Part shown: positions 1 to 64,000 of the stretch, in pieces
How positions within the stretch are numbered: position 1 is the first letter of the stretch
Layout: each line of letters begins with the position of its first letter
Assembly: GCF_019550915.1 (NCBI RefSeq)
Contig: NZ_JAHWCI010000009.1
Coordinates: 186,001-250,000, forward strand
From: Mumia sp. zg.B17
Lineage (GTDB): Bacteria > Actinomycetota > Actinomycetes > Propionibacteriales > Nocardioidaceae
DNA length: 64,000 bases
Direction: 5' to 3'
The notes under the pieces: generated by a model
Databases searched by the model: none
The model's input: the letters and a program-made list of their open reading frames with translations, nothing else
What the model was told of the DNA's origin: nothing
Position numbers and translations under genes: made by a program

Positions 1-156
1 CTTGAGCTGCTCGGGCAGGCCCTTGAGGTCGTTGATGACGCCGTCGACGTCATCGGACGACGGGACCGACGCGCGGACCTTCTCGACGACGATGTCGCCG
101 GCGCCGACGACGGCGAGGAACGGTGTGGACGTCGTGAGCTGTTCCTTGATGGCCAT
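1..156 (-). CDS. HBHA-like (heparin-binding hemagglutinin-like) protein, N-terminal part
   Basis: Only the first 52 codons lie in the window; the gene runs off the left edge. The peptide begins MAIKEQLTTSTPFLAVVGAG and continues with a motif of the type DIVVEKVR. This resembles the start of actinobacterial HBHA-family proteins, which open with a short helix ending in AVVGAGD before a long coiled coil and a Lys-rich tail. The ATG is preceded by AGGGAG eight bases upstream, a good ribosome binding site. The diagnostic coiled coil and basic C-terminus are outside the window, so the family call is moderate. Confidence 0.6.
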   Translation of the reverse strand, partial: MAIKEQLTTSTPFLAVVGAGDIVVEKVRASVPSSDDVDGVINDLKGLPEQLK

Positions 157-272
157 GATTGCTTCTCCCTCGGTCGTGCGGGCCGCGCCAGGTGGCGTGG
201 ACTCCGCCTTCAGTCTTCGTGGCGCTGCTTGCATTTGCAAGCGTTTGCTAGCAGGCGAGAGCGTGAGCCCCG
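157..272. promoter_or_regulatory. Upstream region of the HBHA-like gene with inverted repeats
   Basis: This gap lies between the HBHA-like start and the end of the GAP-family gene, both on the minus strand. At 228-241 is CTTGCATTTGCAAG, whose six-base arms are perfect inverted repeats. It overlaps GCAAGCGTTTGC at 237-248, a near-palindrome. These are plausible operator sites, but no regulator can be assigned. The TTGCA/TGCAA arms resemble those of the PadR-associated palindrome near 62975, which may be chance. Confidence 0.35.
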
Positions 273-974
273 TCACAGGAGCCCGCCGACGCCCTGCAGC
301 GCCACGAGGACACCGACGATTCCGACCGTCCACGCGGTCGCGCTGCCGGCGCGCTGCCCGGCCCACGAGCCGAGTCGTTCGAGCGGTCGATCGACCCAGC
401 GTGCGGCGACGAGCCGCAGCGCGAGGATCAGCAGCGCGGGGAGAATCATCACGAGGCAGTAGACGGCCAACGTTGCGGTGGTGGCCGCCATCCCGATGTC
501 CGCCGCGGTCAGGGCGCCGATCGCGGCCAGATAGGGCAGCATGCTCGCCGCCTCGATCCCACCGGCGACCACGGCCAGGCCGACCATTCCGCCCGGCGTG
601 GACAGCGCCCCGGTGATGCGTTCCTGCCACCGTCGTGACGACTCGGCGGGGTCGTGGCCGCGCTTGGCCCGATACTTGGGGTCGATCCGATAGCTCAGCC
701 AGACGAGCCCGACACCGACCACCACCATCACCACGCGACCCGGCCTCGAGGTGACGATGTCACCCAGCACCGGGACCAGTGCTTGGGCACCGGCGGCGAG
801 CGCGATCCCGAGCACGAGGTAGAAGGCCGCGATCGTCAGGAGGTAGATCACGACCCGTCCCTGATGGCCCCGTCGCGTCGCCAGGACGAGCCACACCGGG
901 ATGATCAGCGTCCCGATGCTGGTGCTGTCGACCAGAGCCATGGCCACGAGAAATCCGGCGAGTGCGAGCGTCAT
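273..974 (-). CDS. GAP-family integral membrane protein (Sap-like)
   Basis: A 233-residue polytopic membrane protein with about six hydrophobic segments. A short cytoplasmic loop in the middle carries DPKYRAKRGHDPAESSRR. The pattern matches the actinobacterial GAP/Sap family (Pfam Sap_sulfolipid), distantly LysE-like proteins linked in mycobacteria to export of glycolipids. It starts MTLALAGFLVAMALVDSTSI, where the early Asp-Ser-Thr is typical. The start at 974 has GAGAG just upstream. The substrate is unknown here. It could be co-transcribed with the HBHA-like gene 116 bp downstream, although that gap holds possible operator sites. Confidence 0.75.
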   Translation of the reverse strand: MTLALAGFLVAMALVDSTSIGTLIIPVWLVLATRRGHQGRVVIYLLTIAAFYLVLGIALAAGAQALVPVLGDIVTSRPGRVVMVVVGVGLVWLSYRIDPKYRAKRGHDPAESSRRWQERITGALSTPGGMVGLAVVAGGIEAASMLPYLAAIGALTAADIGMAATTATLAVYCLVMILPALLILALRLVAARWVDRPLERLGSWAGQRAGSATAWTVGIVGVLVALQGVGGLL

Positions 975-1048
975 CTCTCGATCATCGCCATCCAGAACGC
1001 CCCGGGCGTCGGTCTGAGGTCCAACGCCCGCTCCACCTTTGGTAGGGG

Positions 1049-1394
1049 GTGGTCGCTGGTGCGTCGTTCGTGCTCGGCGGCGCGCTCGCCCTCGCCTACG
1101 AGCTGATCGACGAGGCGGGACGACAGGCAGGACGGCACACCGTGGTCGCGGTCGGCATGCTCGGCGGCGTCGCCCTGGCGTGCGGGTTCCTCGTGGGGCC
1201 GGGCGGTCTGCGTCGCTCGTTCACCGCAGCCGGCGACGAGGTGCCGTACGCGCACCACCGGCTCGCGACGCTGATGCTCTCGGTCGCCGCGGTGAGCTAT
1301 CTCGTGATCGCCACCGACCGGCCGAACCTCGTCGCCGCCGTCCTCTCGGTCGCGGGTGGCGTCGGCGTTCCCGGTGGTGGCGGGGGTCGGCTGA
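1049..1394 (+). pseudogene. Possible remnant of a small membrane protein (ZIP-like?), frameshifted
   Basis: The region 975-1457 holds no intact gene. From the GTG at 1049 a hydrophobic, protein-like reading appears: LGGALALAYELIDEAG, a membrane segment around VAVGMLGGVALACGFLV, then a second around LMLSVAAVSYLVIA. The layout faintly recalls the C-terminal part of ZIP metal transporters. The frame has no stop of its own, staying open for 1,296 codons into the flavoprotein gene. The neighbouring frame would give a natural membrane-protein end, AFPVVAGVG then TGA at 1392-1394. One frameshift near 1360-1370 would join them. Either a decayed gene or chance; low confidence. Confidence 0.3.
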
Positions 1395-1457
1395 GCGCAG
1401 TCGGGCGAGTTCGCGATCGCAGGAGAGAATGGGCTGACCTGGCCGAAAGGGGTGCGC

Positions 1458-3170
1458 GTGGACTTCCTTCTCGTCGGCATCGCCGGGATCGTGTGCATCG
1501 TCGCGGTCACGGTGCTCTCACCCCGGGTCGGTGTCGCGGCGCCGCTGCTCCTCGTGCTGATCGGCGTCACGATCAGCCTGCTCCCGGCTGTGCCCGCGAT
1601 CGAGATCGAGCCGGAGCTGGTCCTCGCAGGGGTGCTGCCGCCGCTGCTGTACTCCACTGCCGTGTCGATGCCCGCGATGGACTTCCGTCGGGACTTCACC
1701 GCGATCAGCGGACTCTCCGTCCTCCTCGTCATCCTCAGTGCTCTCCTGCTGGGGCTGTACTTCCGTGCAGTGATCCCTGGCATCGAGCTCTCGACGGGCA
1801 TCGCGCTCGGGGCGATCGTGAGCCCGACGGACGCGGTCGCGACCTCGATCGTGCGCAGGCTCGGGGTGTCGCCGCGGGTCGTCACCGTGCTGGAGGGCGA
1901 GAGTCTCCTCAACGACGCCTCCGCCCTCGTGCTGCTCCGCTCGGCGATCGCGGCGACGGCGGCGTCGGTGTCGCTGTGGGGTGTGGCCGGCGACTTCGTG
2001 TGGGCGGTCGTCGCGGCCGTCGTCATCGGTCTGCTCGTCGGCGGCGCCAACCTCCGGGTCCGCGCGAGGATCACCGAGGCCCCGCTCAACACCGCCATCT
2101 CGTTCGTCGTCCCGTTCGTCGCCTACGTTCCCGCGGAGCAGCTCGGCGCCTCAGGCCTCGTCGCTGCCGTCACCGCCGGCCTGGTCACCGGACAGGGGGC
2201 GCCGAAGTATCTGCGGCCGCAGGACCGGCTCTACGAGGCCTCGAACTGGCGGACGATCGAGCTGCTGCTCGAGGGATCGGTCTTCCTGCTCATCGGCCTC
2301 GAGCTCTACGGGGTGCTGGAGGACGTCCGGGAGGCTCACAACAGCGCTCTGAACGCCCTGCTCGTCGGTGTCAGTGCGGGCGCGATCGTGCTCGTGATCC
2401 GCGCGGCGTACGTCCTCCCGCTCCTACTCTCGGCGCGCCGCCGCCGCCGCGCCGCGCCGCGGGTCCGCAAGCACATCGAGGGGATCCAGGACCGGCTCGA
2501 CTCGGGCGAGCTCCCGGGCCGGCAGCAGGTCCTGCGCAGACGGATCCGCCGGTCGCTGGCCGACGTGAACTACATCATGGCCGAGCCCCTCGGCTGGCGA
2601 GAGGGCGTCGTGCTCGTCTGGGCGGGTCTGCGTGGCGTCGTCACCCTCGCCGCGGCACAGTCATTGCCGCAGGAGACGCCCGAGCGTTCGTCGCTCATCC
2701 TGATCGCGTTCGTCGTCGCCGTCGGCAGCCTCCTCGTCCAGGGAGGGACCCTGCCCTGGGTCGTCCGGGCGTTGGGGCTCGCCGGCCAGGCCTCCGACGA
2801 CGGGTCCGAGCGACGGGCACTCTTCGGCGAGCTGGCGAAGGCGGCCGACGACCGCCTCGCGTCACCGGACCTGCGTCGGCCCGACGGCTCGCCGTACGAC
2901 GAGGACGTCATGGAGCACGCCCGGAGCCTGGTCACCATCCGGCTGTCGGAGGACGAGGAGGCGGTCGAGGACAGCTCCCGGATCGTCGCGCAGTACCACG
3001 AGCTGCGGCTCCTCATTGTCGCAGCCGAGCGGGAGGCGCTGCTGAGGGCGCGCGCCCTCGGCACGTACAGCTCGGCGACGCTGTCCGAGGCGCTGAACGT
3101 GCTCGACGCGGAGCAGATCAACACCGAGCTGAGGGCGGGCCCGATGCTCGACGACGACGCAGCCGACTGA
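1458..3170 (+). CDS. Na+/H+ antiporter, CPA1 (NhaP/NHE-like) family
   Basis: A 570-residue cation:proton antiporter of the cytoplasmic membrane. It has about 12 hydrophobic segments in the first 440 residues and a hydrophilic C-terminal tail of about 130 residues. The family motifs SPTDAVATS (Asp125) and EGESLLNDASALVL (Asn152-Asp153) are intact; the Asn-Asp pair is the ion-binding site in CPA1 proteins. GTG 1458 is preferred over GTG 1452 because GAAAGGGG at 1444-1451 then has usable spacing. It is followed 80 bp downstream by the receiver-flavoprotein gene on the same strand, suggesting one operon. The acidic, helical tail could be regulatory. Confidence 0.9.
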   Translation: MDFLLVGIAGIVCIVAVTVLSPRVGVAAPLLLVLIGVTISLLPAVPAIEIEPELVLAGVLPPLLYSTAVSMPAMDFRRDFTAISGLSVLLVILSALLLGLYFRAVIPGIELSTGIALGAIVSPTDAVATSIVRRLGVSPRVVTVLEGESLLNDASALVLLRSAIAATAASVSLWGVAGDFVWAVVAAVVIGLLVGGANLRVRARITEAPLNTAISFVVPFVAYVPAEQLGASGLVAAVTAGLVTGQGAPKYLRPQDRLYEASNWRTIELLLEGSVFLLIGLELYGVLEDVREAHNSALNALLVGVSAGAIVLVIRAAYVLPLLLSARRRRRAAPRVRKHIEGIQDRLDSGELPGRQQVLRRRIRRSLADVNYIMAEPLGWREGVVLVWAGLRGVVTLAAAQSLPQETPERSSLILIAFVVAVGSLLVQGGTLPWVVRALGLAGQASDDGSERRALFGELAKAADDRLASPDLRRPDGSPYDEDVMEHARSLVTIRLSEDEEAVEDSSRIVAQYHELRLLIVAAEREALLRARALGTYSSATLSEALNVLDAEQINTELRAGPMLDDDAAD

Positions 3171-3250
3171 TCGCGGCCGAGATCCAGCCTGGCCTCCGGG
3201 CTGCGGAGGCGCGACGATGGAGACCTCGGCCACCACCGCGAAGGACCGAC

Positions 3251-4939
3251 ATGACGGCAACGACCTCCCCCGGGCGCGTGGAGCACCGTGTCGCCCTCCT
3301 CACCGTGGACGACGATCCGGCGGTGTCGCGCTCGATCGCGCGCGACCTGCGGCGCCGCTACGGGTCGACCCACCGGATCGTGCGTGCCGAGTCCGGGGAG
3401 CAGGCTCTCGAGGCGCTGCGTGAGCTCAAGCTCCGTGGCGAGGAGGTGGCGGTCCTCCTGGCCGACCACCGGATGCCCCAGATGACGGGCATCGAGTTCC
3501 TCGAGAAGGCGATCGACCTGTTCCCCGCGGCGCGCCGCGTGCTCGTCACCGCCTATGCCGACACCGAGGCGGCGATCGACGCGATCAACCTCGTCGACCT
3601 GGACTACTACCTGCTCAAACCCTGGGACCCGCCGGACGAGAAGCTCTACCCGGTGATCGACGACCAGCTCGACGCCTGGTCCCGCACCGACCGCCACCCG
3701 GTGGGCGAGACGAAGCTGGTCGGGCACCGCTGGTCGGCCCGCTCGTCGGAGGTGCGCGAGTTCCTGGCACGCAACCAGGTGCCGTACCGGTGGTTCGCCT
3801 CCGACTCGGCCGAGGCACACGCGCTCTTCACGGCCGCGACGCTGGACGACCCGCAGCTCCCGGTCGTCGTCACGCCGGGCGGCGACGTGCTGGTGGCCCC
3901 CACCGACGCCGAGCTCGCCGACCGGGTCGGGTTGGTGACGCAGCCTCGGTCCGACTTCTACGACCTGATCGTCGTCGGCGGCGGGCCCGCCGGTCTCAGC
4001 GCGGCGCTCTACGGGGCGTCTGAGGGACTCAGAACCGTGCTCGTCGAGCGCACCGCCACCGGAGGGCAGGCGGGGCAGAGCTCACGGATCGAGAACTACC
4101 TCGGCTTCCCCGACGGCGTCTCGGGCGCCCAGCTTGCCGAGCGCGCACGGCGTCAGGCGCTCAAGTTCGGTGCGGAGATCGTCACCACCCGCGACGCCGT
4201 CGGGCTGGAGGTCAACGGGCCGGCACGCACCGTCCGCTTCCCCGATGGCAGCTCCCTCGACGCGCAGACGATCATCCTGGCCGGCGGAGTCACGTACCGG
4301 CGGCTCGACGGCCCCCTGTTGGACGACATGACTGGGCGAGGGCTCTACTACGGGTCGGCGCTGACCAATGTGGCCGCCTGCGCCGGCCAGGACGTGTACG
4401 TCGTCGGCGGGGCGAACTCCGCCGGCCAGGCCGCGATCGCGCTGGCCCGCGAGGCTCGCAGCGTGACCATCCTCGTCCGTGGGCCAGCGTTGACGCAGTC
4501 GATGTCGGCGTACCTCGTGGAGCAGGTCGAGGCGCACCCCCGGATCCGGGTGATGACGTCGACCGAGGTCGCGGCGGGATGCGGAGACGGGCACCTCGAG
4601 GGCCTGGTGCTGCGCGACCTCAGCACGGGACGTATGACCACGGTCCCGTGCGGGTGGGCGTTCGTCTTCATCGGCGCCGTGCCGCGGACGGAGTGGCTCG
4701 ACGGGGTGGTCGTGCGCGACCGCCACGGGTTCGTCCCGACGGGCCCCGACCTCCTGCAGGACGGCGCGCGACCACCGGGGTGGACGCTCGACCGGGTGCC
4801 GTACCACCTCGAGAGCAGCGTGCCCGGAATCTTCGCCGCCGGAGACGTCCGTGCGGAGTCGGCGAAGAGGGTCGCCTCCGCCGTCGGAGAAGGAGCCATG
4901 GCCGTGATGCTGGTGCACCGCTACCTGGAGCAGCTGTGA
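3251..4939 (+). CDS. Fused response-regulator receiver / glutaredoxin-like / thioredoxin-reductase-like FAD protein
   Basis: A 562-residue three-part protein. Residues 13-130 form a receiver domain with acidic pocket Asp20-Asp22, probable phospho-acceptor Asp72 (LLADHRMP), Thr100 and Lys123. Residues 155-228 resemble a glutaredoxin fold (FLARNQVPYRWF, LPVVVTPGG with cis-Pro), but the CPYC position reads WSAR. Residues 236-562 form a thioredoxin-reductase-like flavoprotein with FAD motif GGGPAG (243-248), NAD(P)H motif GGANSAG (386-392) and a C-terminal GIFAAGDVR. The position of the reductase CATC motif reads GSAL (368-371). Oxidoreductase chemistry on a disulfide is therefore unlikely. Its stop overlaps the kinase start by GTGA, so the two are translationally coupled and are probable signalling partners. 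Confidence 0.88.
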   Translation: MTATTSPGRVEHRVALLTVDDDPAVSRSIARDLRRRYGSTHRIVRAESGEQALEALRELKLRGEEVAVLLADHRMPQMTGIEFLEKAIDLFPAARRVLVTAYADTEAAIDAINLVDLDYYLLKPWDPPDEKLYPVIDDQLDAWSRTDRHPVGETKLVGHRWSARSSEVREFLARNQVPYRWFASDSAEAHALFTAATLDDPQLPVVVTPGGDVLVAPTDAELADRVGLVTQPRSDFYDLIVVGGGPAGLSAALYGASEGLRTVLVERTATGGQAGQSSRIENYLGFPDGVSGAQLAERARRQALKFGAEIVTTRDAVGLEVNGPARTVRFPDGSSLDAQTIILAGGVTYRRLDGPLLDDMTGRGLYYGSALTNVAACAGQDVYVVGGANSAGQAAIALAREARSVTILVRGPALTQSMSAYLVEQVEAHPRIRVMTSTEVAAGCGDGHLEGLVLRDLSTGRMTTVPCGWAFVFIGAVPRTEWLDGVVVRDRHGFVPTGPDLLQDGARPPGWTLDRVPYHLESSVPGIFAAGDVRAESAKRVASAVGEGAMAVMLVHRYLEQL

Positions 4940-6369
4940 GCACGCCCGAGCCGTTGCCGTGCGACGTCGCCGAGCTGCGCCGGATGTTCCTGTTCGAGCG
5001 CCTCGAGGACTGGCAGCTGGCGTGGCTGTGCGAGCACGGCCGGGTGGAGCACGCGAAGCCGGGATGGCTCATCCGCGAGGGCGATCCGGCGACGTGCTTC
5101 TACGTGATGCTGGAGGGGGAGATCGCCCTCTATCGCACGGTCGGCGGTGACGACGTCGAGACCTCCCGGACCGCCCGGGCCGGCGTGTACACCGGAGCCT
5201 GGTCGGCGTACCTGGGGGACCGTGCTCCGCAGGTGTACACCGGCTCGACCAAGGTGCTGGAGCCGTCGCGGTTCTTCGTCCTGGACGCCGCCGACTTCGC
5301 CAAGCTGATGGCCGACTGGTTCCCGATGGCGGTGCACCTCCTCGAGGGCCTCTTCTTCGGGACGCGCAACACCCAGGAGGCGGTCGGGCAGCGTGAGCGG
5401 CTGCTGGCTCTGGGGTCCTTGTCGGCCGGCCTCACCCACGAGCTCAACAATCCCGCGTCCGCGGCCGTGCGCGCGACCGCGACACTGCGCGAGCGGGTCG
5501 CGGCGATGCGCCACAAGCTCGCGATGATCGCCGAGGGCACCCACGACCGCGAGACGATCACCGCGCTGATGGCGCTCCAGGAGGACGCACTGGCGCGTCG
5601 CGCCGACGCCGTATCGGCGGACGTGCTCGGTGTCCTCGAGGCGTCCGACCTCGAGGACCGGCTCGCCGACTGGCTCGACGACCACGGGATCGAGAACGGT
5701 TGGGAGATCGCCCCGGTGCTCGTGCAGGGCGGCATCGACGAGACGTGGCTCGACGCCGCGGCGGCCCGGGTGGACCCCAGCGCGCTCGCCGGCGCGATGC
5801 GCTGGCTCGGCTACACGCTCGAGACCGAGGAGCTGATCGCCGAGATCGAGGATGCGACCAACCGGGTGTCGACCCTGGTCAACGCGGCGAAGCAGTACTC
5901 CCAGCTCGACCGCGCCCCGTTCGTCCGCACCGACGTCCACGAGCTGCTCGACGCGACCCTGCTGATGCTGCAGATGAAGCTGCGCGGCATCACCGTGGTC
6001 AAGCACTACGACCGCAGCATCGCGCCCGTCCCGATGTTCGCGGCGGAGATGAACCAGGTCTGGACCAACTTGATCGTGAACGCGGCACAGGCGATGGCGG
6101 GAGACGGGACCCTGACTCTCACCACGCGTCGCGTGGAGGACTGGTGCGAGGTGGAGGTCGCGGACACCGGTCCGGGGATCACGCCGGAGAACCAGGAGCG
6201 GATCTTCGAGCCGTTCTTCACGACCAAGGCCGTCGGCGAAGGGACGGGACTGGGGCTCGACATCTCCTGGCGGATCGTGGTCAGGAAGCACCATGGTGAC
6301 CTGACGGTGGAGTCGGAGCCCGGCAGCACCCGCTTCACGGTCCGCCTCCCGTACGACGCGGCCGGCTGA
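4936..6369 (+). CDS. Histidine kinase with N-terminal cyclic-nucleotide-binding-type domain
   Basis: A 477-residue soluble kinase with no membrane segment. Residues 15-135 resemble a cNMP/CRP-type sensor domain (GEIALYRTVGG). Residues 160-330 contain the dimerisation/phospho-acceptor helix with His168 in LTHELNNP, followed by an unusually long helical insert. Residues 335-475 form the HATPase domain: N-box NLIVNAAQAM, G1 DTGPGI (Asp410), G2 GEGTGLGLDIS. GTG 4936 overlaps the previous stop by four bases. It most likely phosphorylates Asp72 of the flavoprotein. The cNMP arginine motif is not clear, so the ligand may not be cAMP. It is the last gene of the antiporter operon. Confidence 0.9.
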   Translation: MSTPEPLPCDVAELRRMFLFERLEDWQLAWLCEHGRVEHAKPGWLIREGDPATCFYVMLEGEIALYRTVGGDDVETSRTARAGVYTGAWSAYLGDRAPQVYTGSTKVLEPSRFFVLDAADFAKLMADWFPMAVHLLEGLFFGTRNTQEAVGQRERLLALGSLSAGLTHELNNPASAAVRATATLRERVAAMRHKLAMIAEGTHDRETITALMALQEDALARRADAVSADVLGVLEASDLEDRLADWLDDHGIENGWEIAPVLVQGGIDETWLDAAAARVDPSALAGAMRWLGYTLETEELIAEIEDATNRVSTLVNAAKQYSQLDRAPFVRTDVHELLDATLLMLQMKLRGITVVKHYDRSIAPVPMFAAEMNQVWTNLIVNAAQAMAGDGTLTLTTRRVEDWCEVEVADTGPGITPENQERIFEPFFTTKAVGEGTGLGLDISWRIVVRKHHGDLTVESEPGSTRFTVRLPYDAAG

Positions 6370-6371
6370 CC

Positions 6372-6468
6372 CCCTCCCGTCCCCGAGCGTCCCTCCCGTC
6401 CCCGTCCCTCCCGTCCCCGAGCGTCCCTCCCGTCCCCGTCCCTCCCGTCCCCGTCCCTCCCGTCCCCG
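6372..6468. repeat. Six tandem copies of CCCTCCCGTCCCCG
   Basis: Six perfect 14-base units start at 6372, 6391, 6406, 6425, 6440 and 6455. The linkers are AGCGT, T, AGCGT, T, T, so 15- and 19-base periods are mixed. The array follows the kinase stop directly and runs into the dispersed palindrome at 6467. It is pyrimidine-rich on the plus strand and could form G-quadruplex or slipped structures on the other strand. Confidence 0.9.
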
Positions 6469-6526
6469 ATTTGTGCAGTTGGTCAAGGAATCCGGGTGCC
6501 GATTCCTTGAGGAGGTGCACACATCG
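6467..6526. repeat. Dispersed palindromic element, copy 1
   Basis: The arms CGATTTGTGCAG..CAAGGAATC and GATTCCTTGA..TGCACACATCG pair around a seven-base loop. They are imperfect at one five-base block and one further position. The first 20-odd bases are identical to the left arm of the element at 38411. It lies between the convergent kinase and LacI genes, so it could end transcription from both sides. Confidence 0.85.
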
Positions 6527-6550
6527 CGTACGGGGCGAGGCGCGGGGCGG

Positions 6551-7588
6551 TCAGCCGAGGGTCGACGCGCGGGCCACCAGCTCCGGGGCGAAGACGATGT
6601 GCTGGCGCTCACCGCTGCCGCCGGCCTCGATCTCGGCGAGGAGCAGCTCGGCGGCGCGCCGGCCCATCTCGCGTGAGGGCTGGCGCACCGAGGACAGCGG
6701 GATGGCTGCCGAGGCGGCGTAGTCGATGTCGTCGTAGCCGATCAGCGCGATGTCGTCGGGCGTCCTCAGCCCACCCCGGGTGAAGGCCTGGAGCATCCCC
6801 ATCGCGATCAGGTCGTTGGCCGCGAACACCGCGTCAGGACGCTCGTCGGCCGGCAGCGCGACGATCCGCTCGCCCTCGGCCAGTGCCGGGGCGACGTGCA
6901 TCCCTGTGATCTCGCGGTAGTCCAGCGAGGCGTTGCCGACACCCTCGACCGCTCGCCGTCCACCGGCGAGGCGGTCGCGGACCTGCTCGATGTCGGTGGA
7001 GGCACCGACGAAGGTGATGCGTCGCCGCCCGGTCTCGAGCAGGTGCTCGACCGCGAGTCGACCACCGCGCTCGTCGTCGACCGAGACTGAGCTGTACGAC
7101 TCCGTCGACGCGAGCCGGTCCAGGAGGATCACCGCCATGCCGCGTGAGCGGAGGCGGTCGAGGCGGTCGAGGACGTCACCGACCGGTGAGATGAGCAGGC
7201 CGTCGACACGCTGCTCCTCGAAGAGGTCGAGATAGGCACTCTCCCGGGCGGCGTCCTCCGCGCAGTTGGCGAGCAGGACGCTGCGCGACCGCGCGGTCGC
7301 CTCGTCCTCGACACCCTGGGCGACGTCGGTGAAGAAGGGGTTGCGGATGTCGAGCACGATGAGCCCGATCGACCGGCTGTGTCCCTGCCGGAGCTGACGG
7401 GCCGCCTCGTTGCGGACGAACCCGAGGTCACGGATCGCCGCGAAGACCCGCTCCGCGGTCTGCTCCGACACCTTGGCAGGGTGGTTGAGCACGTTGGAGA
7501 CCGTGCCGACGGAGACGCCTGCGAGCGCAGCGACGTCACGGAGGCTGGCTGCCGGGGTCGGTGTCGACGGGGGCTTTGCCACCGGCAT
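6551..7588 (-). CDS. LacI-family transcriptional regulator of rhamnose genes
   Basis: A 345-residue LacI/GalR regulator. Residues 15-65 are the helix-turn-helix and hinge (LRDVAALAGVSVGTVSNVLN, then VRNEAARQLRQG). The rest is a periplasmic-binding-protein-like sensor domain starting SIGLIVLDIRNPFF and ending near the C-terminus with SSVRQPSREMGRRAAELL. It is divergent from the rhamnose ABC importer, and two matching operators lie between the genes. The effector is inferred to be rhamnose or a rhamnose pathway intermediate from context. AGGAG abuts the ATG at 7588. Confidence 0.88.
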   Translation of the reverse strand: MPVAKPPSTPTPAASLRDVAALAGVSVGTVSNVLNHPAKVSEQTAERVFAAIRDLGFVRNEAARQLRQGHSRSIGLIVLDIRNPFFTDVAQGVEDEATARSRSVLLANCAEDAARESAYLDLFEEQRVDGLLISPVGDVLDRLDRLRSRGMAVILLDRLASTESYSSVSVDDERGGRLAVEHLLETGRRRITFVGASTDIEQVRDRLAGGRRAVEGVGNASLDYREITGMHVAPALAEGERIVALPADERPDAVFAANDLIAMGMLQAFTRGGLRTPDDIALIGYDDIDYAASAAIPLSSVRQPSREMGRRAAELLLAEIEAGGSGERQHIVFAPELVARASTLG

Positions 7589-7638
7589 CTCCTGTATCTA
7601 GGTCTGTCGCATGGCGGACGGTGCGTGAAGTCTGCCAC

Positions 7639-7651
7639 TGAATCGTTTCAA
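7639..7651. promoter_or_regulatory. LacI-type operator O1
   Basis: TGAATCGTTTCAA is the exact reverse complement of 13 of the 14 bases of the second operator at 7707-7720. It lies just upstream of the -35 of the importer promoter and 50 bp upstream of the lacI start, so it could serve both directions. Confidence 0.8.
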
Positions 7652-7660
7652 GGGGTTCCC

Positions 7661-7688
7661 TTGACCCTTGTGAGTCGCCTCATATACC
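7661..7688 (+). promoter_or_regulatory. Predicted promoter of the rhamnose importer operon
   Basis: -35 TTGACC (7661-7666) and -10 TATACC (7683-7688) are separated by 16 bp. Transcription would begin near 7695, between the two operators, about 70 bp upstream of the first importer gene. Confidence 0.65.
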
Positions 7689-7706
7689 TTGTGAACGCCA
7701 CGTTAA

Positions 7707-7720
7707 TTGAAACGATTCAA
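7707..7720. promoter_or_regulatory. LacI-type operator O2
   Basis: TTGAAACGATTCAA is a near-perfect palindrome around a central CG, the LacI-family pattern. It lies just downstream of the predicted transcription start. Its centre is about 69 bp from that of O1, compatible with looping or independent repression. Confidence 0.82.
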
Positions 7721-7763
7721 ACGCGCTACCCCTCGGTGCGTACGGAAGTCGGTGAGGAAGTCG

Positions 7764-9281
7764 ATGGCCACAGCCGCCACCGGGACGGTCGCGCTCGCCC
7801 TGAGCGACGTCTCGAAGAGGTTCGGGCAGGTGGTCGCCCTGCGTGCAGGCAGCCTGACCGTCACCACCGGGTCCATCCACGCGCTGGTCGGCGAGAACGG
7901 CGCAGGCAAGTCGACGATGGTCAAGATCATCGCGGGCCTCTATCGGCCGGACTCCGGATCGTACGAGCTGTTCGGCGAGCCGGTCGACTTCCGGACCACC
8001 GCCGACGCCAAGGACGCCGGCATCGCGGTGATCTACCAGGAGCCGACGCTGTTCCCCGACCTCAGCGTCACCGAGAACATCTTCATGGGGCGCCAGCCGC
8101 GGTCGCGGTTCGGCAGCATCGACCGCAAGGCCATGGACACCGAGGCGCGCGCGTTGTTCGCCCGTCTCGGCGTCGCCATCGACCCGGAGCGCCCCGCTGA
8201 CGGCCTGTCCATCGCGGACCAGCAGATCATCGAGATCGCGAAGGCCATCTCCCTCGACGCCCGCGTCCTCATCATGGACGAGCCGACCGCCGCACTGAGC
8301 GGCATCGAGGTCGACCGCCTGATGACGATCGCCCGCGCGCTGCGCGACGAGGGCCGCGCACTGGTCTTCATCTCCCACCGCTTCGACGAGGTCTTCAGCC
8401 TCTGCGACACGATCACCGTGATGCGCGACGGCTCGTACGTCTCGACCGACGCGGTCGCCGACGTCACCGTCGACGACATCGTGCGCCGACTCGTCGGGCG
8501 CGACGTCGAGGACCTCTATCCCAAGCAGGACGCGCAGATCGGCGACGTCGTCCTCGAGATCGAGGGCCTCACCCGTGCCGGTGTGTTCCACGACGTCGAC
8601 CTCCAGGTCCGGCGGGGCGAGATCGTCGGGCTCGCTGGTCTCGTCGGCGCCGGCCGGAGCGAGATCATGCAGGCGGCGTTCGGGGTCGACCCGTACGACT
8701 CGGGCACGGTCAGGGTGGCCGGCAAGGCCGTCCCTGCCGGGGACCCCGCGGCCGCCATCCGCCTCGGGCTCGCCCTGGTCCCGGAGGACCGGCGCAAGCA
8801 CGGCCTCGTCCTCGACGCCTCGATCGCCCGCAACATCACCATGGCGATCCGCCGTCGCCTCTCGCGCGCCGGCATCCTGTCGTCCGGAGCCGAGAACGCG
8901 ACAGCCCGTGACTGGGCCTCGCGCCTGGAGGTCAAGGCGGCGACGCTCGACGCTCTCGCCGGCACCCTCAGCGGCGGCAACCAGCAGAAGGTCGTGCTCG
9001 CCAAGTGGCTCAGCACCGCACCCGACGTGCTGATCGTCGACGAGCCGACCCGCGGCATCGACGTCGGCACCAAGGCCGAGGTGCACCGGCTCCTGTCTGC
9101 CCTCGCCGGCGAGGGCATGGGCATCGTCATGATCTCGTCGGAGCTGCCCGAGGTGCTCGGGATGGCCGACCGGGTCGTCGTCGTGCACGAGGGCCGGATC
9201 ACGGCCGAGCTGAGCCGTGAGCAGGCGACCCCCGAGGCCGTGATGTTCGCGGCGACCAACACCGAGGGAGCCTCCGCATGA
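7764..9281 (+). CDS. Rhamnose (carbohydrate) ABC importer, ATP-binding protein
   Basis: A 505-residue double ATPase of the CUT2 (ribose/rhamnose) class. The first cassette has Walker A GENGAGKST, a signature region in LSIADQQIIEIAKA and Walker B LIMDEPTAAL. The second has a degenerate Walker A (GLVGAGRSE), as usual in this class, plus signature LSGGNQQKV and Walker B LIVDEPTRGID. It powers uptake with the two permeases and lipoprotein that follow. ATG 7764 has GAGGAAG a few bases upstream; the open frame extends upstream only through the promoter. First gene of the rhamnose operon. Confidence 0.92.
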   Translation: MATAATGTVALALSDVSKRFGQVVALRAGSLTVTTGSIHALVGENGAGKSTMVKIIAGLYRPDSGSYELFGEPVDFRTTADAKDAGIAVIYQEPTLFPDLSVTENIFMGRQPRSRFGSIDRKAMDTEARALFARLGVAIDPERPADGLSIADQQIIEIAKAISLDARVLIMDEPTAALSGIEVDRLMTIARALRDEGRALVFISHRFDEVFSLCDTITVMRDGSYVSTDAVADVTVDDIVRRLVGRDVEDLYPKQDAQIGDVVLEIEGLTRAGVFHDVDLQVRRGEIVGLAGLVGAGRSEIMQAAFGVDPYDSGTVRVAGKAVPAGDPAAAIRLGLALVPEDRRKHGLVLDASIARNITMAIRRRLSRAGILSSGAENATARDWASRLEVKAATLDALAGTLSGGNQQKVVLAKWLSTAPDVLIVDEPTRGIDVGTKAEVHRLLSALAGEGMGIVMISSELPEVLGMADRVVVVHEGRITAELSREQATPEAVMFAATNTEGASA

Positions 9282-10321
9282 GCACCGCAGCCACGACCGC
9301 GACGACGCCGGCGCCCCCGCCGCCCCCGAGCGTCGGCGCCCGGGTCCGCAAGGTCCTCCAGGCGCGCGAGACCGGCATCGTCCTGGCCTTCCTCGTGGTC
9401 CTGGCCGTGACCACCGCGATCAACCCGTCGTTCCTCTTCAGCAAGGACGGCTGGCGCGACCTCTTCCTGACGCCGTCGATCCTCGTGGTGCTCGCCGTCG
9501 GCCAGGCGATCGTCATCATCACCCGCAACGTGGACCTGTCGGTCGGGTCGATCCTCGGTCTGGTCGCCTACGCGACCGGCCGGCTCTTCGTCGACACAGG
9601 GCTGCCGATCATCGTCGTGCTGCTGCTCGCGATCCTGCTCGGCGTCGTGCTCGGCCTGATCAACGGCGCACTCGTCGCGTTCGCCAAGGTGCCGGCGCTG
9701 GTGATCACGCTCGGCACGCTCTACGTCTATCGCGGCATCATGATGTCGTGGGCCGGCTCCGACCGGATCAACGCCTCCGACATCCCGCGCGACCTGCTCA
9801 CGTTCGGTACGTCGTCGGTGCTCGGCATCCCGACGCTCGCGTGGATCTCGTTCGCCGTGCTCGGGGTCGCCATCGTCTTGATGCGCAGCTCGCGCGCCGG
9901 GCGCGAGATGTACGCCCTCGGCTCCGACCCCGAGGCCGCCACGCTCTACGGGCTGCCCAAGACCAAGCGCACCCTCGTCGCCTTCGCGGTCTCCGGCGGT
10001 CTGGCCGGGCTCGCGGCCGTCCTCTACGTCGCGCGCTACGGCACCATCAGCTCCGGCGCCGGGCTCGGCATCGAGTTCGAGGCGGTCGGCGCCGCCGTGA
10101 TCGGTGGCGTCGCGATCTTCGGCGGCAGCGGCACCGTCCTCGGTGCGGCGGTCGGCGCGTACCTCCTCATGACGATCAACCGCGGTCTCCCGATCCTCGG
10201 CATCCAGGACTTCTGGCAGCGCGCGGTCGTCGGCCTGCTCATCATCGTCGCGATCGTGCTGGACAAGGTCCTCAAGGACCGACAGCACAAGAAGCTGCTG
10301 GCAGAGAGGGACGCCGAATGA
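9278..10321 (+). CDS. Rhamnose ABC importer, permease 1
   Basis: A 347-residue CUT2-type permease (BPD_transp_2 family, like RbsC/RhaP). It has about 8-10 membrane segments and a hydrophilic, Pro-rich N-terminus (ATTPAPPPPPSVG). The family segments TRNVDLSVGSILGL and the C-terminal GAAVIGGVAIFGGSGTVLGA are present. It overlaps the ATPase stop by ATGA and the next permease by ATGA, so the three are translationally coupled. Confidence 0.9.
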   Translation: MSTAATTATTPAPPPPPSVGARVRKVLQARETGIVLAFLVVLAVTTAINPSFLFSKDGWRDLFLTPSILVVLAVGQAIVIITRNVDLSVGSILGLVAYATGRLFVDTGLPIIVVLLLAILLGVVLGLINGALVAFAKVPALVITLGTLYVYRGIMMSWAGSDRINASDIPRDLLTFGTSSVLGIPTLAWISFAVLGVAIVLMRSSRAGREMYALGSDPEAATLYGLPKTKRTLVAFAVSGGLAGLAAVLYVARYGTISSGAGLGIEFEAVGAAVIGGVAIFGGSGTVLGAAVGAYLLMTINRGLPILGIQDFWQRAVVGLLIIVAIVLDKVLKDRQHKKLLAERDAE

Positions 10322-11427
10322 CCAGCCTGATCGACCCCTCCGACACCTCCACGCCCTCGCGCGGCCGGACCTACCGCGACCATCAGCGTCCGCTGTGGCA
10401 GCGGGTCCTGCTCAGCCGCGACGTCGCGGTCTGGGCCGCCCTGGTCGTCGTCTACCTGTACGCCTCGGCGACCGTGCCGTTCTTCGACCGGCCGATCACC
10501 ATCACGTACCTCCTCCTCGACGTCGCCCCGATCCTCCTGATCGCGCTCCCGATGACGCTCGTGATCATCACCGGAGAGATCGACCTCTCGGTCGCCAGCA
10601 CCGTGGCGCTCGCGAGCGTGTCGTTCGGCGTGCTCTACGACAAGGGCACGCCCGTCGTCCTCGCGGCGGTCGCCGCCCTGCTCGTCGGGGTCGTCTGCGG
10701 TGCGTTCAACGGCTTCCTCGTCACCGTGGTCGGGCTGCCGTCGCTGGCCGTCACGATCGGCACGCTCGCGCTCTACCGCGGTATCGCGGTGGGCCTGCTC
10801 GGCACCACCGCCGTCACCGACTTCCCCGAGGCGTGGACCGACTGGGCACGCGGCCGGATCGGCGAGTCAGACATCCCGTCGATCATGATCGTGTTCGCGG
10901 TGCTGGCCGTCCTCTTCATCGTCCTGCTCCACTTCACCGCCTTCGGCCGCGGCATCTTCGCGATCGGCCTCAACGAGGGCGCCGCCCGGTTCTCCGGGAT
11001 CCGGGTCGAGCGCACCAAGCTGGTGCTGTTCATGCTGACCGGTGTCGTGTCGGCCATGGCAGGCATCTATTACACGCTGCGCTACGGCAGCGCCCGCGGC
11101 GACAACGCCAACGGCATGGAGCTCCAGGTCATCGCCGCCGTGCTGCTCGGCGGCGTCTCCATCTTCGGCGGACGTGGCGCACTCCCCGGCGTGATCGCCG
11201 GCGTGCTCCTCATCGGGGCGATCGGCAGCGCACTGCGCCTGGCCGACCAGACCGCCGACGTCATCAACATCGTCACCGGCCTGCTGCTGGTCGTCTCCGT
11301 CGTGGGCTCCAGCGTCCTCGGCTGGATCGGCAGCCGGCGACGTCGTGGCGCCCCCGAGCCCAACAGCACCACCCCCCAGGCCGACCCGGACGGGCCGGTC
11401 AGCAATCGAGAGAGAGAAGACCGATGA
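10318..11427 (+). CDS. Rhamnose ABC importer, permease 2
   Basis: A 369-residue CUT2 permease and paralogue of the gene before it, with TGEIDLSVASTVALASVSF and ..VLLGGVSIFGGRGALPG. Two different permeases making a heterodimer is the arrangement known for rhizobial RhaP/RhaQ. The start at 10318 is fixed by the ATGA overlap. The C-terminus carries a hydrophilic tail (SRRRRGAPEPNSTTPQ) that probably lies in the cytoplasm. Confidence 0.9.
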   Translation: MTSLIDPSDTSTPSRGRTYRDHQRPLWQRVLLSRDVAVWAALVVVYLYASATVPFFDRPITITYLLLDVAPILLIALPMTLVIITGEIDLSVASTVALASVSFGVLYDKGTPVVLAAVAALLVGVVCGAFNGFLVTVVGLPSLAVTIGTLALYRGIAVGLLGTTAVTDFPEAWTDWARGRIGESDIPSIMIVFAVLAVLFIVLLHFTAFGRGIFAIGLNEGAARFSGIRVERTKLVLFMLTGVVSAMAGIYYTLRYGSARGDNANGMELQVIAAVLLGGVSIFGGRGALPGVIAGVLLIGAIGSALRLADQTADVINIVTGLLLVVSVVGSSVLGWIGSRRRRGAPEPNSTTPQADPDGPVSNREREDR

Positions 11428-12470
11428 CCACACAGACCACGAGGCGACGCGGCCTCGCGCGGTTCGTCCCGGCCGTCGCCGCCGTGCTGGGCATGAGCCT
11501 GGTGCTCGCCGCCTGCGGCGGGAGCGACGACGAGGGTAACGGCGGAGGCGGCGGCGACGACGTCTCGGTCACCTTCCTCCCCAAGAACCTCGGCAACCCC
11601 TACTTCGAGACGTCCTCCAAGGGCGGCAAGGCTGCCGTCGAGGAGTTCGAGGGCACCTTCAAGGAGGTCGGCCCGTCCGAGGCGACCCCCGACTCGCAGG
11701 TCAGCTACATCAACACGCTGACCCAGCAGGGCACCGGCGCCATCGCGATCTCGGCCAACGACCCCGAGGCCATCGGCGACGCGCTCCAGGAGGCGCGTGA
11801 CGCCGGCACCAAGGTCGTCACCTTCGACTCCGACACCAAGCCGGAGTACCGCGACCTCTTCGTGAACCAGGCGGATGCGAAGGGCATCGCCTCCAAGCAG
11901 GTCGAGCTCATCGCCAAGGCCATCGGCGACCAGGGCAAGATCGCGATCCTCTCGGCGTCGGCGAACGCGACGAACCAGAACGAGTGGATCAAGCTCATGG
12001 AGGAGGATCTCAAGGCGAACCACCCGAAGATCCAGCTCGTCGAGACGGTCTACGGCGACGACGACGACCAGACGTCGTTCGACAAGACCGCCGCACTCCT
12101 GCAGAAGCACCCCGACCTCAAGGGCATCGTCTCGCCCACCACGGTCGGCATCGCCGCAGCGGCGCGCTACCTCTCGGACTCGCAGTACAAGGGCAAGGTC
12201 CAGCTCACCGGTCTGGGCACGCCCGACCAGATGCGCGAGTACGTCAAGAACGGCACGGTCGGCTCCTTCGCCCTCTGGAACCCCGAGGACCTCGGCTACC
12301 TGACCGCCTTCGCCGCCAAGGCGCTCGTCGACGGCGACATCAAGGGCGAAGAGGGTGACACGTTCGAGGCGGGCAAGCTCGGCGAGTACACCGTCGGCGC
12401 CGACGGTGTCGTGCTCCTCGGCGACCCGCTCGAGTTCAACAAGGACAACATCGACGACTTCCAGTTCTGA
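11424..12470 (+). CDS. Rhamnose ABC importer, substrate-binding lipoprotein
   Basis: A 348-residue solute-binding protein. Residues 1-30 are a lipoprotein signal (basic start, hydrophobic stretch, LAACGG lipobox). A Gly/Asp linker follows, then a periplasmic-binding-protein type 1 fold beginning VSVTFLPKNLGNPYFET. The arrangement matches RhaS-type rhamnose binders. It overlaps the permease stop by ATGA. It should be anchored outside the membrane by its N-terminal Cys. A strong hairpin follows before the catabolic genes. Confidence 0.9.
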   Translation: MTTQTTRRRGLARFVPAVAAVLGMSLVLAACGGSDDEGNGGGGGDDVSVTFLPKNLGNPYFETSSKGGKAAVEEFEGTFKEVGPSEATPDSQVSYINTLTQQGTGAIAISANDPEAIGDALQEARDAGTKVVTFDSDTKPEYRDLFVNQADAKGIASKQVELIAKAIGDQGKIAILSASANATNQNEWIKLMEEDLKANHPKIQLVETVYGDDDDQTSFDKTAALLQKHPDLKGIVSPTTVGIAAAARYLSDSQYKGKVQLTGLGTPDQMREYVKNGTVGSFALWNPEDLGYLTAFAAKALVDGDIKGEEGDTFEAGKLGEYTVGADGVVLLGDPLEFNKDNIDDFQF

Positions 12471-12561
12471 GACCTGACGTCTCGGACGAGTCGTACGCCC
12501 GAGCACAGCACCTCTGACCAGGAGGTCTGAGCTCGCCGGGCCACCCGCCCGGCACCACGAC

Positions 12562-12605
12562 GTGGTTCCCGGTCGCCCCTGCGGCCAGGGGTGACCGGGA
12601 ACCAC
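12562..12605 (+). terminator. Long intercistronic hairpin between importer and catabolic genes
   Basis: GTGGTTCCCGGTC..CCCCT pairs with AGGGG..GACCGGGAACCAC: a 19-base stem with a single mismatch and a six-base loop. No U-tract follows. It may be a partial terminator or a 3' stabiliser that keeps importer mRNA more abundant than the downstream enzymes. A shorter hairpin (ACCTC/GAGGT) lies at 12510-12526. Confidence 0.7.
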
Positions 12606-12627
12606 TCCGAACACTTCCGGAGGAACG

Positions 12628-13029
12628 ATGCGCCGCGTGTGCTTCCAGCTTCAGGTCCGGCAGGACCGGATCGACGAGTACCGCCGGCGCCACGCCGCGG
12701 TGTGGCCAGAGATGTTGGAGGCCCTGGACGCCGCCGGCTGGCACAACTACTCGCTGTTCCTCCGCCCCGACGGGCTCCTGATCGGCTACCTCGAGACCGA
12801 GTCGCTCGAGCGGGCCCGCGCCCAGATGGCGGCCACCGACGTCAACCGGCGGTGGCAGGCCGAGATGGCCGAGCTCTTCGAGGACCTCGACGGAGCACCT
12901 GACGAAGGCTTCCTCGAGCTGGAGGAGATCTTCCACCTCGAGGACCAGCTGGCTGCCCACCAGGCGACCGAGACTTCGACGGCACAGACGACCGCGCGCG
13001 AGACCCGTGCGCGAGGAGAGAGCAACTGA
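12628..13029 (+). CDS. rhaM: L-rhamnose mutarotase
   Basis: A 133-residue protein of the RhaM/RhaU family that interconverts alpha and beta L-rhamnopyranose. The family pattern is clear: FQLQVRQDRIDEYRRRHAAVWPEML with the catalytic-region His, then GWHNYSLFLRPDGLLIGYLE and WQAEMAELF. The normal length is about 105 residues; here a low-complexity tail of about 28 residues (ETSTAQTTARETRARGESN) is added. GGAGG sits nine bases upstream of the ATG. The isomerase starts two bases after its stop. Confidence 0.92.
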   Translation: MRRVCFQLQVRQDRIDEYRRRHAAVWPEMLEALDAAGWHNYSLFLRPDGLLIGYLETESLERARAQMAATDVNRRWQAEMAELFEDLDGAPDEGFLELEEIFHLEDQLAAHQATETSTAQTTARETRARGESN

Positions 13030-13030
13030 C

Positions 13031-14194
13031 ATGACGAACTTCGCCGACATCGCGTCGCGGCTCACCGAGCAGGAGATCGAGGTTCCCTCCTGGGCCTACG
13101 GCAACTCCGGCACGCGCTTCAAGGTCTTCGGCTCGCCCGGCACACCTCGTACGGTCGAGGAGAAGATCGCCGACGCGGCCGCGGTCCACCGCTTCACCGG
13201 CCTCGCCCCGCGCGTCGCGCTCCACATCCCGTGGGACCAGACCGACGACTACGCGGCGCTGCGCCGCTTCGCCGAGGACCAGGGCATCGGCCTGGGCACC
13301 ATCAACAGCAACACGTTCCAGGACGACGACTACAAGCTCGGCGCCCTGACCCACACCGATCCGAAGATCCGCCAGAAGGCGATCGACCACCACTTCGAGT
13401 GCATCGACGTGATGGACGCGACCGGCTCGCGCGACCTCAAGATCTGGCTCGCCGAGGGCAGCAACTACCCCGGCCAGGCGGACATGCGCGGACGGCAGGA
13501 CCGCCTCGCGGAGTCGCTCGCCACGATCTATGAGCGCCTGTCCGCCGACCAGCGTCTCGTGCTCGAGTACAAGTTCTTCGAGCCGTCCTTCTACCACACC
13601 GACGTGCCGGACTGGGGCACGGCGTACACGCAGGTCGCCGCCCTCGGGGACAACGCGGTCGTCTGCCTCGACACCGGCCACCACGCCCCCGGCACCAACA
13701 TCGAGTTCATCGTCGCCCAGCTGCTGCGCCTCGGGAAGCTCGGCTCGTTCGACTTCAACTCGCGCTTCTACGCCGACGACGACCTCATCGTGGGCGCGGC
13801 GGACCCGTACCAGCTCTTCCGGATCCTGTTCGAGGTCGTCCGTGGCGGCGGGTACGGCAGGGACGGCGACGTCGCGTTCATGCTCGACCAGTGCCACAAC
13901 ATCGAGAAGAAGATCCCCGGGCAGATCCGCTCGGTGCTCAACGTGCAGGAGATGACCGCGCGTGCGCTGCTCGTCGACACCGCGGCGCTGACCGCGGCCC
14001 AGGCTGACGGTGACGTCCTCCTTGCCAACGAGATCTTCATGGACGCCTTCTACACCGACGTACGTACCGACCTCGCCGCATGGCGCGAGACGCAGGGCCT
14101 GCCGTCCAACCCGATGCAGGCCTACCTCGCCAGCGGCTACCAGGAACAGATCGAGGCCGATCGGGTCGGCGGGACCCAGGCCGGATGGAGCTGA
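13031..14194 (+). CDS. rhaI: L-rhamnose isomerase (RhaI type)
   Basis: A 387-residue TIM-barrel sugar isomerase converting L-rhamnose to L-rhamnulose. It belongs to the actinobacterial/Pseudomonas RhaI type rather than the E. coli RhaA type. Recognisable parts are ALHIPWDQTDDY, GTINSNTFQDDDYKLG, LEYKFFEPSFYHTDV and CLDTGHHAPGTNIEF, where Glu, His and Asp side chains bind the two metals. ATG 13031 is chosen over an upstream in-frame ATG that would overlap rhaM. Its stop overlaps the next start (TGATG). Confidence 0.92.
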   Translation: MTNFADIASRLTEQEIEVPSWAYGNSGTRFKVFGSPGTPRTVEEKIADAAAVHRFTGLAPRVALHIPWDQTDDYAALRRFAEDQGIGLGTINSNTFQDDDYKLGALTHTDPKIRQKAIDHHFECIDVMDATGSRDLKIWLAEGSNYPGQADMRGRQDRLAESLATIYERLSADQRLVLEYKFFEPSFYHTDVPDWGTAYTQVAALGDNAVVCLDTGHHAPGTNIEFIVAQLLRLGKLGSFDFNSRFYADDDLIVGAADPYQLFRILFEVVRGGGYGRDGDVAFMLDQCHNIEKKIPGQIRSVLNVQEMTARALLVDTAALTAAQADGDVLLANEIFMDAFYTDVRTDLAAWRETQGLPSNPMQAYLASGYQEQIEADRVGGTQAGWS

Positions 14195-16263
14195 TGAGCA
14201 CGATGTCCGACAACACCACGGCGAACGCCGCCAACGAGACCGCGAAGGCGCTCATCGAGCGCTCGAACCGCCTCGGCGCCGATCCGCGCAACACCAACTA
14301 CGCCGGTGGCAACACGTCTGCCAAGGGCACCGACACCGACCCGGTCACCGGCGAGGCCGTCGAGCTCCTGTGGGTCAAGGGCTCGGGAGGCGACCTCGGC
14401 ACGCTCAAGGAGTCCGGCCTCGCCGTCCTGCGCCTGGACCGCATGCGTGCGCTCGTCGACGTCTACCCGGGCGTCGAGCGCGAGGACGAGATGGTCGCGG
14501 CGTTCGACTACTGCCTCCACGGCAAGGGTGGTGCCGCTCCGTCGATCGACACCGCGATGCACGGGCTCGTCGACGCGGCGCACGTCGACCACCTGCACCC
14601 CGACTCCGGGATCGCGGTCGCGACCGCCGCCGACGGCGAGGAGCTGACCGGCAAGATCTTCGGCGACAAGGTCGTCTGGGTCCCGTGGCGTCGTCCCGGC
14701 TTCCAGCTCGGGCTCGACATCGCCGAGATCAAGGCCAAGAACCCGCAGGCGATCGGCTGCGTCCTCGGCGGGCACGGCATCACGGCGTGGGGCGACACCT
14801 CCGAGGAGGCCGAGCAGAACTCGCTGTGGATCATCCGCACCGCGGCGGCCTACATCGAGGAGCACAGCAAGCCCGAGCCGTTCGGCCCCGCCCTCGACGG
14901 GTACACCGCGCTGCCGGAGGACGAGCGGCGCGCTAAGGCTGCCGCGCTCGCGCCGACGATCCGCGGGATCGCGAGCCAGGACCGCCCGATGGTCGGCCAC
15001 TTCACCGACTCCGACGTGGTGCTCGACTTCCTCTCGCACGCCGAGCACCCGCGGCTCGCCGAGCTCGGCACCTCGTGCCCCGACCACTTCCTCCGTACGA
15101 AGGTCAAGCCGCTCGTGCTCGACCTCCCCGCGGACGCGTCGGTCGAGGACTCGATCGCCCGCCTGAAGGAGCTCGCGGGGTCCTACCGCGAGGACTACCA
15201 GGCGTACTACGACCGGCACGCGACGTCGGACAGCCCCGCGATCCGTGGTGCCGATCCGCTCATCGTGCTGGTCCCGGGTGTCGGCATGTTCAGCTTCGGC
15301 AAGGACAAGCAGACCGCCCGCGTCGCCGGTGAGTTCTACGTCAACGCGATCAACGTGATGCGCGGCGCCGAGGGGCTCTCGACATACGCGCCGATCGACG
15401 AGTCGGAGAAGTTCCGCATCGAGTACTGGGCGCTGGAGGAGGCCAAGCTCCAGCGGATGCCGAAGCCCAAGCCGCTGGCCACCCGCGTCGCGCTCGTCAC
15501 CGGCGCTGCGTCCGGCATCGGCAGGGCCACCGCGGAGAAGCTCGCCGCCGAGGGCGCCTGCGTCGTCATCGCCGACCTCGATCTGGAGAAGGCCCAGGAG
15601 GCTGCGGCCGAGCTCGGGAGCACCGACGTCGCGGTCGGCGTCCAGGTCGACGTCTCCGACGCCGACGCCGTCCAGGCAGCCGTGGACGCGGCGGTGCTCG
15701 CGTTCGGCGGTGTCGACCTCGTGGTCAACAACGCCGGCCTCTCGCTCTCGCGCTCGCTGCTGGAGACCACCGAGAAGGACTGGGACCTCCAGCACGACGT
15801 CATGGCCAAGGGGTCGTTCCTCGTCTCGAAGGCCACGGCGAAGGTGATGATCGAGCAGGAGATGGGCGGCGACGTCGTCTACATCTCCTCGAAGAACTCG
15901 ATCTTCGCCGGCCCCAACAACGTGGCGTACGGTGCGGCGAAGGCCGACCAGGCGCACCAGGTCCGGCTGCTCGCGGCCGAGCTCGGCGCGTACGGCATCA
16001 AGGTCAACGGCGTGAACCCCGACGGTGTCGTCCAGGGCTCGGGCATCTTCGCCAGCGGCTGGGGCGCGAACCGCGCCGCGGTCTACGGCGTGGAGGAGAA
16101 GGACCTCGGCAAGTTCTACGCGCAGCGGACCATCCTCAAGCGCGAGGTGCTGCCGGCCAACATCGCCAACGCGGTGTTCGTCCTCTGCAGCGCCGAGCTG
16201 AGCCACACGACCGGGCTGCACATCCCCGTGGACGCCGGCGTCGCCGCCGCGTTCCTGCGCTGA
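14194..16263 (+). CDS. Bifunctional rhamnulose-1-phosphate aldolase / short-chain dehydrogenase
   Basis: A 689-residue fusion. Residues 15-410 are a class II aldolase/adducin domain (NYAGGNTSAKG, VDHLHPDSGIA with metal-binding His residues). Residues 430-689 are an SDR with TGAASGIGRA, NNAGLS, catalytic Ser in YISSKNS and YGAAK. The aldolase cleaves rhamnulose-1-phosphate to DHAP and L-lactaldehyde. The SDR half probably oxidises lactaldehyde, since an L-lactate dehydrogenase is encoded two genes on. This fusion is known in actinobacterial and rhizobial rhamnose loci (RhaD/RhaEW type). ATG 14194 overlaps the rhaI stop; ATG 14203 is an alternative. Confidence 0.9.
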   Translation: MSTMSDNTTANAANETAKALIERSNRLGADPRNTNYAGGNTSAKGTDTDPVTGEAVELLWVKGSGGDLGTLKESGLAVLRLDRMRALVDVYPGVEREDEMVAAFDYCLHGKGGAAPSIDTAMHGLVDAAHVDHLHPDSGIAVATAADGEELTGKIFGDKVVWVPWRRPGFQLGLDIAEIKAKNPQAIGCVLGGHGITAWGDTSEEAEQNSLWIIRTAAAYIEEHSKPEPFGPALDGYTALPEDERRAKAAALAPTIRGIASQDRPMVGHFTDSDVVLDFLSHAEHPRLAELGTSCPDHFLRTKVKPLVLDLPADASVEDSIARLKELAGSYREDYQAYYDRHATSDSPAIRGADPLIVLVPGVGMFSFGKDKQTARVAGEFYVNAINVMRGAEGLSTYAPIDESEKFRIEYWALEEAKLQRMPKPKPLATRVALVTGAASGIGRATAEKLAAEGACVVIADLDLEKAQEAAAELGSTDVAVGVQVDVSDADAVQAAVDAAVLAFGGVDLVVNNAGLSLSRSLLETTEKDWDLQHDVMAKGSFLVSKATAKVMIEQEMGGDVVYISSKNSIFAGPNNVAYGAAKADQAHQVRLLAAELGAYGIKVNGVNPDGVVQGSGIFASGWGANRAAVYGVEEKDLGKFYAQRTILKREVLPANIANAVFVLCSAELSHTTGLHIPVDAGVAAAFLR

Positions 16264-16272
16264 GGCCGGTGC

Positions 16273-17700
16273 ATGTCTGAGCCTGTCCACGTCGCCTCGG
16301 TCGACCTCGGAGCCACCAGCGGACGCGTGGTGGTGGCCGAGGTCGGCCCGGACGGTGCGCGGCTGGAGGTCGTGCACCGGTTCGGGAACGCACCGGTGCG
16401 GCTGCCCGACGGTCTGCACTGGGACGTCGTCGGGCTCTTCCGCGAGGTCGTCGACGGCCTGCGGCTCGCCGTACGCTCCACGCCCGGCCTCGCCGGCGTG
16501 GCGGTCGACAGCTGGGCGGTCGACTACGCCCTGCTGCGGGACGGGCGGATGGTCTCGACGCCGTTCCACTACCGCGACAGCCGCACCGCGGCCGCCGTGG
16601 AGTCCGTGCACGCGACTGTGGCGCCCGCTGCCCTCTATGCGCGCAACGGGCTGCAGCACCTGCCGTTCAACACGGTCTTCCAGCTCGTCGCCGACGGCAC
16701 CCACCTGGAGCACGCCGACACGATGCTGATGGTGCCGGACCTCATCGGGCACTGGCTGAGCGGCCACGTCGGGACCGAGCTCACCAACGCCTCGACCACG
16801 GGCCTGCTCGACGTGACGACCGGCACCTGGGACACCGACCTCGCCAAGACGCTCGGCATCGCGCCGGACCTCCTGGCGCCGCTGGTCGCCCCCGGGACCA
16901 CGCTCGGAGGGCTGCTGCCGCACGTCGCTGCGGAGCTCGGCGGGCACGACCTGACCGTCACCACCGTGGGCTCGCACGACACGGCCTCGGCGGTCGCCGG
17001 CACGGTGCTGGGGCCGGACGACGCGTACGTGTCGTGCGGCACCTGGGGGCTGGCCGGGCTCGAGCTCGAGCGACCTGTCCTCGACGACGCGGCACGGCAG
17101 GCAGGCTTCACGAACGAGGGGGGCGTCGACGGGCGCGTCCGGTTCCTCCACAACGTGATGGGTCTGTGGCTGCTGAGCGAGTCCGTACGCACGTGGGAGC
17201 GCGAGGACGGGCGACCGGTCGAGCTGGCGTCCCTGCTGGCTGCCGCCGCCGAGGTCGAGACACCGCTGCTCTTCGACGTCGACGACCCGCGCTTCCTCCC
17301 GCCGGGCGACGTCCCGGCGCGGATCCGCGCGTACGCCGCAGAGCACGGCCTGCGGCCGCCGACCGGTCGCCCGGAGACGACACGCGCGATCCTCGAGAGC
17401 CTCGCCGACGCGTTCGCGACCACGCTCCGCCGCGCCGCGGAGCTCGCGGGTCGCCGGGTCCGCCGGATCCAGATCGTCGGTGGTGGCGCGCTCAACGGGC
17501 TGCTGTGCCAGCTCACCGCCGACCGATCAGGGCTCGAGGTGCTCGCCGGACCGGTGGAGGCCACCGCCCTCGGCAACGCGCTCGTGCAGGGCCGGACGCT
17601 CGGCGCCGTGTCCGGCGACCTGGACGCGCTCCGCGCTCTCGTCGGGAGCACGCTGGACCAGCAGCACTATCTTCCTCGCCCGCTCGGAAAGGTCTCCTGA
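16273..17700 (+). CDS. rhaB: Rhamnulokinase
   Basis: A 475-residue FGGY-family sugar kinase phosphorylating L-rhamnulose at C1. The N-terminal phosphate loop [15 protein letters not shown] is typical of RhaB. Further family features are [27 protein letters not shown] (catalytic Asp), [10 protein letters not shown] and [17 protein letters not shown]. It starts nine bases after the aldolase stop and its TGA overlaps the ATG of the lactate dehydrogenase gene by one base. Confidence 0.94.
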
Positions 17701-18929
17701 TGGATCGACGCGTACCCCACCCCCGCGATCTCGGACCGCTGCTGAAGTTCAAGAAGCCGGTCCTCAGCCCGCGCGAGCGTCGGCTCGCGTCGGCCCTCAC
17801 GATCGACGATCTCCGTACGATCGCGAAGCGGCGGACCCCACGCCCGGCGTTCGACTACACCGACGGAGCCGCTGAGGAGGAGCTGTCGCTGGCCCGAGCG
17901 CGTCAGGCGTTCCAGGACGTGACGTTCCACCCTCGGATCCTCCGCGACGTCTCCAAGGTCGACACCTCGTGCCAGGTCCTCGGCGCCACGTCGGCGCTGC
18001 CGTTCGGGATCGCGCCGACCGGCTTCACCCGCATGATGCAGACCGAGGGCGAGTACGCCGGGGCGGGCGCGGCGGGAGCGGCCGGCATCCCGTTCGCGCT
18101 GTCGACGATGGGCACTGCCTCGATCGAGGACGTACGGGCAGCCAACCCGGCAGGGCGCAACTGGTTCCAGCTCTACATGTGGAAGGACCGCGAGCGGTCG
18201 ATGGCGCTGGTCGAGCGCGCCGCCGCGGCGGGGTTCGAGGCGCTCGTCGTGACCGTCGACGTCCCGGTGGCCGGCGCGCGGCTGCGCGACACCCGCAACG
18301 GCATGACGATCCCGCCCACGCTCACGCCGCGGACAGTGGTCAACGCGATCCCGCGGCCGGCCTGGTGGATCAACTTCCTCACGACCGAGCCCCTGGCGTT
18401 CGCCTCGCTCGACCGCTGGTCGGGCACGGTCGCCGAGCTCCTCGACACGATGTTCGACCCGACGGTCGACTACGAGGACCTCGCGTGGATCAAGGAGCAG
18501 TGGCCGGGCAAGCTCGTCGTCAAGGGGGTGCAGAGCGTCGAGGACGCCTCGCGTCTCGCCGAGATGGGTGTCGATGCGATCGTGCTCTCCAACCACGGTG
18601 GCCGTCAGCTCGACCGAGCGCCCATCCCGTTCCACCTGCTGCCGGACGTCGCCCGCGAGGTCAAGGGCACGACCGAGATCCACCTCGACACCGGCATCAT
18701 GTCCGGCGCCGACATCGTCGCGGCGCTCGCCCTGGGGGCCGACTTCACGCTCATCGGACGCGCCTACCTGTACGGGTTGATGGCCGGTGGACGGGCCGGT
18801 GTCGACCGCGCGATCGAGATCCTCTCCACCCAACTCGAGCGCACCATGCGCCTGCTGGGAGTCAGCAGCGTCGACGAGCTGCAGCCGTCGCACGTCACCC
18901 AGCTCCAACGGCTGATCCCCAGGGGATAA
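17700..18929 (+). CDS. lldD: FMN-dependent L-lactate dehydrogenase (alpha-hydroxy-acid oxidase family)
   Basis: A 409-residue LldD-family flavoprotein oxidising L-lactate to pyruvate. The FMN barrel motifs are present: [33 protein letters not shown], and [14 protein letters not shown] with the catalytic His and Arg, then [13 protein letters not shown]. Its one-base overlap with rhaB ties it to rhamnose breakdown, where it can remove lactate made from lactaldehyde. The length is normal for the family. Substrate specificity within the family (lactate, mandelate, glycolate) is inferred from context. Confidence 0.88.
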
Positions 18930-18936
18930 CCACAAC

Positions 18937-19167
18937 GTGCGGGGGGACGGGGGAACGGTGACACGGCACGGCCAGGGTCGGCTCGACCGTGACGACCTCG
19001 TCCTGCTCGCTCTCGTCGCGAAAGGGCTCACGGTCGAGGCGGTCGGCCGTCGCCTCCTCCTGTCGGAGCGGACCGTACGGCGCCGTCTGCGCACGGTGTG
19101 CTCGGCGCTCGAGGTCTCGACACCGATCGAGGCCGTCGTCTGGGCCGTACGCCACGACCTCATCTGA
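18937..19167 (+). CDS. Small LuxR-type helix-turn-helix protein
   Basis: A 76-residue protein that is essentially only a LuxR/GerE-like DNA-binding domain: DLVLLALVAKGLTVEAVGRRLLLSERTVRRRLRTVCSALEVSTPIEAVVWA. No receiver or ligand domain is present. It starts seven bases after lldD and ends at the large 3+3 repeat. GTG 18937 is given; GTG 18958, preceded by GGGGGA, would give 69 residues. It could be a co-regulator of the locus or a remnant of a larger regulator. Confidence 0.65.
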   Translation: MRGDGGTVTRHGQGRLDRDDLVLLALVAKGLTVEAVGRRLLLSERTVRRRLRTVCSALEVSTPIEAVVWAVRHDLI

Positions 19168-19174
19168 CCCGACC

Positions 19175-19302
19175 ACTCGCGGGTCACCCTCTGGGACTCG
19201 CGGGTCACTCTCTGGGACTCGCGGGTCACCCTCGACCGGGAGAGTGACCCGCGGGCCGAGGAGAGTGACCCGCGGGCCGAGGAGAGTGACCCGCGAGCGG
19301 GG
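19175..19302. repeat. Six-unit inverted array: three direct plus three inverted 21-base repeats
   Basis: Units ACTCGCGGGTCACCCTCTGG(G) start at 19175, 19196 and 19217. After a short centre, inverted units AGAGTGACCCGCGGGCCGAG(G) start at 19241, 19262 and 19283. The common core is GTGACCCGCG and its complement. The whole forms one very large potential cruciform or hairpin, or three smaller ones. It fills the gap between the convergent small HTH and rhamnosidase genes. Confidence 0.93.
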
Positions 19303-19313
19303 TGCGGGGGTGC

Positions 19314-22300
19314 CTACGAGACCGGGAGCGACCAGACGTCGGCGATCGACGGGTCGTAGTCGGCGCCGGTGTCCTGGAACCTCACGCGCACCGTGCCGTC
19401 TGCGGTGAGGTCGGGCCGGTCGACGAGCACCTGGTACGTCTGCGTGCCCTCGCCACCCTCCGTACGCCTCGCGTCGTGCGAGTGCACGACCACACCGTCC
19501 ACGACGATGTCGTACGTCTTGCGGCGCGCCCCGTCGTACGTCTCGACGGCCCGCAGCACGAACGCCTTGCCCGCCGGCACGCCGAGGTCCATCTCGAACC
19601 AGCCACCCGGGTACGACGAGTGCGTGTATCGGCGGGTCAGTCCGGCTTCGACGTTCGTGCCGCTGTTCGGCGACGCGGTCAGGCCGTGCGCCTGCTCCGA
19701 CGCGGAGAGGCCCACGTCGATGTGGTCGACGGCACCGGGCGGCGGCGGCGTCAACGTCACGCCGAGGGTCGCCGCCGCCTTCTGCGACTCCGTCGCTCCC
19801 GTCGAGGCGGTGAGTGTCAGCGGGCCTGCGACGACCGTCGTCGGAACCGTCACCGTCACCGGCACGTCCGCCGTGGTGCCGGCCGGCACCGTGTACGACG
19901 TCGGTGCCGGCGAGGTCACCCCGGGGCCTGACACCGTCAGCTCGCCCGAGGCCGGCCGCGTGCTGTGGTTGCGGACGACCGCCGTCACCGTCACCTCGTC
20001 GCCTGCGGTCACGGCCTGCGGCGCCACGGCCGCGGAGTCGAGCGTGAGCGTGGGGGAGACGACGACGTCGGCGGAGACCGGGAGCGTGGCCCTGCCCCAG
20101 CTCTGGCGGTACGACACCGTGCCCGTCAGCGTCTCCGTACCGACCGGAGTGCCGTCAGGCACGACCACGTCGTACAGGTGGGTGACCGTCGTCCCGGCAG
20201 CGACCGTGGCCGGCCGCGCCCCGACCGGCTCCACTGTCCAGCCCGATGCCGAGCGCAGCGCGCTCGTCACGTTCGGCAGGGACTTCGTGCCGGTGTTCTG
20301 CAACGTCACCGCGACCCGTACGGTGTCGCCCGCCAGGTGGACCGGGCCCCGCGGCTCGGCCTTGGCGACCGCCCCGACGATGACGCCCGACGCGGCCGAG
20401 AGATGCCCGTCGATGCGTGCGAGCGTCGCCTTCAGCGACGCGGCGGTCGGTGTGTCGACCAGCCGCAGCACGCGCTGCAGGTCAACCCACAGCTCGAGCG
20501 CCGACACGGTGGCGAGCGCCTGGTGAGTTCGCGTTGCCGCCGTGTCACGGTCGCCCTCGGCGCGAGCCGCGCGAGCCTGCTCGACCTGGCGGTCCAGCGT
20601 GGCGACCTCGGCCTGCAGGTGCCGCTTCAGCAGCCGCGTCAGCAGGCCCTTCGTCGCCAGCGCGTCGACCTGCCCGGCCAGCACGTCCACGTCCGCGGCC
20701 GCCTCACCCAGCTCGCCGAGCGCGCGGTCGATGCCGAAGCGGTAGTCGCCCGACCCCACCTCGTACACGGCGTGCCCGTCCTCGTACGCGACGAACCGCA
20801 CCCCGTCGGCCGACTCCGCGGCACCACCGCCCTCGGTCACCGCCCAGCGGCCTGGTGCCGGGATCCGGATCTCCGCCGTCGTGCTCGCCGGCACGGACAC
20901 CTCGAGATCGAGCCCGCCGCTGACCTTCTTCCACGCGCTGCGGACCGTGCCGTAGCGCGTCTCCACCTCAAACGTCACGTGGTCGATGCCCTCGCCCGGC
21001 TCCGGCGCGACCAGCACCTTGCGGTAGCCCGGCTCGAGCTCGGAGACCCCGGCCATCGTCCGGTACATCCACTCGCCGACAGCGCCGTACGCGTAGTGGT
21101 TGAACGAGTTCATGCCGACGTCGTTGAAGGTGCCGTCGGGGTTGATCGAGTTCCAGCGCTCCCAGATCGTGGTCGCGCCCTTGCCGATCTCGTACCCCCA
21201 GGAGGGGTAGTCCTCGTTCTGCAGGAGCCGGTACGCGATGTCGGTGCGGCCCGCCTTCGTCAGCGCCGGCAGCAGTCCGTCGACCCCGAGGAAGCCGGTC
21301 GAGAGGTGGTAGTCGCGGCGCTCGAGCGTCTCGACGAACTGGTCGACCACCGCGTCGAGCCGGTCGGCCGGTGCCAGGTCGTTGATGATCGTGAGGATGT
21401 ACGAGGTCTGGCTGTCGCCCTTCACCGTCCCGTCGGCGGCGACGAAGGCGTCCTGGTACGCAGCGCGGATCGCCTCGTACCGTGCCTGGTAGGCCGCAGC
21501 GTCCGCGTCGTTGCCGATCGCCTCAGCCATCTGCGCGAACTCGCGGGTGCTCTTCGCGACGAAGGCGGTGTCCAGCACGTCGGCCGGCGTCGGGTCGTCG
21601 AGGTTGAGCCAGTCGAGGTATCCGCCGGCCGACCGGATGTGGTTGGTCGAGTCGGCGTCGAGGAAGTCGACGTACTTCTTCATCATCGTGTAGTTGTCGC
21701 GGATCACCTCGGTGTCTCCGTACGCCCGCCACAGCGTCCACGGCACGTGCACGCCGGCGTCCATCCACCCCGCCGACTCGTACCCGCCGTCGAACCGTCC
21801 GGGCACGATCGGCGCGACGCCCGGCAGCGACCCGTTGGCGCGCTGGGTGTCGCGGAGGTCCTGGAGCCACTTGTCCAGGAACGTCTGCGCGTCCATGTCG
21901 TAGACCGCCGTGCGGGCGAACACGTTGATGTCACCGGTCCACCCCATCCGCTCGTCGCGAGCCGGGGTGTCGGTCGGGATCGAGAGGAAGTTGCCCCGCA
22001 TGCCCCAGACGATGTTGCGGTGGAGCTGGTCGACGAGGTCGGAGGAGGTGTCGAGCTCGGAGGTGAGCTCTCCGTCGGTGCCCACGACGACACCCACGAC
22101 GTCCTCGGCGTCCGGCGCTTCATCGACGCCGGTGACCTCGACGTAGCGGAATCCGTGGAACGTGAACGCGGGCTCGTACGTCTCGGGGCCGTCGGAGCCG
22201 AGCGTGTAGTAGTCGGTCGCCTTCGCGCTGCGGAGGTTGGCGGTGTAGAGGGTGCCGTCGGGATTGAGCACCTCGCCGTGACGGATCCGGACCGTGTCGC

Positions 22301-23972
22301 CCTTGTCGCCGTCGAGGGTCAGGCGGACGTGGCCGACCATGTTCTGGCCGAGGTCGTAGAGGTGGGCACCGTCGGTCGGAGAGTCGATCCGGCGGGTCTC
22401 GGTGAGCTCCTGGGTCACGCGGACCGGCGGCGCGGTCTGCGGCTCGAGCGTGTCCACCGGCTCGTCGCGGACGACCACGTCGGTCCAGCCCTCGGGCTCG
22501 TACGACGGCTCGTCCCAGTCACCGAGGGCGTCGGCACGCCGCCGGTCGAAGGTCTCGCCGTCGAGCAGGTCGGCCGCGCGCACAGGGCCGTCGGTCGCGT
22601 TCCAGGAGCCGTCGGTCGCGACCGTGGTCGAGGTGCCGTCGGTGAAGTCGACCACGAGCTGGGCGATCAGGGAGGTGTCGGTGCCGTACGTGTTGGGGCC
22701 GAACATCGCGATGTTGCCGGTGTACCAGCCGCGGGAGAGCTCGGCCCCGAAGGCGTTGTCGCCGGAGCGGACGAGGTCGGTGACGTCGTACGTCTGGTGG
22801 TCGATGCGCTTGTCGTACGCGGTCCAGCCGGGGGCGAGCTCGTGGTCGCCGACACGCTCGCCGTTGAGGTGCAGGCGGTAGACGCCGCGCGCGGACGCGT
22901 AGACGCGCGCACGCTCCACCTCTTTGCCCGCCAGGTCGAACTCCTTGCGGAGCAGGGGGACGGGATCGTCGCGTCGCAGCCACACCTCGGGGCCGGCGGC
23001 GTCGACCCTGAGCGTGCCGTCGGCGACCGTGCCGGCAGAGAAGGTGCGGTCGCCAGCGGGGAAGGTGGTGTCGACGAGCGTGGTGCCGTCGTCGGAGGTG
23101 ACCACCACGTCGTGCACCAGCCCGGTCTCGGGTGCGCTGGTGCGGAAGCCGAGGGCGCCGGGGCCGGTGAAGGTTGCGTCGGTGCGCTCGTCGAGCAGCG
23201 CCCCGTCCACCGAGGTCCTGATCGTCGTGCCGTCGACCTCGACGCGGTAGCGGTGCTCGGCCGCGAAGTCGAAGCCGGCAGGGAACGGCGTGGCCGGGAG
23301 GACTCGGTATCCGCCGTCCTTGACGTGCGGTCGCAGCGACTTCTCCGCCTCGCTGATCTGCCACATGTAGGCGTGCTCGGTGTCGCGGCCGCGGAAGTAG
23401 ACGCCGAGGGCGCCGGAGATGCGCGAGGCCGTGAACTCGATCGTGTAGTCCGTCCACTGCGCGCCCAGCTCTGGGCGGGCGGCGCCGACCCACGAGGCCT
23501 TCCAGTCCGAGGCCGTGAGGAGACCGGTCTCGAACGTGGCGGGGTCGCTCCACGACGACGCCGCGCCCGCGTCGTCCCAGACCCGGACCGACCACACGTA
23601 GCCGGTGCCGGAGGCCAGAGCAGGCCCGCCGTACGGCACCTCGACGGACTGGCGGGACTCGACCTTGCCGCTGTCCCACACGTCGGGGTCGCTCAGCCGC
23701 GCTTCGCTGCGCGCCACGCGGACCTGGTAGGCGCTCTGGGTGACGCCGCGGCGGTCCGCGTCGAGCTGCCAGCCCAGGCGTGGTTTCCTGCCGTCGATCC
23801 CGAGCGGGTTCTCCGTTCCGTTGACCCGGAGCGCGCCGACCGTCGGCGGAGCGGACGACGCGGTCGCGGCGGTGGAGGCTGAGACGTCGGTCGTGGCGGC
23901 GGCGGGCGTCTGGAGGCCGAGCAGGAGTGCGGCTGCGGCGACGAGAACGAGAGGGCGGGGTGGGATCACCAC
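19314..23972 (-). CDS. Secreted multidomain alpha-L-rhamnosidase (GH78)
   Basis: A 1,552-residue exoenzyme. A signal peptide covers about residues 1-26 (VLVAAAALLLG, cut near AAAT). It is followed by a beta-sandwich (NPLGIDGRKPRLGWQL), a concanavalin-like insert (YFRGRDTEHAYMWQ), rhamnosidase N and core domains (LHLNGERVGDHELAPGW, LYDLGQNMVGHVRL) and the (alpha/alpha)6 barrel with PARDERMGWTGDINVF, the usual catalytic region. After about residue 1090 come a helical linker, two NEW3-like Ig domains (one around VTLQNTGTKSLP) and a C-terminal beta domain. It would release rhamnose from polysaccharide or glycosides. GTG 23972 has GAAGGAG upstream. LacI-type operators lie at the promoter. Confidence 0.93.
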   Translation of the reverse strand: MVIPPRPLVLVAAAALLLGLQTPAAATTDVSASTAATASSAPPTVGALRVNGTENPLGIDGRKPRLGWQLDADRRGVTQSAYQVRVARSEARLSDPDVWDSGKVESRQSVEVPYGGPALASGTGYVWSVRVWDDAGAASSWSDPATFETGLLTASDWKASWVGAARPELGAQWTDYTIEFTASRISGALGVYFRGRDTEHAYMWQISEAEKSLRPHVKDGGYRVLPATPFPAGFDFAAEHRYRVEVDGTTIRTSVDGALLDERTDATFTGPGALGFRTSAPETGLVHDVVVTSDDGTTLVDTTFPAGDRTFSAGTVADGTLRVDAAGPEVWLRRDDPVPLLRKEFDLAGKEVERARVYASARGVYRLHLNGERVGDHELAPGWTAYDKRIDHQTYDVTDLVRSGDNAFGAELSRGWYTGNIAMFGPNTYGTDTSLIAQLVVDFTDGTSTTVATDGSWNATDGPVRAADLLDGETFDRRRADALGDWDEPSYEPEGWTDVVVRDEPVDTLEPQTAPPVRVTQELTETRRIDSPTDGAHLYDLGQNMVGHVRLTLDGDKGDTVRIRHGEVLNPDGTLYTANLRSAKATDYYTLGSDGPETYEPAFTFHGFRYVEVTGVDEAPDAEDVVGVVVGTDGELTSELDTSSDLVDQLHRNIVWGMRGNFLSIPTDTPARDERMGWTGDINVFARTAVYDMDAQTFLDKWLQDLRDTQRANGSLPGVAPIVPGRFDGGYESAGWMDAGVHVPWTLWRAYGDTEVIRDNYTMMKKYVDFLDADSTNHIRSAGGYLDWLNLDDPTPADVLDTAFVAKSTREFAQMAEAIGNDADAAAYQARYEAIRAAYQDAFVAADGTVKGDSQTSYILTIINDLAPADRLDAVVDQFVETLERRDYHLSTGFLGVDGLLPALTKAGRTDIAYRLLQNEDYPSWGYEIGKGATTIWERWNSINPDGTFNDVGMNSFNHYAYGAVGEWMYRTMAGVSELEPGYRKVLVAPEPGEGIDHVTFEVETRYGTVRSAWKKVSGGLDLEVSVPASTTAEIRIPAPGRWAVTEGGGAAESADGVRFVAYEDGHAVYEVGSGDYRFGIDRALGELGEAAADVDVLAGQVDALATKGLLTRLLKRHLQAEVATLDRQVEQARAARAEGDRDTAATRTHQALATVSALELWVDLQRVLRLVDTPTAASLKATLARIDGHLSAASGVIVGAVAKAEPRGPVHLAGDTVRVAVTLQNTGTKSLPNVTSALRSASGWTVEPVGARPATVAAGTTVTHLYDVVVPDGTPVGTETLTGTVSYRQSWGRATLPVSADVVVSPTLTLDSAAVAPQAVTAGDEVTVTAVVRNHSTRPASGELTVSGPGVTSPAPTSYTVPAGTTADVPVTVTVPTTVVAGPLTLTASTGATESQKAAATLGVTLTPPPPGAVDHIDVGLSASEQAHGLTASPNSGTNVEAGLTRRYTHSSYPGGWFEMDLGVPAGKAFVLRAVETYDGARRKTYDIVVDGVVVHSHDARRTEGGEGTQTYQVLVDRPDLTADGTVRVRFQDTGADYDPSIADVWSLPVS

Positions 23973-23986
23973 GGTGGCTCCTTCGC

Positions 23987-24009
23987 TGGAAGCGTTTGGA
24001 ACGTTTCAA
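23987..24009. promoter_or_regulatory. Two overlapping LacI-type operators upstream of the rhamnosidase
   Basis: TTGGAACGTTTCAA (23996-24009; TTGAAACGTTCCAA on the other strand) shares TTGAAACG with the importer operators. It overlaps TGGAAGCGTTTGGA (23987-24000), a second site of similar form. They lie 15-37 bp before the rhamnosidase start, so the same LacI regulator probably controls both transcription units. Confidence 0.75.
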
Positions 24010-24081
24010 CAGACGCTAGAGTGACGTAGGTCACTCCGCTAGCCCTGTGACCGGTTCCGGCCACGGGCGCCCGGCAACCGG

Positions 24082-24111
24082 CTGACAACTCGCTCGTCCG
24101 AGAACTGTCAG
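24082..24111. promoter_or_regulatory. Nested inverted repeat upstream of the ECF sigma gene
   Basis: Outer arms CTGACA (24082-24087) and TGTCAG (24106-24111) enclose inner arms CTCG (24089-24092) and CGAG (24099-24102), all on nearly the same centre. It lies 60 bp before the sigma factor start and could be an operator or an RNA hairpin in its leader. Confidence 0.45.
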
Positions 24112-24170
24112 TTGCGTACGTTTTCCTGTGGGTGTGGCGGTGGGAAACTGCTGCGGATGGGGGAGGGACC

Positions 24171-25160
24171 ATGACGGCCATTGCAACGACCGAGCTCGAG
24201 CTCGAGACCTATCGCCGGGAGCTGACCGGCTACTGCTACCGCATGCTGGGCTCTGCGTTCGATGCCGAGGACGCCGTCCAGGAGACGATGGTTCGCGCCT
24301 GGCGAAGCCTCGACAAGTTCGAGGGCCGATCGTCCCTGCGGTCCTGGCTCTACCGGATCGCGACCAACGTCTGCATGGACATCCTCGGCTCCGGCCAGCG
24401 GCGCGCCCGCCCGATGGACCTCTCCGCGACCGCCTGGCAGCCGGTCGTCCACTCGCTCGCGGCGCAGCGCGCCAACGAGGCGTGGATGGAGCCGATGCTC
24501 GACGAGCGCATCCTCCCCGACTCGGCCGACCCCGCGGAGGTGGCGGCAGGCCGTGAGTCGATCAGACTCGCGTTCGTGGCGGCTCTGCAGCACCTGCCGC
24601 CGCGTCAGCGTGCGGTGCTGGTGCTCCGTGAGGTGCTCCGGTGGAGGGCTGCCGAGGTCGCCGACCTCCTCGACACGTCGGTCGCCTCCGTCAACAGCGC
24701 GCTCCAGCGGGCCCGGGCGACCTTGAGCACGGTGCGGTCGACGTCCGGAGACACCTACGACGAGCTCGACGCCGATCAGCAGGAGCTTCTCGCGAAGTAC
24801 GTCGCCGCGTTCGAGGCGTACGACATGGACACCTTCGTGTCCCTGTTGAGGGAGGACGCCACGCAGAGCATGCCCCCTTTTGTCATGTGGCTCCAGGGAC
24901 GGGAGGACATCCGGACGTGGATGGAGGGGCCCGGCAAGGAGTGTCTGGGATCTCGCGTGGAGCCGATGAGTGTCAACGGCGCTCCAGCGCTGGCGCAGTG
25001 GCGGCCCGCGCCCGAGGGCGGGTTCGTCCCGTGGTCGATCACTGTCCTCGACGTCCAGGGCGGCGAGGTCACGAACATCTCGACCTTCCTGGACACCCGC
25101 CTGTTCCCGCTGCTCGGACTCCCGGAGACGCCCCCGGAGCGACCGTACGAGGGTCCATAA
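24171..25160 (+). CDS. ECF sigma factor with C-terminal SnoaL-like domain (SigG/SigJ type)
   Basis: A 329-residue sigma factor. Region 2 is YRRELTGYCYRMLGSAFDAEDAVQETMVRAWRS. Region 4 is FVAALQHLPPRQRAVLVLREVLRWRAAEVADLL. After about residue 205 a SnoaL-like domain of about 120 residues follows (YVAAFEAYDMDTFVSLLREDATQSMPP). It resembles mycobacterial SigG-type proteins, where the tail replaces a separate anti-sigma factor. GGGAGG lies eight bases before ATG 24171. The next gene is 72 bp downstream on the same strand. Confidence 0.88.
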   Translation: MTAIATTELELETYRRELTGYCYRMLGSAFDAEDAVQETMVRAWRSLDKFEGRSSLRSWLYRIATNVCMDILGSGQRRARPMDLSATAWQPVVHSLAAQRANEAWMEPMLDERILPDSADPAEVAAGRESIRLAFVAALQHLPPRQRAVLVLREVLRWRAAEVADLLDTSVASVNSALQRARATLSTVRSTSGDTYDELDADQQELLAKYVAAFEAYDMDTFVSLLREDATQSMPPFVMWLQGREDIRTWMEGPGKECLGSRVEPMSVNGAPALAQWRPAPEGGFVPWSITVLDVQGGEVTNISTFLDTRLFPLLGLPETPPERPYEGP

Positions 25161-25232
25161 CGCCACATGTCACACCGGCGCCCGCTGCGCCGTCCCCTCA
25201 GTAGGAGCACTTCCACAGCGAAGGGGACGACA

Positions 25233-25991
25233 ATGAGGGTCGCAGTCATCGGGGGGACGGGCACGCTGGGCAGCGTGGTGGTCGCCGCGTTGCAGGCGCG
25301 CGGTCACGAGGTGCGGCCGGCGAGCCGCAGCAGCGCGAGTCATCCGGTGAACCTGAGCACCGGAGCGGGTCTGCGCGAGGTGCTCGACGGGTGCGCGGCG
25401 GTCGTGGACGCGAGCAACGGGTTCGGCTCCAAGGCAGCGCAGGCGGTCCTGATCGACGGGTCCCGGCGTCTCCTGGAGGTGGAGAGCGCGGTCGGGGTGG
25501 CCCACCACGTGGTGGTCTCCATCGTCGGCTGCGACAAGGTCCAGAACGCGGGCGGATTCGGGTACTACCGGGCCAAGGTCGAGCAGGAGGAGGTCGTACG
25601 GACGGGGCCCGTCCCGTGGACGCTCGTGCGGGCGACCCAGTTCCACGACCTGCTCGACACGCTGTTCGCCGGCGCCGCCAAGGTCGGGATCCGCCCCTCC
25701 GTGGAGGCGCCCCTGCAACCGGTCGACGTCGGCGACGTCGCTCACGCGATCGCCGACGCCGTCGACTCGGGCCCGCTGGGGCGCACGCTCGCGGTCGCCG
25801 GCCCGCAGGTGGCATCTCTGCGAGATCTTGGTCGGACATGGTCCGTGGCAACCGGTCGGCGACGCCTCCCGGTGCGTGTGCCCGCGTGGGGGCCGCTGCG
25901 CGAGGTCGGAGCCGGGGCGCTGGTCGACGACGACCCCGACGTGCGAGGGATGACCACGTTCGCCTCGTGGCTGAAGGCGCGGTACGCATGA
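25233..25991 (+). CDS. NAD(P)-binding epimerase/NmrA-like oxidoreductase
   Basis: A 252-residue atypical SDR. It has an N-terminal Rossmann motif VIGGTGTLGSVV, VSIVGCDKV, and YYRAKVEQEEVV where Tyr and Lys hold the catalytic positions. It ends with ATGA overlapping the ECF41 sigma gene. Genes of this family (oxidoreductase or epimerase) are the usual genomic partners of ECF41 sigma factors and often their main targets. The substrate is unknown. Confidence 0.82.
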   Translation: MRVAVIGGTGTLGSVVVAALQARGHEVRPASRSSASHPVNLSTGAGLREVLDGCAAVVDASNGFGSKAAQAVLIDGSRRLLEVESAVGVAHHVVVSIVGCDKVQNAGGFGYYRAKVEQEEVVRTGPVPWTLVRATQFHDLLDTLFAGAAKVGIRPSVEAPLQPVDVGDVAHAIADAVDSGPLGRTLAVAGPQVASLRDLGRTWSVATGRRRLPVRVPAWGPLREVGAGALVDDDPDVRGMTTFASWLKARYA

Positions 25992-26923
25992 TCGACGACG
26001 TGCGCCCTCCCGGCGGCGAGACCACCGCCGACGAGCTCCTCGCCGTGGAGTTCGAGGAGCACCGGGCGCACCTGGAGCGGGTGGCCTACGCCGTCACCGG
26101 CTCCCGTGCGGCTGCCGAGGACTGTGTCCAGGAGTCCTGGCTGCGGCTCCAGCGGGCCGACCACGGAGCGATCCGAGACCTGCGCGCGTGGCTCACGACC
26201 ACCGTAGGACACCTCGCTCTCGATCAGCTCGGGAGCGCCCAGGCCCGGCGCGAGCGTTACGTCGGCACGTGGCTGCCGGAGCCCGTCGTGGAGCCGCTCC
26301 CGCCGCTCGCCGCCGCCTCTCGCGCGATCGACCCAGCCGACCGGGTGACCCTCGACGAGTCGGTCAGCATGGCCCTGCTCGTCGTCCTCGAGCAGCTGAC
26401 ACCGGCGCAGCGGGTGGCCTATCTGTTCCACGACGTCTTCGGGATGTCCTTCGACGAGGTGGCCCGTGTCGTCGGTCGGACCCCGGCAGCGGTGCGGCAG
26501 CTCGCGGCGCGGGCGCGCAAGGACGTCCGCGAGGGTGCCCCGAGGGCGAACCCGTCGGTCCGCGAGCAGCGCGAGGTCGTCGAGGCCTTCATCGCCGCCT
26601 GCGCCGGGGGTGACCTGGCGGCGTTGGTCAGCGTGCTCGATCCGGACGTCGTGATGCGCTCGGACGGCGGGGGCAATGTGCCCGCCCCTCGTGCCGCGCA
26701 GCACGGGGCCGTGCAGGTGGCCCGCATCATGCTCGGGTTCCTGCGGCGACCGCCGCGCGAGGTGCGTCCGGCCCTCGTGAACGGCGGCTACGGCATCGTC
26801 ATGTGCGACTCGACGGGCACCTGGTCGGTCACGTCGTTCACGGTGGTCGACGGCCTCGTCGCGGCCATCGACATCGTCCGCAACCCCGACAAGCTGGGAG
26901 ACCTGGCGCGTCCTGACCGGTGA
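25988..26923 (+). CDS. ECF41-type sigma factor with SnoaL-like tail
   Basis: A 311-residue sigma factor. Region 2 is HRAHLERVAYAVTGSRAAAEDCVQESW and region 4 is LTPAQRVAYLFHDVFGMSFDEVARVVG. The C-terminal SnoaL domain (VVEAFIAACAGGDLAALVSVL) carries the two ECF41 signatures DGGG and, near the end, NPDKL. In characterised ECF41 proteins this tail acts as a built-in regulator of promoter binding. It starts inside the stop of the epimerase gene and ends two bases before a convergent gene. Confidence 0.9.
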   Translation: MIDDVRPPGGETTADELLAVEFEEHRAHLERVAYAVTGSRAAAEDCVQESWLRLQRADHGAIRDLRAWLTTTVGHLALDQLGSAQARRERYVGTWLPEPVVEPLPPLAAASRAIDPADRVTLDESVSMALLVVLEQLTPAQRVAYLFHDVFGMSFDEVARVVGRTPAAVRQLAARARKDVREGAPRANPSVREQREVVEAFIAACAGGDLAALVSVLDPDVVMRSDGGGNVPAPRAAQHGAVQVARIMLGFLRRPPREVRPALVNGGYGIVMCDSTGTWSVTSFTVVDGLVAAIDIVRNPDKLGDLARPDR

Positions 26924-26925
26924 GA

Positions 26926-27426
26926 TCAGTGCGTCAGCAGAGCCCGGGCTCGGCACCGCCAGCCGGCACGCTCGACGCGCTGTGCCGGTCGTCGGGCGCG
27001 CTGTGCCGGTCGCGAGGCGCCGACCCAGCGAGACGGAAGGTCGACACCCGCCGTGCTCCGGGCACGCCGACGGTGGTCGGCGTGGGCGCGCGCGAGCACC
27101 TCGTGGTCGGCGTACGCGTCGAGCAGCGCGGCGGTTCCGTCGAGAACCTGAGCGGTCTCGCGCCAGACGCGCTCGACGGCGGCCTGGTCGCCGTACCCGC
27201 CCTGCTCGAGCAGGTGGTCGAGGCGTGCCTCGAAGGTGCGGACCCAGTGCGCATGGGCGGCGAGCAGGAGGGAGTCGAGCGAGCCGAACGTCTCCGACCG
27301 GGCGCGGCGCACGGCAGCCGGCAGCGCGGTGGGGTCCTGGCTGATGGTTTCGGTGAGCGCGTGGAGGGCGCGCTGGCGCCGCGTGGTTTGCTCCCACGCG
27401 GAGCGGTCGATCGTCGAGGTGGTCAT
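26926..27426 (-). CDS. Hypothetical protein divergent from a TetR regulator
   Basis: A 166-residue, mostly helical soluble protein with no recognised domain. The core (LHALTETISQDPTALPAAVRR, LLLAAHAHWVRTFEARLDHLL) looks like a helical bundle. The C-terminus is Arg-rich and contains a short repeat RPAQRAR/RPAQRVE, produced by a 15-base direct repeat at 26977 and 26998 (21-base period). ATG 27426 is preceded by GAGAGGA. It shares a 103-bp region containing a palindromic operator with the TetR gene, so it is a likely target of it. Confidence 0.65.
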   Translation of the reverse strand: MTTSTIDRSAWEQTTRRQRALHALTETISQDPTALPAAVRRARSETFGSLDSLLLAAHAHWVRTFEARLDHLLEQGGYGDQAAVERVWRETAQVLDGTAALLDAYADHEVLARAHADHRRRARSTAGVDLPSRWVGASRPAQRARRPAQRVERAGWRCRARALLTH

Positions 27427-27498
27427 CGGAGTCCTCTCGTCCCGGGGCCTCGAGCCGGTTCGACAGACGCGGAGTCTCTGACCTGCGTCCTGTCGGTC

Positions 27499-27515
27499 AC
27501 ATACACAGTGTATGT
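27499..27515. promoter_or_regulatory. TetR operator (17-base perfect palindrome)
   Basis: ACATACACAGTGTATGT is a perfect palindrome around a single central base, the usual TetR-family form. It lies 15 bases before the TetR start and 73 bases before the divergent hypothetical gene. Autoregulation and control of that neighbour are inferred. Confidence 0.8.
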
Positions 27516-27529
27516 CATATGCTGGGAGT

Positions 27530-28132
27530 ATGCCACGCCCCCGCAGCAGACGCGAGCAGTACTCCGAGGAGACACGTGAGGCGTTGCTCACGACGGCGAC
27601 CTCGATGTTCGTCGAGCGCGGGTTCACCAAGACGGCCCTCTCCGAGGTCGCGTCGGCGGCGCAGGTCACGCGCGGCGCGGTCTATCACCACTTCAAGGAC
27701 AAGCAGGACCTCTACCGCGCCGTGCTGGAGCGGACGGAGACCGAAGGGCTGGGCGCAGCCCGCGATGCCTTCCTCGCCCACGAGGACCCTGTTGCGGGCG
27801 CGTTCGCCGCGATGAGCGCCTATCTCGACCACGCCACGAACTCCGACTACGCCGAGATCGTGCTCCGGCAAGGCCCCATCGCGCTGGGCTGGGAGCAGTG
27901 GAAGGCGTGCGAGGAGGAGTACGCCGCAGGGTTGATCGAGCAGATCGTGACCCGCCTGGTCTCCTCCGGGCGCATCCCGGCCCTCCCGATCGAGACCACC
28001 TCGTCGGTGGCGTTCACGATGCTCGGGGGGTGCGCGATGACGATCGCCGCGGCCTCGCCCGACGACCGTCCTCGCGTCCGGGAGGAGTGCGGCGAGGTCC
28101 TGAGCCGACTGGTCCGAGGCCTGCTGGTCTGA
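27530..28132 (+). CDS. TetR-family transcriptional regulator
   Basis: A 200-residue repressor. The N-terminal DNA-binding domain is complete: ALLTTATSMFVERGFTKTALSEVA, then VTRGAVYHHFKDKQDLYRAVLE. A helical ligand domain of about 130 residues follows, with a VLRQGPIALGWEQW segment seen in many actinobacterial TetR proteins. ATG 27530 follows GGGAG by only a few bases. It ends three bases before the convergent DMT transporter. The ligand is unknown. Confidence 0.9.
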   Translation: MPRPRSRREQYSEETREALLTTATSMFVERGFTKTALSEVASAAQVTRGAVYHHFKDKQDLYRAVLERTETEGLGAARDAFLAHEDPVAGAFAAMSAYLDHATNSDYAEIVLRQGPIALGWEQWKACEEEYAAGLIEQIVTRLVSSGRIPALPIETTSSVAFTMLGGCAMTIAAASPDDRPRVREECGEVLSRLVRGLLV

Positions 28133-28135
28133 CGG

Positions 28136-29059
28136 TCACCGCCGGCGGAGGCGGGTGACGGCCACCCCCACCAGGCACAGCACTCCGCCGGCGAACCCGA
28201 GAAGGGTGGGCACCTCGGCGAGGAACAGCCAGGAGAGACCGATCGCGATCGCCGGCACCAGATAGGTGGTGGCGCTGGCGGGACCGGCACCGACGCGGCG
28301 GAGCGCGTACGCCCAGACCGTGAACGCGAGAGCGGTGGGGAAGAGCCCGAGGTAGACGACGCCGAGGATCGCGCTGGTGGGCGCGTCGGCGGTCTCCTCC
28401 ACCAGCTGCCCGACGAAGGGCAGGCACGTCACGACACCGATGACGCAGCCGAGCCAGGTCACCGTGAGCGGGCTGACCGTGCCCATGACCGGCTTCTGGA
28501 GCAGCACGCCCGCCGCGTACAGCACGGCCGCGAGGACGCAGAGGACGACCCCGACCAGGTCGTTGCGGGAGCCGTCACCGCCGAGCGCGATCAGCGTGAC
28601 GCCGGCGAACCCGATCGCCAGGCCGATCACCAGGGTCTTGGGGAACCCCTCGCCGAGGAAGAGGCCGGCGATCACGGCGATGAGGATCGGGCCGAGCTGG
28701 ACGAGCATCGCGGCGGTGCCCGCGTCGACGTGCTGCTCCCCGGCGTTGAGCGCGACGTTGTAGGCGCCGAACCACAGCACGCCGTAGCCGGCGATCAACC
28801 AGGCCGTGCGCCCCCGCGGCAGGCGCTCGCGTCGGGCCGACAGCTGCCGCGGGACGAAGAGCACCGAGAGTGCGATCGCCGCCACGGCCAGCCGACCGAG
28901 CGAGAGGGCACCGGGAGAGTAGCTCTCGCCGATCGCACGGATGCCGACGAACGCCGACGCCCAGAGGAGGACGGTGACGCCGAGCGCGGCGAAGGACAGG
29001 TCTCGCCCGGCGGGGACGGTGGTGCCGGGCTGGCCGGTGCCGGTGGTCGAGGTAGTCAC
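28136..29059 (-). CDS. EamA/DMT-family transporter
   Basis: A 307-residue membrane protein with ten predicted segments in two EamA repeats (SFAALGVTVLLWASAFVGIRA; second repeat from LVGVVLCVLAAVLYAAGVLL). It is probably a small-metabolite exporter of the inner membrane. The start is taken as GTG 29059, giving MTTSTTGTG; the long open frame upstream is coincidental. No Shine-Dalgarno site is clear. TTATTG seven bases before the GTG could be a -10, but no -35 supports it. The substrate cannot be told from sequence. Confidence 0.85.
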   Translation of the reverse strand: MTTSTTGTGQPGTTVPAGRDLSFAALGVTVLLWASAFVGIRAIGESYSPGALSLGRLAVAAIALSVLFVPRQLSARRERLPRGRTAWLIAGYGVLWFGAYNVALNAGEQHVDAGTAAMLVQLGPILIAVIAGLFLGEGFPKTLVIGLAIGFAGVTLIALGGDGSRNDLVGVVLCVLAAVLYAAGVLLQKPVMGTVSPLTVTWLGCVIGVVTCLPFVGQLVEETADAPTSAILGVVYLGLFPTALAFTVWAYALRRVGAGPASATTYLVPAIAIGLSWLFLAEVPTLLGFAGGVLCLVGVAVTRLRRR

Positions 29060-29158
29060 CGCTCGACAATAAGGATCAGGTGCGACAGAACACCACGCGA
29101 TTCCTGCCGATCCCGCGTACGGATCGCGCCACCCACCAACCGGCGGTCTGGCACGCTG

Positions 29159-30565
29159 ATGTCCGTGACCGACCCGATTCCCACCGGTGTCCCCACTCGT
29201 CCAGGACCGCGGCCGCGCGTCGTGGTGCCGTACCCGCGCCTGACCCCCGGGCTCCGTCGCTACTTCGCGACCGAGGGTGGGGGCGCCACGCTCCTGCTGG
29301 CCGCGTCGGCCGCCGCGCTGGTCTGGGCCAACCTTCCGGGCGAGTCGTACGAGCACCTCTGGGAGACCGCGACGACCCTCGAGGTGGGGAGCTGGGGCGT
29401 GCACCTGTCCCTGCACCACTGGGTCAACGACGCCTTGATGGCGATCTTCTTCCTCGTCGTCGGACTCGAGGTCAACCGAGAGCTGACCGTCGGCGAGCTG
29501 CGCAGCTTCCGTGCCGCGTCGGTCCCGCTGTTCGCCGCGGTCGGAGGTCTTGTCGTCCCGATCGCTCTCTATCTCCTCATCGCGCCCTCGGGGCCGGACT
29601 CGGCGGGCTGGGGCGTCCCGATGTCGACCGACACCGCGTTCGTGATCGGCGTGCTCGCCCTCGTCGGCCCGCGGTGCCCCGACCAGCTGCGGGTCTTCCT
29701 CCTCACGCTCGCGATCTTCGACGACATCGGCGCGATCGCGCTCCTCGGCGCGTTCTACGCCGACGACCTGTCGATCAAGGCGCTCGTGCTGAGCGGTGTC
29801 CTCGTCGCGGTCCTGTTCGGGATGCGGTGGGTCGGCATCTGGCAGATCCCCCCGTACATCCTCGTCGGCATCGGGCTCTGGGTCACCGTCCTCGAGTCGG
29901 GCCTGCACCCGACCCTCGCGGGTGTCCTGGTCGGCCTGTCGGTCCCGACCCGACGGCGCGGTCGCGAGGACGAGGTCAGGCGCTACCTGGGGTTCTACGG
30001 TCGTGCGCTGATCGAGGACCTCGAGTCGTCGCGGTCGCGCCTGGCCGTCACCGCCGTGCGCTCGGCCATCCCCACCAGCGACCGGCTGCTCGACGCGCTC
30101 CACCCGCTCAGCTCGTACCTGATCGTGCCGTTGTTCGGTCTGGCCAACGCAGGCGTGATTCTGACCGGCGGCGCGATCGGCGACGCCATGAGCAGCCCGA
30201 TCACGCTCGGTGTGGTCGCCGGCCTGCTCGTCGGCAAGGTCGTCGGCGTCACCCTCGGGGCGTTCGTCGCGCTCCGCACCGGGCTCGGGTCGCTCCCCGG
30301 GCGCGTCCAGTACGGGCACGTGGTCGGCGGCGCCTTCCTCTGCGGCATCGGCTTCACCATCGCGCTGTTCGTCAGCGATCTCGCCTTCAACGACGAGGCG
30401 CTGCGCAACGAGGCCAAGGTCGGCATCCTCCTCGGGTCCTTGACTGCAGGGCTGGTCGGAGCGCTGGTGCTGCGCTACTTCGGCGACCGCCTGCCGTTGT
30501 GCTCTCCCGACGAGGCCGATGGGCCGCCTCCGCTACCGGAGGGGCCGTGGCGCGCGCCGGCGTGA
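29159..30565 (+). CDS. nhaA: Na+/H+ antiporter NhaA
   Basis: A 468-residue antiporter with 11-12 membrane segments. NhaA hallmarks are complete: HHWVNDALMAIFFLVVGLE, GVPMSTDTAFVIGVLAL with the Asp of TDTAF, and LTLAIFDDIGAIAL with the Asp-Asp ion site. The hydrophilic N-terminus of about 40 residues is longer than in E. coli, and the Pro-rich C-terminus (DEADGPPPLPEGPWRAPA) adds to the length. ATG 29159 and GTG 29165 are both possible. Its last 33 bases overlap the end of the convergent DsbA-like gene. Confidence 0.92.
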   Translation: MSVTDPIPTGVPTRPGPRPRVVVPYPRLTPGLRRYFATEGGGATLLLAASAAALVWANLPGESYEHLWETATTLEVGSWGVHLSLHHWVNDALMAIFFLVVGLEVNRELTVGELRSFRAASVPLFAAVGGLVVPIALYLLIAPSGPDSAGWGVPMSTDTAFVIGVLALVGPRCPDQLRVFLLTLAIFDDIGAIALLGAFYADDLSIKALVLSGVLVAVLFGMRWVGIWQIPPYILVGIGLWVTVLESGLHPTLAGVLVGLSVPTRRRGREDEVRRYLGFYGRALIEDLESSRSRLAVTAVRSAIPTSDRLLDALHPLSSYLIVPLFGLANAGVILTGGAIGDAMSSPITLGVVAGLLVGKVVGVTLGAFVALRTGLGSLPGRVQYGHVVGGAFLCGIGFTIALFVSDLAFNDEALRNEAKVGILLGSLTAGLVGALVLRYFGDRLPLCSPDEADGPPPLPEGPWRAPA

Positions 30566-31087
30566 CAGCCCGACGGCTTCGCGGAGGTCCTTGACGGTGA
30601 CCGCGTCGGTGTACGGCTCGCCGTTGACGAACAGCGTGGGGGTCCCGTGCACCCCTGCCTCGATGCCCTCGACGTAGTCGGCGCGGACCGCACTGGCGTA
30701 GGCCTGCGCCGCGTCACCGACGAGCTGGTCGGTGTCGAGGTCGAGCTGCTTCCCGTACCGGACGATCGAGGCGTCGTCGAGACTGTTCTGGTTCTTGAAC
30801 AGCAGACCGGCCATCGGCCAGAACGCTCCTTGGTTGCCGGCGGCCTCCGCGGCCAACGCGGCGGTGAGCGCGAACGGGTGCACCGTGAACAGCGGGAAAT
30901 GGCGCCAGATCAGGCGAACCTGTCCCTCGGAGCCCTCGATCAGGTCGTGCAGCACCGGCTTGGCCGCCCCGCAGTAGGGGCACTCGAAGTCCCCGAACTC
31001 CACGATCGTGAACGGCGCCTCAGGGTTGCCGTACGACCAGCGGAAGGCGAACTCGTTGTCGTGCTCGCGCTCCTCCTCGTCAGCCAT
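30533..31087 (-). CDS. DsbA-like thioredoxin-fold oxidoreductase
   Basis: A 184-residue thioredoxin-fold protein of the DsbA/Thioredoxin_4 family. The active site CPYC lies at Cys36-Cys39 in IVEFGDFECPYCG, and the cis-Pro is in VHGTPTLFVNGEPY. There is no signal peptide, so it acts in the cytoplasm. Its 3' end overlaps nhaA by 33 bp. From memory, some actinobacterial and proteobacterial NhaA proteins carry exactly such a thioredoxin-like domain fused at the C-terminus, so the two products may work together. The start at 31087 is the only ATG that fits the domain. Confidence 0.88.
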   Translation of the reverse strand: MADEEEREHDNEFAFRWSYGNPEAPFTIVEFGDFECPYCGAAKPVLHDLIEGSEGQVRLIWRHFPLFTVHPFALTAALAAEAAGNQGAFWPMAGLLFKNQNSLDDASIVRYGKQLDLDTDQLVGDAAQAYASAVRADYVEGIEAGVHGTPTLFVNGEPYTDAVTVKDLREAVGLSRRRAPRPLR

Positions 31088-31168
31088 GGCTCCATCGTGG
31101 CACGGGCTTCGACAGGTGGCGGGCGACCGGGCGACGTAGCCTGTGACGGGACCCGAAGGGGGGCTGCC

Positions 31169-31519
31169 ATGACGGACGGCATCGACGTGAGCGTGCCACC
31201 GAGCGGACCTGGGTGCGCGGAGTGCGACGCGGCCGACCCGCAGGGGTGGTGGTTCCACCTGAGGCGCTGCGCCCAGTGCGGGCACGTCGGCTGCTGCGAC
31301 TCCTCGCCGGCCGCGCACGCCACGGCCCACTGGAAAGCCACCGGGCACCGCTACGTCCAGTCGTACGAGCCGGGCGAGGACTGGTTCTACGACTACGAGG
31401 AGGAGTCGATCCTCACCGGCCCCCAGCTGGCGCCGCCGACCTCGCACCCGGACGACCAGCCGTCCCCGGGACCCGCCGGCCGGGTGCCTCGCGACTGGAT
31501 GATGCACGTACCGCGCTGA
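31169..31519 (+). CDS. UBP-type zinc-finger protein
   Basis: A 116-residue protein that is one UBP-type zinc finger plus a short Pro-rich tail. The Cys/His pattern is complete: CAEC, RRCAQCGHVGCCDSS, HATAHWKATGH, followed by SYEPGEDWFYDYEEE. In eukaryotes this finger binds the C-terminus of free ubiquitin; in actinobacteria its ligand is not known to me. It is divergent from the DsbA-like gene (81 bp). AGGGGGG precedes the ATG. Its place beside an antiporter and a redox protein echoes the 1458-6369 operon. Confidence 0.88.
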   Translation: MTDGIDVSVPPSGPGCAECDAADPQGWWFHLRRCAQCGHVGCCDSSPAAHATAHWKATGHRYVQSYEPGEDWFYDYEEESILTGPQLAPPTSHPDDQPSPGPAGRVPRDWMMHVPR

Positions 31520-31542
31520 GCGGTGACGATGTCGGGACGGAC

Positions 31543-31571
31543 CGTGACGCCGACCTGGTCCGGGCTAGCGT
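31543..31571 (+). promoter_or_regulatory. Predicted promoter of phzF-like gene, giving a leaderless transcript
   Basis: -35-like GTGACG (31543-31548), 17-bp spacer, -10 TAGCGT (31566-31571), then seven bases and ATG 31579. Transcription would start at or next to the start codon. The same TAGCGT plus seven-base layout precedes the GlxA-type gene at 48490. Confidence 0.55.
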
Positions 31572-31578
31572 GACCTCC

Positions 31579-32418
31579 ATGCCTGACGTGCTGCGCTACA
31601 CCGCGTTCTCCGACCACCCGGCGGGCGGCAATCCCGCTGGCGTCGTGCTCGACGCTGCTGGGATGACCGAGTCGGAGATGCTCGCGACGGCGGCCGAGGT
31701 CGGCTACTCGGAGACGGCGTTCCTCGTGCCCCGTGACGAGGGCGGGCGGGTCTACGACGTCCGCTACTTCGCCCCCGAGGCGGAGGTCCCGTTCTGTGGG
31801 CACGCGACCATCGCGTCCGCCGTCGCGGTGGCCGAGCGCGCGGGTGCCGGCGCGCTCACCATGCACACGCCGGCCGGGACGATCGACGTGGACACGGTCG
31901 AACGCGACGGTCGGCTGTGGGCGACGCTGACCAGCGTGGACCCGCAGGTCGTCCCGGCCGACACGTCCCTCGTCGCCGAGGTGCTCGACGCGCTCGGATG
32001 GGCTCGCGACGACCTCGACCCCCGCTATCCGGTCTCGTGCGCCAACGCCGGCGTCTGGCACCTCGTCCTCGTCACCCGCACCCGCGAGCGGCTCGCACGA
32101 CTGTCGTACGACTTCGACCGGCTCCGCGACGTCATGGAGCGGTCTCGGCTCACCACCCTCCAGCTCGTCTGGCCCGACCACTACGACACCTACCAGTCGC
32201 GCAATCCTTTCCCGGTCGGCGGTGTGGTCGAGGACCCTGCCACCGGAGCGGCCGCAGCTGCCTTCGGGGCCTACCTTGCTCACCACGGCCTCGCCTCGCC
32301 GGCCGCGTCGTTCACCATCGAGCAGGGTGTCGACATGGGCCGGCCGAGCCTCATCCATGTGACCCTGAGCAGCGACTCGCCGCGCGTGCGGGTCAGCGGC
32401 AAGGCCGTCGCGCTGTGA
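31579..32418 (+). CDS. PhzF-family isomerase/epimerase
   Basis: A 279-residue PhzF-fold protein. The catalytic Glu is Glu45 in GYSETAFL, at the same number as in Pseudomonas PhzF. Other family motifs are PAGGNPAGVVL, PFCGHATIAS (72-80) and EDPATGAAAAAFGAYL. There is no phenazine cluster nearby, so this is one of the many PhzF-like proteins of unknown substrate. There is no Shine-Dalgarno site, and the promoter predicts leaderless mRNA. The stop overlaps the next gene by GTGA. Confidence 0.88.
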   Translation: MPDVLRYTAFSDHPAGGNPAGVVLDAAGMTESEMLATAAEVGYSETAFLVPRDEGGRVYDVRYFAPEAEVPFCGHATIASAVAVAERAGAGALTMHTPAGTIDVDTVERDGRLWATLTSVDPQVVPADTSLVAEVLDALGWARDDLDPRYPVSCANAGVWHLVLVTRTRERLARLSYDFDRLRDVMERSRLTTLQLVWPDHYDTYQSRNPFPVGGVVEDPATGAAAAAFGAYLAHHGLASPAASFTIEQGVDMGRPSLIHVTLSSDSPRVRVSGKAVAL

Positions 32419-33812
32419 GCGACGCACCCCTGGTCAACGGTGCGGTCTCGTACTGGATGAGCGAGCTCGGCCGTACCAAGCCCACCCGTCCGCCGCTCGG
32501 GGGCGACCACCGGGTCGATGTCGCGATCGTGGGCGGGGGTTTCACCGGACTCTGGACCGCCTACTACCTCGCGCAGGCCGAGCCGACCCTGCGGATCGCG
32601 GTGCTCGAGCGCGAGGTCTGCGGCTACGGTGCGTCGGGTCGCAACGGTGGCTGGCTCACGTCGGCGATGGCGGGCTCGCGGGAGGTGTACGCCGCAGCCC
32701 GTGGCCGCGAGGGCGTCGTGGCGCTCAGCGAGGCGATGAAGGCGACGGTCGACGAGGTGATCGCCGTCGCAGCTTCCGAGGGCATCGACGCCGACGTGGT
32801 CAAGGGCGGCGAGCTCACGGTCGCCTGCAACGCGGCGCAGGACGAGCGGCTCCGGGCCGACCACGCGTACGCCGAGTCCTGGAGCGACCACGACCACGAG
32901 CTGCTGGACGCCGACGGCGTCGCCGCCCGGGTCGCCGTCGCCGACGCGGTCAGCGGCCTCTGGACCCCGCACTGCGCACGCCTCCACCCCGCCAAGCTGG
33001 TCACCGGGCTGGCCGCCGCGGTCGAGCGCCTGGGCGTCGAGGTGTACGAGGGCACTGCGGTGACCGCGATCGAGCCGCGTCGCGTCCGGTTCCGGAGCGG
33101 GTCGGCGACGGGCACCGTCGCCGCGACGTACGTCGTGCGGGCGACCGAGGGCTTCACCGCTTCCCTGCCAGGTCTGCGGCGCACCTGGCTCCCGATGAAC
33201 TCCGCGATGGTCGTCACCGAGCCGCTGGGCGCGGCCGTCTGGGACACCATCGGCTGGTCGGGCTACGAGACGGTCGGCGACCAGGCCCACGCCTACATGT
33301 ACGCCCAGCGGACGGCCGACGACCGGATCGCGATCGGCGGTCGCGGCGTGCCGTACCGCTATGGCTCGCGCACCGACCACGACGGCGCGACCCAGCGCGC
33401 GACCATCGACAGCCTTCGTGACGTGCTCGCGCGGCGCTTCCCCGCAGCCGCCGGCGCTCGTCTGGACCATGCCTGGGCGGGGGTGCTCGGGGTCCCGCGC
33501 GACTGGTGCGCGACGGTCACGCTCGACCGTACGACCGGGCTGGCGGCTGCAGGCGGCTACACCGGGCACGGGGTGGCGACCACGAACCTGGCCGGGCGGA
33601 CGCTGCGCGACCTCGTCCTCGGCGAGGAGAGCGCCCTGACGGCGCTGCCGTGGGTCGGTCACCGCACCCGGCGCTGGGAGCCCGAGCCGCTGCGGTGGCT
33701 GGGAGTGCAGGCGATGTACGCGGCCTATCGTGCGGCGGATCGCCGCGAGGACTCGCGAGGCGGGCGGACGTCGCGGATCGCCCGGCTCGCCGATGCCGTC
33801 AGCGGCCGGTGA
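32415..33812 (+). CDS. FAD-dependent amine/amino-acid oxidase family protein (DAO, PuuB-like)
   Basis: A 465-residue flavoprotein of the DadA/PuuB group. The FAD motif is VDVAIVGGGFTGLWTAYYLA; SGRNGGWLTSAM and the C-terminal AAGGYTGHGVATTNLAGRTL are typical of gamma-glutamylputrescine-oxidase-like proteins. The start GTG 32415 overlaps the phzF-like stop by four bases, so they are translationally coupled. The last 88 bases overlap the end of a convergent membrane protein gene. The substrate (amine or imino acid) is unassigned. Confidence 0.85.
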   Translation: MSDAPLVNGAVSYWMSELGRTKPTRPPLGGDHRVDVAIVGGGFTGLWTAYYLAQAEPTLRIAVLEREVCGYGASGRNGGWLTSAMAGSREVYAAARGREGVVALSEAMKATVDEVIAVAASEGIDADVVKGGELTVACNAAQDERLRADHAYAESWSDHDHELLDADGVAARVAVADAVSGLWTPHCARLHPAKLVTGLAAAVERLGVEVYEGTAVTAIEPRRVRFRSGSATGTVAATYVVRATEGFTASLPGLRRTWLPMNSAMVVTEPLGAAVWDTIGWSGYETVGDQAHAYMYAQRTADDRIAIGGRGVPYRYGSRTDHDGATQRATIDSLRDVLARRFPAAAGARLDHAWAGVLGVPRDWCATVTLDRTTGLAAAGGYTGHGVATTNLAGRTLRDLVLGEESALTALPWVGHRTRRWEPEPLRWLGVQAMYAAYRAADRREDSRGGRTSRIARLADAVSGR

Positions 33813-34300
33813 GACAGCACCGCGCGCCTGAAGGCGCTGCGGGCGAAGACGGGTGTGCGGACGGGCTCGGGGGTCGTGGTGGTGGCCTCGCGCCTGCGCC
33901 GAGCCGCGGCGTCGTGCCGACCGAGCGCCAGACCGACGGTGGAGCAACCCCACGCCCCGACGACCAGCCCGGGTGAGAGCACCAGGAGGTCGTCGCGGAG
34001 CAGCGTCACGTCGGTGCCTCCAGCGGCGATCGCGCTCGCGGCCCACTGCCAGGTGACGCAGACGACGGCGGACACGACGCCGACGCAGGCCCACAGGGGG
34101 TAGGGCTTGGGGAGCCCTCGCCGCCCGTCGCGGAGCGCGACGGCTCCGGCCGTCGCGAACCACACCGCTGTGGTCACGACCGCGGATGCGATCGTCGCGT
34201 CGGGGGTGCCGCCGACCAGGAGCCCGACGGTCCGTCCGAGGACGATCCAGACTCCCAGCAGCACGACAACCCGGAGCGCGACGTCCCCCGAACGTCGCAT
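33725..34300 (-). CDS. Hypothetical four-helix membrane protein
   Basis: A 191-residue protein with four predicted membrane helices at about residues 8-30, 37-58, 68-90 and 104-126. A basic, disordered C-terminal tail of about 60 residues follows (RRRREATTTTPEPVR). The tail is the part that overlaps the oxidase gene on the other strand by 88 bp, so the true end could be shorter in function than in sequence. No family recognised. Confidence 0.6.
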   Translation of the reverse strand: MRRSGDVALRVVVLLGVWIVLGRTVGLLVGGTPDATIASAVVTTAVWFATAGAVALRDGRRGLPKPYPLWACVGVVSAVVCVTWQWAASAIAAGGTDVTLLRDDLLVLSPGLVVGAWGCSTVGLALGRHDAAARRRREATTTTPEPVRTPVFARSAFRRAVLSHRPLTASASRAIRDVRPPRESSRRSAAR

Positions 34301-34352
34301 GAGGACATCATGACCCGAGTCGGCTGATACGGCACGAGAGCGACCGATCCGG

Positions 34353-35282
34353 TCAGCGGCGCCGGTGATCCATCAGGGTCAGGCGAGGGCCGCGGCGCGG
34401 ACGGCGGAGCACCCCGTCGGCGTACAGCAGGTTGATCACCCGGCCCCGGTGACCGCGCCAGGGCTCCAGGATCTCGAGCATCGCCGCGTCGTCGACCGGC
34501 TCGCCGACGAAGGCCCAGCCGACGTCCTTGGCCAGGTTGTAGTCGCCGACCGAGACGGCGTCGGGGTCACCGAGACGCTGCCTCACCTCGGCGCTGGTCC
34601 ACACGCCGATGCCCGGGAGCGACCGCAGCCCCGCCGACACCTCGGCGTACGACCGGTCGGCGAGCCGCTCGACGGCCGTGGCCCGCTGCGCCGCCTGCAC
34701 GACGGTGCGGGACCGTGCAGGGTCGACTCCGGCGCGGTGCCACGCCCACGAGGGGAGCGCGCGCCAGTGCTCGGGCGCGAGCGGGACGACCATCGGGACC
34801 GGGGTAGGCCCGGGGGCGGCCTCGCCGTGAGCGCGGAGCAGACGCCGCCAGGCGGCGTACGCGTCGACGGACGGCACCCGCTGCTCGAGGATCGCGGGGA
34901 CGAGCGTCTCGAAGATCCGGCGCTGGGTGGGCAGCCGGAGGCCCGGGTGACGTTGCAGAGCACGCGCGACGAGCGGGATGCGCGGCTCGAACCCCGACCA
35001 GTCGTCTTGGTGGCCGAGCAGCCCGGGGACCTCGTCCAGCAGCTCGTCGGTGCCGTCGCCCCAGGCGTCGACGGTGATCTCTTCGGCGACCTCGGCTACC
35101 CGGTAGGTGACCGGGCCGGACCGCATGCGCCCCGCTCGCCACACCGCACCGTCCGAGGCGACGTGGTGCGCCGGGTCGTACGGCCCCTTGCCGAGCCTGC
35201 CCAGCGTCCAGCGCACGTCGACCGCGCCGGCAGGACGCCAGGTGCGCGAGGCGCCGGAGCGAAGTGCGGGAGAGGTCGTCAC
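34353..35282 (-). CDS. AlkA-like DNA-3-methyladenine glycosylase (HhH-GPD)
   Basis: A 309-residue base-excision repair glycosylase. The helix-hairpin-helix and GPD motif is LRSLPGIGVWTSAEVRQRLGDPDAVSVGDYNLAKDV, where the Asp of VGDYNL is in the catalytic position. The upstream half contains RIFETLVPAILEQRVPSVDAYAAWRRLL, typical of AlkA/OGG folds. GTG 35282 is chosen because the only in-frame ATG further upstream would run almost to the divergent gluQ gene. It removes alkylated purines from DNA. Confidence 0.83.
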   Translation of the reverse strand: MTTSPALRSGASRTWRPAGAVDVRWTLGRLGKGPYDPAHHVASDGAVWRAGRMRSGPVTYRVAEVAEEITVDAWGDGTDELLDEVPGLLGHQDDWSGFEPRIPLVARALQRHPGLRLPTQRRIFETLVPAILEQRVPSVDAYAAWRRLLRAHGEAAPGPTPVPMVVPLAPEHWRALPSWAWHRAGVDPARSRTVVQAAQRATAVERLADRSYAEVSAGLRSLPGIGVWTSAEVRQRLGDPDAVSVGDYNLAKDVGWAFVGEPVDDAAMLEILEPWRGHRGRVINLLYADGVLRRPRRGPRLTLMDHRRR

Positions 35283-35362
35283 CCTTCGATCGTGACACGT
35301 GCCCCCGACTCTCCTGCGTAGGATGCCGTCCTGATGAGTGGAACTCTCTGCCTGGCGCACCC

Positions 35363-36253
35363 ATGAACGGCCGCTACGCCCCGAGCCCGTCGGGTGACCT
35401 CCACGTCGGCAACCTGCGGACCGCGATGCTCGCGTGGATGTTCGCCCGCTCGACCGGTCGGGGCTTCCGGATGCGGGTGGAGGACCTCGACCGTGTCCGC
35501 CCAGGAGCCCAGGAGCGGCAGCTCGCCGACCTCGCTGCGCTCGGCATCGACTGGGACCCCCCGGTGGTCCTCCAGTCGTCGCGGCAGGCGGACTACGCGG
35601 ACGCCGTCGCGACGCTCGCCGCGCGGGGACTGACCTACGAGTGCTTCTGCACGCGCCGCGAGATCGCCGAGGCTGCGTCGGCCCCGCACGGCGTCCCGGG
35701 CCACTACCCGGGGACGTGCCGACGGCTGAGCGATGCCGAGCGTGAGGCCCGCCGCTCGCAGCGCCCCGCGGCGCTCAGGCTCGCGTCGGACGTCGACGAG
35801 TTCGCCGTCCACGACGTCCTCCACGGCACCGTCACCGGGCCGGTCGACGACCTCGTCCTGGTCCGCAACGACGGTGTGGCGGCGTACAACCTGGCAGTCG
35901 TCGTCGACGACGCCGCGATGGACGTCGACCAGGTCGTGCGGGGCGACGACCTGCTCACGTCGGCGCCTCGGCAGGCCTACCTGGCGACGCTCCTCGGCAT
36001 CACGCCGCCGGAGTACGCCCACGTCCCGCTCGCGCTCAACACCGAGGGCAAGCGACTGGCCAAGCGCGACGGCGCCGTGACCCTCGCCGACCTCGAGGCG
36101 CTGGGGTGGACGTCGGCCGACCTGGTCGCGGCGATCGCGGACTCGTTGGGGATGTCCGCGCGCGACGCCGCGGGGATGCTGGCCGAGTTCGATCCCGCCG
36201 CGCTGCCCCGTACCCCGTGGGTCTTCGTTCCGCCGGAGGCTCCGGCTGCTTGA
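35363..36253 (+). CDS. gluQ: Glutamyl-Q tRNA(Asp) synthetase
   Basis: A 296-residue truncated glutamyl-tRNA synthetase that glutamylates queuosine on tRNA(Asp). The class I signatures are present: RYAPSPSGDLHVGN at the start, and KRLAKRDGA in the KMSKS position. The zinc site of GluQ proteins is complete, with Cys94, Cys96, Tyr115 and Cys119 (YECFC..HYPGTC). It lacks the anticodon-binding domain of GltX, in line with its length. No queuosine genes are visible in the window. Confidence 0.9.
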   Translation: MNGRYAPSPSGDLHVGNLRTAMLAWMFARSTGRGFRMRVEDLDRVRPGAQERQLADLAALGIDWDPPVVLQSSRQADYADAVATLAARGLTYECFCTRREIAEAASAPHGVPGHYPGTCRRLSDAEREARRSQRPAALRLASDVDEFAVHDVLHGTVTGPVDDLVLVRNDGVAAYNLAVVVDDAAMDVDQVVRGDDLLTSAPRQAYLATLLGITPPEYAHVPLALNTEGKRLAKRDGAVTLADLEALGWTSADLVAAIADSLGMSARDAAGMLAEFDPAALPRTPWVFVPPEAPAA

Positions 36254-36262
36254 CTCGGGGGT

Positions 36263-36802
36263 GTGCTCGACGCCTACTTCCGCGAGACGCCGCTGTCCGG
36301 CATCGGCGTCGTGGTGGCGCTGCTCCTCGCCACCACGCTGGCGGCGGTGGCGCTCCGGACGGGGACCGTCTCGCCGCTGCGGGTCTGGTTGTACGCCGCC
36401 GCGCTGGGGTCGTACGCCGCCGTCACGATGATGCCGGGCGCACTCGACCAGGGCTGGCGCTGGGTCAGCCCGTTGGGTCTGCACGTCGACCCGCCACGGT
36501 GGGATGCCCTGCTGACCGGGATCGACTCCCGCTCGCTCAACGTCTGGGCCGGGCTAGCGCTAGGAGCCTCGGCCGTGCTGCTCTCGCTGGAGCTGCGCCA
36601 ATGGTGGCCGTCGCTCGTCGTCCTCGCCGCCCCGTGGCTCGTGGAGTGGTGGCAGGCGGTCATGCCCACCGCCCGCGACGGGTTGTCGGGTGAGGACGTG
36701 GGGGACAACCTCTACGGGATCGCGGTCGGGGCCGTGATCGGTCTGCTCCTCCACGCGGGGCTTGTGCTGGTCGAGCGTCGAGCGGGTACCCACGACGTGT
36801 AA
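36263..36802 (+). CDS. VanZ-family membrane protein
   Basis: A 179-residue membrane protein with about five hydrophobic segments and the VanZ-family end motif SGEDVGDNLYGIAVGAVIGLLL. VanZ gives low-level teicoplanin resistance in enterococci, but in actinobacteria the family is broad and mostly uncharacterised. It follows gluQ by nine bases, so is probably co-transcribed. GTG 36263 is the start, preceded by a G-rich run that serves as ribosome binding site. Confidence 0.75.
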   Translation: MLDAYFRETPLSGIGVVVALLLATTLAAVALRTGTVSPLRVWLYAAALGSYAAVTMMPGALDQGWRWVSPLGLHVDPPRWDALLTGIDSRSLNVWAGLALGASAVLLSLELRQWWPSLVVLAAPWLVEWWQAVMPTARDGLSGEDVGDNLYGIAVGAVIGLLLHAGLVLVERRAGTHDV

Positions 36803-36817
36803 CGGTCTGGTCGGCGC

Positions 36818-36833
36818 GGGCGACATCTCGCCC
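36818..36833 (+). terminator. Short hairpin after the gluQ-vanZ pair
   Basis: GGGCGA (36818-36823) and TCGCCC (36828-36833) pair around a four-base loop, 15 bases after the VanZ stop. No U-run follows, so termination is only suggested. Confidence 0.35.
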
Positions 36834-36898
36834 CGTGCACCGGCGGGGCCGTCGCGAGAGGATCGTCGGGAACGCCGCGTACGTACGAGGAGGTCGCC

Positions 36899-38380
36899 AT
36901 GCCGGTGAACGGTGGAGTTCTGCAGGGTCGCGAGTCCGAGGTCGTCGCGGGGGTGCATCCCCAGCTCTTCATCGGAGGCAAGTGGCGTGACGCCGAGGGC
37001 CAGAAGACCTTCGCCGTCGAGGACCCGTCCACCGGCGAGACGATCGCGCACGTCGCCGACGCGTCGGTCGCCGACGGGCGGGCCGCGCTCGACGCCGCGG
37101 TGGAGGCACAGTCCGACTGGGCCAGGACGCCGCCGCGAGAGCGCGGCGAGATCCTCCGCAAGGCTTTCGAGCTGATCACCGCCCGCGCCGACGACCTCGC
37201 GCTGCTGATGACGCTGGAGATGGGCAAGCCGCTGTCGGAGTCCAAGGCCGAGATCGCGTACGGCGCGGAGTTCTTCCGCTGGTTCTCCGAGGAGGCCGTA
37301 CGCATCAACGGCCGCTACGCCGTCGCGCCCAACGGGGCGACGCGTCTGCTCACGCTCAAGCAGCCGGTCGGGCCGTGCCTGATGATCACGCCGTGGAACT
37401 TCCCCCTCGCGATGGGCACACGCAAGATCGGCCCGGCGATCGCCGCGGGCTGCACGATGGTCGTCAAGCCGGCCGGGCTCACGCCGTTGACGATGCTCGC
37501 GCTCGCCGACCTCCTCACCGAGGCAGGGCTGCCGGAGGGCGTCCTGAACGTCGTGACGACGAGCTCGACCGGCGAGGTGATGGAGCCGCTGATCCGCGAC
37601 CCGCGCCTGCGCAAGCTCACGTTCACCGGGTCGACGCCGGTGGGCCGCAAACTCATCGAGCAGAGCGCCGAAGGCATCCTGCGGGTGTCGATGGAGCTCG
37701 GCGGCAACGCGCCCTTCCTCGTCTTCGAGGACGCGGATCTCGACAAGGCCGTGGACGGCGCGATGCTCGCCAAGATGCGCAACGTGGGTGAGGCCTGCAC
37801 CGCGGCCAACCGCTTCCTCGTCCACGAGTCCGTCGCCGACGAGTTCGGCCGCCGGCTCGCCGAGCGGATGGGCGCGATGAGCATCGGGCGCGGCTCGGAG
37901 GACGGCGTCGAGGTCGGTCCGCTGGTGGAGGGGAAGGCGCGCGACAAGGTCGCCGAGCTGGTCTCCGACGCCGTCGAAACCGGCGCGACCGTGCTCACCG
38001 GCGGCGAGGTCCCGGACGGGCCGGGCTACTTCTACCCGCCCACCGTCCTCGCCGGAGTCAGCCCGGACGCCCAGGTCTTCCGCGAGGAGATCTTCGGACC
38101 CGTCGCGCCGGTCTTCACGTTCTCCTCCGACGAGGAGGCGATCCGGATGGCGAACGACACGGAGTACGGCCTCGTCGCGTACGCGTTCACGGAGAGCCTC
38201 GCGCGCGCGGTACGGGTCTATGAGGGTCTCGAGACCGGGATGGTAGGGATCAACCAGGGCGTCGTCTCCAACCCCGCCGCGCCGTTCGGGGGCGTGAAGG
38301 CCTCCGGCTTCGGCCGTGAGGGTGGCGCGGAGGGCATCGACGAGTACCTCGAGGTGAAGTACGTGGGCCTCGCGCTCTAG
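36899..38380 (+). CDS. gabD: NAD(P)-dependent aldehyde dehydrogenase, succinate-semialdehyde type
   Basis: A 493-residue ALDH of the GabD group. The coenzyme segment PVGPCLMITPWNFPLAM, catalytic Glu in MELGGNAPFLV, catalytic Cys in NVGEACTAANRF and the C-terminal NPAAPFGGVKASGFGREGG are intact. It would oxidise succinate semialdehyde (or a similar aldehyde) to the acid, feeding the TCA cycle. GAGGAGG precedes ATG 36899. No gabT or GABA permease is nearby. The dispersed palindrome follows its stop. Confidence 0.85.
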   Translation: MPVNGGVLQGRESEVVAGVHPQLFIGGKWRDAEGQKTFAVEDPSTGETIAHVADASVADGRAALDAAVEAQSDWARTPPRERGEILRKAFELITARADDLALLMTLEMGKPLSESKAEIAYGAEFFRWFSEEAVRINGRYAVAPNGATRLLTLKQPVGPCLMITPWNFPLAMGTRKIGPAIAAGCTMVVKPAGLTPLTMLALADLLTEAGLPEGVLNVVTTSSTGEVMEPLIRDPRLRKLTFTGSTPVGRKLIEQSAEGILRVSMELGGNAPFLVFEDADLDKAVDGAMLAKMRNVGEACTAANRFLVHESVADEFGRRLAERMGAMSIGRGSEDGVEVGPLVEGKARDKVAELVSDAVETGATVLTGGEVPDGPGYFYPPTVLAGVSPDAQVFREEIFGPVAPVFTFSSDEEAIRMANDTEYGLVAYAFTESLARAVRVYEGLETGMVGINQGVVSNPAAPFGGVKASGFGREGGAEGIDEYLEVKYVGLAL

Positions 38381-38410
38381 GGCCCGGCCCGCGCCCATTT
38401 CCCCCGCCCC

Positions 38411-38481
38411 CGTCCCCGATTTGTGCAGTTGGTGAAGGTTCTTCGACGCGAGACCTTCACCAACTGCACAAATCGGGGACG
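38411..38481. repeat. Dispersed palindromic element, copy 2 (29-base perfect arms)
   Basis: The left arm (38411-38439, beginning CGTCCCCGATTTGTGCAG) and right arm (38453-38481) are perfect 29-base reverse complements around a 13-base loop. The left arm repeats the start of the element at 6461-6488, including the preceding CGTCCCCG. It lies between the convergent ALDH and SRPBCC genes and could terminate both. Confidence 0.93.
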
Positions 38482-38501
38482 GGACGGACGGGACCGGTCG
38501 G

Positions 38502-38939
38502 CTAGAGGTGGCGGCCCTCGGCGAGGAACGCCAGCCGACGGAGCGACTCACGGTTGCGCGCCTGGAGGCCGAGGGACTCCACGGGCTTCGGAAGGAGCTT
38601 CGCGGGCCCGCTGACGGTGTGCTCCTCCATCTCGACCGTCGTCGTCGCCCCGTTGTCCTCGAGCGTGAGACGGACGACGCCCTCGCCGAGCGGCCACGCC
38701 CGGACGCGGAGCTCGAGCCGCCGTCCCGGATCGCAGGCGATGACGCTCGTGGTGTCGTCGATGAGCATCGGCCACGTCCCGACCGAGTGGTGGATCTTGG
38801 TGCCCGGCTCAGGGAACCCGTCGTCGACCCGACGGATGCGGGAGGCGCCGACGACCCATCCGGCATAGGTCCAGCCGTCGGCGAGGACGGCGAAGACCTG
38901 GTCGGCGGGGGCGGCGATCTCACGTGAGACGACGGTCAT
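38502..38939 (-). CDS. SRPBCC-family (polyketide cyclase/START-like) protein
   Basis: A 145-residue ligand-binding fold: it opens VVSREIAAPADQVFAVLADGWTYAGW, the standard SRPBCC start, and ends in a long helix (KPVESLGLQARNRESLRRLAFL). It probably binds a hydrophobic small molecule. ATG 38939 overlaps the last 20 bases of the upstream phytoene-desaturase-like gene on the same strand, so it is translationally coupled to it. The open frame upstream of the ATG is shadow. AAGGAG lies about six bases before the ATG. Confidence 0.82.
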   Translation of the reverse strand: MTVVSREIAAPADQVFAVLADGWTYAGWVVGASRIRRVDDGFPEPGTKIHHSVGTWPMLIDDTTSVIACDPGRRLELRVRAWPLGEGVVRLTLEDNGATTTVEMEEHTVSGPAKLLPKPVESLGLQARNRESLRRLAFLAEGRHL

Positions 38940-40581
38940 CAGGTGCTCCTTCTCGAAGGGTGGGGACATCTCCGCGGCGCAGACGGGCGACGAGCGGACG
39001 CGCGCGGCGGAGCAGGGCAGGTTCGGCGAGCACGGCGCGGGCCGCGTTCGCCCCGGGGGCTCCGTGCACACCGCCGCCGGGATGGGCCGACGCCGACGCC
39101 AGGAACAGGCCGGGCACCGGGGTCGTCGCGCGACCGTTGCCGGGGACGGGTCGGAAGATCAGCTGCTGGTGGATCGCGGAGGTGCCGCCGTTGACGGCAC
39201 CGCCGACGAGGTTCGCGTCCCGAGCCTCGAGCTCGCGCGGACCGAGGACCCGTCGAGCGACGATCCGGCTCGCGAGGTCCGGGGCATGGGCCTCGAGCCG
39301 GCGTTGCATCCGATCGGCGAAGCGCTCGACCTCGTCGCGGTCCCAGCGACCCGTGATGCGGTCACCGCCGGCGTCGTGCCGGACGTCCTGGGGCACGTGC
39401 GCGTAAGCCCAGAGGGCCTCGGTCCCCGCCGGGGAGCGGGTCGGGTCGGCGGTGGTCATCTGGCCGACGAGGACGAACGGCTCGCCGGGCACGGTGTGCG
39501 CGTTGATCTGCGCGGTCGTCTCAGCGATCTCGCTCACGGAGTCGGCGAGATGGACCGTGCCGGGCGGGGCGTCCGGCGGCGACGACCAGGGCACCGGGCC
39601 GTCGAGCGCCCAGTCGACCTTGATCGTCCCCGGGTCGAGCTGGAACCGCTGCATCCGACGGCGCAGGCGCGCGGGGAGCTCGGCCTCCGGGATCAGGTCG
39701 CCGTACAGCGACGAGGCCACGACGTCGGCCACGACCGCACGTCGGGCGGTGACGACCTCGCCGTCCGCGACCCGGACGCCGACCGCTCGTCGGTCGCGGA
39801 GCAGGACCCGGTCGACGCGCGACGAGGTACGGATGTCGCCCCCCAGGGAGGCGAACCGCCGTGCCAGCGCCGCCGAGAGCCGGCCGGCCCCACCCCGAGG
39901 CACCGGGAACCCGACGGTCTGCCCCAGCATCGTCATGAGGAGACCCATCAACCCCGAGCCGGCGGCGTCGGCGGGGATGTCGGCGTGCGCGGCGTTGCCG
40001 GCGATCAGCAGGCCCGCGCCTGGACCCTCGAAGCCGTCGCTGCCGAGGGCGGCCGCGGGCTCCAGCAGACGGCGTACGTAGTCGATCCCTCCGACCGAGC
40101 GCAGCGCCCACAACGTCCTGGCCCCGGCACGCAGCGGCGGGAACGGCGTCGTCAGGGCGTCGACCATCGCGTCGCCGACGTGACGCCAATCGTCGACCCA
40201 CGCGCGCCAGCGGTCGCCGTCGCCGGAGCCGAGCGCCTCGAGGGACCGGGCGGTCGCGTCGACGTCACGGTGCAGCATCGCCCACGAGCCGTCAGGGAGC
40301 GGGTGCCCGAGGACGGCGGGCGCGTGGCTCCACTCCAGACCGTGCCTCTCGAGGCCGAGCCCGCCGATCGCGCCCGACGCCGCCGCGAGGGGATAGAACG
40401 AGCTGAACGTGTCGTGCTCGTAGTCGGGGTGCACGTCGCGCGCGCTGCGCACGGCTCCACCCACCTCCGGCTGCGCCTCGAGGACGACCACGTCGAGTCC
40501 CGCGTCGGCGAGGAGGTTCGCCGCCACGAGACCGTTCGGCCCGGCCCCGACGACGACCGCGTCGTACTCGGTCGTGGCCAC
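38920..40581 (-). CDS. Phytoene-desaturase-like FAD oxidoreductase
   Basis: A 553-residue protein of the CrtI/RetSat-like amine oxidase superfamily. The N-terminal FAD site is YDAVVVGAGPNGLVAANLLADAG. Later family segments are PRGGAGRLSAALARRF and the C-terminal LFLASASAHPGGGVHGAPGANAA. No other carotenoid genes are nearby, so desaturation of phytoene is not implied; a membrane-lipid or terpenoid substrate is possible. GAGAGGGAG precedes ATG 40581. It is divergent from the Rieske flavoprotein gene. Confidence 0.85.
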   Translation of the reverse strand: MATTEYDAVVVGAGPNGLVAANLLADAGLDVVVLEAQPEVGGAVRSARDVHPDYEHDTFSSFYPLAAASGAIGGLGLERHGLEWSHAPAVLGHPLPDGSWAMLHRDVDATARSLEALGSGDGDRWRAWVDDWRHVGDAMVDALTTPFPPLRAGARTLWALRSVGGIDYVRRLLEPAAALGSDGFEGPGAGLLIAGNAAHADIPADAAGSGLMGLLMTMLGQTVGFPVPRGGAGRLSAALARRFASLGGDIRTSSRVDRVLLRDRRAVGVRVADGEVVTARRAVVADVVASSLYGDLIPEAELPARLRRRMQRFQLDPGTIKVDWALDGPVPWSSPPDAPPGTVHLADSVSEIAETTAQINAHTVPGEPFVLVGQMTTADPTRSPAGTEALWAYAHVPQDVRHDAGGDRITGRWDRDEVERFADRMQRRLEAHAPDLASRIVARRVLGPRELEARDANLVGGAVNGGTSAIHQQLIFRPVPGNGRATTPVPGLFLASASAHPGGGVHGAPGANAARAVLAEPALLRRARPLVARLRRGDVPTLREGAPDDRRLT

Positions 40582-40702
40582 GTGAACTCCCTCTCGGATC
40601 CGGTAGACGGCCCCCCGGCGGTACCCCTGGAGGGCGGTCTGAAACCCCGCGTGTCCTGCGCGAGGCTGGGTACCGGTGAGCCCGACGGAAGGAACGAACC
40701 CG

Positions 40703-42151
40703 ATGCACTCCTGGTGGTACGACCAGAACCCTGACCGCCCGACCTACTCCCCGCTGAGCGAGGACCTCTCGTGCGACGTCGTCGTCGTGGGCGCGGGCCT
40801 GGTCGGGGCCACGACCGCGCTCGCGCTCGCTCGCGCCGGAACCTCGGTCGTCGTGCTCGAAGGGCGCACCGTCGCTGCCGGGACGACAGGGGGTACGACC
40901 GGCAAGGTGAGCCTCCTCCAGGGCTCGCGCCTCTCGACGCTCCAGCGGCACCACCCCGAGCGCCTCCGGGGCTACGTCGAGGCCAACCGCTCCGGCCAGG
41001 AGTGGATCCGAGCGTTCTGCCAGAGCAGCGGTCTGCCGTACGACGTCCGCGACGCGGTGACGTACGCGACGACCGCGCACGGCGAGAGCCAGCTGCGGCG
41101 CGAGCACGAGGCGTGCGTGGAGGCAGGACTGCCGGTGGTGTGGGAGGACAGCCTCGAGCTGCCGTACGAGGTGCGAGGCGCGATCCGGCTCGCCGGGCAG
41201 GGGCAGATCGACGCCGTCGCGGTCACCGACCGCATCATGTCCGACGCCGTCGAGGCGGGGGCGCGGCTCTTCGAGCAGACTCGTGTCCTTCGCGTGGACG
41301 GCGGTGAGAGGCCCCGGGTCCGGACCGAGCACGCGACGGTCGACGCGCGCCACGTCGTCCTCGCCACCGGGATACCGATCCTCGACCGTGGCGGCTTCTT
41401 CGCCCGCCTCTCCCCGGAGCGGTCGTACGCCGCCGCCTTCCGCACCGACGGTCCCGCGGTGGACGCGATGCACCTGTCGATCGACACTCCGACCCGCTCC
41501 CTGCGGACGTCGACGCCCGACGAGTCGGTGCTCGTCGTCGGCGGCAACGGGCACACCACCGGGCGCGCCCGGTCCGAGGCGCAGAAGGTCGACGACCTCG
41601 TCGCCTGGTCCCAGAGCACCTTCGGCGTGGGGGACCCGCTGGCCACGTGGTCGGCGCAGGACTACGCGCCCGCCTCCGGTCTGCCCTACGTCGGCAGGCT
41701 TCTGCCGAACCGCGGGGCGGTCCACGTCGCGACCGGCTTCAACAAGTGGGGGTTGGCGATGGGTGCGGCCGCGGGCCTCGCCCTCGCCGGTGACCTCTTG
41801 GGCGAGACGCCCTCGTGGCGCGACGCTGTCAGCTCCTGGCGCCGACCCGCGCTGCGTGATGCGGCGAAGGCGGCTGAGCTCAACGCGTCGGTCGGTGTGG
41901 AGATGGGCAAGGGATGGGTCTCGGCCGCGGTGACGCGCGACGGCGCCCCGCCGTCGGTCGGCGGGGTGCCGCCCTGCGCGGACTCCGGTAACGGCGCGCC
42001 GGTCTCGGCGGTCTGCACCCACCTCGGCGGGATCGTGGAGTGGAACGACGCCGAGCGGTCCTGGGACTGCCCCCTGCACGGGTCGCGGTTCGCCGAGGAC
42101 GGCTCGGTCATCGAGGGTCCGGCGACCCGTCCGCTCAAGCCGTGCCGGTGA
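40703..42151 (+). CDS. FAD-dependent oxidoreductase with C-terminal Rieske [2Fe-2S] domain
   Basis: A 482-residue protein. Residues 20-385 form a DAO-type FAD domain (CDVVVVGAGLVGATTALALARAG; TTGGTTGKVSLLQG). After about residue 395 a Rieske domain follows, with CTHLGG and CPLHGSRF supplying the two Cys and two His ligands. The DAO-Rieske arrangement is a known but little-studied family; electrons probably pass between flavin and cluster. ATG 40703 has GGAAGG upstream at some distance; GTG 40676 is an alternative. The substrate is unknown. Confidence 0.88.
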   Translation: MHSWWYDQNPDRPTYSPLSEDLSCDVVVVGAGLVGATTALALARAGTSVVVLEGRTVAAGTTGGTTGKVSLLQGSRLSTLQRHHPERLRGYVEANRSGQEWIRAFCQSSGLPYDVRDAVTYATTAHGESQLRREHEACVEAGLPVVWEDSLELPYEVRGAIRLAGQGQIDAVAVTDRIMSDAVEAGARLFEQTRVLRVDGGERPRVRTEHATVDARHVVLATGIPILDRGGFFARLSPERSYAAAFRTDGPAVDAMHLSIDTPTRSLRTSTPDESVLVVGGNGHTTGRARSEAQKVDDLVAWSQSTFGVGDPLATWSAQDYAPASGLPYVGRLLPNRGAVHVATGFNKWGLAMGAAAGLALAGDLLGETPSWRDAVSSWRRPALRDAAKAAELNASVGVEMGKGWVSAAVTRDGAPPSVGGVPPCADSGNGAPVSAVCTHLGGIVEWNDAERSWDCPLHGSRFAEDGSVIEGPATRPLKPCR

Positions 42152-42216
42152 GTTCCGCACGCTGAGCCGGTCAGCACCGGGAGGGGTCCGGACGTGACCC
42201 CGCAAGGAGGGCGACC

Positions 42217-42594
42217 ATGCTTGCCGACTCACCGGCCTTCAGCGGCTTCTCGGTCGACGACACCGCGGCTGCGCAGGCCTTCTACTCCGACACGCTCGGC
42301 CTCGACGTGGAGGAGCAGGACGGGATGCTGACGCTGCACCTCGCGGGTGCCCGCGACACGCTCGTCTACCCCAAGGGCGACCAGCACCAGCCGGCGTCGT
42401 TCACCGTCCTGAACTTCCCGGTGCCCGACATCGAGACGGCCGTGGACACCCTCGCCGGGCGCGGTGTGTCGTTCGAGAGGTACGAGGGCACGCCCATGGC
42501 CACCGATGCCACGGGCATCTTCCGTGGAGGAGGACCGCTCATCGCGTGGTTCACCGACCCCGCGGGAAACGTGCTCTCGGTGATCCAGCAGTAG
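42217..42594 (+). CDS. VOC-family (glyoxalase-like) protein
   Basis: A 125-residue vicinal-oxygen-chelate protein with the two-repeat fold: FSVDDTAAAQAFYSDTLGLDVEEQDGM and PDIETAVDTLAGRGVSFERYEG, ending in WFTDPAGNVLSVIQ. Such proteins include lyases, isomerases and antibiotic-binding proteins; the reaction cannot be assigned. AAGGAGG lies a few bases before ATG 42217. It ends 16 bases before the convergent ABC exporter gene. Confidence 0.85.
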   Translation: MLADSPAFSGFSVDDTAAAQAFYSDTLGLDVEEQDGMLTLHLAGARDTLVYPKGDQHQPASFTVLNFPVPDIETAVDTLAGRGVSFERYEGTPMATDATGIFRGGGPLIAWFTDPAGNVLSVIQQ

Positions 42595-42610
42595 CCAGGC
42601 GCGAGGCAGG

Positions 42611-44596
42611 TCAGAGCGGGACGTCGGCGCGGACGTGGTCCTCACGGTCGTGGAACACCGCGCCGTCGCGGAACACGACACCGTCGCGGAAGCGGCCCTC
42701 GATCTCGCCGCCGCCGAACTGCTCGACGTAGAGCCGCGAGTACAGCCCGCCCTCGGCGAGCAGCTCGGCGTGTGTGCCCTGCTCCACCAGCCGGCCCTCC
42801 TCGAGCCCGAAGATGACGTCGGCGTTCTGGATCGTCGACAACCGGTGCGCGATCGCGATCGTGGTGCGCCCGACGGTCGCGCGCTCGAGAGCGTCCTGGA
42901 CGAGGCGCTCGGTCTCGGTGTCGAGCGCCGACGTCGCCTCGTCGAGGATGAGGACCCTGGGGTTCATCAGGAACACTCGCGCGATCGCGATCCGCTGCTT
43001 CTCGCCCCCTGACAGCCGGTAGCCGCGCTCACCGGTCACCGTCTGGTAGCCCTCGGCGAAGCTCATGATCCGGTCGTGGATGTTGGCGTCGCGCGCAGCC
43101 TGCTCGACCTCCTCCGGCGTCGCGCCCTCCTTGGCGTACGCGATGTTGTCGTAGACGGTGCCGTGGAAGAGGTACGGCTCCTGCGTCACCATCCCGGCCG
43201 TGGTCGCCAGCGAGTGCTCGGTCGCGTCGCGGACGTCGACGCCGTCGATGAGGACGGCGCCGTCGGTCACGTCGTAGAAGCGGGGTACGAGGTACGTCAT
43301 GGTGGTCTTGCCCGATCCCGACGGCCCCACGATGGCCGCGAGCTGACCCGGCTCGACCGTCAGCGAGACGTCCTGCAACGTCCAGCGCTCCTCCGTCACG
43401 GGGTCCTGGTCGTCGGTGCCGCGGGGCTGCTGGATGCCCACGAGCCGCGGTGGCGGGTAGCGGAACCACACGCCGCGGAACTCGACGCGTCCTCCCTCTC
43501 CGGTGTCGGGAAGCGGCCGGGCGTCGGGCCGCTCGACGATCGCCGGCTCCAGGTCGAGGTACTCGAAGATCCGTCGGAACAGCGCGAGCGACGTCTGGAC
43601 GTCGAGGGTGACGCGCATAAGCTGGATCAGGGGCATCTGCAGCCGGGCTTGCAGCGTGGTGAACGCGACGAGGGTGCCCGCCGTCAGCGCGGCGCCGGAG
43701 GAGTCCAGCCGCCCGGTCAGCATCAGGCCCGAGACGAGATAGATCAGGGCCGGTGTGATCGCGAAGAACGTCTGGACCATCGCGAAGAACGTCCGGCCCG
43801 TCATCGCGGCCCTGACCTGGAGGTGGGTCTGGCGGTGGTTCTCGTCGCGGTAGCGCAGCGTCTCGCTCTCGGCGCGGTTGAACACCTTGGCGAGGAGGAT
43901 CCCGGAGACCGACAGCGCCTCCTCGGTGATCGCGGTCATCTCCGACAGCGACTCCTGGGTCTTGCGGGCGAGCCGTTGGCGCCGCCGCCCGACCCGCACC
44001 TGGATGACGACGAACACCGGCATCAGGATCAGCGTGATGATCGTGAGCTGCCAGGACAGGATCACCATCGCGACGAAGGCCGAGAGGACCGTGACGGCGT
44101 TCTGGAGGATGGTGGTCGCGGTGTCGGTCAGCACCGTCCGTACGCCGCTGACGTCGTTGGCCAGGCGCGACTGGATCGCCCCGGTCTTCGTCGCGGTGAA
44201 GAAGCCGAGCTCCATCGTCTGCAGGTGCGCGAACAGTCGTCCGCGCAGGTCCGCCATCGCGGAGTTGCCGATCGTCGACGTGAGATAGTTCTGGCCGATC
44301 GCGATCAGCGAGGTGACGACCGGGATCGCGCACAGCCCGGCGACCAGCCACCCGAGGAGCCCGAGGTCGGGGCCACCACCACCGGGCGGGAACAAGGCGT
44401 CGTCGAACACCGCCTTGGTCAGGAACGGCGCGAGCGAGGCCAGCACGGCGCCGGCGACGACGGCGAGGCCGACGAGCAGCATCTTGCGCTTGTACGGCGC
44501 GAGGAGGTGGGCGATCCGCGGCAGCACCCGCCCCGCGTCCTCCCGGGTGACGGCGCGGCGCGCGGCACGCGCCGTCTCCTCCATCGATGACGTCAT
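42611..44596 (-). CDS. ABC exporter, fused membrane and ATPase domains
   Basis: A 661-residue half-exporter of the MsbA/LmrA type. Residues 35-350 contain six membrane segments; residues 385-640 contain the ATPase with Walker A VGPSGSGKTTM, signature RLSGGEKQRIAIARV and Walker B ILDEATSALD, plus IAHRLSTI. An insert near residues 365-400 (DARPLPDTGEGGR and QQPRGTDDQDPVTE) is longer than usual. It would act as a homodimer exporting lipid or drug-like compounds. ATG 44596 is used; ATG 44584 is also possible. Confidence 0.9.
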   Translation of the reverse strand: MTSSMEETARAARRAVTREDAGRVLPRIAHLLAPYKRKMLLVGLAVVAGAVLASLAPFLTKAVFDDALFPPGGGGPDLGLLGWLVAGLCAIPVVTSLIAIGQNYLTSTIGNSAMADLRGRLFAHLQTMELGFFTATKTGAIQSRLANDVSGVRTVLTDTATTILQNAVTVLSAFVAMVILSWQLTIITLILMPVFVVIQVRVGRRRQRLARKTQESLSEMTAITEEALSVSGILLAKVFNRAESETLRYRDENHRQTHLQVRAAMTGRTFFAMVQTFFAITPALIYLVSGLMLTGRLDSSGAALTAGTLVAFTTLQARLQMPLIQLMRVTLDVQTSLALFRRIFEYLDLEPAIVERPDARPLPDTGEGGRVEFRGVWFRYPPPRLVGIQQPRGTDDQDPVTEERWTLQDVSLTVEPGQLAAIVGPSGSGKTTMTYLVPRFYDVTDGAVLIDGVDVRDATEHSLATTAGMVTQEPYLFHGTVYDNIAYAKEGATPEEVEQAARDANIHDRIMSFAEGYQTVTGERGYRLSGGEKQRIAIARVFLMNPRVLILDEATSALDTETERLVQDALERATVGRTTIAIAHRLSTIQNADVIFGLEEGRLVEQGTHAELLAEGGLYSRLYVEQFGGGEIEGRFRDGVVFRDGAVFHDREDHVRADVPL

Positions 44597-44696
44597 GGGT
44601 CGAGCGTAGGTCGCATCCGGCGGGGCGAAGGTGTGACGGCTTCCCACGTGGGTACCTCGCGGAGGCAACCTTCCGCTAGTCGAGAGGAGACATCTG

Positions 44697-45263
44697 ATGT
44701 CCAAGCCCGACCTCAGCGGACGCCGAGTCCTGGCCCTGGTCAGCAACTACGGCGTCGAGCAGGACGAGCTCGTGGTGCCCGTCGACCACCTGCGTGAGCA
44801 CGGGGCCGAGGTCGATGTCGCCGCGGTGGAGGACGACCCGATCGAGACCCTGGTCGGCGACAAGGACCCCGGCAAGGCGGTCACTCCCACGACGACGATC
44901 TCGCAGGTGGACCCGTCGGCGTACCACCTGTTGCTGCTCCCGGGCGGCACCATCAACGCCGACCAGCTCCGCCTCGACGAGGACGCGGTCGGGGTCGTGA
45001 CGGCGTTCGAGAGCAACGGCCGTCCGATCGCCGCGATCTGTCACGGTCCGTGGGCGCTGGTCGAGGCCGGCGTCGTCGACGGCCGACGGCTCACGTCGTA
45101 CGCCTCGCTGCAGACCGACATCCGCAACGCCGGAGGCCAGTGGGTCGACGACGCCGCGGTGGTCGACGACAGCCGGACGCCGACCTTGATCACCTCGCGG
45201 ACGCCGAAGGACCTCGAGGACTTCCTCCGGGAGATCGACAGGGCGCTTTCGGGGTCCCGATAG
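44697..45263 (+). CDS. DJ-1/PfpI-family protein
   Basis: A 188-residue class I glutamine-amidotransferase-like protein. The nucleophile elbow is [10 protein letters not shown] (Cys115-His116), with Glu21 in NYGVEQDEL as partner, giving the Cys-His-Glu arrangement of PfpI/YhbO-type proteins. These act in aldehyde or glyoxal damage repair or as chaperones; the exact role is debated. GAGAGGAGA precedes the ATG. An 11-bp hairpin follows its stop. Confidence 0.87.
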
Positions 45264-45271
45264 CTCGCGTG

Positions 45272-45307
45272 CGGACCCGTCGCGTGACACGCTCCACGAC
45301 GGGTCCG
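45272..45307 (+). terminator. Hairpin downstream of the DJ-1 gene
   Basis: CGGACCCGTCG (45272-45282) pairs perfectly with CGACGGGTCCG (45297-45307) around a 14-base loop. It starts nine bases after the DJ-1 stop and has no U-tract. Its presence argues for GTG 45343, not GTG 45307, as the start of the dipeptidase. Confidence 0.6.
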
Positions 45308-45342
45308 TGCGCGACCAGCTCCTGGCGTGCCAGGGTTGCCCG

Positions 45343-46440
45343 GTGAATCCAGCGGCGTCCTCCTCACCCCATCCCGCAGCCCGGCTCGCGGTGACCGGCG
45401 ACCCGACGGTGCGCTCGGCGCTGGAGAAGGCGCTGGTCTTCGACGGCCACAACGACCTCGCGTGGGAGTCGCGGGTCGAGGCGGCGTACGCGACGGACGG
45501 CCTGGGAGAGGTCGCTCCGCACGGGCGCTTCCACACCGACGTCCCGCGCCTGCGCCGTGGCGGGGTCGGCGCCCAGTTCTGGTCGGTGTTCGTGCGGACA
45601 TCGCTCGCGGGTGCCGACGCGGTCGAGGCGACCCTCGAGCAGATCGACTTCGTCCACCGGCTGGTGGCGGCCTACCCGGACGACCTCGCGCTCGCACGGA
45701 CGGGCGACGACGTCCGGGCGGTGTGGGCCGACGGCAAGGTGGCCTCCCTGCTGGGCGCCGAGGGCGGTCACAGCATCGACGACTCGCTCGCCGTGCTGCG
45801 GGTGCTCTCGCGGCTCGGCGTCGCCTACATGACCCTCACGCACAACGACAACACGGCGTGGGCCGACTCCGCGACCGACGAGCCGGTCCACGGCGGTCTC
45901 ACCGACCTCGGTCGCGACGTGGTTCGGGAGATGAACAGGCTCGGGATGCTCGTCGACCTGTCCCACGTGGCGACGACGACCATGCACGACGCCCTCGACG
46001 TCACGGCGGCGCCGGTGATCTTCAGCCACTCCAGCTGCCGCGCGGTGGCCGACCACCCTCGCAACGTGCCGGACGACGTGCTGCTCCGCCTGCGTGACAA
46101 CGGGGGCGTGCTGATGGTGGCCTTCGTGCCGAGTTTCCTCAGCGAGAGCTGGGCGCGCTGGCGTCACGGCGGCGAGGTCGGCCCCGAGCCTCGGGTCACC
46201 GTCCAAGACGTCGTGGACCACATCGAGCACGCTCGTGAGGTGATGGGCGTCGAGCACGTCGGGCTGGGCGGTGACTACGACGGCTTCGTGCGGTTCCCCG
46301 TCGGTCTGGAGGACGTCTCGACCTACCCGCGCGTCCTCGAGGCGCTCGCAACCCGGGGGTGGAGTGCCGACGACATGGCGGCGCTCGCGGGCGGCAACGC
46401 GCTCCGCGTGCTCGACGCGGTCACGTCCGGCGGCCGCTGA
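45343..46440 (+). CDS. Membrane dipeptidase (renal dipeptidase family)
   Basis: A 365-residue zinc peptidase of family M19. The metal ligands are recognisable: DGHNDLAW (His36, Asp38), GAEGGHSI (Glu), VDLSHVA and [16 protein letters not shown] (His residues), and GGDYDG near the end. There is no signal peptide or lipid anchor despite the family name, so it is cytoplasmic. It splits dipeptides, often with D-residues. The last 20 bases overlap the convergent NmrA-like gene. Confidence 0.88.
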
Positions 46441-47266
46441 ACACCTCCGCCACCGTGGTCGCGGGGCGCCCCAGCAGCGCGGGAACGTCGTCGCTCACGT
46501 GCTCCAGCTCGCCGTCGGCGACGGCGGTGTAGGTGCTGACCCACGCCTCGACCAGCCAGCGCGGTGCCTCGTACCGTGCCCGGCTGGCGAACGCCTCCTG
46601 CACCGTCTCGGCGACGTACCGGTGAGGTCTGCCGGTCGCCGTGGTGAGGAGCGCCGCGATCTCGTCGAGCGTCAGGGCCTCGGGCCCGGTGAGCTCGTAC
46701 GTCCTGCCCGTGTGCGCTGTGGGGTCCTCGAGCACGTGTGCGACCACCGCCGCCACGTCGGCCTGGGAGACGGAGGCGACCCTGCCGCGACCGGCGGGCC
46801 CGCGGATCACGCCGTCGTCGCCGAACATCGTCTGGATCGCCTCGGTGTAGAGGTTGTCGCGCAGGAACGTCCACTCCACCGGAGCGGCGGCGATCAGCTC
46901 CTCGGTCGCGCCGTGGTCGCGGGCGAGGAGGAACCCTGCGTCCGGACCCGCCCCGACGAACGACAGGTAGACCAGCTGGCGTACGCCCGCAGCGACCGCC
47001 GCGTCGACCGCCGTACGGTGCTGGGCGACGCGGTCGGCCGACTCTGTCGCCGAGACCAGAAAGAGGGTGTCGAGTCCTTCGTACGCCGCCCGGCATGCGT
47101 GCGCGTCGTCGTACGAGGCGACCGCGACCTCCGACCGGGGCAGAGTCGGCGTGCGTGCCGGATCGCGGACGATCAGCCGCGTGGCATACCCGCCGTCGGC
47201 GAGGTGGCGTGCGGCCGCCCGGCCGACGCGGCCGGTCGCTCCCGTGATGCCGATGAGGGTGGTCAT
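46421..47266 (-). CDS. NmrA-like NAD(P)-binding protein
   Basis: A 281-residue atypical SDR. The Rossmann motif is [35 protein letters not shown] and [13 protein letters not shown] are typical of the NmrA/QorB-like group that senses or reduces quinones or NADP. The usual catalytic Tyr-x3-Lys is not evident, so a regulatory role is possible. The last 20 bases overlap the dipeptidase end. Confidence 0.82.
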
Positions 47267-47327
47267 GCCCCCGATCGTGGCACGGGAGTCTGGTGGTGCG
47301 TCGCCTCTCCGGTCTGAGAACGTGGCG

Positions 47328-48050
47328 TCACCTCAGGTGCCGGGCGAAGAACCTGGCCGCGTCGTCCGCCGCGAACGGCGGAACCCCGGTGTGCCCGCCC
47401 ATGTTGGCTTGCAGCGTCTTCTCCTGGGAGCCGAAGGCATCGAAGAGGTCCAGTGCCCGCTGCCGGTCATTCCCTTCGTCGTCCCACTGCAGCAGGACGT
47501 GCAGCGGCACGGTGATCTGACGGGCCTCGTCGAACATGACGCGCGGCACGAAGGTTCCGGCGAACAGCCCGAGCGCCGCGATGCGTGGCTCGACCAGCGC
47601 CAGCCTGATCCCGAGGGCGGTCACCCCGCCCGAGTAACCGACCCGGCCGCTGATCCCTGGCAGCGCGAGGAGGTCGTCCAGGAGCGTCTGCCATTCGGGG
47701 ACGGCGTTCTCGACGAGGGGAAGGACCAGCCTGTCGACGATCTCGTCGACGGGCTCGCCGGCCAGCACCGCTCGCCGCAGGTCGGCGCGGGCCTGCTCGG
47801 CGTCGGCCGACGGAGGTCGACCGCCGGCCCCTGGCAGCTCGATCGTGGCCGCGGCGAAGCCGTTCGCTGCGGAGTGTCTCGCTCGCCCCACCAGCCGCGG
47901 GTACATCGTTCGAAGCCCGCCAGGGTGACCCATGAGGAGCACCGGCGCTGGCGAGGACGTGGGGGTCCACAGCATGCCGGGGATGCCGCCGAGGGTGAAC
48001 TCTCGTTCGAGGACGCCGTCGTCGAGGCGCTCTTCGGAGGTGATGCGCAT
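47328..48050 (-). CDS. Alpha/beta hydrolase (dienelactone-hydrolase-like)
   Basis: A 240-residue alpha/beta hydrolase. It has MGHPGGLRTMYPR (oxyanion region) and RVGYSGGVTAL in the nucleophile-elbow position, where Ser is followed by Gly-Gly. The late ANMGGHTGVPPFA supplies the catalytic His. ATG 48050 is chosen because GAAAGG stands seven bases before it. The family covers esterases and acyl hydrolases; the substrate is unknown. Upstream is a 439-bp gap before the GlxA-type gene. Confidence 0.82.
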   Translation of the reverse strand: MRITSEERLDDGVLEREFTLGGIPGMLWTPTSSPAPVLLMGHPGGLRTMYPRLVGRARHSAANGFAAATIELPGAGGRPPSADAEQARADLRRAVLAGEPVDEIVDRLVLPLVENAVPEWQTLLDDLLALPGISGRVGYSGGVTALGIRLALVEPRIAALGLFAGTFVPRVMFDEARQITVPLHVLLQWDDEGNDRQRALDLFDAFGSQEKTLQANMGGHTGVPPFAADDAARFFARHLR

Positions 48051-48264
48051 GGTCGTGCCTTTCGGGAGTGCTTGAACGGCGCTCCCGGACGACCTATCGC
48101 CCGGCTGTGACCTCACCGAGGAGCACCCACGTCATTGCGTTCACGGGTAGCACCTCCTCGTTCTCTCGCACAGCGTGCGGAAAGGCTAGCAAGGACCCTT
48201 GTCCGGGTCGACCAGTGTGGGGCTCCCGCCTCCGCTGATCGGTCTCGGTGCGCGTCGCCTCGCC

Positions 48265-48402
48265 TCAGTCCTTGGGCTGGCTGTGGGTCGCGATCGCCTG
48301 GAGCTCCGACCGCAGGCGCTGCGCGTCGCGGTTCCCGTTGCCGACGCGGAACGCCGGGAAGCGTGGGCTGGTCGTGATCAGATGCTTTCGTGAATGCCTC
48401 AT
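48265..48402 (-). CDS. Possible small protein (45 residues)
   Basis: Within the 439-bp gap 48051-48489 this frame reads MRHSRKHLITTSPRFPAFRV and continues GNGNRDAQRLRSELQAIATH. It is basic and helix-prone, divergent from the GlxA-type gene. An in-frame ATG at 48414 would add four residues. No clear ribosome binding site precedes either start, and no family is recognised. It could be a genuine small protein, a gene remnant or chance. I see nothing in the rest of the gap (48051-48264). Confidence 0.3.
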   Translation of the reverse strand: MRHSRKHLITTSPRFPAFRVGNGNRDAQRLRSELQAIATHSQPKD

Positions 48403-48453
48403 GGCAACAACCATGCGCTCGTACAGATCGAGACAGAAGGTGTGTAAAAGTCG

Positions 48454-48482
48454 TTGACCGCACAGATCCTGCCACGTAGCGT
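48454..48482 (+). promoter_or_regulatory. Predicted promoter of the GlxA-type regulator, giving a leaderless transcript
   Basis: -35 TTGACC (48454-48459), 17-bp spacer, -10 TAGCGT (48477-48482), then seven bases and ATG 48490. The first transcribed base would be the A of the ATG. No Shine-Dalgarno sequence precedes the gene, which agrees. Confidence 0.65.
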
Positions 48483-48489
48483 CGACTCC

Positions 48490-49455
48490 ATGATCCGTAC
48501 GGTCGCTGCCTTGGTCACCGACGACGTCACCGCCTTCGAGCTGGGGGTGGTGTGCGAGGTCTTCGGGATCGACCGGACCGAGGATGGCGTCCCGCCGTTC
48601 GACTTCCGGATCTGCGGCCCGGAGGCAGGAGTTCCCGTCCGCCTCTCGGTCGGCGGGTCGATCGTCCCCGACCACGGTCTCGACGGGCTGCTGGGGGCCG
48701 ATCTCGTCGCCGTCGTCCCGTCGTGGCGACGGACCGGCGAGGCGCTCGCGCCGCTGGACGAGGCGATCCTGTCCGCTCTGCGCGCCGCTCACGCCTCCGG
48801 AGCCACGATGCTCAGTCTCTGCAGCGGCGCGTTCATCCTCGCGGAGGCGGGGCTGCTCGACGGGCGCCCGTGCACGACCCACTGGCGCCATGCCGCCCTG
48901 CTCCGCACGATGTTCCCGGTCGCGGAGGTCAACGAGGACGTCCTCTTCGTCGACGACGGTGACATCGTCACGAGCGCCGGTACGGCGGCCGGGATCGACG
49001 CCGCACTCCACCTCGTGCGCCGGGAGATCGGGAGCGCGGCCGCCAACGCGATCGCGCGGCGCATGGTGGTGGCGCCGCAGCGCGACGGTGGTCAGCGGCA
49101 GTTCATCGACCATCCCGTGCCCGAGTGCAGCGACGACATGTTCGCCGAGGTGCTCGACTGGATGGTCGAACACCTGGAGGAGCAGCAGCCGGTCTCGCGC
49201 CTGGCGGAGCTCGCCGGGATGTCGCCGCGGACGTTCGCTCGTCGCTTCACCGCAGAGACGGGGACGACGCCGATCCAGTGGCTGGCTCAGCAGCGGATCC
49301 TCCGGGCCCGCACTCTCCTGGAGTCGACCGACCTCGACATCGACCACGTCGCGCACCGCTGCGGCTTCTCGTCCGGCACGCTGCTGCGTCACCACTTCCG
49401 GCGACTGGTCGGCGTCACGCCAGGGGAGTACCGCAAGACCTTCGCCCTGGCGTGA
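48490..49455 (+). CDS. GlxA/FtrA-family AraC-type regulator with DJ-1-like sensor domain
   Basis: A 321-residue regulator. Residues 1-185 form a DJ-1/PfpI-like domain (VAALVTDDVTAFELGVVCEVFGI; MLSLCSGAFILAEAGLLDG with Cys in the elbow; TSAGTAAGIDAALHLV). Residues 220-318 form an AraC double helix-turn-helix (MSPRTFARRFTAETGTTPIQWLAQQRI; VAHRCGFSSGTLLRHHFRR). The ATG at 48490 is supported by the leaderless promoter; an upstream in-frame TTG is unlikely. The family often senses amines or betaines. Its target is not obvious. Confidence 0.88.
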   Translation: MIRTVAALVTDDVTAFELGVVCEVFGIDRTEDGVPPFDFRICGPEAGVPVRLSVGGSIVPDHGLDGLLGADLVAVVPSWRRTGEALAPLDEAILSALRAAHASGATMLSLCSGAFILAEAGLLDGRPCTTHWRHAALLRTMFPVAEVNEDVLFVDDGDIVTSAGTAAGIDAALHLVRREIGSAAANAIARRMVVAPQRDGGQRQFIDHPVPECSDDMFAEVLDWMVEHLEEQQPVSRLAELAGMSPRTFARRFTAETGTTPIQWLAQQRILRARTLLESTDLDIDHVAHRCGFSSGTLLRHHFRRLVGVTPGEYRKTFALA

Positions 49456-49477
49456 GCGAGGCGCGGCGCGGGGCGGG

Positions 49478-51697
49478 TCAGAGGTTGCGCAGCCGCAGCG
49501 AGTTCGTGACGACGAGCACCGAGCTCGCGGCCATCGCGGCGCCGGCGATCAGCGGGTTGAGGAAGCCGGCCGCCGCGAGCGGGATCGCCGCCACGTTGTA
49601 GCCGAACGCCCATCCGAGGTTCTGCTTGATGGTGCGCAGCGTACGGCGCGACAGCTCGATGGCCCGGGGAGCGAGGCGCAGGTCGCCGCGGACGAGGGTC
49701 AGGTCCGACGCCTCGATCGCCACGTCGGTGCCGGTGCCCATGGCGATCCCGAGATCGGCGACGGCGAGGGCCGGTGCGTCGTTGACCCCGTCACCGACCA
49801 TCGCGACCGTACGCCCGCGGGCCTGCAGGTCGGCGACGGCCGCGGCCTTGGCCTCCGGCAGCACCTCGGCGACGACCTCGGTGATGCCGACCTCGCGCGC
49901 CACGTCCTCGGCGACCGAGCGTCGGTCGCCGGTGAGGAGGACTGGCTCGAGGCCGAGCGCGCGCAGCCGGCGTACGGCCTCGGCCGACGTCGGCTTGACC
50001 CGGTCCGCCACCGCGACGACCCCACGAACCTCGCCGTCGACCGCCACGTGGACCGGCGTGGTCGCAGGACCGGTGTCCGGCAGGCCGTCAGGAAGGCTCG
50101 ATCCCTGCTCGAGGAGCCACGGGAGGCGTCCGACGAGAACCTTGCGGTCCTCGACCACGCCGCCGACCCCGAGTCCAGTCGTGGTGACGAACTCGTGCAC
50201 CTCGGGCAGGTCCCCCGCCTCGCGGGCCGCCGTCGTCACCGCACGGGCCAGGGGGTGCTCCGACGCCGCCTCGACCGCACCGGCGAGCCGCAGGAGCTCG
50301 CCGGCGTCGGTGCCGGCGACGGTCTCCACGCCGACGACGTGCATCGCTCCCTCGGTCACCGTGCCGGTCTTGTCGAGCACGACGGTGTCGACCCGGCGGG
50401 TGGACTCGAGGATCTCCGGGCCCTTGACGAGGATGCCCATCTGCGCCCCGCGGCCGGTCCCGGCCAGGAGCGCCGTCGGCGTCGCGAGCCCGAGAGCGCA
50501 GGGGCAGGCGATGATGAGGACCGCGACCGCCGCGGTGAACGCCTCCGTGGGCGTCCCGCCCGCCAGCAACCACCCGGCGAGCGTGCCGAGGGCGATCACG
50601 ATGACGACCGGCACGAAGACGGCGGAGATGCGGTCCGCGAGGCGCTGGACCGGCGCCTTGCCGCTCTGAGCGTTCTCCACCAGGCGTGCCATCTGGGCGA
50701 GCTGCGTGCCCTCGCCGACGGCCGTGGCGCGGACGACGAGCCGGCCGCCGGCGGCGACCGTTCCGCCCACGACACGGTCACCGGCTGTGACGTCCACCGG
50801 GACGCTCTCGCCGGTCAGCATCGCGGCGTCGATCGACGCGCTGCCCGAGACGACCTCACCGTCGGCGGCGACCTTCTCGCCCGGTCGCACCACGAAGGTG
50901 TCACCGACCCCGAGCTCGGCGACGGGGACCTCGACCTCTCGGTCGCCACGGAGCACAGTGACCCGCTTGGCGCCCAGCGAGAGGAGCGCGCGGAGGGCGG
51001 CGCCGGAGTCCCGCTTGGCGCGCTGCTCGAGATAGCGACCGAGCAGGATGAAGACGGTGACCGCGCTGGCCACCTCCAGGTAGATCTCGTCGGCCCCGGA
51101 CCCCTGGGCGAACCAGGTGAGCTCCATCGTCATGCCGGTCACGCCGGCGTGACCCCAGAACAACGCATAGACGGACCAGGCGAACGCGGCGGTGACGCCG
51201 ATCGAGATCAACGTGTCCATCGTCGCGGCGCCGTGGCGCGCGTTGACCAGCGCGGCACGGTGGAACGGCCAGGCACCCCACACCGCGACGGGGGCGGCGA
51301 GCGTGAGCGCGAGCCACTGCCAGTTGTCGAACTGCCACGCGGGAACCATCGACAGCACCAGGACCGGGGCCGCGAGGAGCGCCGAGACCACGAGCCGCTG
51401 CCGCAGGGACACCAGCTCGGGATCCTCGTCGGGCGTGGCGCCGGAGCCGGTCGCGTACCCCGTCGCGGCCGGCTCCGGCAGATCACGGACGGGAGCGGCG
51501 GAGTAGCCCGTCTTCTCGACGGTGGCGACGAGGTCGGCCACGTCGACGAACGCCGGCGCGGACACGTACGCCCGCTCGGTCGCGAAGTTGACGGACGCCT
51601 CGACGCCCTCGAGCTTGTTGAGCTTCTTCTCGACACGGGCGGCGCACGAGGCGCAGGTCATCCCGCCGATGTCGAGCTCGTGGGTCTGGAGCGTCAC
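49478..51697 (-). CDS. copA: Copper-translocating P1B-type ATPase
   Basis: A 739-residue Cu+ exporter. An N-terminal metal-binding domain has GMTCASC (Cys15, Cys18). Eight membrane segments follow, with the transport motif CPC in [13 protein letters not shown], the actuator TGES, phosphorylation site DKTGTVTEG, nucleotide-domain HP in SEHPLARAV, and [13 protein letters not shown] 51697 overlaps the copZ stop by four bases. It forms the last gene of the csoR-copZ-copA operon and exports copper to prevent toxicity. Confidence 0.95.
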
Positions 51698-51912
51698 GAC
51701 CCCACGACCTGATAGCTCCCCGCCTCGTCGACCGCGGCCGCGACGGCGGCGTCGTCGAGCGGGACGTCGCTGGTCACGTGCACCGACGAGGTGCCGCCGG
51801 CGACGAGGTCGACGTCCACGGACCGGACGCCCTCCAGCGCCCCGATCTCCTCCTTGACGGCGCCTGCGCAGTGGCCGCAGGTCATCCCGGTGACGTGGTA
51901 GGTCGTGTTCAT
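51694..51912 (-). CDS. copZ: Copper chaperone (heavy-metal-associated domain)
   Basis: A 72-residue single HMA domain with the metal site GMTCGHC (Cys12, Cys15). It would pass Cu+ to the N-terminal domain or membrane site of CopA, which is encoded immediately downstream with a GTGA overlap. The upstream gene csoR ends 49 bp before it. GGAGCCCAAC precedes the ATG. Confidence 0.93.
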
Positions 51913-51961
51913 GTTGGGCTCCTCGAGAGTCGGTCGAGCAGGGTACGGGGAAGGGCTGGGG

Positions 51962-52252
51962 TCACGACCGCACGAGGCGAGCGATCGCGGCGGAGGCCTC
52001 GGCGATCTTTTCCTCAGCCCTGTCGCCGGAGGCGATGGCGTCGTGGACGCAGTGCGAGAGGTGCTCGTCGAGCAAGGTCAGGGCGACGGACTCCAGCGCC
52101 TTGGTGGCGGCGGAGACCTGGGTGAGGACGTCGATGCAGTAGACGTCCTCCTCGACCATCCGCTGGAGCCCGCGGACCTGACCCTCGACGCGCCTGAGCC
52201 GCTTGAGGACTGCGGCCTTGTCGTCGCTGTAACCGGGTGCGTGGGTGTCCAT
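51962..52252 (-). CDS. csoR: Copper-sensing transcriptional repressor CsoR
   Basis: A 96-residue CsoR/RcnR-family repressor (KAAVLKRLRRVEGQVRGLQRMV). The copper ligands are Cys39, His64 and Cys68 (VYCIDV, DEHLSHCV), with the same spacing as Cys36-His61-Cys65 of M. tuberculosis CsoR. This makes copper, rather than nickel or sulfur species, the expected inducer. ATG 52252 lies ten bases from a G/C-tract palindrome that is its likely operator. First gene of csoR-copZ-copA. Confidence 0.93.
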   Translation of the reverse strand: MDTHAPGYSDDKAAVLKRLRRVEGQVRGLQRMVEEDVYCIDVLTQVSAATKALESVALTLLDEHLSHCVHDAIASGDRAEEKIAEASAAIARLVRS

Positions 52253-52262
52253 GCCGCCGAGA

Positions 52263-52279
52263 ATACCCCTAGGGGGTAT
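52263..52279. promoter_or_regulatory. CsoR operator
   Basis: ATACCCCTAGGGGGTAT is a near-perfect palindrome of AT ends and G/C tracts around TA, the known CsoR-operator style. It lies between csoR and the divergent thioesterase gene and can control the copper operon, and perhaps the thioesterase too. Confidence 0.82.
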
Positions 52280-52312
52280 GAGGGACAAGACCTCGGTGGG
52301 CACACTCGTCGT

Positions 52313-52750
52313 GTGACTGATGCAACGGCGTCCATGTCGGAGACCGGCCTCGGCGGAGCCCTCGGCTTCCGCTTCGTGGAGCTCTCCGGTGACCGCGCGA
52401 CCATCGAGTGGACCGTGGGAGCGCAGCACCTCCAGCCGTTCGGGATCGTCCACGGCGGTGTGCACTGTGCGGCCCACGAGAGTGCCGCCAGCATGGGCGC
52501 GCAGGCGTGGCTCCGCGACAGGGGTCTGGTGGTCGGGGTCAACAACAACACCGACTTCCTCCGGCAGGCCCGCGAGGGCGAGACGCTCCGTACGGTCGCG
52601 ACGCCGATCCACCGCGGGCGGACCACCCAGCTGTGGGAGATGAACACGACGAACGCCGAGGGGAAGCTCGTCGCCCGCGGACAGGTCCGTCTCGCCCACA
52701 TCCCGGGGACGCCGCCCGAGGAGTTCCTCGCTCTGCTTGGCGCCGAGTAG
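52313..52750 (+). CDS. Hotdog-fold thioesterase (PaaI-like)
   Basis: A 145-residue acyl-CoA thioesterase-type protein. The hotdog core is QHLQPFGIVHGGVHCAAHESAAS, with the family His-Gly-Gly and an acidic residue downstream. It also contains VVGVNNNTDFLRQAREGETL, typical of the PaaI/MenI branch. It would hydrolyse an aromatic or acyl CoA ester. GTG 52313 has no clear Shine-Dalgarno sequence; the divergent csoR start is 60 bp away. Confidence 0.82.
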   Translation: MTDATASMSETGLGGALGFRFVELSGDRATIEWTVGAQHLQPFGIVHGGVHCAAHESAASMGAQAWLRDRGLVVGVNNNTDFLRQAREGETLRTVATPIHRGRTTQLWEMNTTNAEGKLVARGQVRLAHIPGTPPEEFLALLGAE

Positions 52751-52798
52751 GGCCGAAGCGCGGAATGCGTTCGGCCGTGCCGGGAGGACGACCTAGAC

Positions 52799-52884
52799 TG
52801 GTCCGGTCGCGACTGGCGTTCAGGTGGGTCGACCACCAGGGAGCGACACACCAGCACAGACCGCGGGACCGTACGCCTGGGCCC
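52799..52884 (+). ncRNA. ZTP (pfl-motif) riboswitch upstream of serA
   Basis: The conserved blocks are present in order: GTCGCGACTGGCG (52806-52818), hairpin GGTGG/CCACC (52823-52827 with 52833-52837), AGGGAGCGAC (52838-52847) closing the GTCGC helix, and after a linker CGCCTGGGC (52874-52882). These are the hallmark bases of the ZTP aptamer, which senses the purine intermediate ZMP/ZTP when 10-formyl-tetrahydrofolate is short. Downstream, a hairpin at 52887-52916 with stem CCACC/GGTGG lies just before AGGAGG (52922-52927). There is no U-tract, so control of translation is more likely than of termination. Confidence 0.85.
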
Positions 52885-52937
52885 TGGGTCGACCGCCACC
52901 TCCGGGTGGACCGACCTGACCAGGAGGACTCGTCCCC

Positions 52938-54206
52938 GTGACGACACAGACGCTCTACACCATGACCTCAGACCTTCCCGTGACCACGCCACGGCTCGAG
53001 GACCACGACATCCGTGTCCTCCTGCTGGAGAACATCCACGCCGACGGCGCCGAGTTCCTGCGCGCGCAGGGCTACCAGGTGGAGACGCGCACCGGAGCCC
53101 TCGGCGAGGACGAGCTGATCGAGGCAGTCCAGGGCGTTCACCTCCTCGGCATCCGCTCCACGACGTACGTCACCGAGCGCGTGCTCGCGCAGGCGCCCGA
53201 CCTCCTCTCGGTCGGCGCCTTCTGCATCGGCACCAACCAGATCGACCTCAAGGCGGCGGCGGCCCGCGGGGTGGCCGTCTTCAACGCGCCGTACTCCAAC
53301 ACGCGCTCGGTCGTCGAGCTCGCCATCGGCGAGATCATCTCGCTCGCGCGCCGGCTCAACGAGAAGACCAATGACATGCACGCCGGCATCTGGAACAAGT
53401 CCGCGCAGGGCAGCCACGAGATCCGTGGCCGCAAGCTCGGCATCGTGGGCTACGGCAACATCGGCAGCCAGCTGTCCGTGCTCGCTGAGGCCCTCGGCAT
53501 GCAGGTCTCCTACTACGACGTGGCCGACAAGCTCGCACTCGGCAACGCCAAGCGGTGCGCGACGCTCCACGAGCTGCTCGAGACCGTCGACGTCGTGACG
53601 CTGCACGTCGACGGCCGGCCGGGCAACGCCGGCCTCTTCGGCGCCGCGGAGTTCGCGCGGATGAAGCCGCGCTCGCTCTTCCTCAACCTCTCCCGCGGCA
53701 TCCTCGTCGACACCGTCGCGCTGCGGGCGCACATCGAGTCGGGCCACATCGCCGGTGCCGCCGTCGACGTGTTCCCCGTGGAGCCCAAGAAGCAGGGCGA
53801 GCCGTTCGAGTCCGACCTTCGCGGGCTCCCCAACGTGATCCTCACGCCGCACGTCGGCGGCTCGACGATGGAGGCTCAGCAGGACATCGGCCGCTTCGTC
53901 TCGGGCAAGCTGCACTCCTACCTCGTCGACGGGTCCACCGACCTCTCCCCGAACCTGCCGCACCTCCAGCTGCCGTCGTACGGCGACCACCACCGTCTCG
54001 CGCACATCCACCACAACGTGCCGGGCGTGCTGTCGGCCATCAACGTGGTGCTCGGCGACCACGGCGTCAACATCGACGGTCAGATCCTGGGGACTCGCGG
54101 CGAGATCGGCTACGTGCTCACCGACATCGACAAGCAGCTCGAGCCCGAGACGCTCGCGGCGCTCGGCACGCTGCCCGAGACGATCCGGCTCCGCCAGCTC
54201 ACCTGA
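52938..54206 (+). CDS. serA: D-3-phosphoglycerate dehydrogenase, ACT-domain type
   Basis: A 422-residue enzyme for the first step of serine synthesis. It has a substrate domain, then the NAD-binding domain with GRKLGIVGYGNIGSQL, catalytic Glu in AGAAVDVFPVEP and His in LTPHVGGSTMEAQQ. A C-terminal ACT domain (HNVPGVLSAINVVLGDHGVN) probably senses serine. The length and layout match E. coli SerA rather than the 530-residue mycobacterial form. Serine is the main one-carbon donor, which fits control by the ZTP riboswitch. GTG 52938 follows AGGAGG by ten bases. Confidence 0.93.
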   Translation: MTTQTLYTMTSDLPVTTPRLEDHDIRVLLLENIHADGAEFLRAQGYQVETRTGALGEDELIEAVQGVHLLGIRSTTYVTERVLAQAPDLLSVGAFCIGTNQIDLKAAAARGVAVFNAPYSNTRSVVELAIGEIISLARRLNEKTNDMHAGIWNKSAQGSHEIRGRKLGIVGYGNIGSQLSVLAEALGMQVSYYDVADKLALGNAKRCATLHELLETVDVVTLHVDGRPGNAGLFGAAEFARMKPRSLFLNLSRGILVDTVALRAHIESGHIAGAAVDVFPVEPKKQGEPFESDLRGLPNVILTPHVGGSTMEAQQDIGRFVSGKLHSYLVDGSTDLSPNLPHLQLPSYGDHHRLAHIHHNVPGVLSAINVVLGDHGVNIDGQILGTRGEIGYVLTDIDKQLEPETLAALGTLPETIRLRQLT

Positions 54207-54209
54207 CGC

Positions 54210-54899
54210 TCAGCCGCGCTGGTCGAGCATCTCAGCGAGGGCGCCGGCGAGCCCGGTCGCGTCCTCGAGCATCGGCAGGTGGCCCGTGGCGAGGCTCCGC
54301 TCACGGCGGGTACCGAGCCGGGCAGCGAACCGTCCTTGGAGGCCAGGGGAGAGCTCGCGGTCCTGCGTCGTCGTCACGTACCCGGTCGGCACCCGTAGCG
54401 CGTCGGTCCCGGTCCGCCCGCGGTAGAGGTCGGGCGACTCGGGCACGAACTCGGCGACGATCCGCGCGGCAGTGGGCTCGTCCAGGCCCGCAGCGACGCC
54501 GCGGCGGAGGGCGCCGTCCGGTGGCCGGGTGCCCGCGAGCCGCATCGCGAGGCTCATCAGGTGGCGCTGTGGGAAGGGCATCGAGGAGACGAACGACCCG
54601 CCGGGTGGCGGGACGACGGCGCTGACTCCGATCACGGCGCTGACCCGTGGGTGAGCCCGACGGGCGAGCTCGGTGCCGACGACGCCGCCGGACGAGTGCG
54701 CGACCACGGCAAACCGGTCCCACGGCGCGGAGTCGAGGGCAGCGTCGACGTACGAGGAGAGGCTCGGCGTACGACCGTCGGGCCGGGAGGCGACCGCGGT
54801 CTCGTGGTCGGGGCCGAGTGCTTCGCGCGCCGCGTCCCAGATCCACGCCGGTAGCCCGGCGCCGCTGAGCAGGAGGACAGGTCCACCGGAGTTCGTCAT
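54210..54899 (-). CDS. Alpha/beta hydrolase
   Basis: A 229-residue hydrolase. VLLLSGAGLPAWIWDAA opens the fold; VVAHSSGGVVGTELARR is the nucleophile elbow with Ser; SLATGHLPMLEDATGLA supplies the His near the C-terminus. A GTG at 54902 one codon upstream is an alternative start. It ends three bases before serA (convergent) and is divergent from the WYL regulator gene 49 bp away, which probably controls it. Confidence 0.83.
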   Translation of the reverse strand: MTNSGGPVLLLSGAGLPAWIWDAAREALGPDHETAVASRPDGRTPSLSSYVDAALDSAPWDRFAVVAHSSGGVVGTELARRAHPRVSAVIGVSAVVPPPGGSFVSSMPFPQRHLMSLAMRLAGTRPPDGALRRGVAAGLDEPTAARIVAEFVPESPDLYRGRTGTDALRVPTGYVTTTQDRELSPGLQGRFAARLGTRRERSLATGHLPMLEDATGLAGALAEMLDQRG

Positions 54900-54948
54900 C
54901 ACCCCATCGTCTCGTCAGAACTCGTCACCCTTGTGTCACTCTTTTCTC

Positions 54949-55647
54949 ATGAACCGCACCGATCGGCTCTACGCGATCCGGGAGGAGCTGCGGCGCGCCG
55001 GCGCGCGGGGCCGCACCGCCGAGCAGCTGGCCGCGACGTACGAGGTCAGCGTCCGGACGATCAAGCGGGACGTGTCGGCACTGCAGCAGGGCGGGTTCCC
55101 GATCTGGGCGCGGCTGGGCCGTCACGGGGGCTACGTCGTGGACCCGGACGCGACCCTTCCGCCGTTGAACTTCTCCGAGGCCGAGGTCTCCGGGCTTGCC
55201 GCGGCGATCTCCGCGCATCGGGGCGAGCCGTTCGACACCCAGGCGCGCGCCGCCCTCGCCAAGGTGCTCGACGGGATGGCGCCACCGACCCGCCTCCGTG
55301 CGACCGCTCTCTCCGAGCGGGTGTGGATCGACCGCGCGGACGACACCACCGGCGACGCGCGGTCCCGCCGGGCGGTGGAGGAGGCGCTCCAGGAGAGGCG
55401 CGTGCTCTCGCTGCGTTATCGGGACGGATCGGGGGTCGTCACCGATCGCCGCGTCGATCCGCAGATCCTCGCTTCGACGCGCGGCTCGTGGTACCTCGTG
55501 GCGCACTGCCGCAGGCAGGACGCGCTCCGCTGGTTCCGGCTGGACCGGATCGAGCGTGCGAGGCTCACGGCAGCACGTGCCGTCGACCTCCCGGTCGAGA
55601 GCATCGGAGCCCCGCCGGCGACCGCGGCACCCGTCGCGGACCTGTGA
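54949..55647 (+). CDS. DeoR-type HTH regulator with WYL domain
   Basis: A 232-residue regulator. The N-terminal winged helix is RLYAIREELRRAGARGRTAEQLAATYEVSVRTIKRDV. The WYL sensor domain begins around residue 145 and contains GSWYLVAHCRRQDALRWFRLDRI. Its ligand is unknown; WYL domains often bind nucleic-acid ends or small nucleotides. The likely target is the divergent hydrolase. The 49-bp spacer holds a direct repeat CTCGTCA. Few sequence signals support the start apart from the fold. Confidence 0.87.
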   Translation: MNRTDRLYAIREELRRAGARGRTAEQLAATYEVSVRTIKRDVSALQQGGFPIWARLGRHGGYVVDPDATLPPLNFSEAEVSGLAAAISAHRGEPFDTQARAALAKVLDGMAPPTRLRATALSERVWIDRADDTTGDARSRRAVEEALQERRVLSLRYRDGSGVVTDRRVDPQILASTRGSWYLVAHCRRQDALRWFRLDRIERARLTAARAVDLPVESIGAPPATAAPVADL

Positions 55648-55650
55648 GCG

Positions 55651-56181
55651 TCACTGCGCCATCGCGGCGAGCTTCTCGACCGTCCTGAGGTTGCGCGCCG
55701 TGCCGACGACGCCGGACAGCTTGAGCAGCCGCGGTGCCGTGATCGCACTGCGTGCCACCCCGTCGGCGTAGCGGAGGTGCAGCTCTCGCCCGATCGGTGC
55801 GACGCGGTCGGGCCCGAAGTCGTAGGACTCAAGGGCGCGCACCGCGTCGGCGCTGGGTTCGGAGGCGAGGAACCACACGTGGCAGAGCTTTGGCTCGTGG
55901 ACGTCGTGCGGGTAGGCGTCGCGCGCGGCTCGCAGCTCGGCGGCGGTACGAGGAATGGCGTCCGTCGTGACGCCCATCCGGTCGGCGATCCCCGCCTCGA
56001 GGGATGCGCCGAAGGCTGCTGGGTCGCCCGGCGGCGTGCAGACGAGGTTGCCGCTGTTCACGTACGTCGCCACGTCGAGGGCGCCGAGGTCGCTCGCGAG
56101 CGTACGCAGGTCTGCCATCGGCACCGTGTGGCCACCGACATTGACGGCCCGCAGGAGGTAGGCGACCTTCTGGGACGCCAC
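55651..56181 (-). CDS. DUF1697-family protein
   Basis: A 176-residue protein of unknown function with the DUF1697 pattern: YLLRAVNVGGHTVPMADLRTLASDLG, VATYVNSGNLVC, and a C-terminal SGVVGTARNLRTVEKL. It starts three bases after the Gly/Asp-rich membrane-anchored gene on the same strand, so these two and the small GPGG protein may form one operon. It ends three bases from the convergent WYL gene. Confidence 0.87.
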   Translation of the reverse strand: MASQKVAYLLRAVNVGGHTVPMADLRTLASDLGALDVATYVNSGNLVCTPPGDPAAFGASLEAGIADRMGVTTDAIPRTAAELRAARDAYPHDVHEPKLCHVWFLASEPSADAVRALESYDFGPDRVAPIGRELHLRYADGVARSAITAPRLLKLSGVVGTARNLRTVEKLAAMAQ

Positions 56182-56184
56182 GGC

Positions 56185-57042
56185 CTAGAAGCCGCCGAAG
56201 TCGAACCCGCCGCCGTCTCCGCCGCCGCCCCAGTCGAAGCCGCCACCACCACCGTCGAAGCCGCCGCCGTCACCACCAGCATCGCCGCCGGCGTCACCAC
56301 CAGCGTCGCCGCCAGCATCCCCGCCGCCGTCACCGCCGCCCTCACTGCCGTCGCCGTACTCGGCGGCGGAGAGGCCGGCGTCGCTGGCGAACATGCCGCC
56401 GAGCATCGTGCCCATGAACAGCGCCGGCATGAAGGCGAACGCAGAGAAGTATCCGGCGGCGTACGGCGCGTAGGCCGGACCGGCCTGCCAGTAGGGAAGG
56501 CGCTGCGCGCCGACCATCACCTTGCGGGTGTCGGGCTCGGCGCCCGCCCTGACCCGCTCGGCGTCCAGCGCGCAGGCGGGGACGTCGCGGACGATGCCGT
56601 CGGTGGGGGCGTACTGGACGTCCTCGACCGACAGACCGTGCCGCGGGTCGAAGAAGCAGGGGGAGCGCTTCGCGGGGAGGGGGTCGCCCACCACCCGCGC
56701 CTGGACGCACGCGATGGCGTAGCGCCCGTCTTCCAAGATCTCGGTGACGTGCCGGACATCCTCGGGCTTCTCGAGGGCATCGACGGCCGTCTTTGCCGAC
56801 TCGTACGCATCGAGGGCCCGCTGGTAGTCGGCGTTGGCACCCTCGTCGAGGGGTGTCCCGACCAGATCGGCATCGAGCTTCTGGAGCTCTTCGCCGAGGG
56901 CCGTGACGTCCTCGAACGCGGTCTTACGAACCGCTGAAACCTGGTCAGCGAGCTCGGCGCGCTCTCGCGCAACCGTCTTGCGACGCTCGCTGACCAGGTA
57001 CAGGGCGATCGCGGCGACGACGACGAGGATTACGAGCTCCAT
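56185..57042 (-). CDS. Membrane-anchored protein with Gly/Asp-rich repeat tail
   Basis: A 285-residue protein. Residues 1-20 are a membrane anchor (ELVILVVVAAIALYLV). Residues 22-100 are a helical, coiled-coil-like part. Around residues 128-165 is a conserved-looking box SPCFFDPRHGLSVEDVQYAP plus VPACALDA, with two Cys that may pair or bind metal. A second hydrophobic stretch (YFSAFAFMPALFMGTMLGGMF) follows, then a tail of GGD/AGGD and GGGFD repeats. Similar actinobacterial proteins are of unknown function. The tail may bind calcium or be disordered. Confidence 0.7.
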   Translation of the reverse strand: MELVILVVVAAIALYLVSERRKTVARERAELADQVSAVRKTAFEDVTALGEELQKLDADLVGTPLDEGANADYQRALDAYESAKTAVDALEKPEDVRHVTEILEDGRYAIACVQARVVGDPLPAKRSPCFFDPRHGLSVEDVQYAPTDGIVRDVPACALDAERVRAGAEPDTRKVMVGAQRLPYWQAGPAYAPYAAGYFSAFAFMPALFMGTMLGGMFASDAGLSAAEYGDGSEGGGDGGGDAGGDAGGDAGGDAGGDGGGFDGGGGGFDWGGGGDGGGFDFGGF

Positions 57043-57066
57043 GTCGTCAGCCTACGCGTTCGGAGG

Positions 57067-57210
57067 TTAAGCGAAGAGGCTCACGCCACCCGGGCCAACG
57101 AGCAGGCCCACGATGATGAGGACGACGCCCCACAGGACCTGGCGACGAACCAGTGCAACGATGCCGGCCACGACGAGGATGACGGCAAGGATCCAGAGAA
57201 GGAAAGACAT
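57067..57210 (-). CDS. GPGG-motif small membrane protein
   Basis: A 47-residue protein with two membrane helices (FLLWILAVILVVAGIVALV and VLWGVVLIIVGLLV) joined by RRQ, ending GPGGVSLFA. The GPGG ending defines a conserved actinobacterial family of unknown function. GGAG lies about nine bases before ATG 57210. It is followed 24 bp downstream by the Gly/Asp-rich protein gene on the same strand. Confidence 0.85.
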   Translation of the reverse strand: MSFLLWILAVILVVAGIVALVRRQVLWGVVLIIVGLLVGPGGVSLFA

Positions 57211-57290
57211 GTCTCTCACTCCGTTCTCCCGGGCCGGGGGGCCCCGGGGCTAGGGGGGTGCGACATCGTCGCCGCACGATTGAGAACGCT

Positions 57291-57308
57291 AGCCCCTCCG
57301 TGGGGGCT
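57291..57308 (-). terminator. Hairpin downstream of the L,D-transpeptidase gene
   Basis: AGCCCC (57291-57296) and GGGGCT (57303-57308) pair around a six-base loop, about 40 bp after the stop of the transpeptidase gene. No clear U-run follows on the minus strand. It separates that operon from the GPGG gene. Confidence 0.45.
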
Positions 57309-57349
57309 TGACAGATCGCGGAGGGACTTTTCCTCGAAATCGGGAACTT

Positions 57350-58114
57350 TTAGCGCCCGATCGTTATCAGAGGTACACGATCTGCCCGTAGCCATTTTAG
57401 AACAAAGCGGATGAACGAGGCTGGAGCGGACACGCATCCGGCGGTCGCGCCCGTGCCGTTCGCGTGGAGGAAGATGCCCGACCCGCGATAGCGAACCGCG
57501 TTCGGTGGACGGTTGAAGTCGACGACGATCGACCAGACGTAGGCGCGGCGGTAGTCGCGCAGACGCTCCGAGGCGTTGCGGTTCGAGGCGGGGAGCCACC
57601 ACCTGAAGCCGCCCGCGCTCTTGTTGCGCAGCGTGTTGTAGGCGCGGGAGCGGTTGTCCTGCACCCAGTAGTCCCCCTTGCGGACCTTCCTGTACGGCAG
57701 AGCCGTTCCGCTCGGTCGGGCGCGGAGTCCGAACGCCTCGGTCATCGTGAACGTCCCGAGCGGCGTCGTGCCCGTGGACTGCTTGCGCTTGGTCGCGGCG
57801 ACCAGCCCGCCGTACCCGATGCGTCCGTTGGTGGTGCGCCGCTTGGCGATCCACCGGCCGTCGCGGAGCACCCAGAACGTGACCCGCGCATGGTACGACC
57901 GGGTGCGGTTGACCGTCACCACCTGGCGGGTGCCGGCACGCAGCCGTACGGTCACGCCGTCGAGCCGGACGGTGGAGGCGGCGCGAGACGCCGCCGCCGG
58001 GCTCGCGGCCGAGGACGTCGAGGTGGTCGTGGAGGTCACGGGCGTCGCCGTGGCAGGGATGCCCACGACGAGGGCAGCGGCGCCGAGCAGCGCGAGGAGG
58101 AGTCGTGGCGACAT
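57350..58114 (-). CDS. Secreted L,D-transpeptidase-family protein
   Basis: A 254-residue exported protein. A signal peptide covers about residues 1-24 (LLLALLGAAALVVG then AT-rich cleavage), followed by a Ser/Thr/Ala linker. The catalytic domain has the YkuD-type end motif HANGTGATAGCVSAP with His and nucleophile Cys. The region before it (VTFWVLRDGRWIAKRRT) is of the divergent actinobacterial branch. It would crosslink peptidoglycan or attach proteins. The start overlaps the manA stop by one base (TGATG), so it is coupled to manA. Confidence 0.85.
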   Translation of the reverse strand: MSPRLLLALLGAAALVVGIPATATPVTSTTTSTSSAASPAAASRAASTVRLDGVTVRLRAGTRQVVTVNRTRSYHARVTFWVLRDGRWIAKRRTTNGRIGYGGLVAATKRKQSTGTTPLGTFTMTEAFGLRARPSGTALPYRKVRKGDYWVQDNRSRAYNTLRNKSAGGFRWWLPASNRNASERLRDYRRAYVWSIVVDFNRPPNAVRYRGSGIFLHANGTGATAGCVSAPASFIRFVLKWLRADRVPLITIGR

Positions 58115-59151
58115 CACCCCACGATGCGCTGGCCGAGGGCTTCGCGCCACCCCTCGCCCGGACGCGCCACGAGCACGCGTGCGTCGCCGACCAACCGCCA
58201 CGGCCCGAAGGCGCTCGGCACCACGAGAGACTGCCCGCCGCCGACCGGCACCGACCCTGCGGCGCCCTCGAGGACCCCCGTCCCCGAGAGCACGACGAGC
58301 GCGGCGAAGCCCTCCCGGACCTCCGGGGCGTCGTCCGGCCCGGGGGCGAGCAGGTGCAGCCGGAAGTAGGGGTCGCCCGCCTCCGGGAGGAGGGGGACGG
58401 GCGTCGCAACGCGGTCGTCCAGGTCGTGGTGGACGACGAGCTGCTCGAGCGCCTGACCGCTCAGACCCGCGGTCGAGACGGCTGCCATCGCCTGGTCGAA
58501 GCCCAGGCCGAGGTGGGACTCGTCGCGTGTGGAGGTCGTGATCGACCACTCGAGCAGGATCGAGAAGTCGGTCGGCTCCTGCACCTCGGCGACGAAGACC
58601 CCCTCGCCGATCGCGTGCGGCGTGCCGGCCGGGACGAGGAAGGCGTCGCCGGGACGGACGGGGATGCGGTTGAGCCGGCTCAGCATCCAGTCGCTGTCCT
58701 GGGCATCTCGGCGCTCGGCGAGCTCGTCGGGGTCCACGTCGGCGCTCCACCCGAGATAGACCGCCGCGTCGCCGGTGGCCTCCAGCACGAGCCATGCCTC
58801 GGTCTTGCCGTACGGGCAGTCGAGATGGCGCGCTGCGAAGTCACGATCGGGGTGGACGTGGACGGGGAGCCGCTGGCCGGCGTCGAGCAGCTTGAGCAGG
58901 ATCCCGGTGTCGCCGCCGATGCTGTCGCCGCCGACCCAGGCGGCGGCGTCTGCCTGGACGAGATCGCGGACCAGCGTCCCGTCGGCCGTACGGGCGAGGC
59001 CGACCTCTGACGAGCCGTCGCGCGCCACCGTCGCGCCCACCCACTCCTCCGGGCAACGTTCGACCGGCGGCAGGCCCCGGAGGGCGGCGATGCGCGCACC
59101 GCCCGCGTAGAAATGGTGGACGAGGTTCGGCTGGAGCAGCTGGGGGGTCAC
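58114..59151 (-). CDS. manA: Mannose-6-phosphate isomerase, class I-like
   Basis: A 345-residue cupin-type phosphomannose isomerase. Zinc ligands are visible in LPVHVHPD (two His), KTEAWLVLE (Glu) and PAGTPHAIGEGVFVAEVQE (His). It interconverts mannose-6-phosphate and fructose-6-phosphate, either supplying GDP-mannose for glycans or allowing growth on mannose. GTG 59151 overlaps the stop of the aldo/keto reductase by GTGA. Confidence 0.9.
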   Translation of the reverse strand: MTPQLLQPNLVHHFYAGGARIAALRGLPPVERCPEEWVGATVARDGSSEVGLARTADGTLVRDLVQADAAAWVGGDSIGGDTGILLKLLDAGQRLPVHVHPDRDFAARHLDCPYGKTEAWLVLEATGDAAVYLGWSADVDPDELAERRDAQDSDWMLSRLNRIPVRPGDAFLVPAGTPHAIGEGVFVAEVQEPTDFSILLEWSITTSTRDESHLGLGFDQAMAAVSTAGLSGQALEQLVVHHDLDDRVATPVPLLPEAGDPYFRLHLLAPGPDDAPEVREGFAALVVLSGTGVLEGAAGSVPVGGGQSLVVPSAFGPWRLVGDARVLVARPGEGWREALGQRIVG

Positions 59152-60071
59152 GGCACTGGCTTACCACGTGCCGCAGACCACAACGACCACCACTGGTGAC
59201 GCGTCATCGCCTCTCCGACCGCCTCGGCGTCGGCGCAGGCACGGATGCGGCCGGGGTCGGTCGTGCCGATGACGGCGACGACGTCCGCAGGGTGCTTGAG
59301 GAGCCACCCCAGGACGACGGCCTCCGGCGCGGCCCCGAGCTCGTCGGCGTAGCGGCGGACGAGCGCCGCCGTGGCCTCGTCCTCCGGCCCTCGCGGCCTT
59401 CCCGTGAAGCGCCCCTGGGCCAGCGGCCCGTACGCCTGGACGGTGATGGCGTGGTCGGTGCAGTACTCGAGCGTCCCCGCCACCGGTGCGTACGCCCGCG
59501 CGTCGGGATGGTTGACGAGCACGCCCGCCTCGATGAGGTCGCGGTGGTGCAGACCGAGCTCGACCTGGTCGACCTCGAGCGGCTGATCGACCGCCGAGCG
59601 CAGGTGAGCGATGTGCGACGCGGCCATGTTGGAGACGCCGAAGCCGCGGACCGTGCCCTCGGCCCGCAGCACGTCGAACGCGTCGGCGATCTCCTCCGGT
59701 CGGGCGAGCGGGTCCGGGCGATGCAGGAGCAGGCGGTCGAGCCGATCGATGCCGAGCCGCGCGAGGCTCCCCTCCACCGAGGCGAGGATGTGCTCGCGGG
59801 ACAGGTCGTACGCATTGCCGTTCTCCGCGCCGCCGAGGACGATCCCGCACTTGGTCTGGATCTCGAGCTGGTCCCGCAGGCCAGGGTTGCGGGCGAGGAC
59901 GGTCCCGAACACCGACTCCGCGGATCCGCCGCCGTAGATGTCGGCATGGTCGAAGAGACGGATGCCGATGTCGTACGCCGTGCGGACCGCGGCCTCTGCG
60001 CGGTCGACCTCCTCGTCGGTCGGTGCGGATCCGGCGGACCCGAGTCCCATGCAGCCGTAGGCGAGTCTCAT
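59148..60071 (-). CDS. Aldo/keto reductase
   Basis: A 307-residue NADPH-dependent reductase with the (beta/alpha)8 pattern. The tetrad is recognisable: Asp in FDHADIYGGGSAE with Tyr, Lys in EIQTKCG and His in LLLHRPDPL. Coenzyme binding is by VIGTTDPGRIRACADA near the end. It resembles the YdhF group. ATG 60071 is used; the open frame upstream is shadow. It lies in a run fadH-akr-manA-ldt, all on the same strand. Confidence 0.88.
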   Translation of the reverse strand: MRLAYGCMGLGSAGSAPTDEEVDRAEAAVRTAYDIGIRLFDHADIYGGGSAESVFGTVLARNPGLRDQLEIQTKCGIVLGGAENGNAYDLSREHILASVEGSLARLGIDRLDRLLLHRPDPLARPEEIADAFDVLRAEGTVRGFGVSNMAASHIAHLRSAVDQPLEVDQVELGLHHRDLIEAGVLVNHPDARAYAPVAGTLEYCTDHAITVQAYGPLAQGRFTGRPRGPEDEATAALVRRYADELGAAPEAVVLGWLLKHPADVVAVIGTTDPGRIRACADAEAVGEAMTRHQWWSLWSAARGKPVP

Positions 60072-60111
60072 GCCCTCATCCTGGCCGCTCAGCGCCGCAT
60101 CGGCTCGCGGC

Positions 60112-62145
60112 TCAGAGGCGGGCGGCCAGCTCCGTCGCCTGGCGGATGGCGCGCTTGGCGTCCAGCTCGGCGGCCACGTCGGCGCCACCGATCACGTGCA
60201 CGCTCACGCCGGCCTCGCGCAGCGGCTCGGCGAGGTCGGCGACCGACTCCTGTCCTGCGCACACCACGACGGTGTCGACCGCCAGGACCTGCTCGGCGCC
60301 GTCCTGGTCGAGGATGTGGAGCCCCGCGTCGTCGACGAACTCGTACGTGACGCCGCCGAGCATGTGGACGCCGGCGTCCTTGAGCGTGGCGCGGTGGACC
60401 CAGCCCGAGGTCTTGGCGAGGCCCTTGCCCAGCGGTGCGTCCTTGCGCTGGAGGAGCCACACCTCTCGCTTCGGCGGCGCCTTGACCTTGGTTGCGAGGC
60501 CCCCGCGCTCGAGCTCGGGGTCGGTCACGCCCCAGCGTGCCATCCACTCGTCGAGGTCCTCGTCCGGCTCGTGGAGGAGGAACTCGGCGACGTCGAAGCC
60601 GATCCCGCCCGCGCCGATGACGGCTACCCTCTCTCCAGCCTCGACGCGGCCCTCGATCACGTCGGGGTACGACGCCACGCTCGCGTGGTCCAGGCCCTTG
60701 ATCTCCGGCACCCGAGGGACGACGCCGGTCGCGACGACGACCTCGTCGTACGCCTGAAGGTCGGCGACGGTCGCCCGGGTCGAGAGCCGCACGTCGACGC
60801 CGGTGGTCTCGAGGCGCCGTGCGTAGTAGCGCAGCGTCTCGGCGAACTCCTCCTTGCCGGGGATCCGCTGTGCCAGCCGGAACTGGCCGCCCACCTGGTC
60901 GTCGGCCTCGTACAGGGTCACCTGGTGCCCGCGGTCGGCGATCTCCGTGGCTGCGGCGAGTCCCGCGGGGCCGGCGCCGACGACGGCGACCCGCTTGCGG
61001 CGCGGCTCAGGGACGGGGAGGAGGCGCAGCTCGGTCTCGTAGCCGGCGCGGGGGTTGACCAGGCAGGTCGCGCGCTGGTTCCTGAAGGTGTGGTCGAGGC
61101 AGCCCTGGTTGCAGGCGATGCAGGTGTTGATCTCGTCGGCGCGGCCGGCGGCCGCCTTGTTGACGAACGCGGCGTCGGCGAGCAGCGGGCGCGCCATCGA
61201 CACCATGTCGGCCTGGCCGTCGGCGAGGATCTTCTCGGCGATCTCCGGGGTGTTGATGCGGTTCGAGGCGATCACCGGGATCCCGACCTCGGGACGCAGC
61301 TTGCCGGTCACCCAGGCGAACGCGGCGCGTGGCACCGAGGTGACGATCGTGGGGACGCGGGCCTCGTGCCAGCCGATCCCGGTGTTGAGGATCGACGCGC
61401 CCGCCTCCTCGAGCTTGCGGGCCAGCTCGACGGTCTCCTCCCAGGTCTGCGCGTCGTCGACGAGGTCGAGCAGCGAGATCCGGTACTGGACGATGAACTG
61501 CTCCGCGGTGGCCTCACGGATGCGGCGGACCACCTCGACGGCGAAGCGCATCCGCTTCGCGGCGGTGCCACCCCAGGCGTCGGTGCGGTCGTTGGTGCGG
61601 GCCGCGAGGAACTGGTTGATGAGGTATCCCTCGGACCCCATGACCTCGACGCCGTCGTAGCCGGCGCGCTGGGCGAGCAGCGCGGCGCGCACGAAGTCGT
61701 GGATCGTCCGCTCGACCTCGCGGGTGCTCATCGCGCTCGGCTTGAACGGGGTGATCGGCGACTTCTTCGCCGAGACGCCCTTGGAGAAAGGGGAGTACCC
61801 GTACCGGCCGGCGTGCAGCACCTGCATGAGGATGCGGCTGTCGTGGGCGTGGACCGCCTCCGTGACCTCCCGGTGGCGGTCGGCCAGGCGACGGGATGCC
61901 ATGGTCGAGCCCATCGGGCTGAGCCAGCCACGCCAGCTCGGGGCGTACCCGCCGGTGACGAGGAGCGCGGTGCCACCCTCGGCCCGCTCGGCGAAGTACG
62001 CCGCGAGCTTGGAGATGTCGCTCGCCCGGTCCTCGAGCTTGGTGTGCATCGAGCCCATCATCACGCGGTTGCGCAGCGTGACCCCGCCGACCGTGATCGG
62101 GGAGAGGAGGTGCGGGTACGGGGTGGGGGCGGGCTGCTCAGCCAT
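60112..62145 (-). CDS. fadH: NADPH-dependent 2,4-dienoyl-CoA reductase
   Basis: A 677-residue three-cofactor enzyme for beta-oxidation of polyunsaturated fatty acids. Residues 10-340 form an Old-Yellow-Enzyme FMN barrel (RNRVMMGSMHTKLED, GYDGVEVMGSEGYLINQFL). The 4Fe-4S motif is TCIACNQGCLDHTF with a later Cys in ATCLVNP. The FAD/NADPH domain has VAVVGAGPAGLAAATEIADRG and VAVIGAGGIGFDVAEFL. The length matches E. coli FadH (672). It is divergent from a small membrane protein gene with few bases between. Confidence 0.93.
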   Translation of the reverse strand: MAEQPAPTPYPHLLSPITVGGVTLRNRVMMGSMHTKLEDRASDISKLAAYFAERAEGGTALLVTGGYAPSWRGWLSPMGSTMASRRLADRHREVTEAVHAHDSRILMQVLHAGRYGYSPFSKGVSAKKSPITPFKPSAMSTREVERTIHDFVRAALLAQRAGYDGVEVMGSEGYLINQFLAARTNDRTDAWGGTAAKRMRFAVEVVRRIREATAEQFIVQYRISLLDLVDDAQTWEETVELARKLEEAGASILNTGIGWHEARVPTIVTSVPRAAFAWVTGKLRPEVGIPVIASNRINTPEIAEKILADGQADMVSMARPLLADAAFVNKAAAGRADEINTCIACNQGCLDHTFRNQRATCLVNPRAGYETELRLLPVPEPRRKRVAVVGAGPAGLAAATEIADRGHQVTLYEADDQVGGQFRLAQRIPGKEEFAETLRYYARRLETTGVDVRLSTRATVADLQAYDEVVVATGVVPRVPEIKGLDHASVASYPDVIEGRVEAGERVAVIGAGGIGFDVAEFLLHEPDEDLDEWMARWGVTDPELERGGLATKVKAPPKREVWLLQRKDAPLGKGLAKTSGWVHRATLKDAGVHMLGGVTYEFVDDAGLHILDQDGAEQVLAVDTVVVCAGQESVADLAEPLREAGVSVHVIGGADVAAELDAKRAIRQATELAARL

Positions 62146-62171
62146 GGGATCCTCTGGTGTTCACTAGACGG

Positions 62172-62423
62172 GTGATCTCTCGTCGTGCTGCGTGGTTCCT
62201 GGTGCTGGCCGGGGTGTTCAACATCGTCATCTGGCCGCGGTTCGGGATGGCGGTGTGGGACGACGAGCGAGCGTGGGAGGGCGCCGTCGGGGACAGCACG
62301 CCGACCGGCTTCCTGTGGGTCCACGCGGTGCTGATCGTCGTGGCCGTCTCGATCGCGGTCGGCATCCTGTGGGTGGCGTTCACGGCGCTCCGGTCGAGGC
62401 GGAAGGCGCGCTCGGCTGTTTGA
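62172..62423 (+). CDS. SCO4848-type small membrane protein
   Basis: An 83-residue protein with two membrane helices (AAWFLVLAGVFNIVIWPRF and WVHAVLIVVAVSIAVGILWVAF). The pattern SRRAAWFL..WPRF..WVHAVL matches the SCO4848 family of actinobacteria, of unknown function. GTG 62172 gives the usual family start; GTG 62157 would add five residues. The end overlaps the convergent padR-like gene by 44 bp. Confidence 0.78.
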   Translation: MISRRAAWFLVLAGVFNIVIWPRFGMAVWDDERAWEGAVGDSTPTGFLWVHAVLIVVAVSIAVGILWVAFTALRSRRKARSAV

Positions 62424-62946
62424 GCAGCCGTTCGACCTCCTCGCACCAGTCGAGCCCGGCCTGCTCGAGCAGCAGACCTCCACGGAGCACGGCGTACTGC
62501 GCGCGCTGGCCGTCGTCGAGCGCATCGGCGTCGGAGAAGTTGCGAGCCTCGTCGGCGCGGTAGTACGCGAGCCGCTCGCGGTGGGTCTCCGCCCGGCGGC
62601 GTACGTCGGCGAGAACGGCGTCGCGGTCGCAGTACGGCAGCCCGCGGAGCTTGACCGCGAAGTCGCTCCGGGAGGCTTCTGACGGGCTCGGTGTGCGTGA
62701 CCACTCGAGCAGCGCGGCGTGCCCCGCGCCGGTGATGGCGTACACCTTCTTGTCCGGTCGGCCGTCCTGCGGAACCGGGTGCGACTCCACCAGCCCGTCA
62801 CCCTCCATCCGCCCCAGCACCTTGTAGATCTGCTGGTGGCTGGCCTTCCAGAAGTAGCCGATCGACTTGTCGAACCGGCGCGTCAGGTCGTAGCCGCACG
62901 CCGATCGTTCGGCGAGCGAGACGAGGATCGCGTGCTCCAGGGCCAT
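62380..62946 (-). CDS. PadR-family transcriptional regulator
   Basis: A 188-residue regulator. The winged helix is LEHAILVSLAERSACGYDLTRRFDKSIGYFWKASHQQIYKVLGRME, the PadR signature, followed by GDGLVESHPVPQDGRPDKKVYAITGAGH. The C-terminal half is a helical dimerisation part (AVLADVRRRAETHRERLAYY). A concentric palindrome lies 14 bases upstream of its start. Its likely targets are itself and the adjoining flavin monooxygenase or fadH; this is inferred from position. Confidence 0.9.
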   Translation of the reverse strand: MALEHAILVSLAERSACGYDLTRRFDKSIGYFWKASHQQIYKVLGRMEGDGLVESHPVPQDGRPDKKVYAITGAGHAALLEWSRTPSPSEASRSDFAVKLRGLPYCDRDAVLADVRRRAETHRERLAYYRADEARNFSDADALDDGQRAQYAVLRGGLLLEQAGLDWCEEVERLLKQPSAPSASTGAP

Positions 62947-62959
62947 GTGCCGAGTCTAT

Positions 62960-62990
62960 ATGCAACTCTTTGCAGTGCAAGCCGTTGCAT
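62960..62990. promoter_or_regulatory. Concentric palindrome, probable PadR operator
   Basis: ATGCAAC (62960-62966) and GTTGCAT (62984-62990) are outer arms, and TTGCA (62970-62974) and TGCAA (62976-62980) are inner arms. All share one centre at 62975. This 31-base site overlaps the end of the monooxygenase-type gap and the padR promoter. Confidence 0.8.
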
Positions 62991-62994
62991 CGGC

Positions 62995-64000
62995 TCAGGC
63001 GGCGGCTCGGTCGTCGAGGACCCGCACCGCCGACCGGGCGGCCACCCGCCCCGCGCGGTTGGCCCCGATCGTCGACGCCGAGGGCCCGTAGCCGACCAGC
63101 TGCACCCGGTGGTCGCGTGCCGCGGTCGTCGGGGTGTGCGCATCCTCACGGGCGACGAGACGCACTCCGCCGGTGTCCTCGCGCAGGTGCAACGGCGCCA
63201 GGTGGCTCAGCACGGCCCGGAAGCCCGTGGCCCACACGATGGCGTCCGCGTGCCGGGAGGTCCCGTCGGCCATCCGCACCCCCTCGGGCTCGATCCGCGT
63301 GAACATCGGGTGCCGCTCGTACGCCCCCATCGCCGCGGCGCGTGCCTCTTGAGGGCGCAGCAGCAGACCGGTCACACTCACGACGCTCTGCGGCGGGAGG
63401 CCCTGCCGTACGCGCTCCTCGACCAGCGCCACCGCCTCGCGGCCGGCGTCCGGGTCGAAGTCGCCGACGCGCCACACGGGCTCGCGACGCGTGACCCAGG
63501 TCGTCGACGCGGCGAGCGGGGCGATCTCGCCGAGGACCTGCACGGCGGAGGCGCCGCCGCCCACGACGACCACGTCCAGACCGGCGAGGTCCTCGGGTCC
63601 CTCGTAGCCGTGGGTGTGGAGCTGGCGGCCGCGGAACGACGACGCTCCTGGATAGCTCGGCCAGAACGGTCGCTCCCACGTACCCGTGGCGTTGATGACA
63701 GCCGGCGCGCGCCACACGCCGGCGTCCGTGCGGACGAGGAGGTCCCCGCCGCGGTTCCCGGGGTCGGCGTCCTCGACTGCGCTCACCCGCACCGGTCGGA
63801 CGACGGGGAGGCCGAAGCGCTCCTCGTAGGCGGCGTAGTACGCGGGAACGAAGTCACGGGCGGCCGCGTCGTCCACGGCCTCGGGCACATCGAGTCCCGG
63901 AAGGGTCGCGATCCCGTGGACGTCACCCATCGTCAGCGTGCGCCACCGGTGCTGCCACGCGCCCCCGGGAGCGGGGTTCGCATCGAGGACGACGAACGAG
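62995..64000 (-). CDS. FAD-dependent monooxygenase (flavin-containing / CzcO-like), C-terminal part
   Basis: At least 335 residues are encoded; the frame stays open to the right edge, so the N-terminus with the FAD motif is missing. Reading from the edge gives FVVLDANPAPGGAWQHRW and LTMGDVHGIATLPGLDVP, the standard segment after the FAD motif in these enzymes. The NADPH motif LDVVVVGGGASAVQVLGEIAP, WATGFRAVLSHL and the C-terminal VGYGPSASTIGANRAGR are present. An ATG at 63930 is internal, not the true start. It is possibly controlled by the PadR regulator next to it. Confidence 0.85.
   Translation of the reverse strand, partial: SFVVLDANPAPGGAWQHRWRTLTMGDVHGIATLPGLDVPEAVDDAAARDFVPAYYAAYEERFGLPVVRPVRVSAVEDADPGNRGGDLLVRTDAGVWRAPAVINATGTWERPFWPSYPGASSFRGRQLHTHGYEGPEDLAGLDVVVVGGGASAVQVLGEIAPLAASTTWVTRREPVWRVGDFDPDAGREAVALVEERVRQGLPPQSVVSVTGLLLRPQEARAAAMGAYERHPMFTRIEPEGVRMADGTSRHADAIVWATGFRAVLSHLAPLHLREDTGGVRLVAREDAHTPTTAARDHRVQLVGYGPSASTIGANRAGRVAARSAVRVLDDRAAA

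Follow-up and report, generated by a model that had tools for sequence, protein, structure and literature searches.

A soluble histidine kinase and a response regulator with a flavoprotein output form a gene pair that is widespread and conserved across phyla, whereas the antiporter gene standing next to this pair in Mumia sp. zg.B17 is not conserved with it. In several lineages, antiporters of unrelated families adjoin the pair or genes related to it. We favour, with moderate confidence, a model in which a two-component system whose output is a redox enzyme forms the conserved core, with zf-UBP proteins as accessories and antiporters as occasional clients. The window, that is, the whole stretch of DNA analysed (64,000 nucleotides), carries the following genes at this locus:

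1452..3170, + strand: CPA1-type Na+/H+ (or K+/H+) antiporter, 572 aa, without a zf-UBP domain (PF00999, TIGR00831, tree)
3251..4939, + strand: response regulator with flavoprotein output, ATG start (Pfam, NCBIfam, alignments)
4936..6369, + strand: soluble histidine kinase, GTG start (Pfam, alignments)

The three genes are co-directional, as the initial annotation had it, and the identities that it gave them were upheld by Pfam. The antiporter reading frame has an in-frame GTG at both 1452 and 1458, the latter having been taken before; 80 nt (3171-3250) separate it from the flavoprotein gene on the same strand. The GTGA overlap of the last two genes was confirmed, the flavoprotein gene ending at 4939 and the kinase gene starting at 4936. 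Gene calls outside homology matches were made with a codon scorer written for this analysis and were used for neighbourhood views only. None of the three window proteins was matched by PADLOC, and a defence-system reading was therefore rejected.

Conservation of the kinase-flavoprotein pair

In a neighbourhood survey, the kinase gene was found to adjoin the flavoprotein gene in 79 of 80 related loci (78 by a strict adjacency rule plus L021, whose genes overlap). In a sample of 246 genomes, 87 of the 92 listed flavoprotein matches, each with at least 52% identity over the greater part of the query, had a kinase match within 500 nt; both adjacency counts include close relatives. Nine partial matches (57-68% identity) were kept out of the 92, and eight of these also have a kinase match within this distance. 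Pairs annotated "FAD-dependent oxidoreductase" and "ATP-binding protein" occur in Deinococcus aetherius, Gloeothece, Caballeronia, Streptomyces and Tsukamurella, with kinase domains confirmed in the first three, and the pair reaches Deinococcota, Cyanobacteriota and Burkholderiales. The proposed linkage of kinase and receiver-flavoprotein is thus that of a conserved unit.

The receiver residues D20, D21, D72, T100 and K123 are invariant in all 81 aligned rows, the window included, which agrees with the earlier choice of Asp72 as the phospho-acceptor position. On the kinase side, H168 (H-box), N378 (N-box), D410 (DxGxG) and G436-G440 (GTGLG) are invariant in 79 rows; the window kinase was matched by Pfam HATPase_c and not by HisKA. 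As the catalytic residues of both partners are invariant, a phosphorelay from the kinase to the receiver is likely.

Redox output and sensor input

The window flavoprotein consists of a receiver (aa 17-128), a glutaredoxin-like segment (~150-232) and a thioredoxin reductase (TrxR)-like FAD/NAD(P) module (237-561). Pfam matched Response_reg at aa 17-128 and Pyr_redox_2 at aa 237-548, and both dinucleotide folds, for FAD and for NAD(P), were matched (Pyr_redox_2, 98.7 bits; Pyr_redox, 34.1 bits). The claim that a flavoprotein takes the place of a DNA-binding domain as the receiver output was upheld. The receiver and the TrxR-like module of the three-part fusion described earlier were also recovered, but the glutaredoxin-like segment of the window protein had no Pfam match, even at E 10. 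This segment contains no cysteine. PF00462 was found in four of seven such segments (the window and six relatives) at E 0.0004-0.006, all below the family cut-off.

Is the output domain an ordinary NADPH-thioredoxin reductase under phospho-control? TIGR01292 is indeed the best NCBIfam match of the flavoprotein, and a thioredoxin gene adjoins class C members, but the score (190.3 bits) lies far under the cut-off of 343.45 and the active-site motifs are replaced. Where TrxB has its active site, none of the 15 non-TrxB rows of one alignment and none of the 41 of another has a cysteine pair; G/A/S-A/S-x-x residues stand there in the rows checked. The genome's own TrxB, aligned with the 15 rows, has CATC at this place. 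Likewise HRR, which we take to be a TrxB motif, gives way to VR- motifs, and the family motifs GGQAGxSS, NSAGQAA, MSxYL and KRVASAVGEG differ from the genome's TrxB. An ordinary TrxB output, already contradicted by the sequence, was rejected on account of the missing CxxC and the low score, and we regard it as very improbable. The loss of CxxC is presumably shared with the TrxR-fold ferredoxin-NADP reductase (FNR) group.

CxxC pairs occur elsewhere in the sequence in 3 of 81 class-A rows (L021, L076, L079) and 2 of 41 further rows (L163, L184), the CGHC of L163 lying inside the glutaredoxin-like segment. Cys377 is invariant in the 81 class-A rows, and 15 of the 16 class-C rows have it too; it was rejected as a general catalytic residue, being absent in class-B rows, in L185 and in a Deinococcus protein.

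The sensor domain of the kinase had been described as cNMP-type, and it does match Pfam cNMP_binding (aa 45-126, 35.1 bits against a cut-off of 27.5). This match would suit a kinase that senses cyclic nucleotides and relays a cAMP (or other cNMP) signal to the flavoprotein, as would two features of related loci: of the 12 class-B loci that have a receiver match, 8 have a membrane nucleotide cyclase match adjoining the flavoprotein gene, including the window genome's own paralogue L088 (PF00211 confirmed for L088, L151 and L157), and in class C a cNMP-like domain is part of the flavoprotein itself. We nevertheless consider such sensing improbable. The glutamate of the CRP phosphate-binding cassette, which we assume to bind the cyclic nucleotide and whose position was used for the kinase comparison, is absent from all 79 kinases, which have Ala, Ser or Gly instead; in the Arg region most of them have Val or Thr, and seven have Arg. 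Inspected by eye, the cassette of the other-phylum kinases is also altered, though partly kept (GE in Gloeothece; GD in Deinococcus HK1, with the Arg one place off). The altered cassette disfavours a canonical cAMP-sensing kinase. Cys9 and Cys32, invariant in the 79 rows of the window kinase's group, suggest a thiol signal, although both are absent from the other-phylum kinases examined and from two divergent actinobacterial kinases (L185, L186); a universal cysteine sensor was rejected.

zf-UBP proteins and antiporters around the pair

The usual third gene encodes a zf-UBP protein, found directly downstream of the kinase gene in 61 of 80 loci (60 by script plus L021); it is missing from this position in 19, four of which end within 1.2 kb. 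Among 150 listed zf-UBP matches, 37 lie within 4 kb of a TrxR-like gene where ~0.3 would be expected, and 4 of 54 CPA1 genes, the window's being one, lie within 3 kb of one where ~0.06 would be expected, both expectations being rough and assuming 5.2-Mb genomes with uniform placement. In the window genome, the zf-UBP gene was found beside NhaA and DsbA genes, 25 kb from the pair:

29159..30565, + strand: NhaA Na+/H+ antiporter (PF06965, 447 bits), adjoining the zf-UBP gene
30533..31087, - strand: DsbA-family thioredoxin-fold protein (PF13462/PF01323), between NhaA and zf-UBP
31169..31519, + strand: zf-UBP protein, 116 aa (PF02148, 47.9 bits; the only PF02148 match in the genome)

The C-terminal extension of this zf-UBP protein (GPxLAPP...PGPAGRVPxDW) is shared by the kinase-linked set, whereas the other two sets have gaps there. 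The protein is thus of the kinase-linked type and probably a displaced third partner, and NhaA is a possible second antiporter partner. The arginine with which USP5 presumably holds the ubiquitin C-terminus has His/Val as its counterpart in the window zf-UBP protein. Some zf-UBP matches showed a selenocysteine-like TGA, which in the one case checked (L181) proved to be an ordinary stop at the match end.

The window antiporter was matched by PF00999 (164 bits), scored 253.4 bits with the a_cpa1 equivalog TIGR00831, under its cut-off of 279.6, and fell in a UBP-less clade of the CPA1 tree with a support of 1.0. The UBP-fused antiporters are not monophyletic in this tree, implying that fusion or loss occurred more than once. 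The initial annotation held that the three-gene grouping recurs in actinobacteria. A counterpart of the window antiporter was found beside the pair in 1 of 80 loci (R. hoagii, 34% identical), no linkage to the pair was found in the 15 regions of the window antiporter's closest relatives (from the best 20 non-window matches), and in the syntenic locus of Mumia quercus, where both flanks are syntenic, PhoX takes the antiporter's place. The trio is therefore not conserved, an absence of linkage among the three families having been named beforehand as evidence against it. Hence the pair, its flavoprotein output and its intact residues stand, the recurrent trio does not, and the cNMP label is doubtful.

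These same observations favour the view that the antiporter is a bystander, the module serving a general oxidative or protein-damage response and the antiporter neighbours being chance or lineage-specific hitchhikers. The class C genes are consistent with this: ClpB is nearby in 10 of 16 regions (L169-L184), one of which (L181) has the order DnaJ, MerR-family, ClpB, thioredoxin, zf-UBP, flavoprotein, a setting that points to protein damage rather than ions. Moreover, neither CPA1 nor NhaA is annotated beside the pair in the Deinococcus, Nostoc, Gloeothece and Caballeronia records, for which the gene table is incomplete. We still hold the bystander view to be rather unlikely, given that antiporters of two unrelated families bear zf-UBP or DsbA domains and adjoin such modules, above the rough chance estimate, and that the kinase-type zf-UBP gene of the window genome adjoins NhaA.

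Four of 22 distinct CPA1-zfUBP fusions adjoin a TrxR-like gene (L163, L168, L254, L201). In one genus, 10 of 12 genomes carry NhaA upstream of the pair on the same strand, and in nine of them NhaA and DsbA share a reading frame; in relatives DsbA is fused to the NhaA C-terminus, and in L277 a CPA1-zfUBP gene is directly upstream of NhaA-DsbA. Na+/H+ antiporters beside the pair in other lineages thus comprise NhaA(-DsbA) in that genus, CPA1-UBP in L201 and CPA1 in L035. In Caballeronia, the kinase gene has as its immediate neighbour, on the opposite strand, a gene for a membrane protein of the NuoM/Mrp-antiporter type (PF00361). Against the client model, the antiporter-linked cases are few, amounting by our estimate to about five independent events (the window, R. 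hoagii, G022, a clade of three and the one genus). The CPA1-zfUBP and NhaA-DsbA fusions, present in several lineages next to genes for REC-TrxR or pseudo-REC-TrxR proteins, make a redox link to Na+/H+ antiport more than a guess.

In the two-component model that we favour, the soluble CRP-domain kinase would phosphorylate Asp72 of the receiver through His168, and this would alter how the attached TrxR-like flavoprotein is arranged or how active it is; the flavoprotein is predicted to bind FAD and NAD(P)H. Without the CxxC active-site disulfide, thioredoxin reduction of the TrxB type is not expected, and electrons or a redox-dependent conformation would pass to a partner without an intermediate. 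The usual partner or adaptor could be the zf-UBP zinc protein. Na+/H+ antiporters would be recurrent but non-obligatory clients, linked to the module by a zf-UBP fusion (CPA1), by a DsbA fusion (NhaA) or, in the window, by simple adjacency. A more specific reading, which we put forward tentatively, is that of an actinobacterial redox-controlled Na+/H+ antiport, in which the switched CxxC-less flavoprotein would act on zf-UBP and DsbA modules joined independently to CPA1 and NhaA, the window holding a scattered version. There, the pair and CPA1 lie at 1.5-6.4 kb, and zf-UBP, DsbA and NhaA at 29-31.5 kb. CPA1 and NhaA are unrelated antiporter families, and the switch in this reading may be phospho- or ligand-driven.

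If phosphorylation switches the flavoenzyme directly, a two-component output would act on cell redox or ion balance with no wait for transcription. If antiporters are clients, the redox- and zinc-domain tails found on two unrelated families of Na+/H+ antiporters would have an explanation, and proton/sodium exchange would be coupled to the NAD(P)H state. A bacterial role would also follow for zf-UBP domains, otherwise familiar from ubiquitin biology.

Comparison with known systems

Receiver-thioredoxin reductase regulators were named as a "Mycobacterium-like combination" in an archaeal census (PMC5847659), and share with the window protein the domain order of receiver and TrxR-like output. The census passages on REC-TrxR name the architecture and give no partner kinase, zf-UBP, antiporter linkage or mechanism. 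In the open-access literature searched, no description of a zf-UBP or antiporter linkage of the module was found, subscription papers being mostly outside the search. Among known structures, TrxB chains (PDB 2a87, 7jyp) align over ~237-560 of the window flavoprotein and TrxR-fold ferredoxin-NADP reductases (PDB 3ab1, 3lzw, 5xhu) over all or part of this range; the window protein differs from both by its extra REC and glutaredoxin-like domains. The Cys/His ligands and aromatic residues of the zf-UBP of USP5 and of the bacterial structure 2ida partly align with the window zf-UBP.

A Deinococcus aquaticus protein annotated at NCBI as "Cyclic nucleotide-binding domain-containing thioredoxin-disulfide reductase" has the same glutaredoxin-like/TrxR-like module, also without the active-site CxxC. 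Its cyclic nucleotide-binding input is fused directly, whereas in the window system the input would come through a kinase and a receiver. The NhaA-DsbA and CPA1-zfUBP fusions, for their part, tie Na+/H+ antiporters to a redox or zinc module beside TrxR-like genes; the window CPA1 has neither fusion, and NhaA, DsbA and zf-UBP remain separate neighbours in its genome.

The flavoprotein–kinase pair and its conservation

The initial annotation had placed three adjacent genes at this locus, and the ORF limits, the GTGA overlap and the Pfam domains bear that placement out:

1452-3170, + strand: CPA1-type antiporter ORF (start GTG at 1452 or 1458; Na_H_Exchanger)
3251-4939, + strand: receiver-flavoprotein (Response_reg and Pyr_redox_2)
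4936-6369, + strand: soluble histidine kinase, overlapping the flavoprotein gene by GTGA (cNMP_binding and HATPase_c)

The glutaredoxin-like segment proposed for the flavoprotein finds its support only in relatives: PF00462 matched weakly in four of the seven segments scanned, and the window's own segment gave no match. Mumia quercus is the nearest named relative, its flavoprotein being 86% identical. Directly 3' of the kinase stop codon lies a GC-rich tandem repeat with periods of 34 and 15 (6372-6468).

The three genes had also been taken to recur as a group, and this holds for the flavoprotein and kinase but not for this antiporter. Contigs were scanned with the flavoprotein and the best 80 of at least 579 confirmed loci, with titles all actinobacterial, were analysed: the kinase adjoins the flavoprotein in 79 of them, the sole exception (L019) being a contig that ends 135 nt downstream. 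In 246 genomes sampled from the same class, the flavoprotein was matched in 131 genomes (threshold 1e-70) and the kinase in 92 (1e-50). Among the matches listed for this sample, a kinase match lay within 500 nt of 87 of the 92 flavoprotein matches that spanned the greater part of the query with at least 52% identity, the five others being G022:C277, G131:C459 (gap 504 nt), G119:C443, G180:C23 and G143:C6 (genome:contig). The 92 do not include nine partial matches (57-68% identity), eight of which lie no more than 500 nt from the kinase and one 757 nt from it. A TrxR-like gene adjoins 96 of the 107 kinase matches listed. Outside actinobacteria, the pair was found in plasmid records of Deinococcus aetherius, Gloeothece and Caballeronia, with the kinase domains confirmed; in a Nostoc edaphicum plasmid record, the flavoprotein gene is separated by some genes from one for a receiver-kinase hybrid. 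D. aetherius (L259) and Caballeronia sp. (L262) have a second cNMP-domain kinase near the pair, so that a single receiver may take input from two kinases there. A 'Low temperature requirement protein A' gene is found near the flavoprotein on both the Deinococcus (L259, 11325-12554) and Nostoc (L260, 12324-13553) plasmids.

As for the antiporter, only one of the best 80 of at least 579 loci, that of R. hoagii, has a CPA1 match, which is 34% identical and lies 3' of the kinase gene. Fifteen regions of ~20 kb around the closest relatives of the window antiporter (42-55% identity; 15 of its 20 best non-window matches) contained no flavoprotein, kinase or zf-UBP, a small zinc protein; in one of them (L251) a thioredoxin-like gene adjoins the antiporter. 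In M. quercus, the antiporter's slot is occupied by a divergent PhoX alkaline phosphatase gene (L007, 7636-9624), both flanks being syntenic, and in a CPA1 tree the window antiporter falls inside a clade without zf-UBP (support 1.0). The basis for linking the window CPA1 to the pair is adjacency in one genome.

Residues of the receiver, flavin module and kinase

Receiver residues D20, D21, D22, D72, T100 and K123 are invariant in 81 flavoproteins, the window's included, and on this ground the receiver is predicted to be phosphorylatable. Kinase H168, N378 and D410 are likewise invariant (79 kinases); the invariance of C9 and C32 is limited to the window's kinase group. At what we take to be the position of the CRP glutamate, all 79 kinases carry Ala, Ser or Gly. 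The TrxR-like half keeps its FAD and NAD(P) motifs and lacks the active-site CxxC in an alignment with relatives and the genome's own thioredoxin reductase, TrxB; where TrxB has CATC, relatives show G/A/S-A/S-x-x. Any CxxC was present in just two of 41 rows checked (L163 and L184), the L163 protein (9001-10662), a pseudo-receiver flavoprotein beside a CPA1-zfUBP fusion, having CGHC in its glutaredoxin-like segment. Of the cysteines, C377 alone is invariant in flavoproteins of the window type (class A); it is mostly kept in class C and absent in class B, the two classes in which the flavin module was found with other inputs.

zf-UBP and related architectures

In 61 of the best 80 of at least 579 loci, the gene directly 3' of the kinase is co-directional with it and encodes a zf-UBP protein (~115 aa), and annotations in Streptomyces fungicidicus and Tsukamurella have the flavoprotein, an 'ATP-binding protein' and a 'UBP-type zinc finger' in the same trio. 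The window locus has no zf-UBP gene beside the pair; the genome's only one lies 25 kb away:

29159-30565, + strand: NhaA
31087-30533, - strand: DsbA-family gene, between NhaA and zf-UBP
31169-31519, + strand: zf-UBP

These are separate neighbours here (29159-31519), and NhaA and DsbA form a single protein in relatives. The window zf-UBP is probably a displaced partner of the pair, since it carries the kinase-linked C-terminal extension (across 63 rows drawn from the 80 loci, its marked columns show 90-98% conservation), which is gapped in 9 CNB-TrxR-linked and 24 CPA1-fused zf-UBP rows, duplicates included.

In class B the receiver is altered, at least one of five residues being off the active pattern in all 12 loci with a receiver match (in L149, Thr alone differs). 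A membrane nucleotide cyclase match adjoins the flavoprotein gene in 8 of the 12 (L088 and L151-L157), with PF00211 confirmed for L088, L151 and L157. L088 (7487-10610, contig C10) is from the window's genome and holds its second receiver-like/TrxR-like gene (44% identity), with the gene for a class III membrane nucleotide cyclase after it. In class C, all 16 regions (L169-L184) show a cNMP-like domain fused to the flavin module; zf-UBP lies directly upstream in nine of them and ClpB close by in ten. One run in L181 (4198-10628) comprises DnaJ, a MerR-family (HspR-like) gene, ClpB, thioredoxin, zf-UBP and the cNMP-domain TrxR-like flavoprotein; ClpB, thioredoxin, zf-UBP and flavoprotein are common to L169, L172, L174, L178, L179, L182 and L184. 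A Paraburkholderia record groups flavoprotein, zf-UBP, Clp ATPase and Hsp20. Among the architectures seen, zf-UBP is the most constant companion of the flavin modules.

Antiporters beside the modules and a proposed mechanism

In the fetched regions, 22 distinct antiporters have zf-UBP in the same open frame as CPA1, a count that is no rate because most regions were chosen for a zf-UBP lying in a long frame. Pfam confirms five such fusions (L163, L189, L201, L254 and, additionally, L277). A TrxR-like gene adjoins four: the fusion is upstream on the same strand in L163, L168 and L254, and divergent from a full REC-TrxR/kinase pair in L201; L163 and L168 were fetched on account of their TrxR gene. 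In the 246-genome sample, 4 of 54 CPA1 matches had a listed TrxR-like gene no more than 3 kb away, where ~0.06 would be expected; the window is one of the four. NhaA positions were compared with the other lists by eye, among the matches listed. In 10 regions, every one from genus g41, NhaA is upstream of the pair and co-directional with it; it is absent from the regions of the other two g41 genomes with a listed pair. NhaA and DsbA share one open frame in 9 of the 10. Between NhaA-DsbA and REC-TrxR, nine of the ten loci (L267-L275) have a conserved 266-aa ORF which, by eye, looks like an alpha/beta hydrolase. In L277 (7180-10964), co-directional genes encode a CPA1-zfUBP fusion and, directly after it, an NhaA-DsbA fusion. 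The kinase gene of Caballeronia sp. NK8 has a convergent neighbour 5 nt away, a PF00361 gene of the NADH:quinone oxidoreductase (NuoM)/Mrp antiporter type (L262, 9053-10585), which may represent a third antiporter-like family at loci of this kind.

In the best-supported account, a phosphorelay would run from the kinase to the receiver and onto the attached flavoenzyme, which would act on a partner protein because the TrxB dithiol is missing, with zf-UBP most likely as adaptor. We consider it quite probable that the pair is a phospho-switched flavoenzyme. Antiporters are plausible clients of these modules, as zf-UBP or DsbA domains are found attached to antiporters of two unrelated families, both of which adjoin such modules. 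That antiport control is a real function of such modules is a tentative proposal, nearer to doubtful than to likely, and control of the window's own CPA1 by the pair is less probable still. The open-access literature searched yielded no description of the zf-UBP linkage or the antiporter linkage; the REC-TrxR architecture itself is already in print (PMC5847659).
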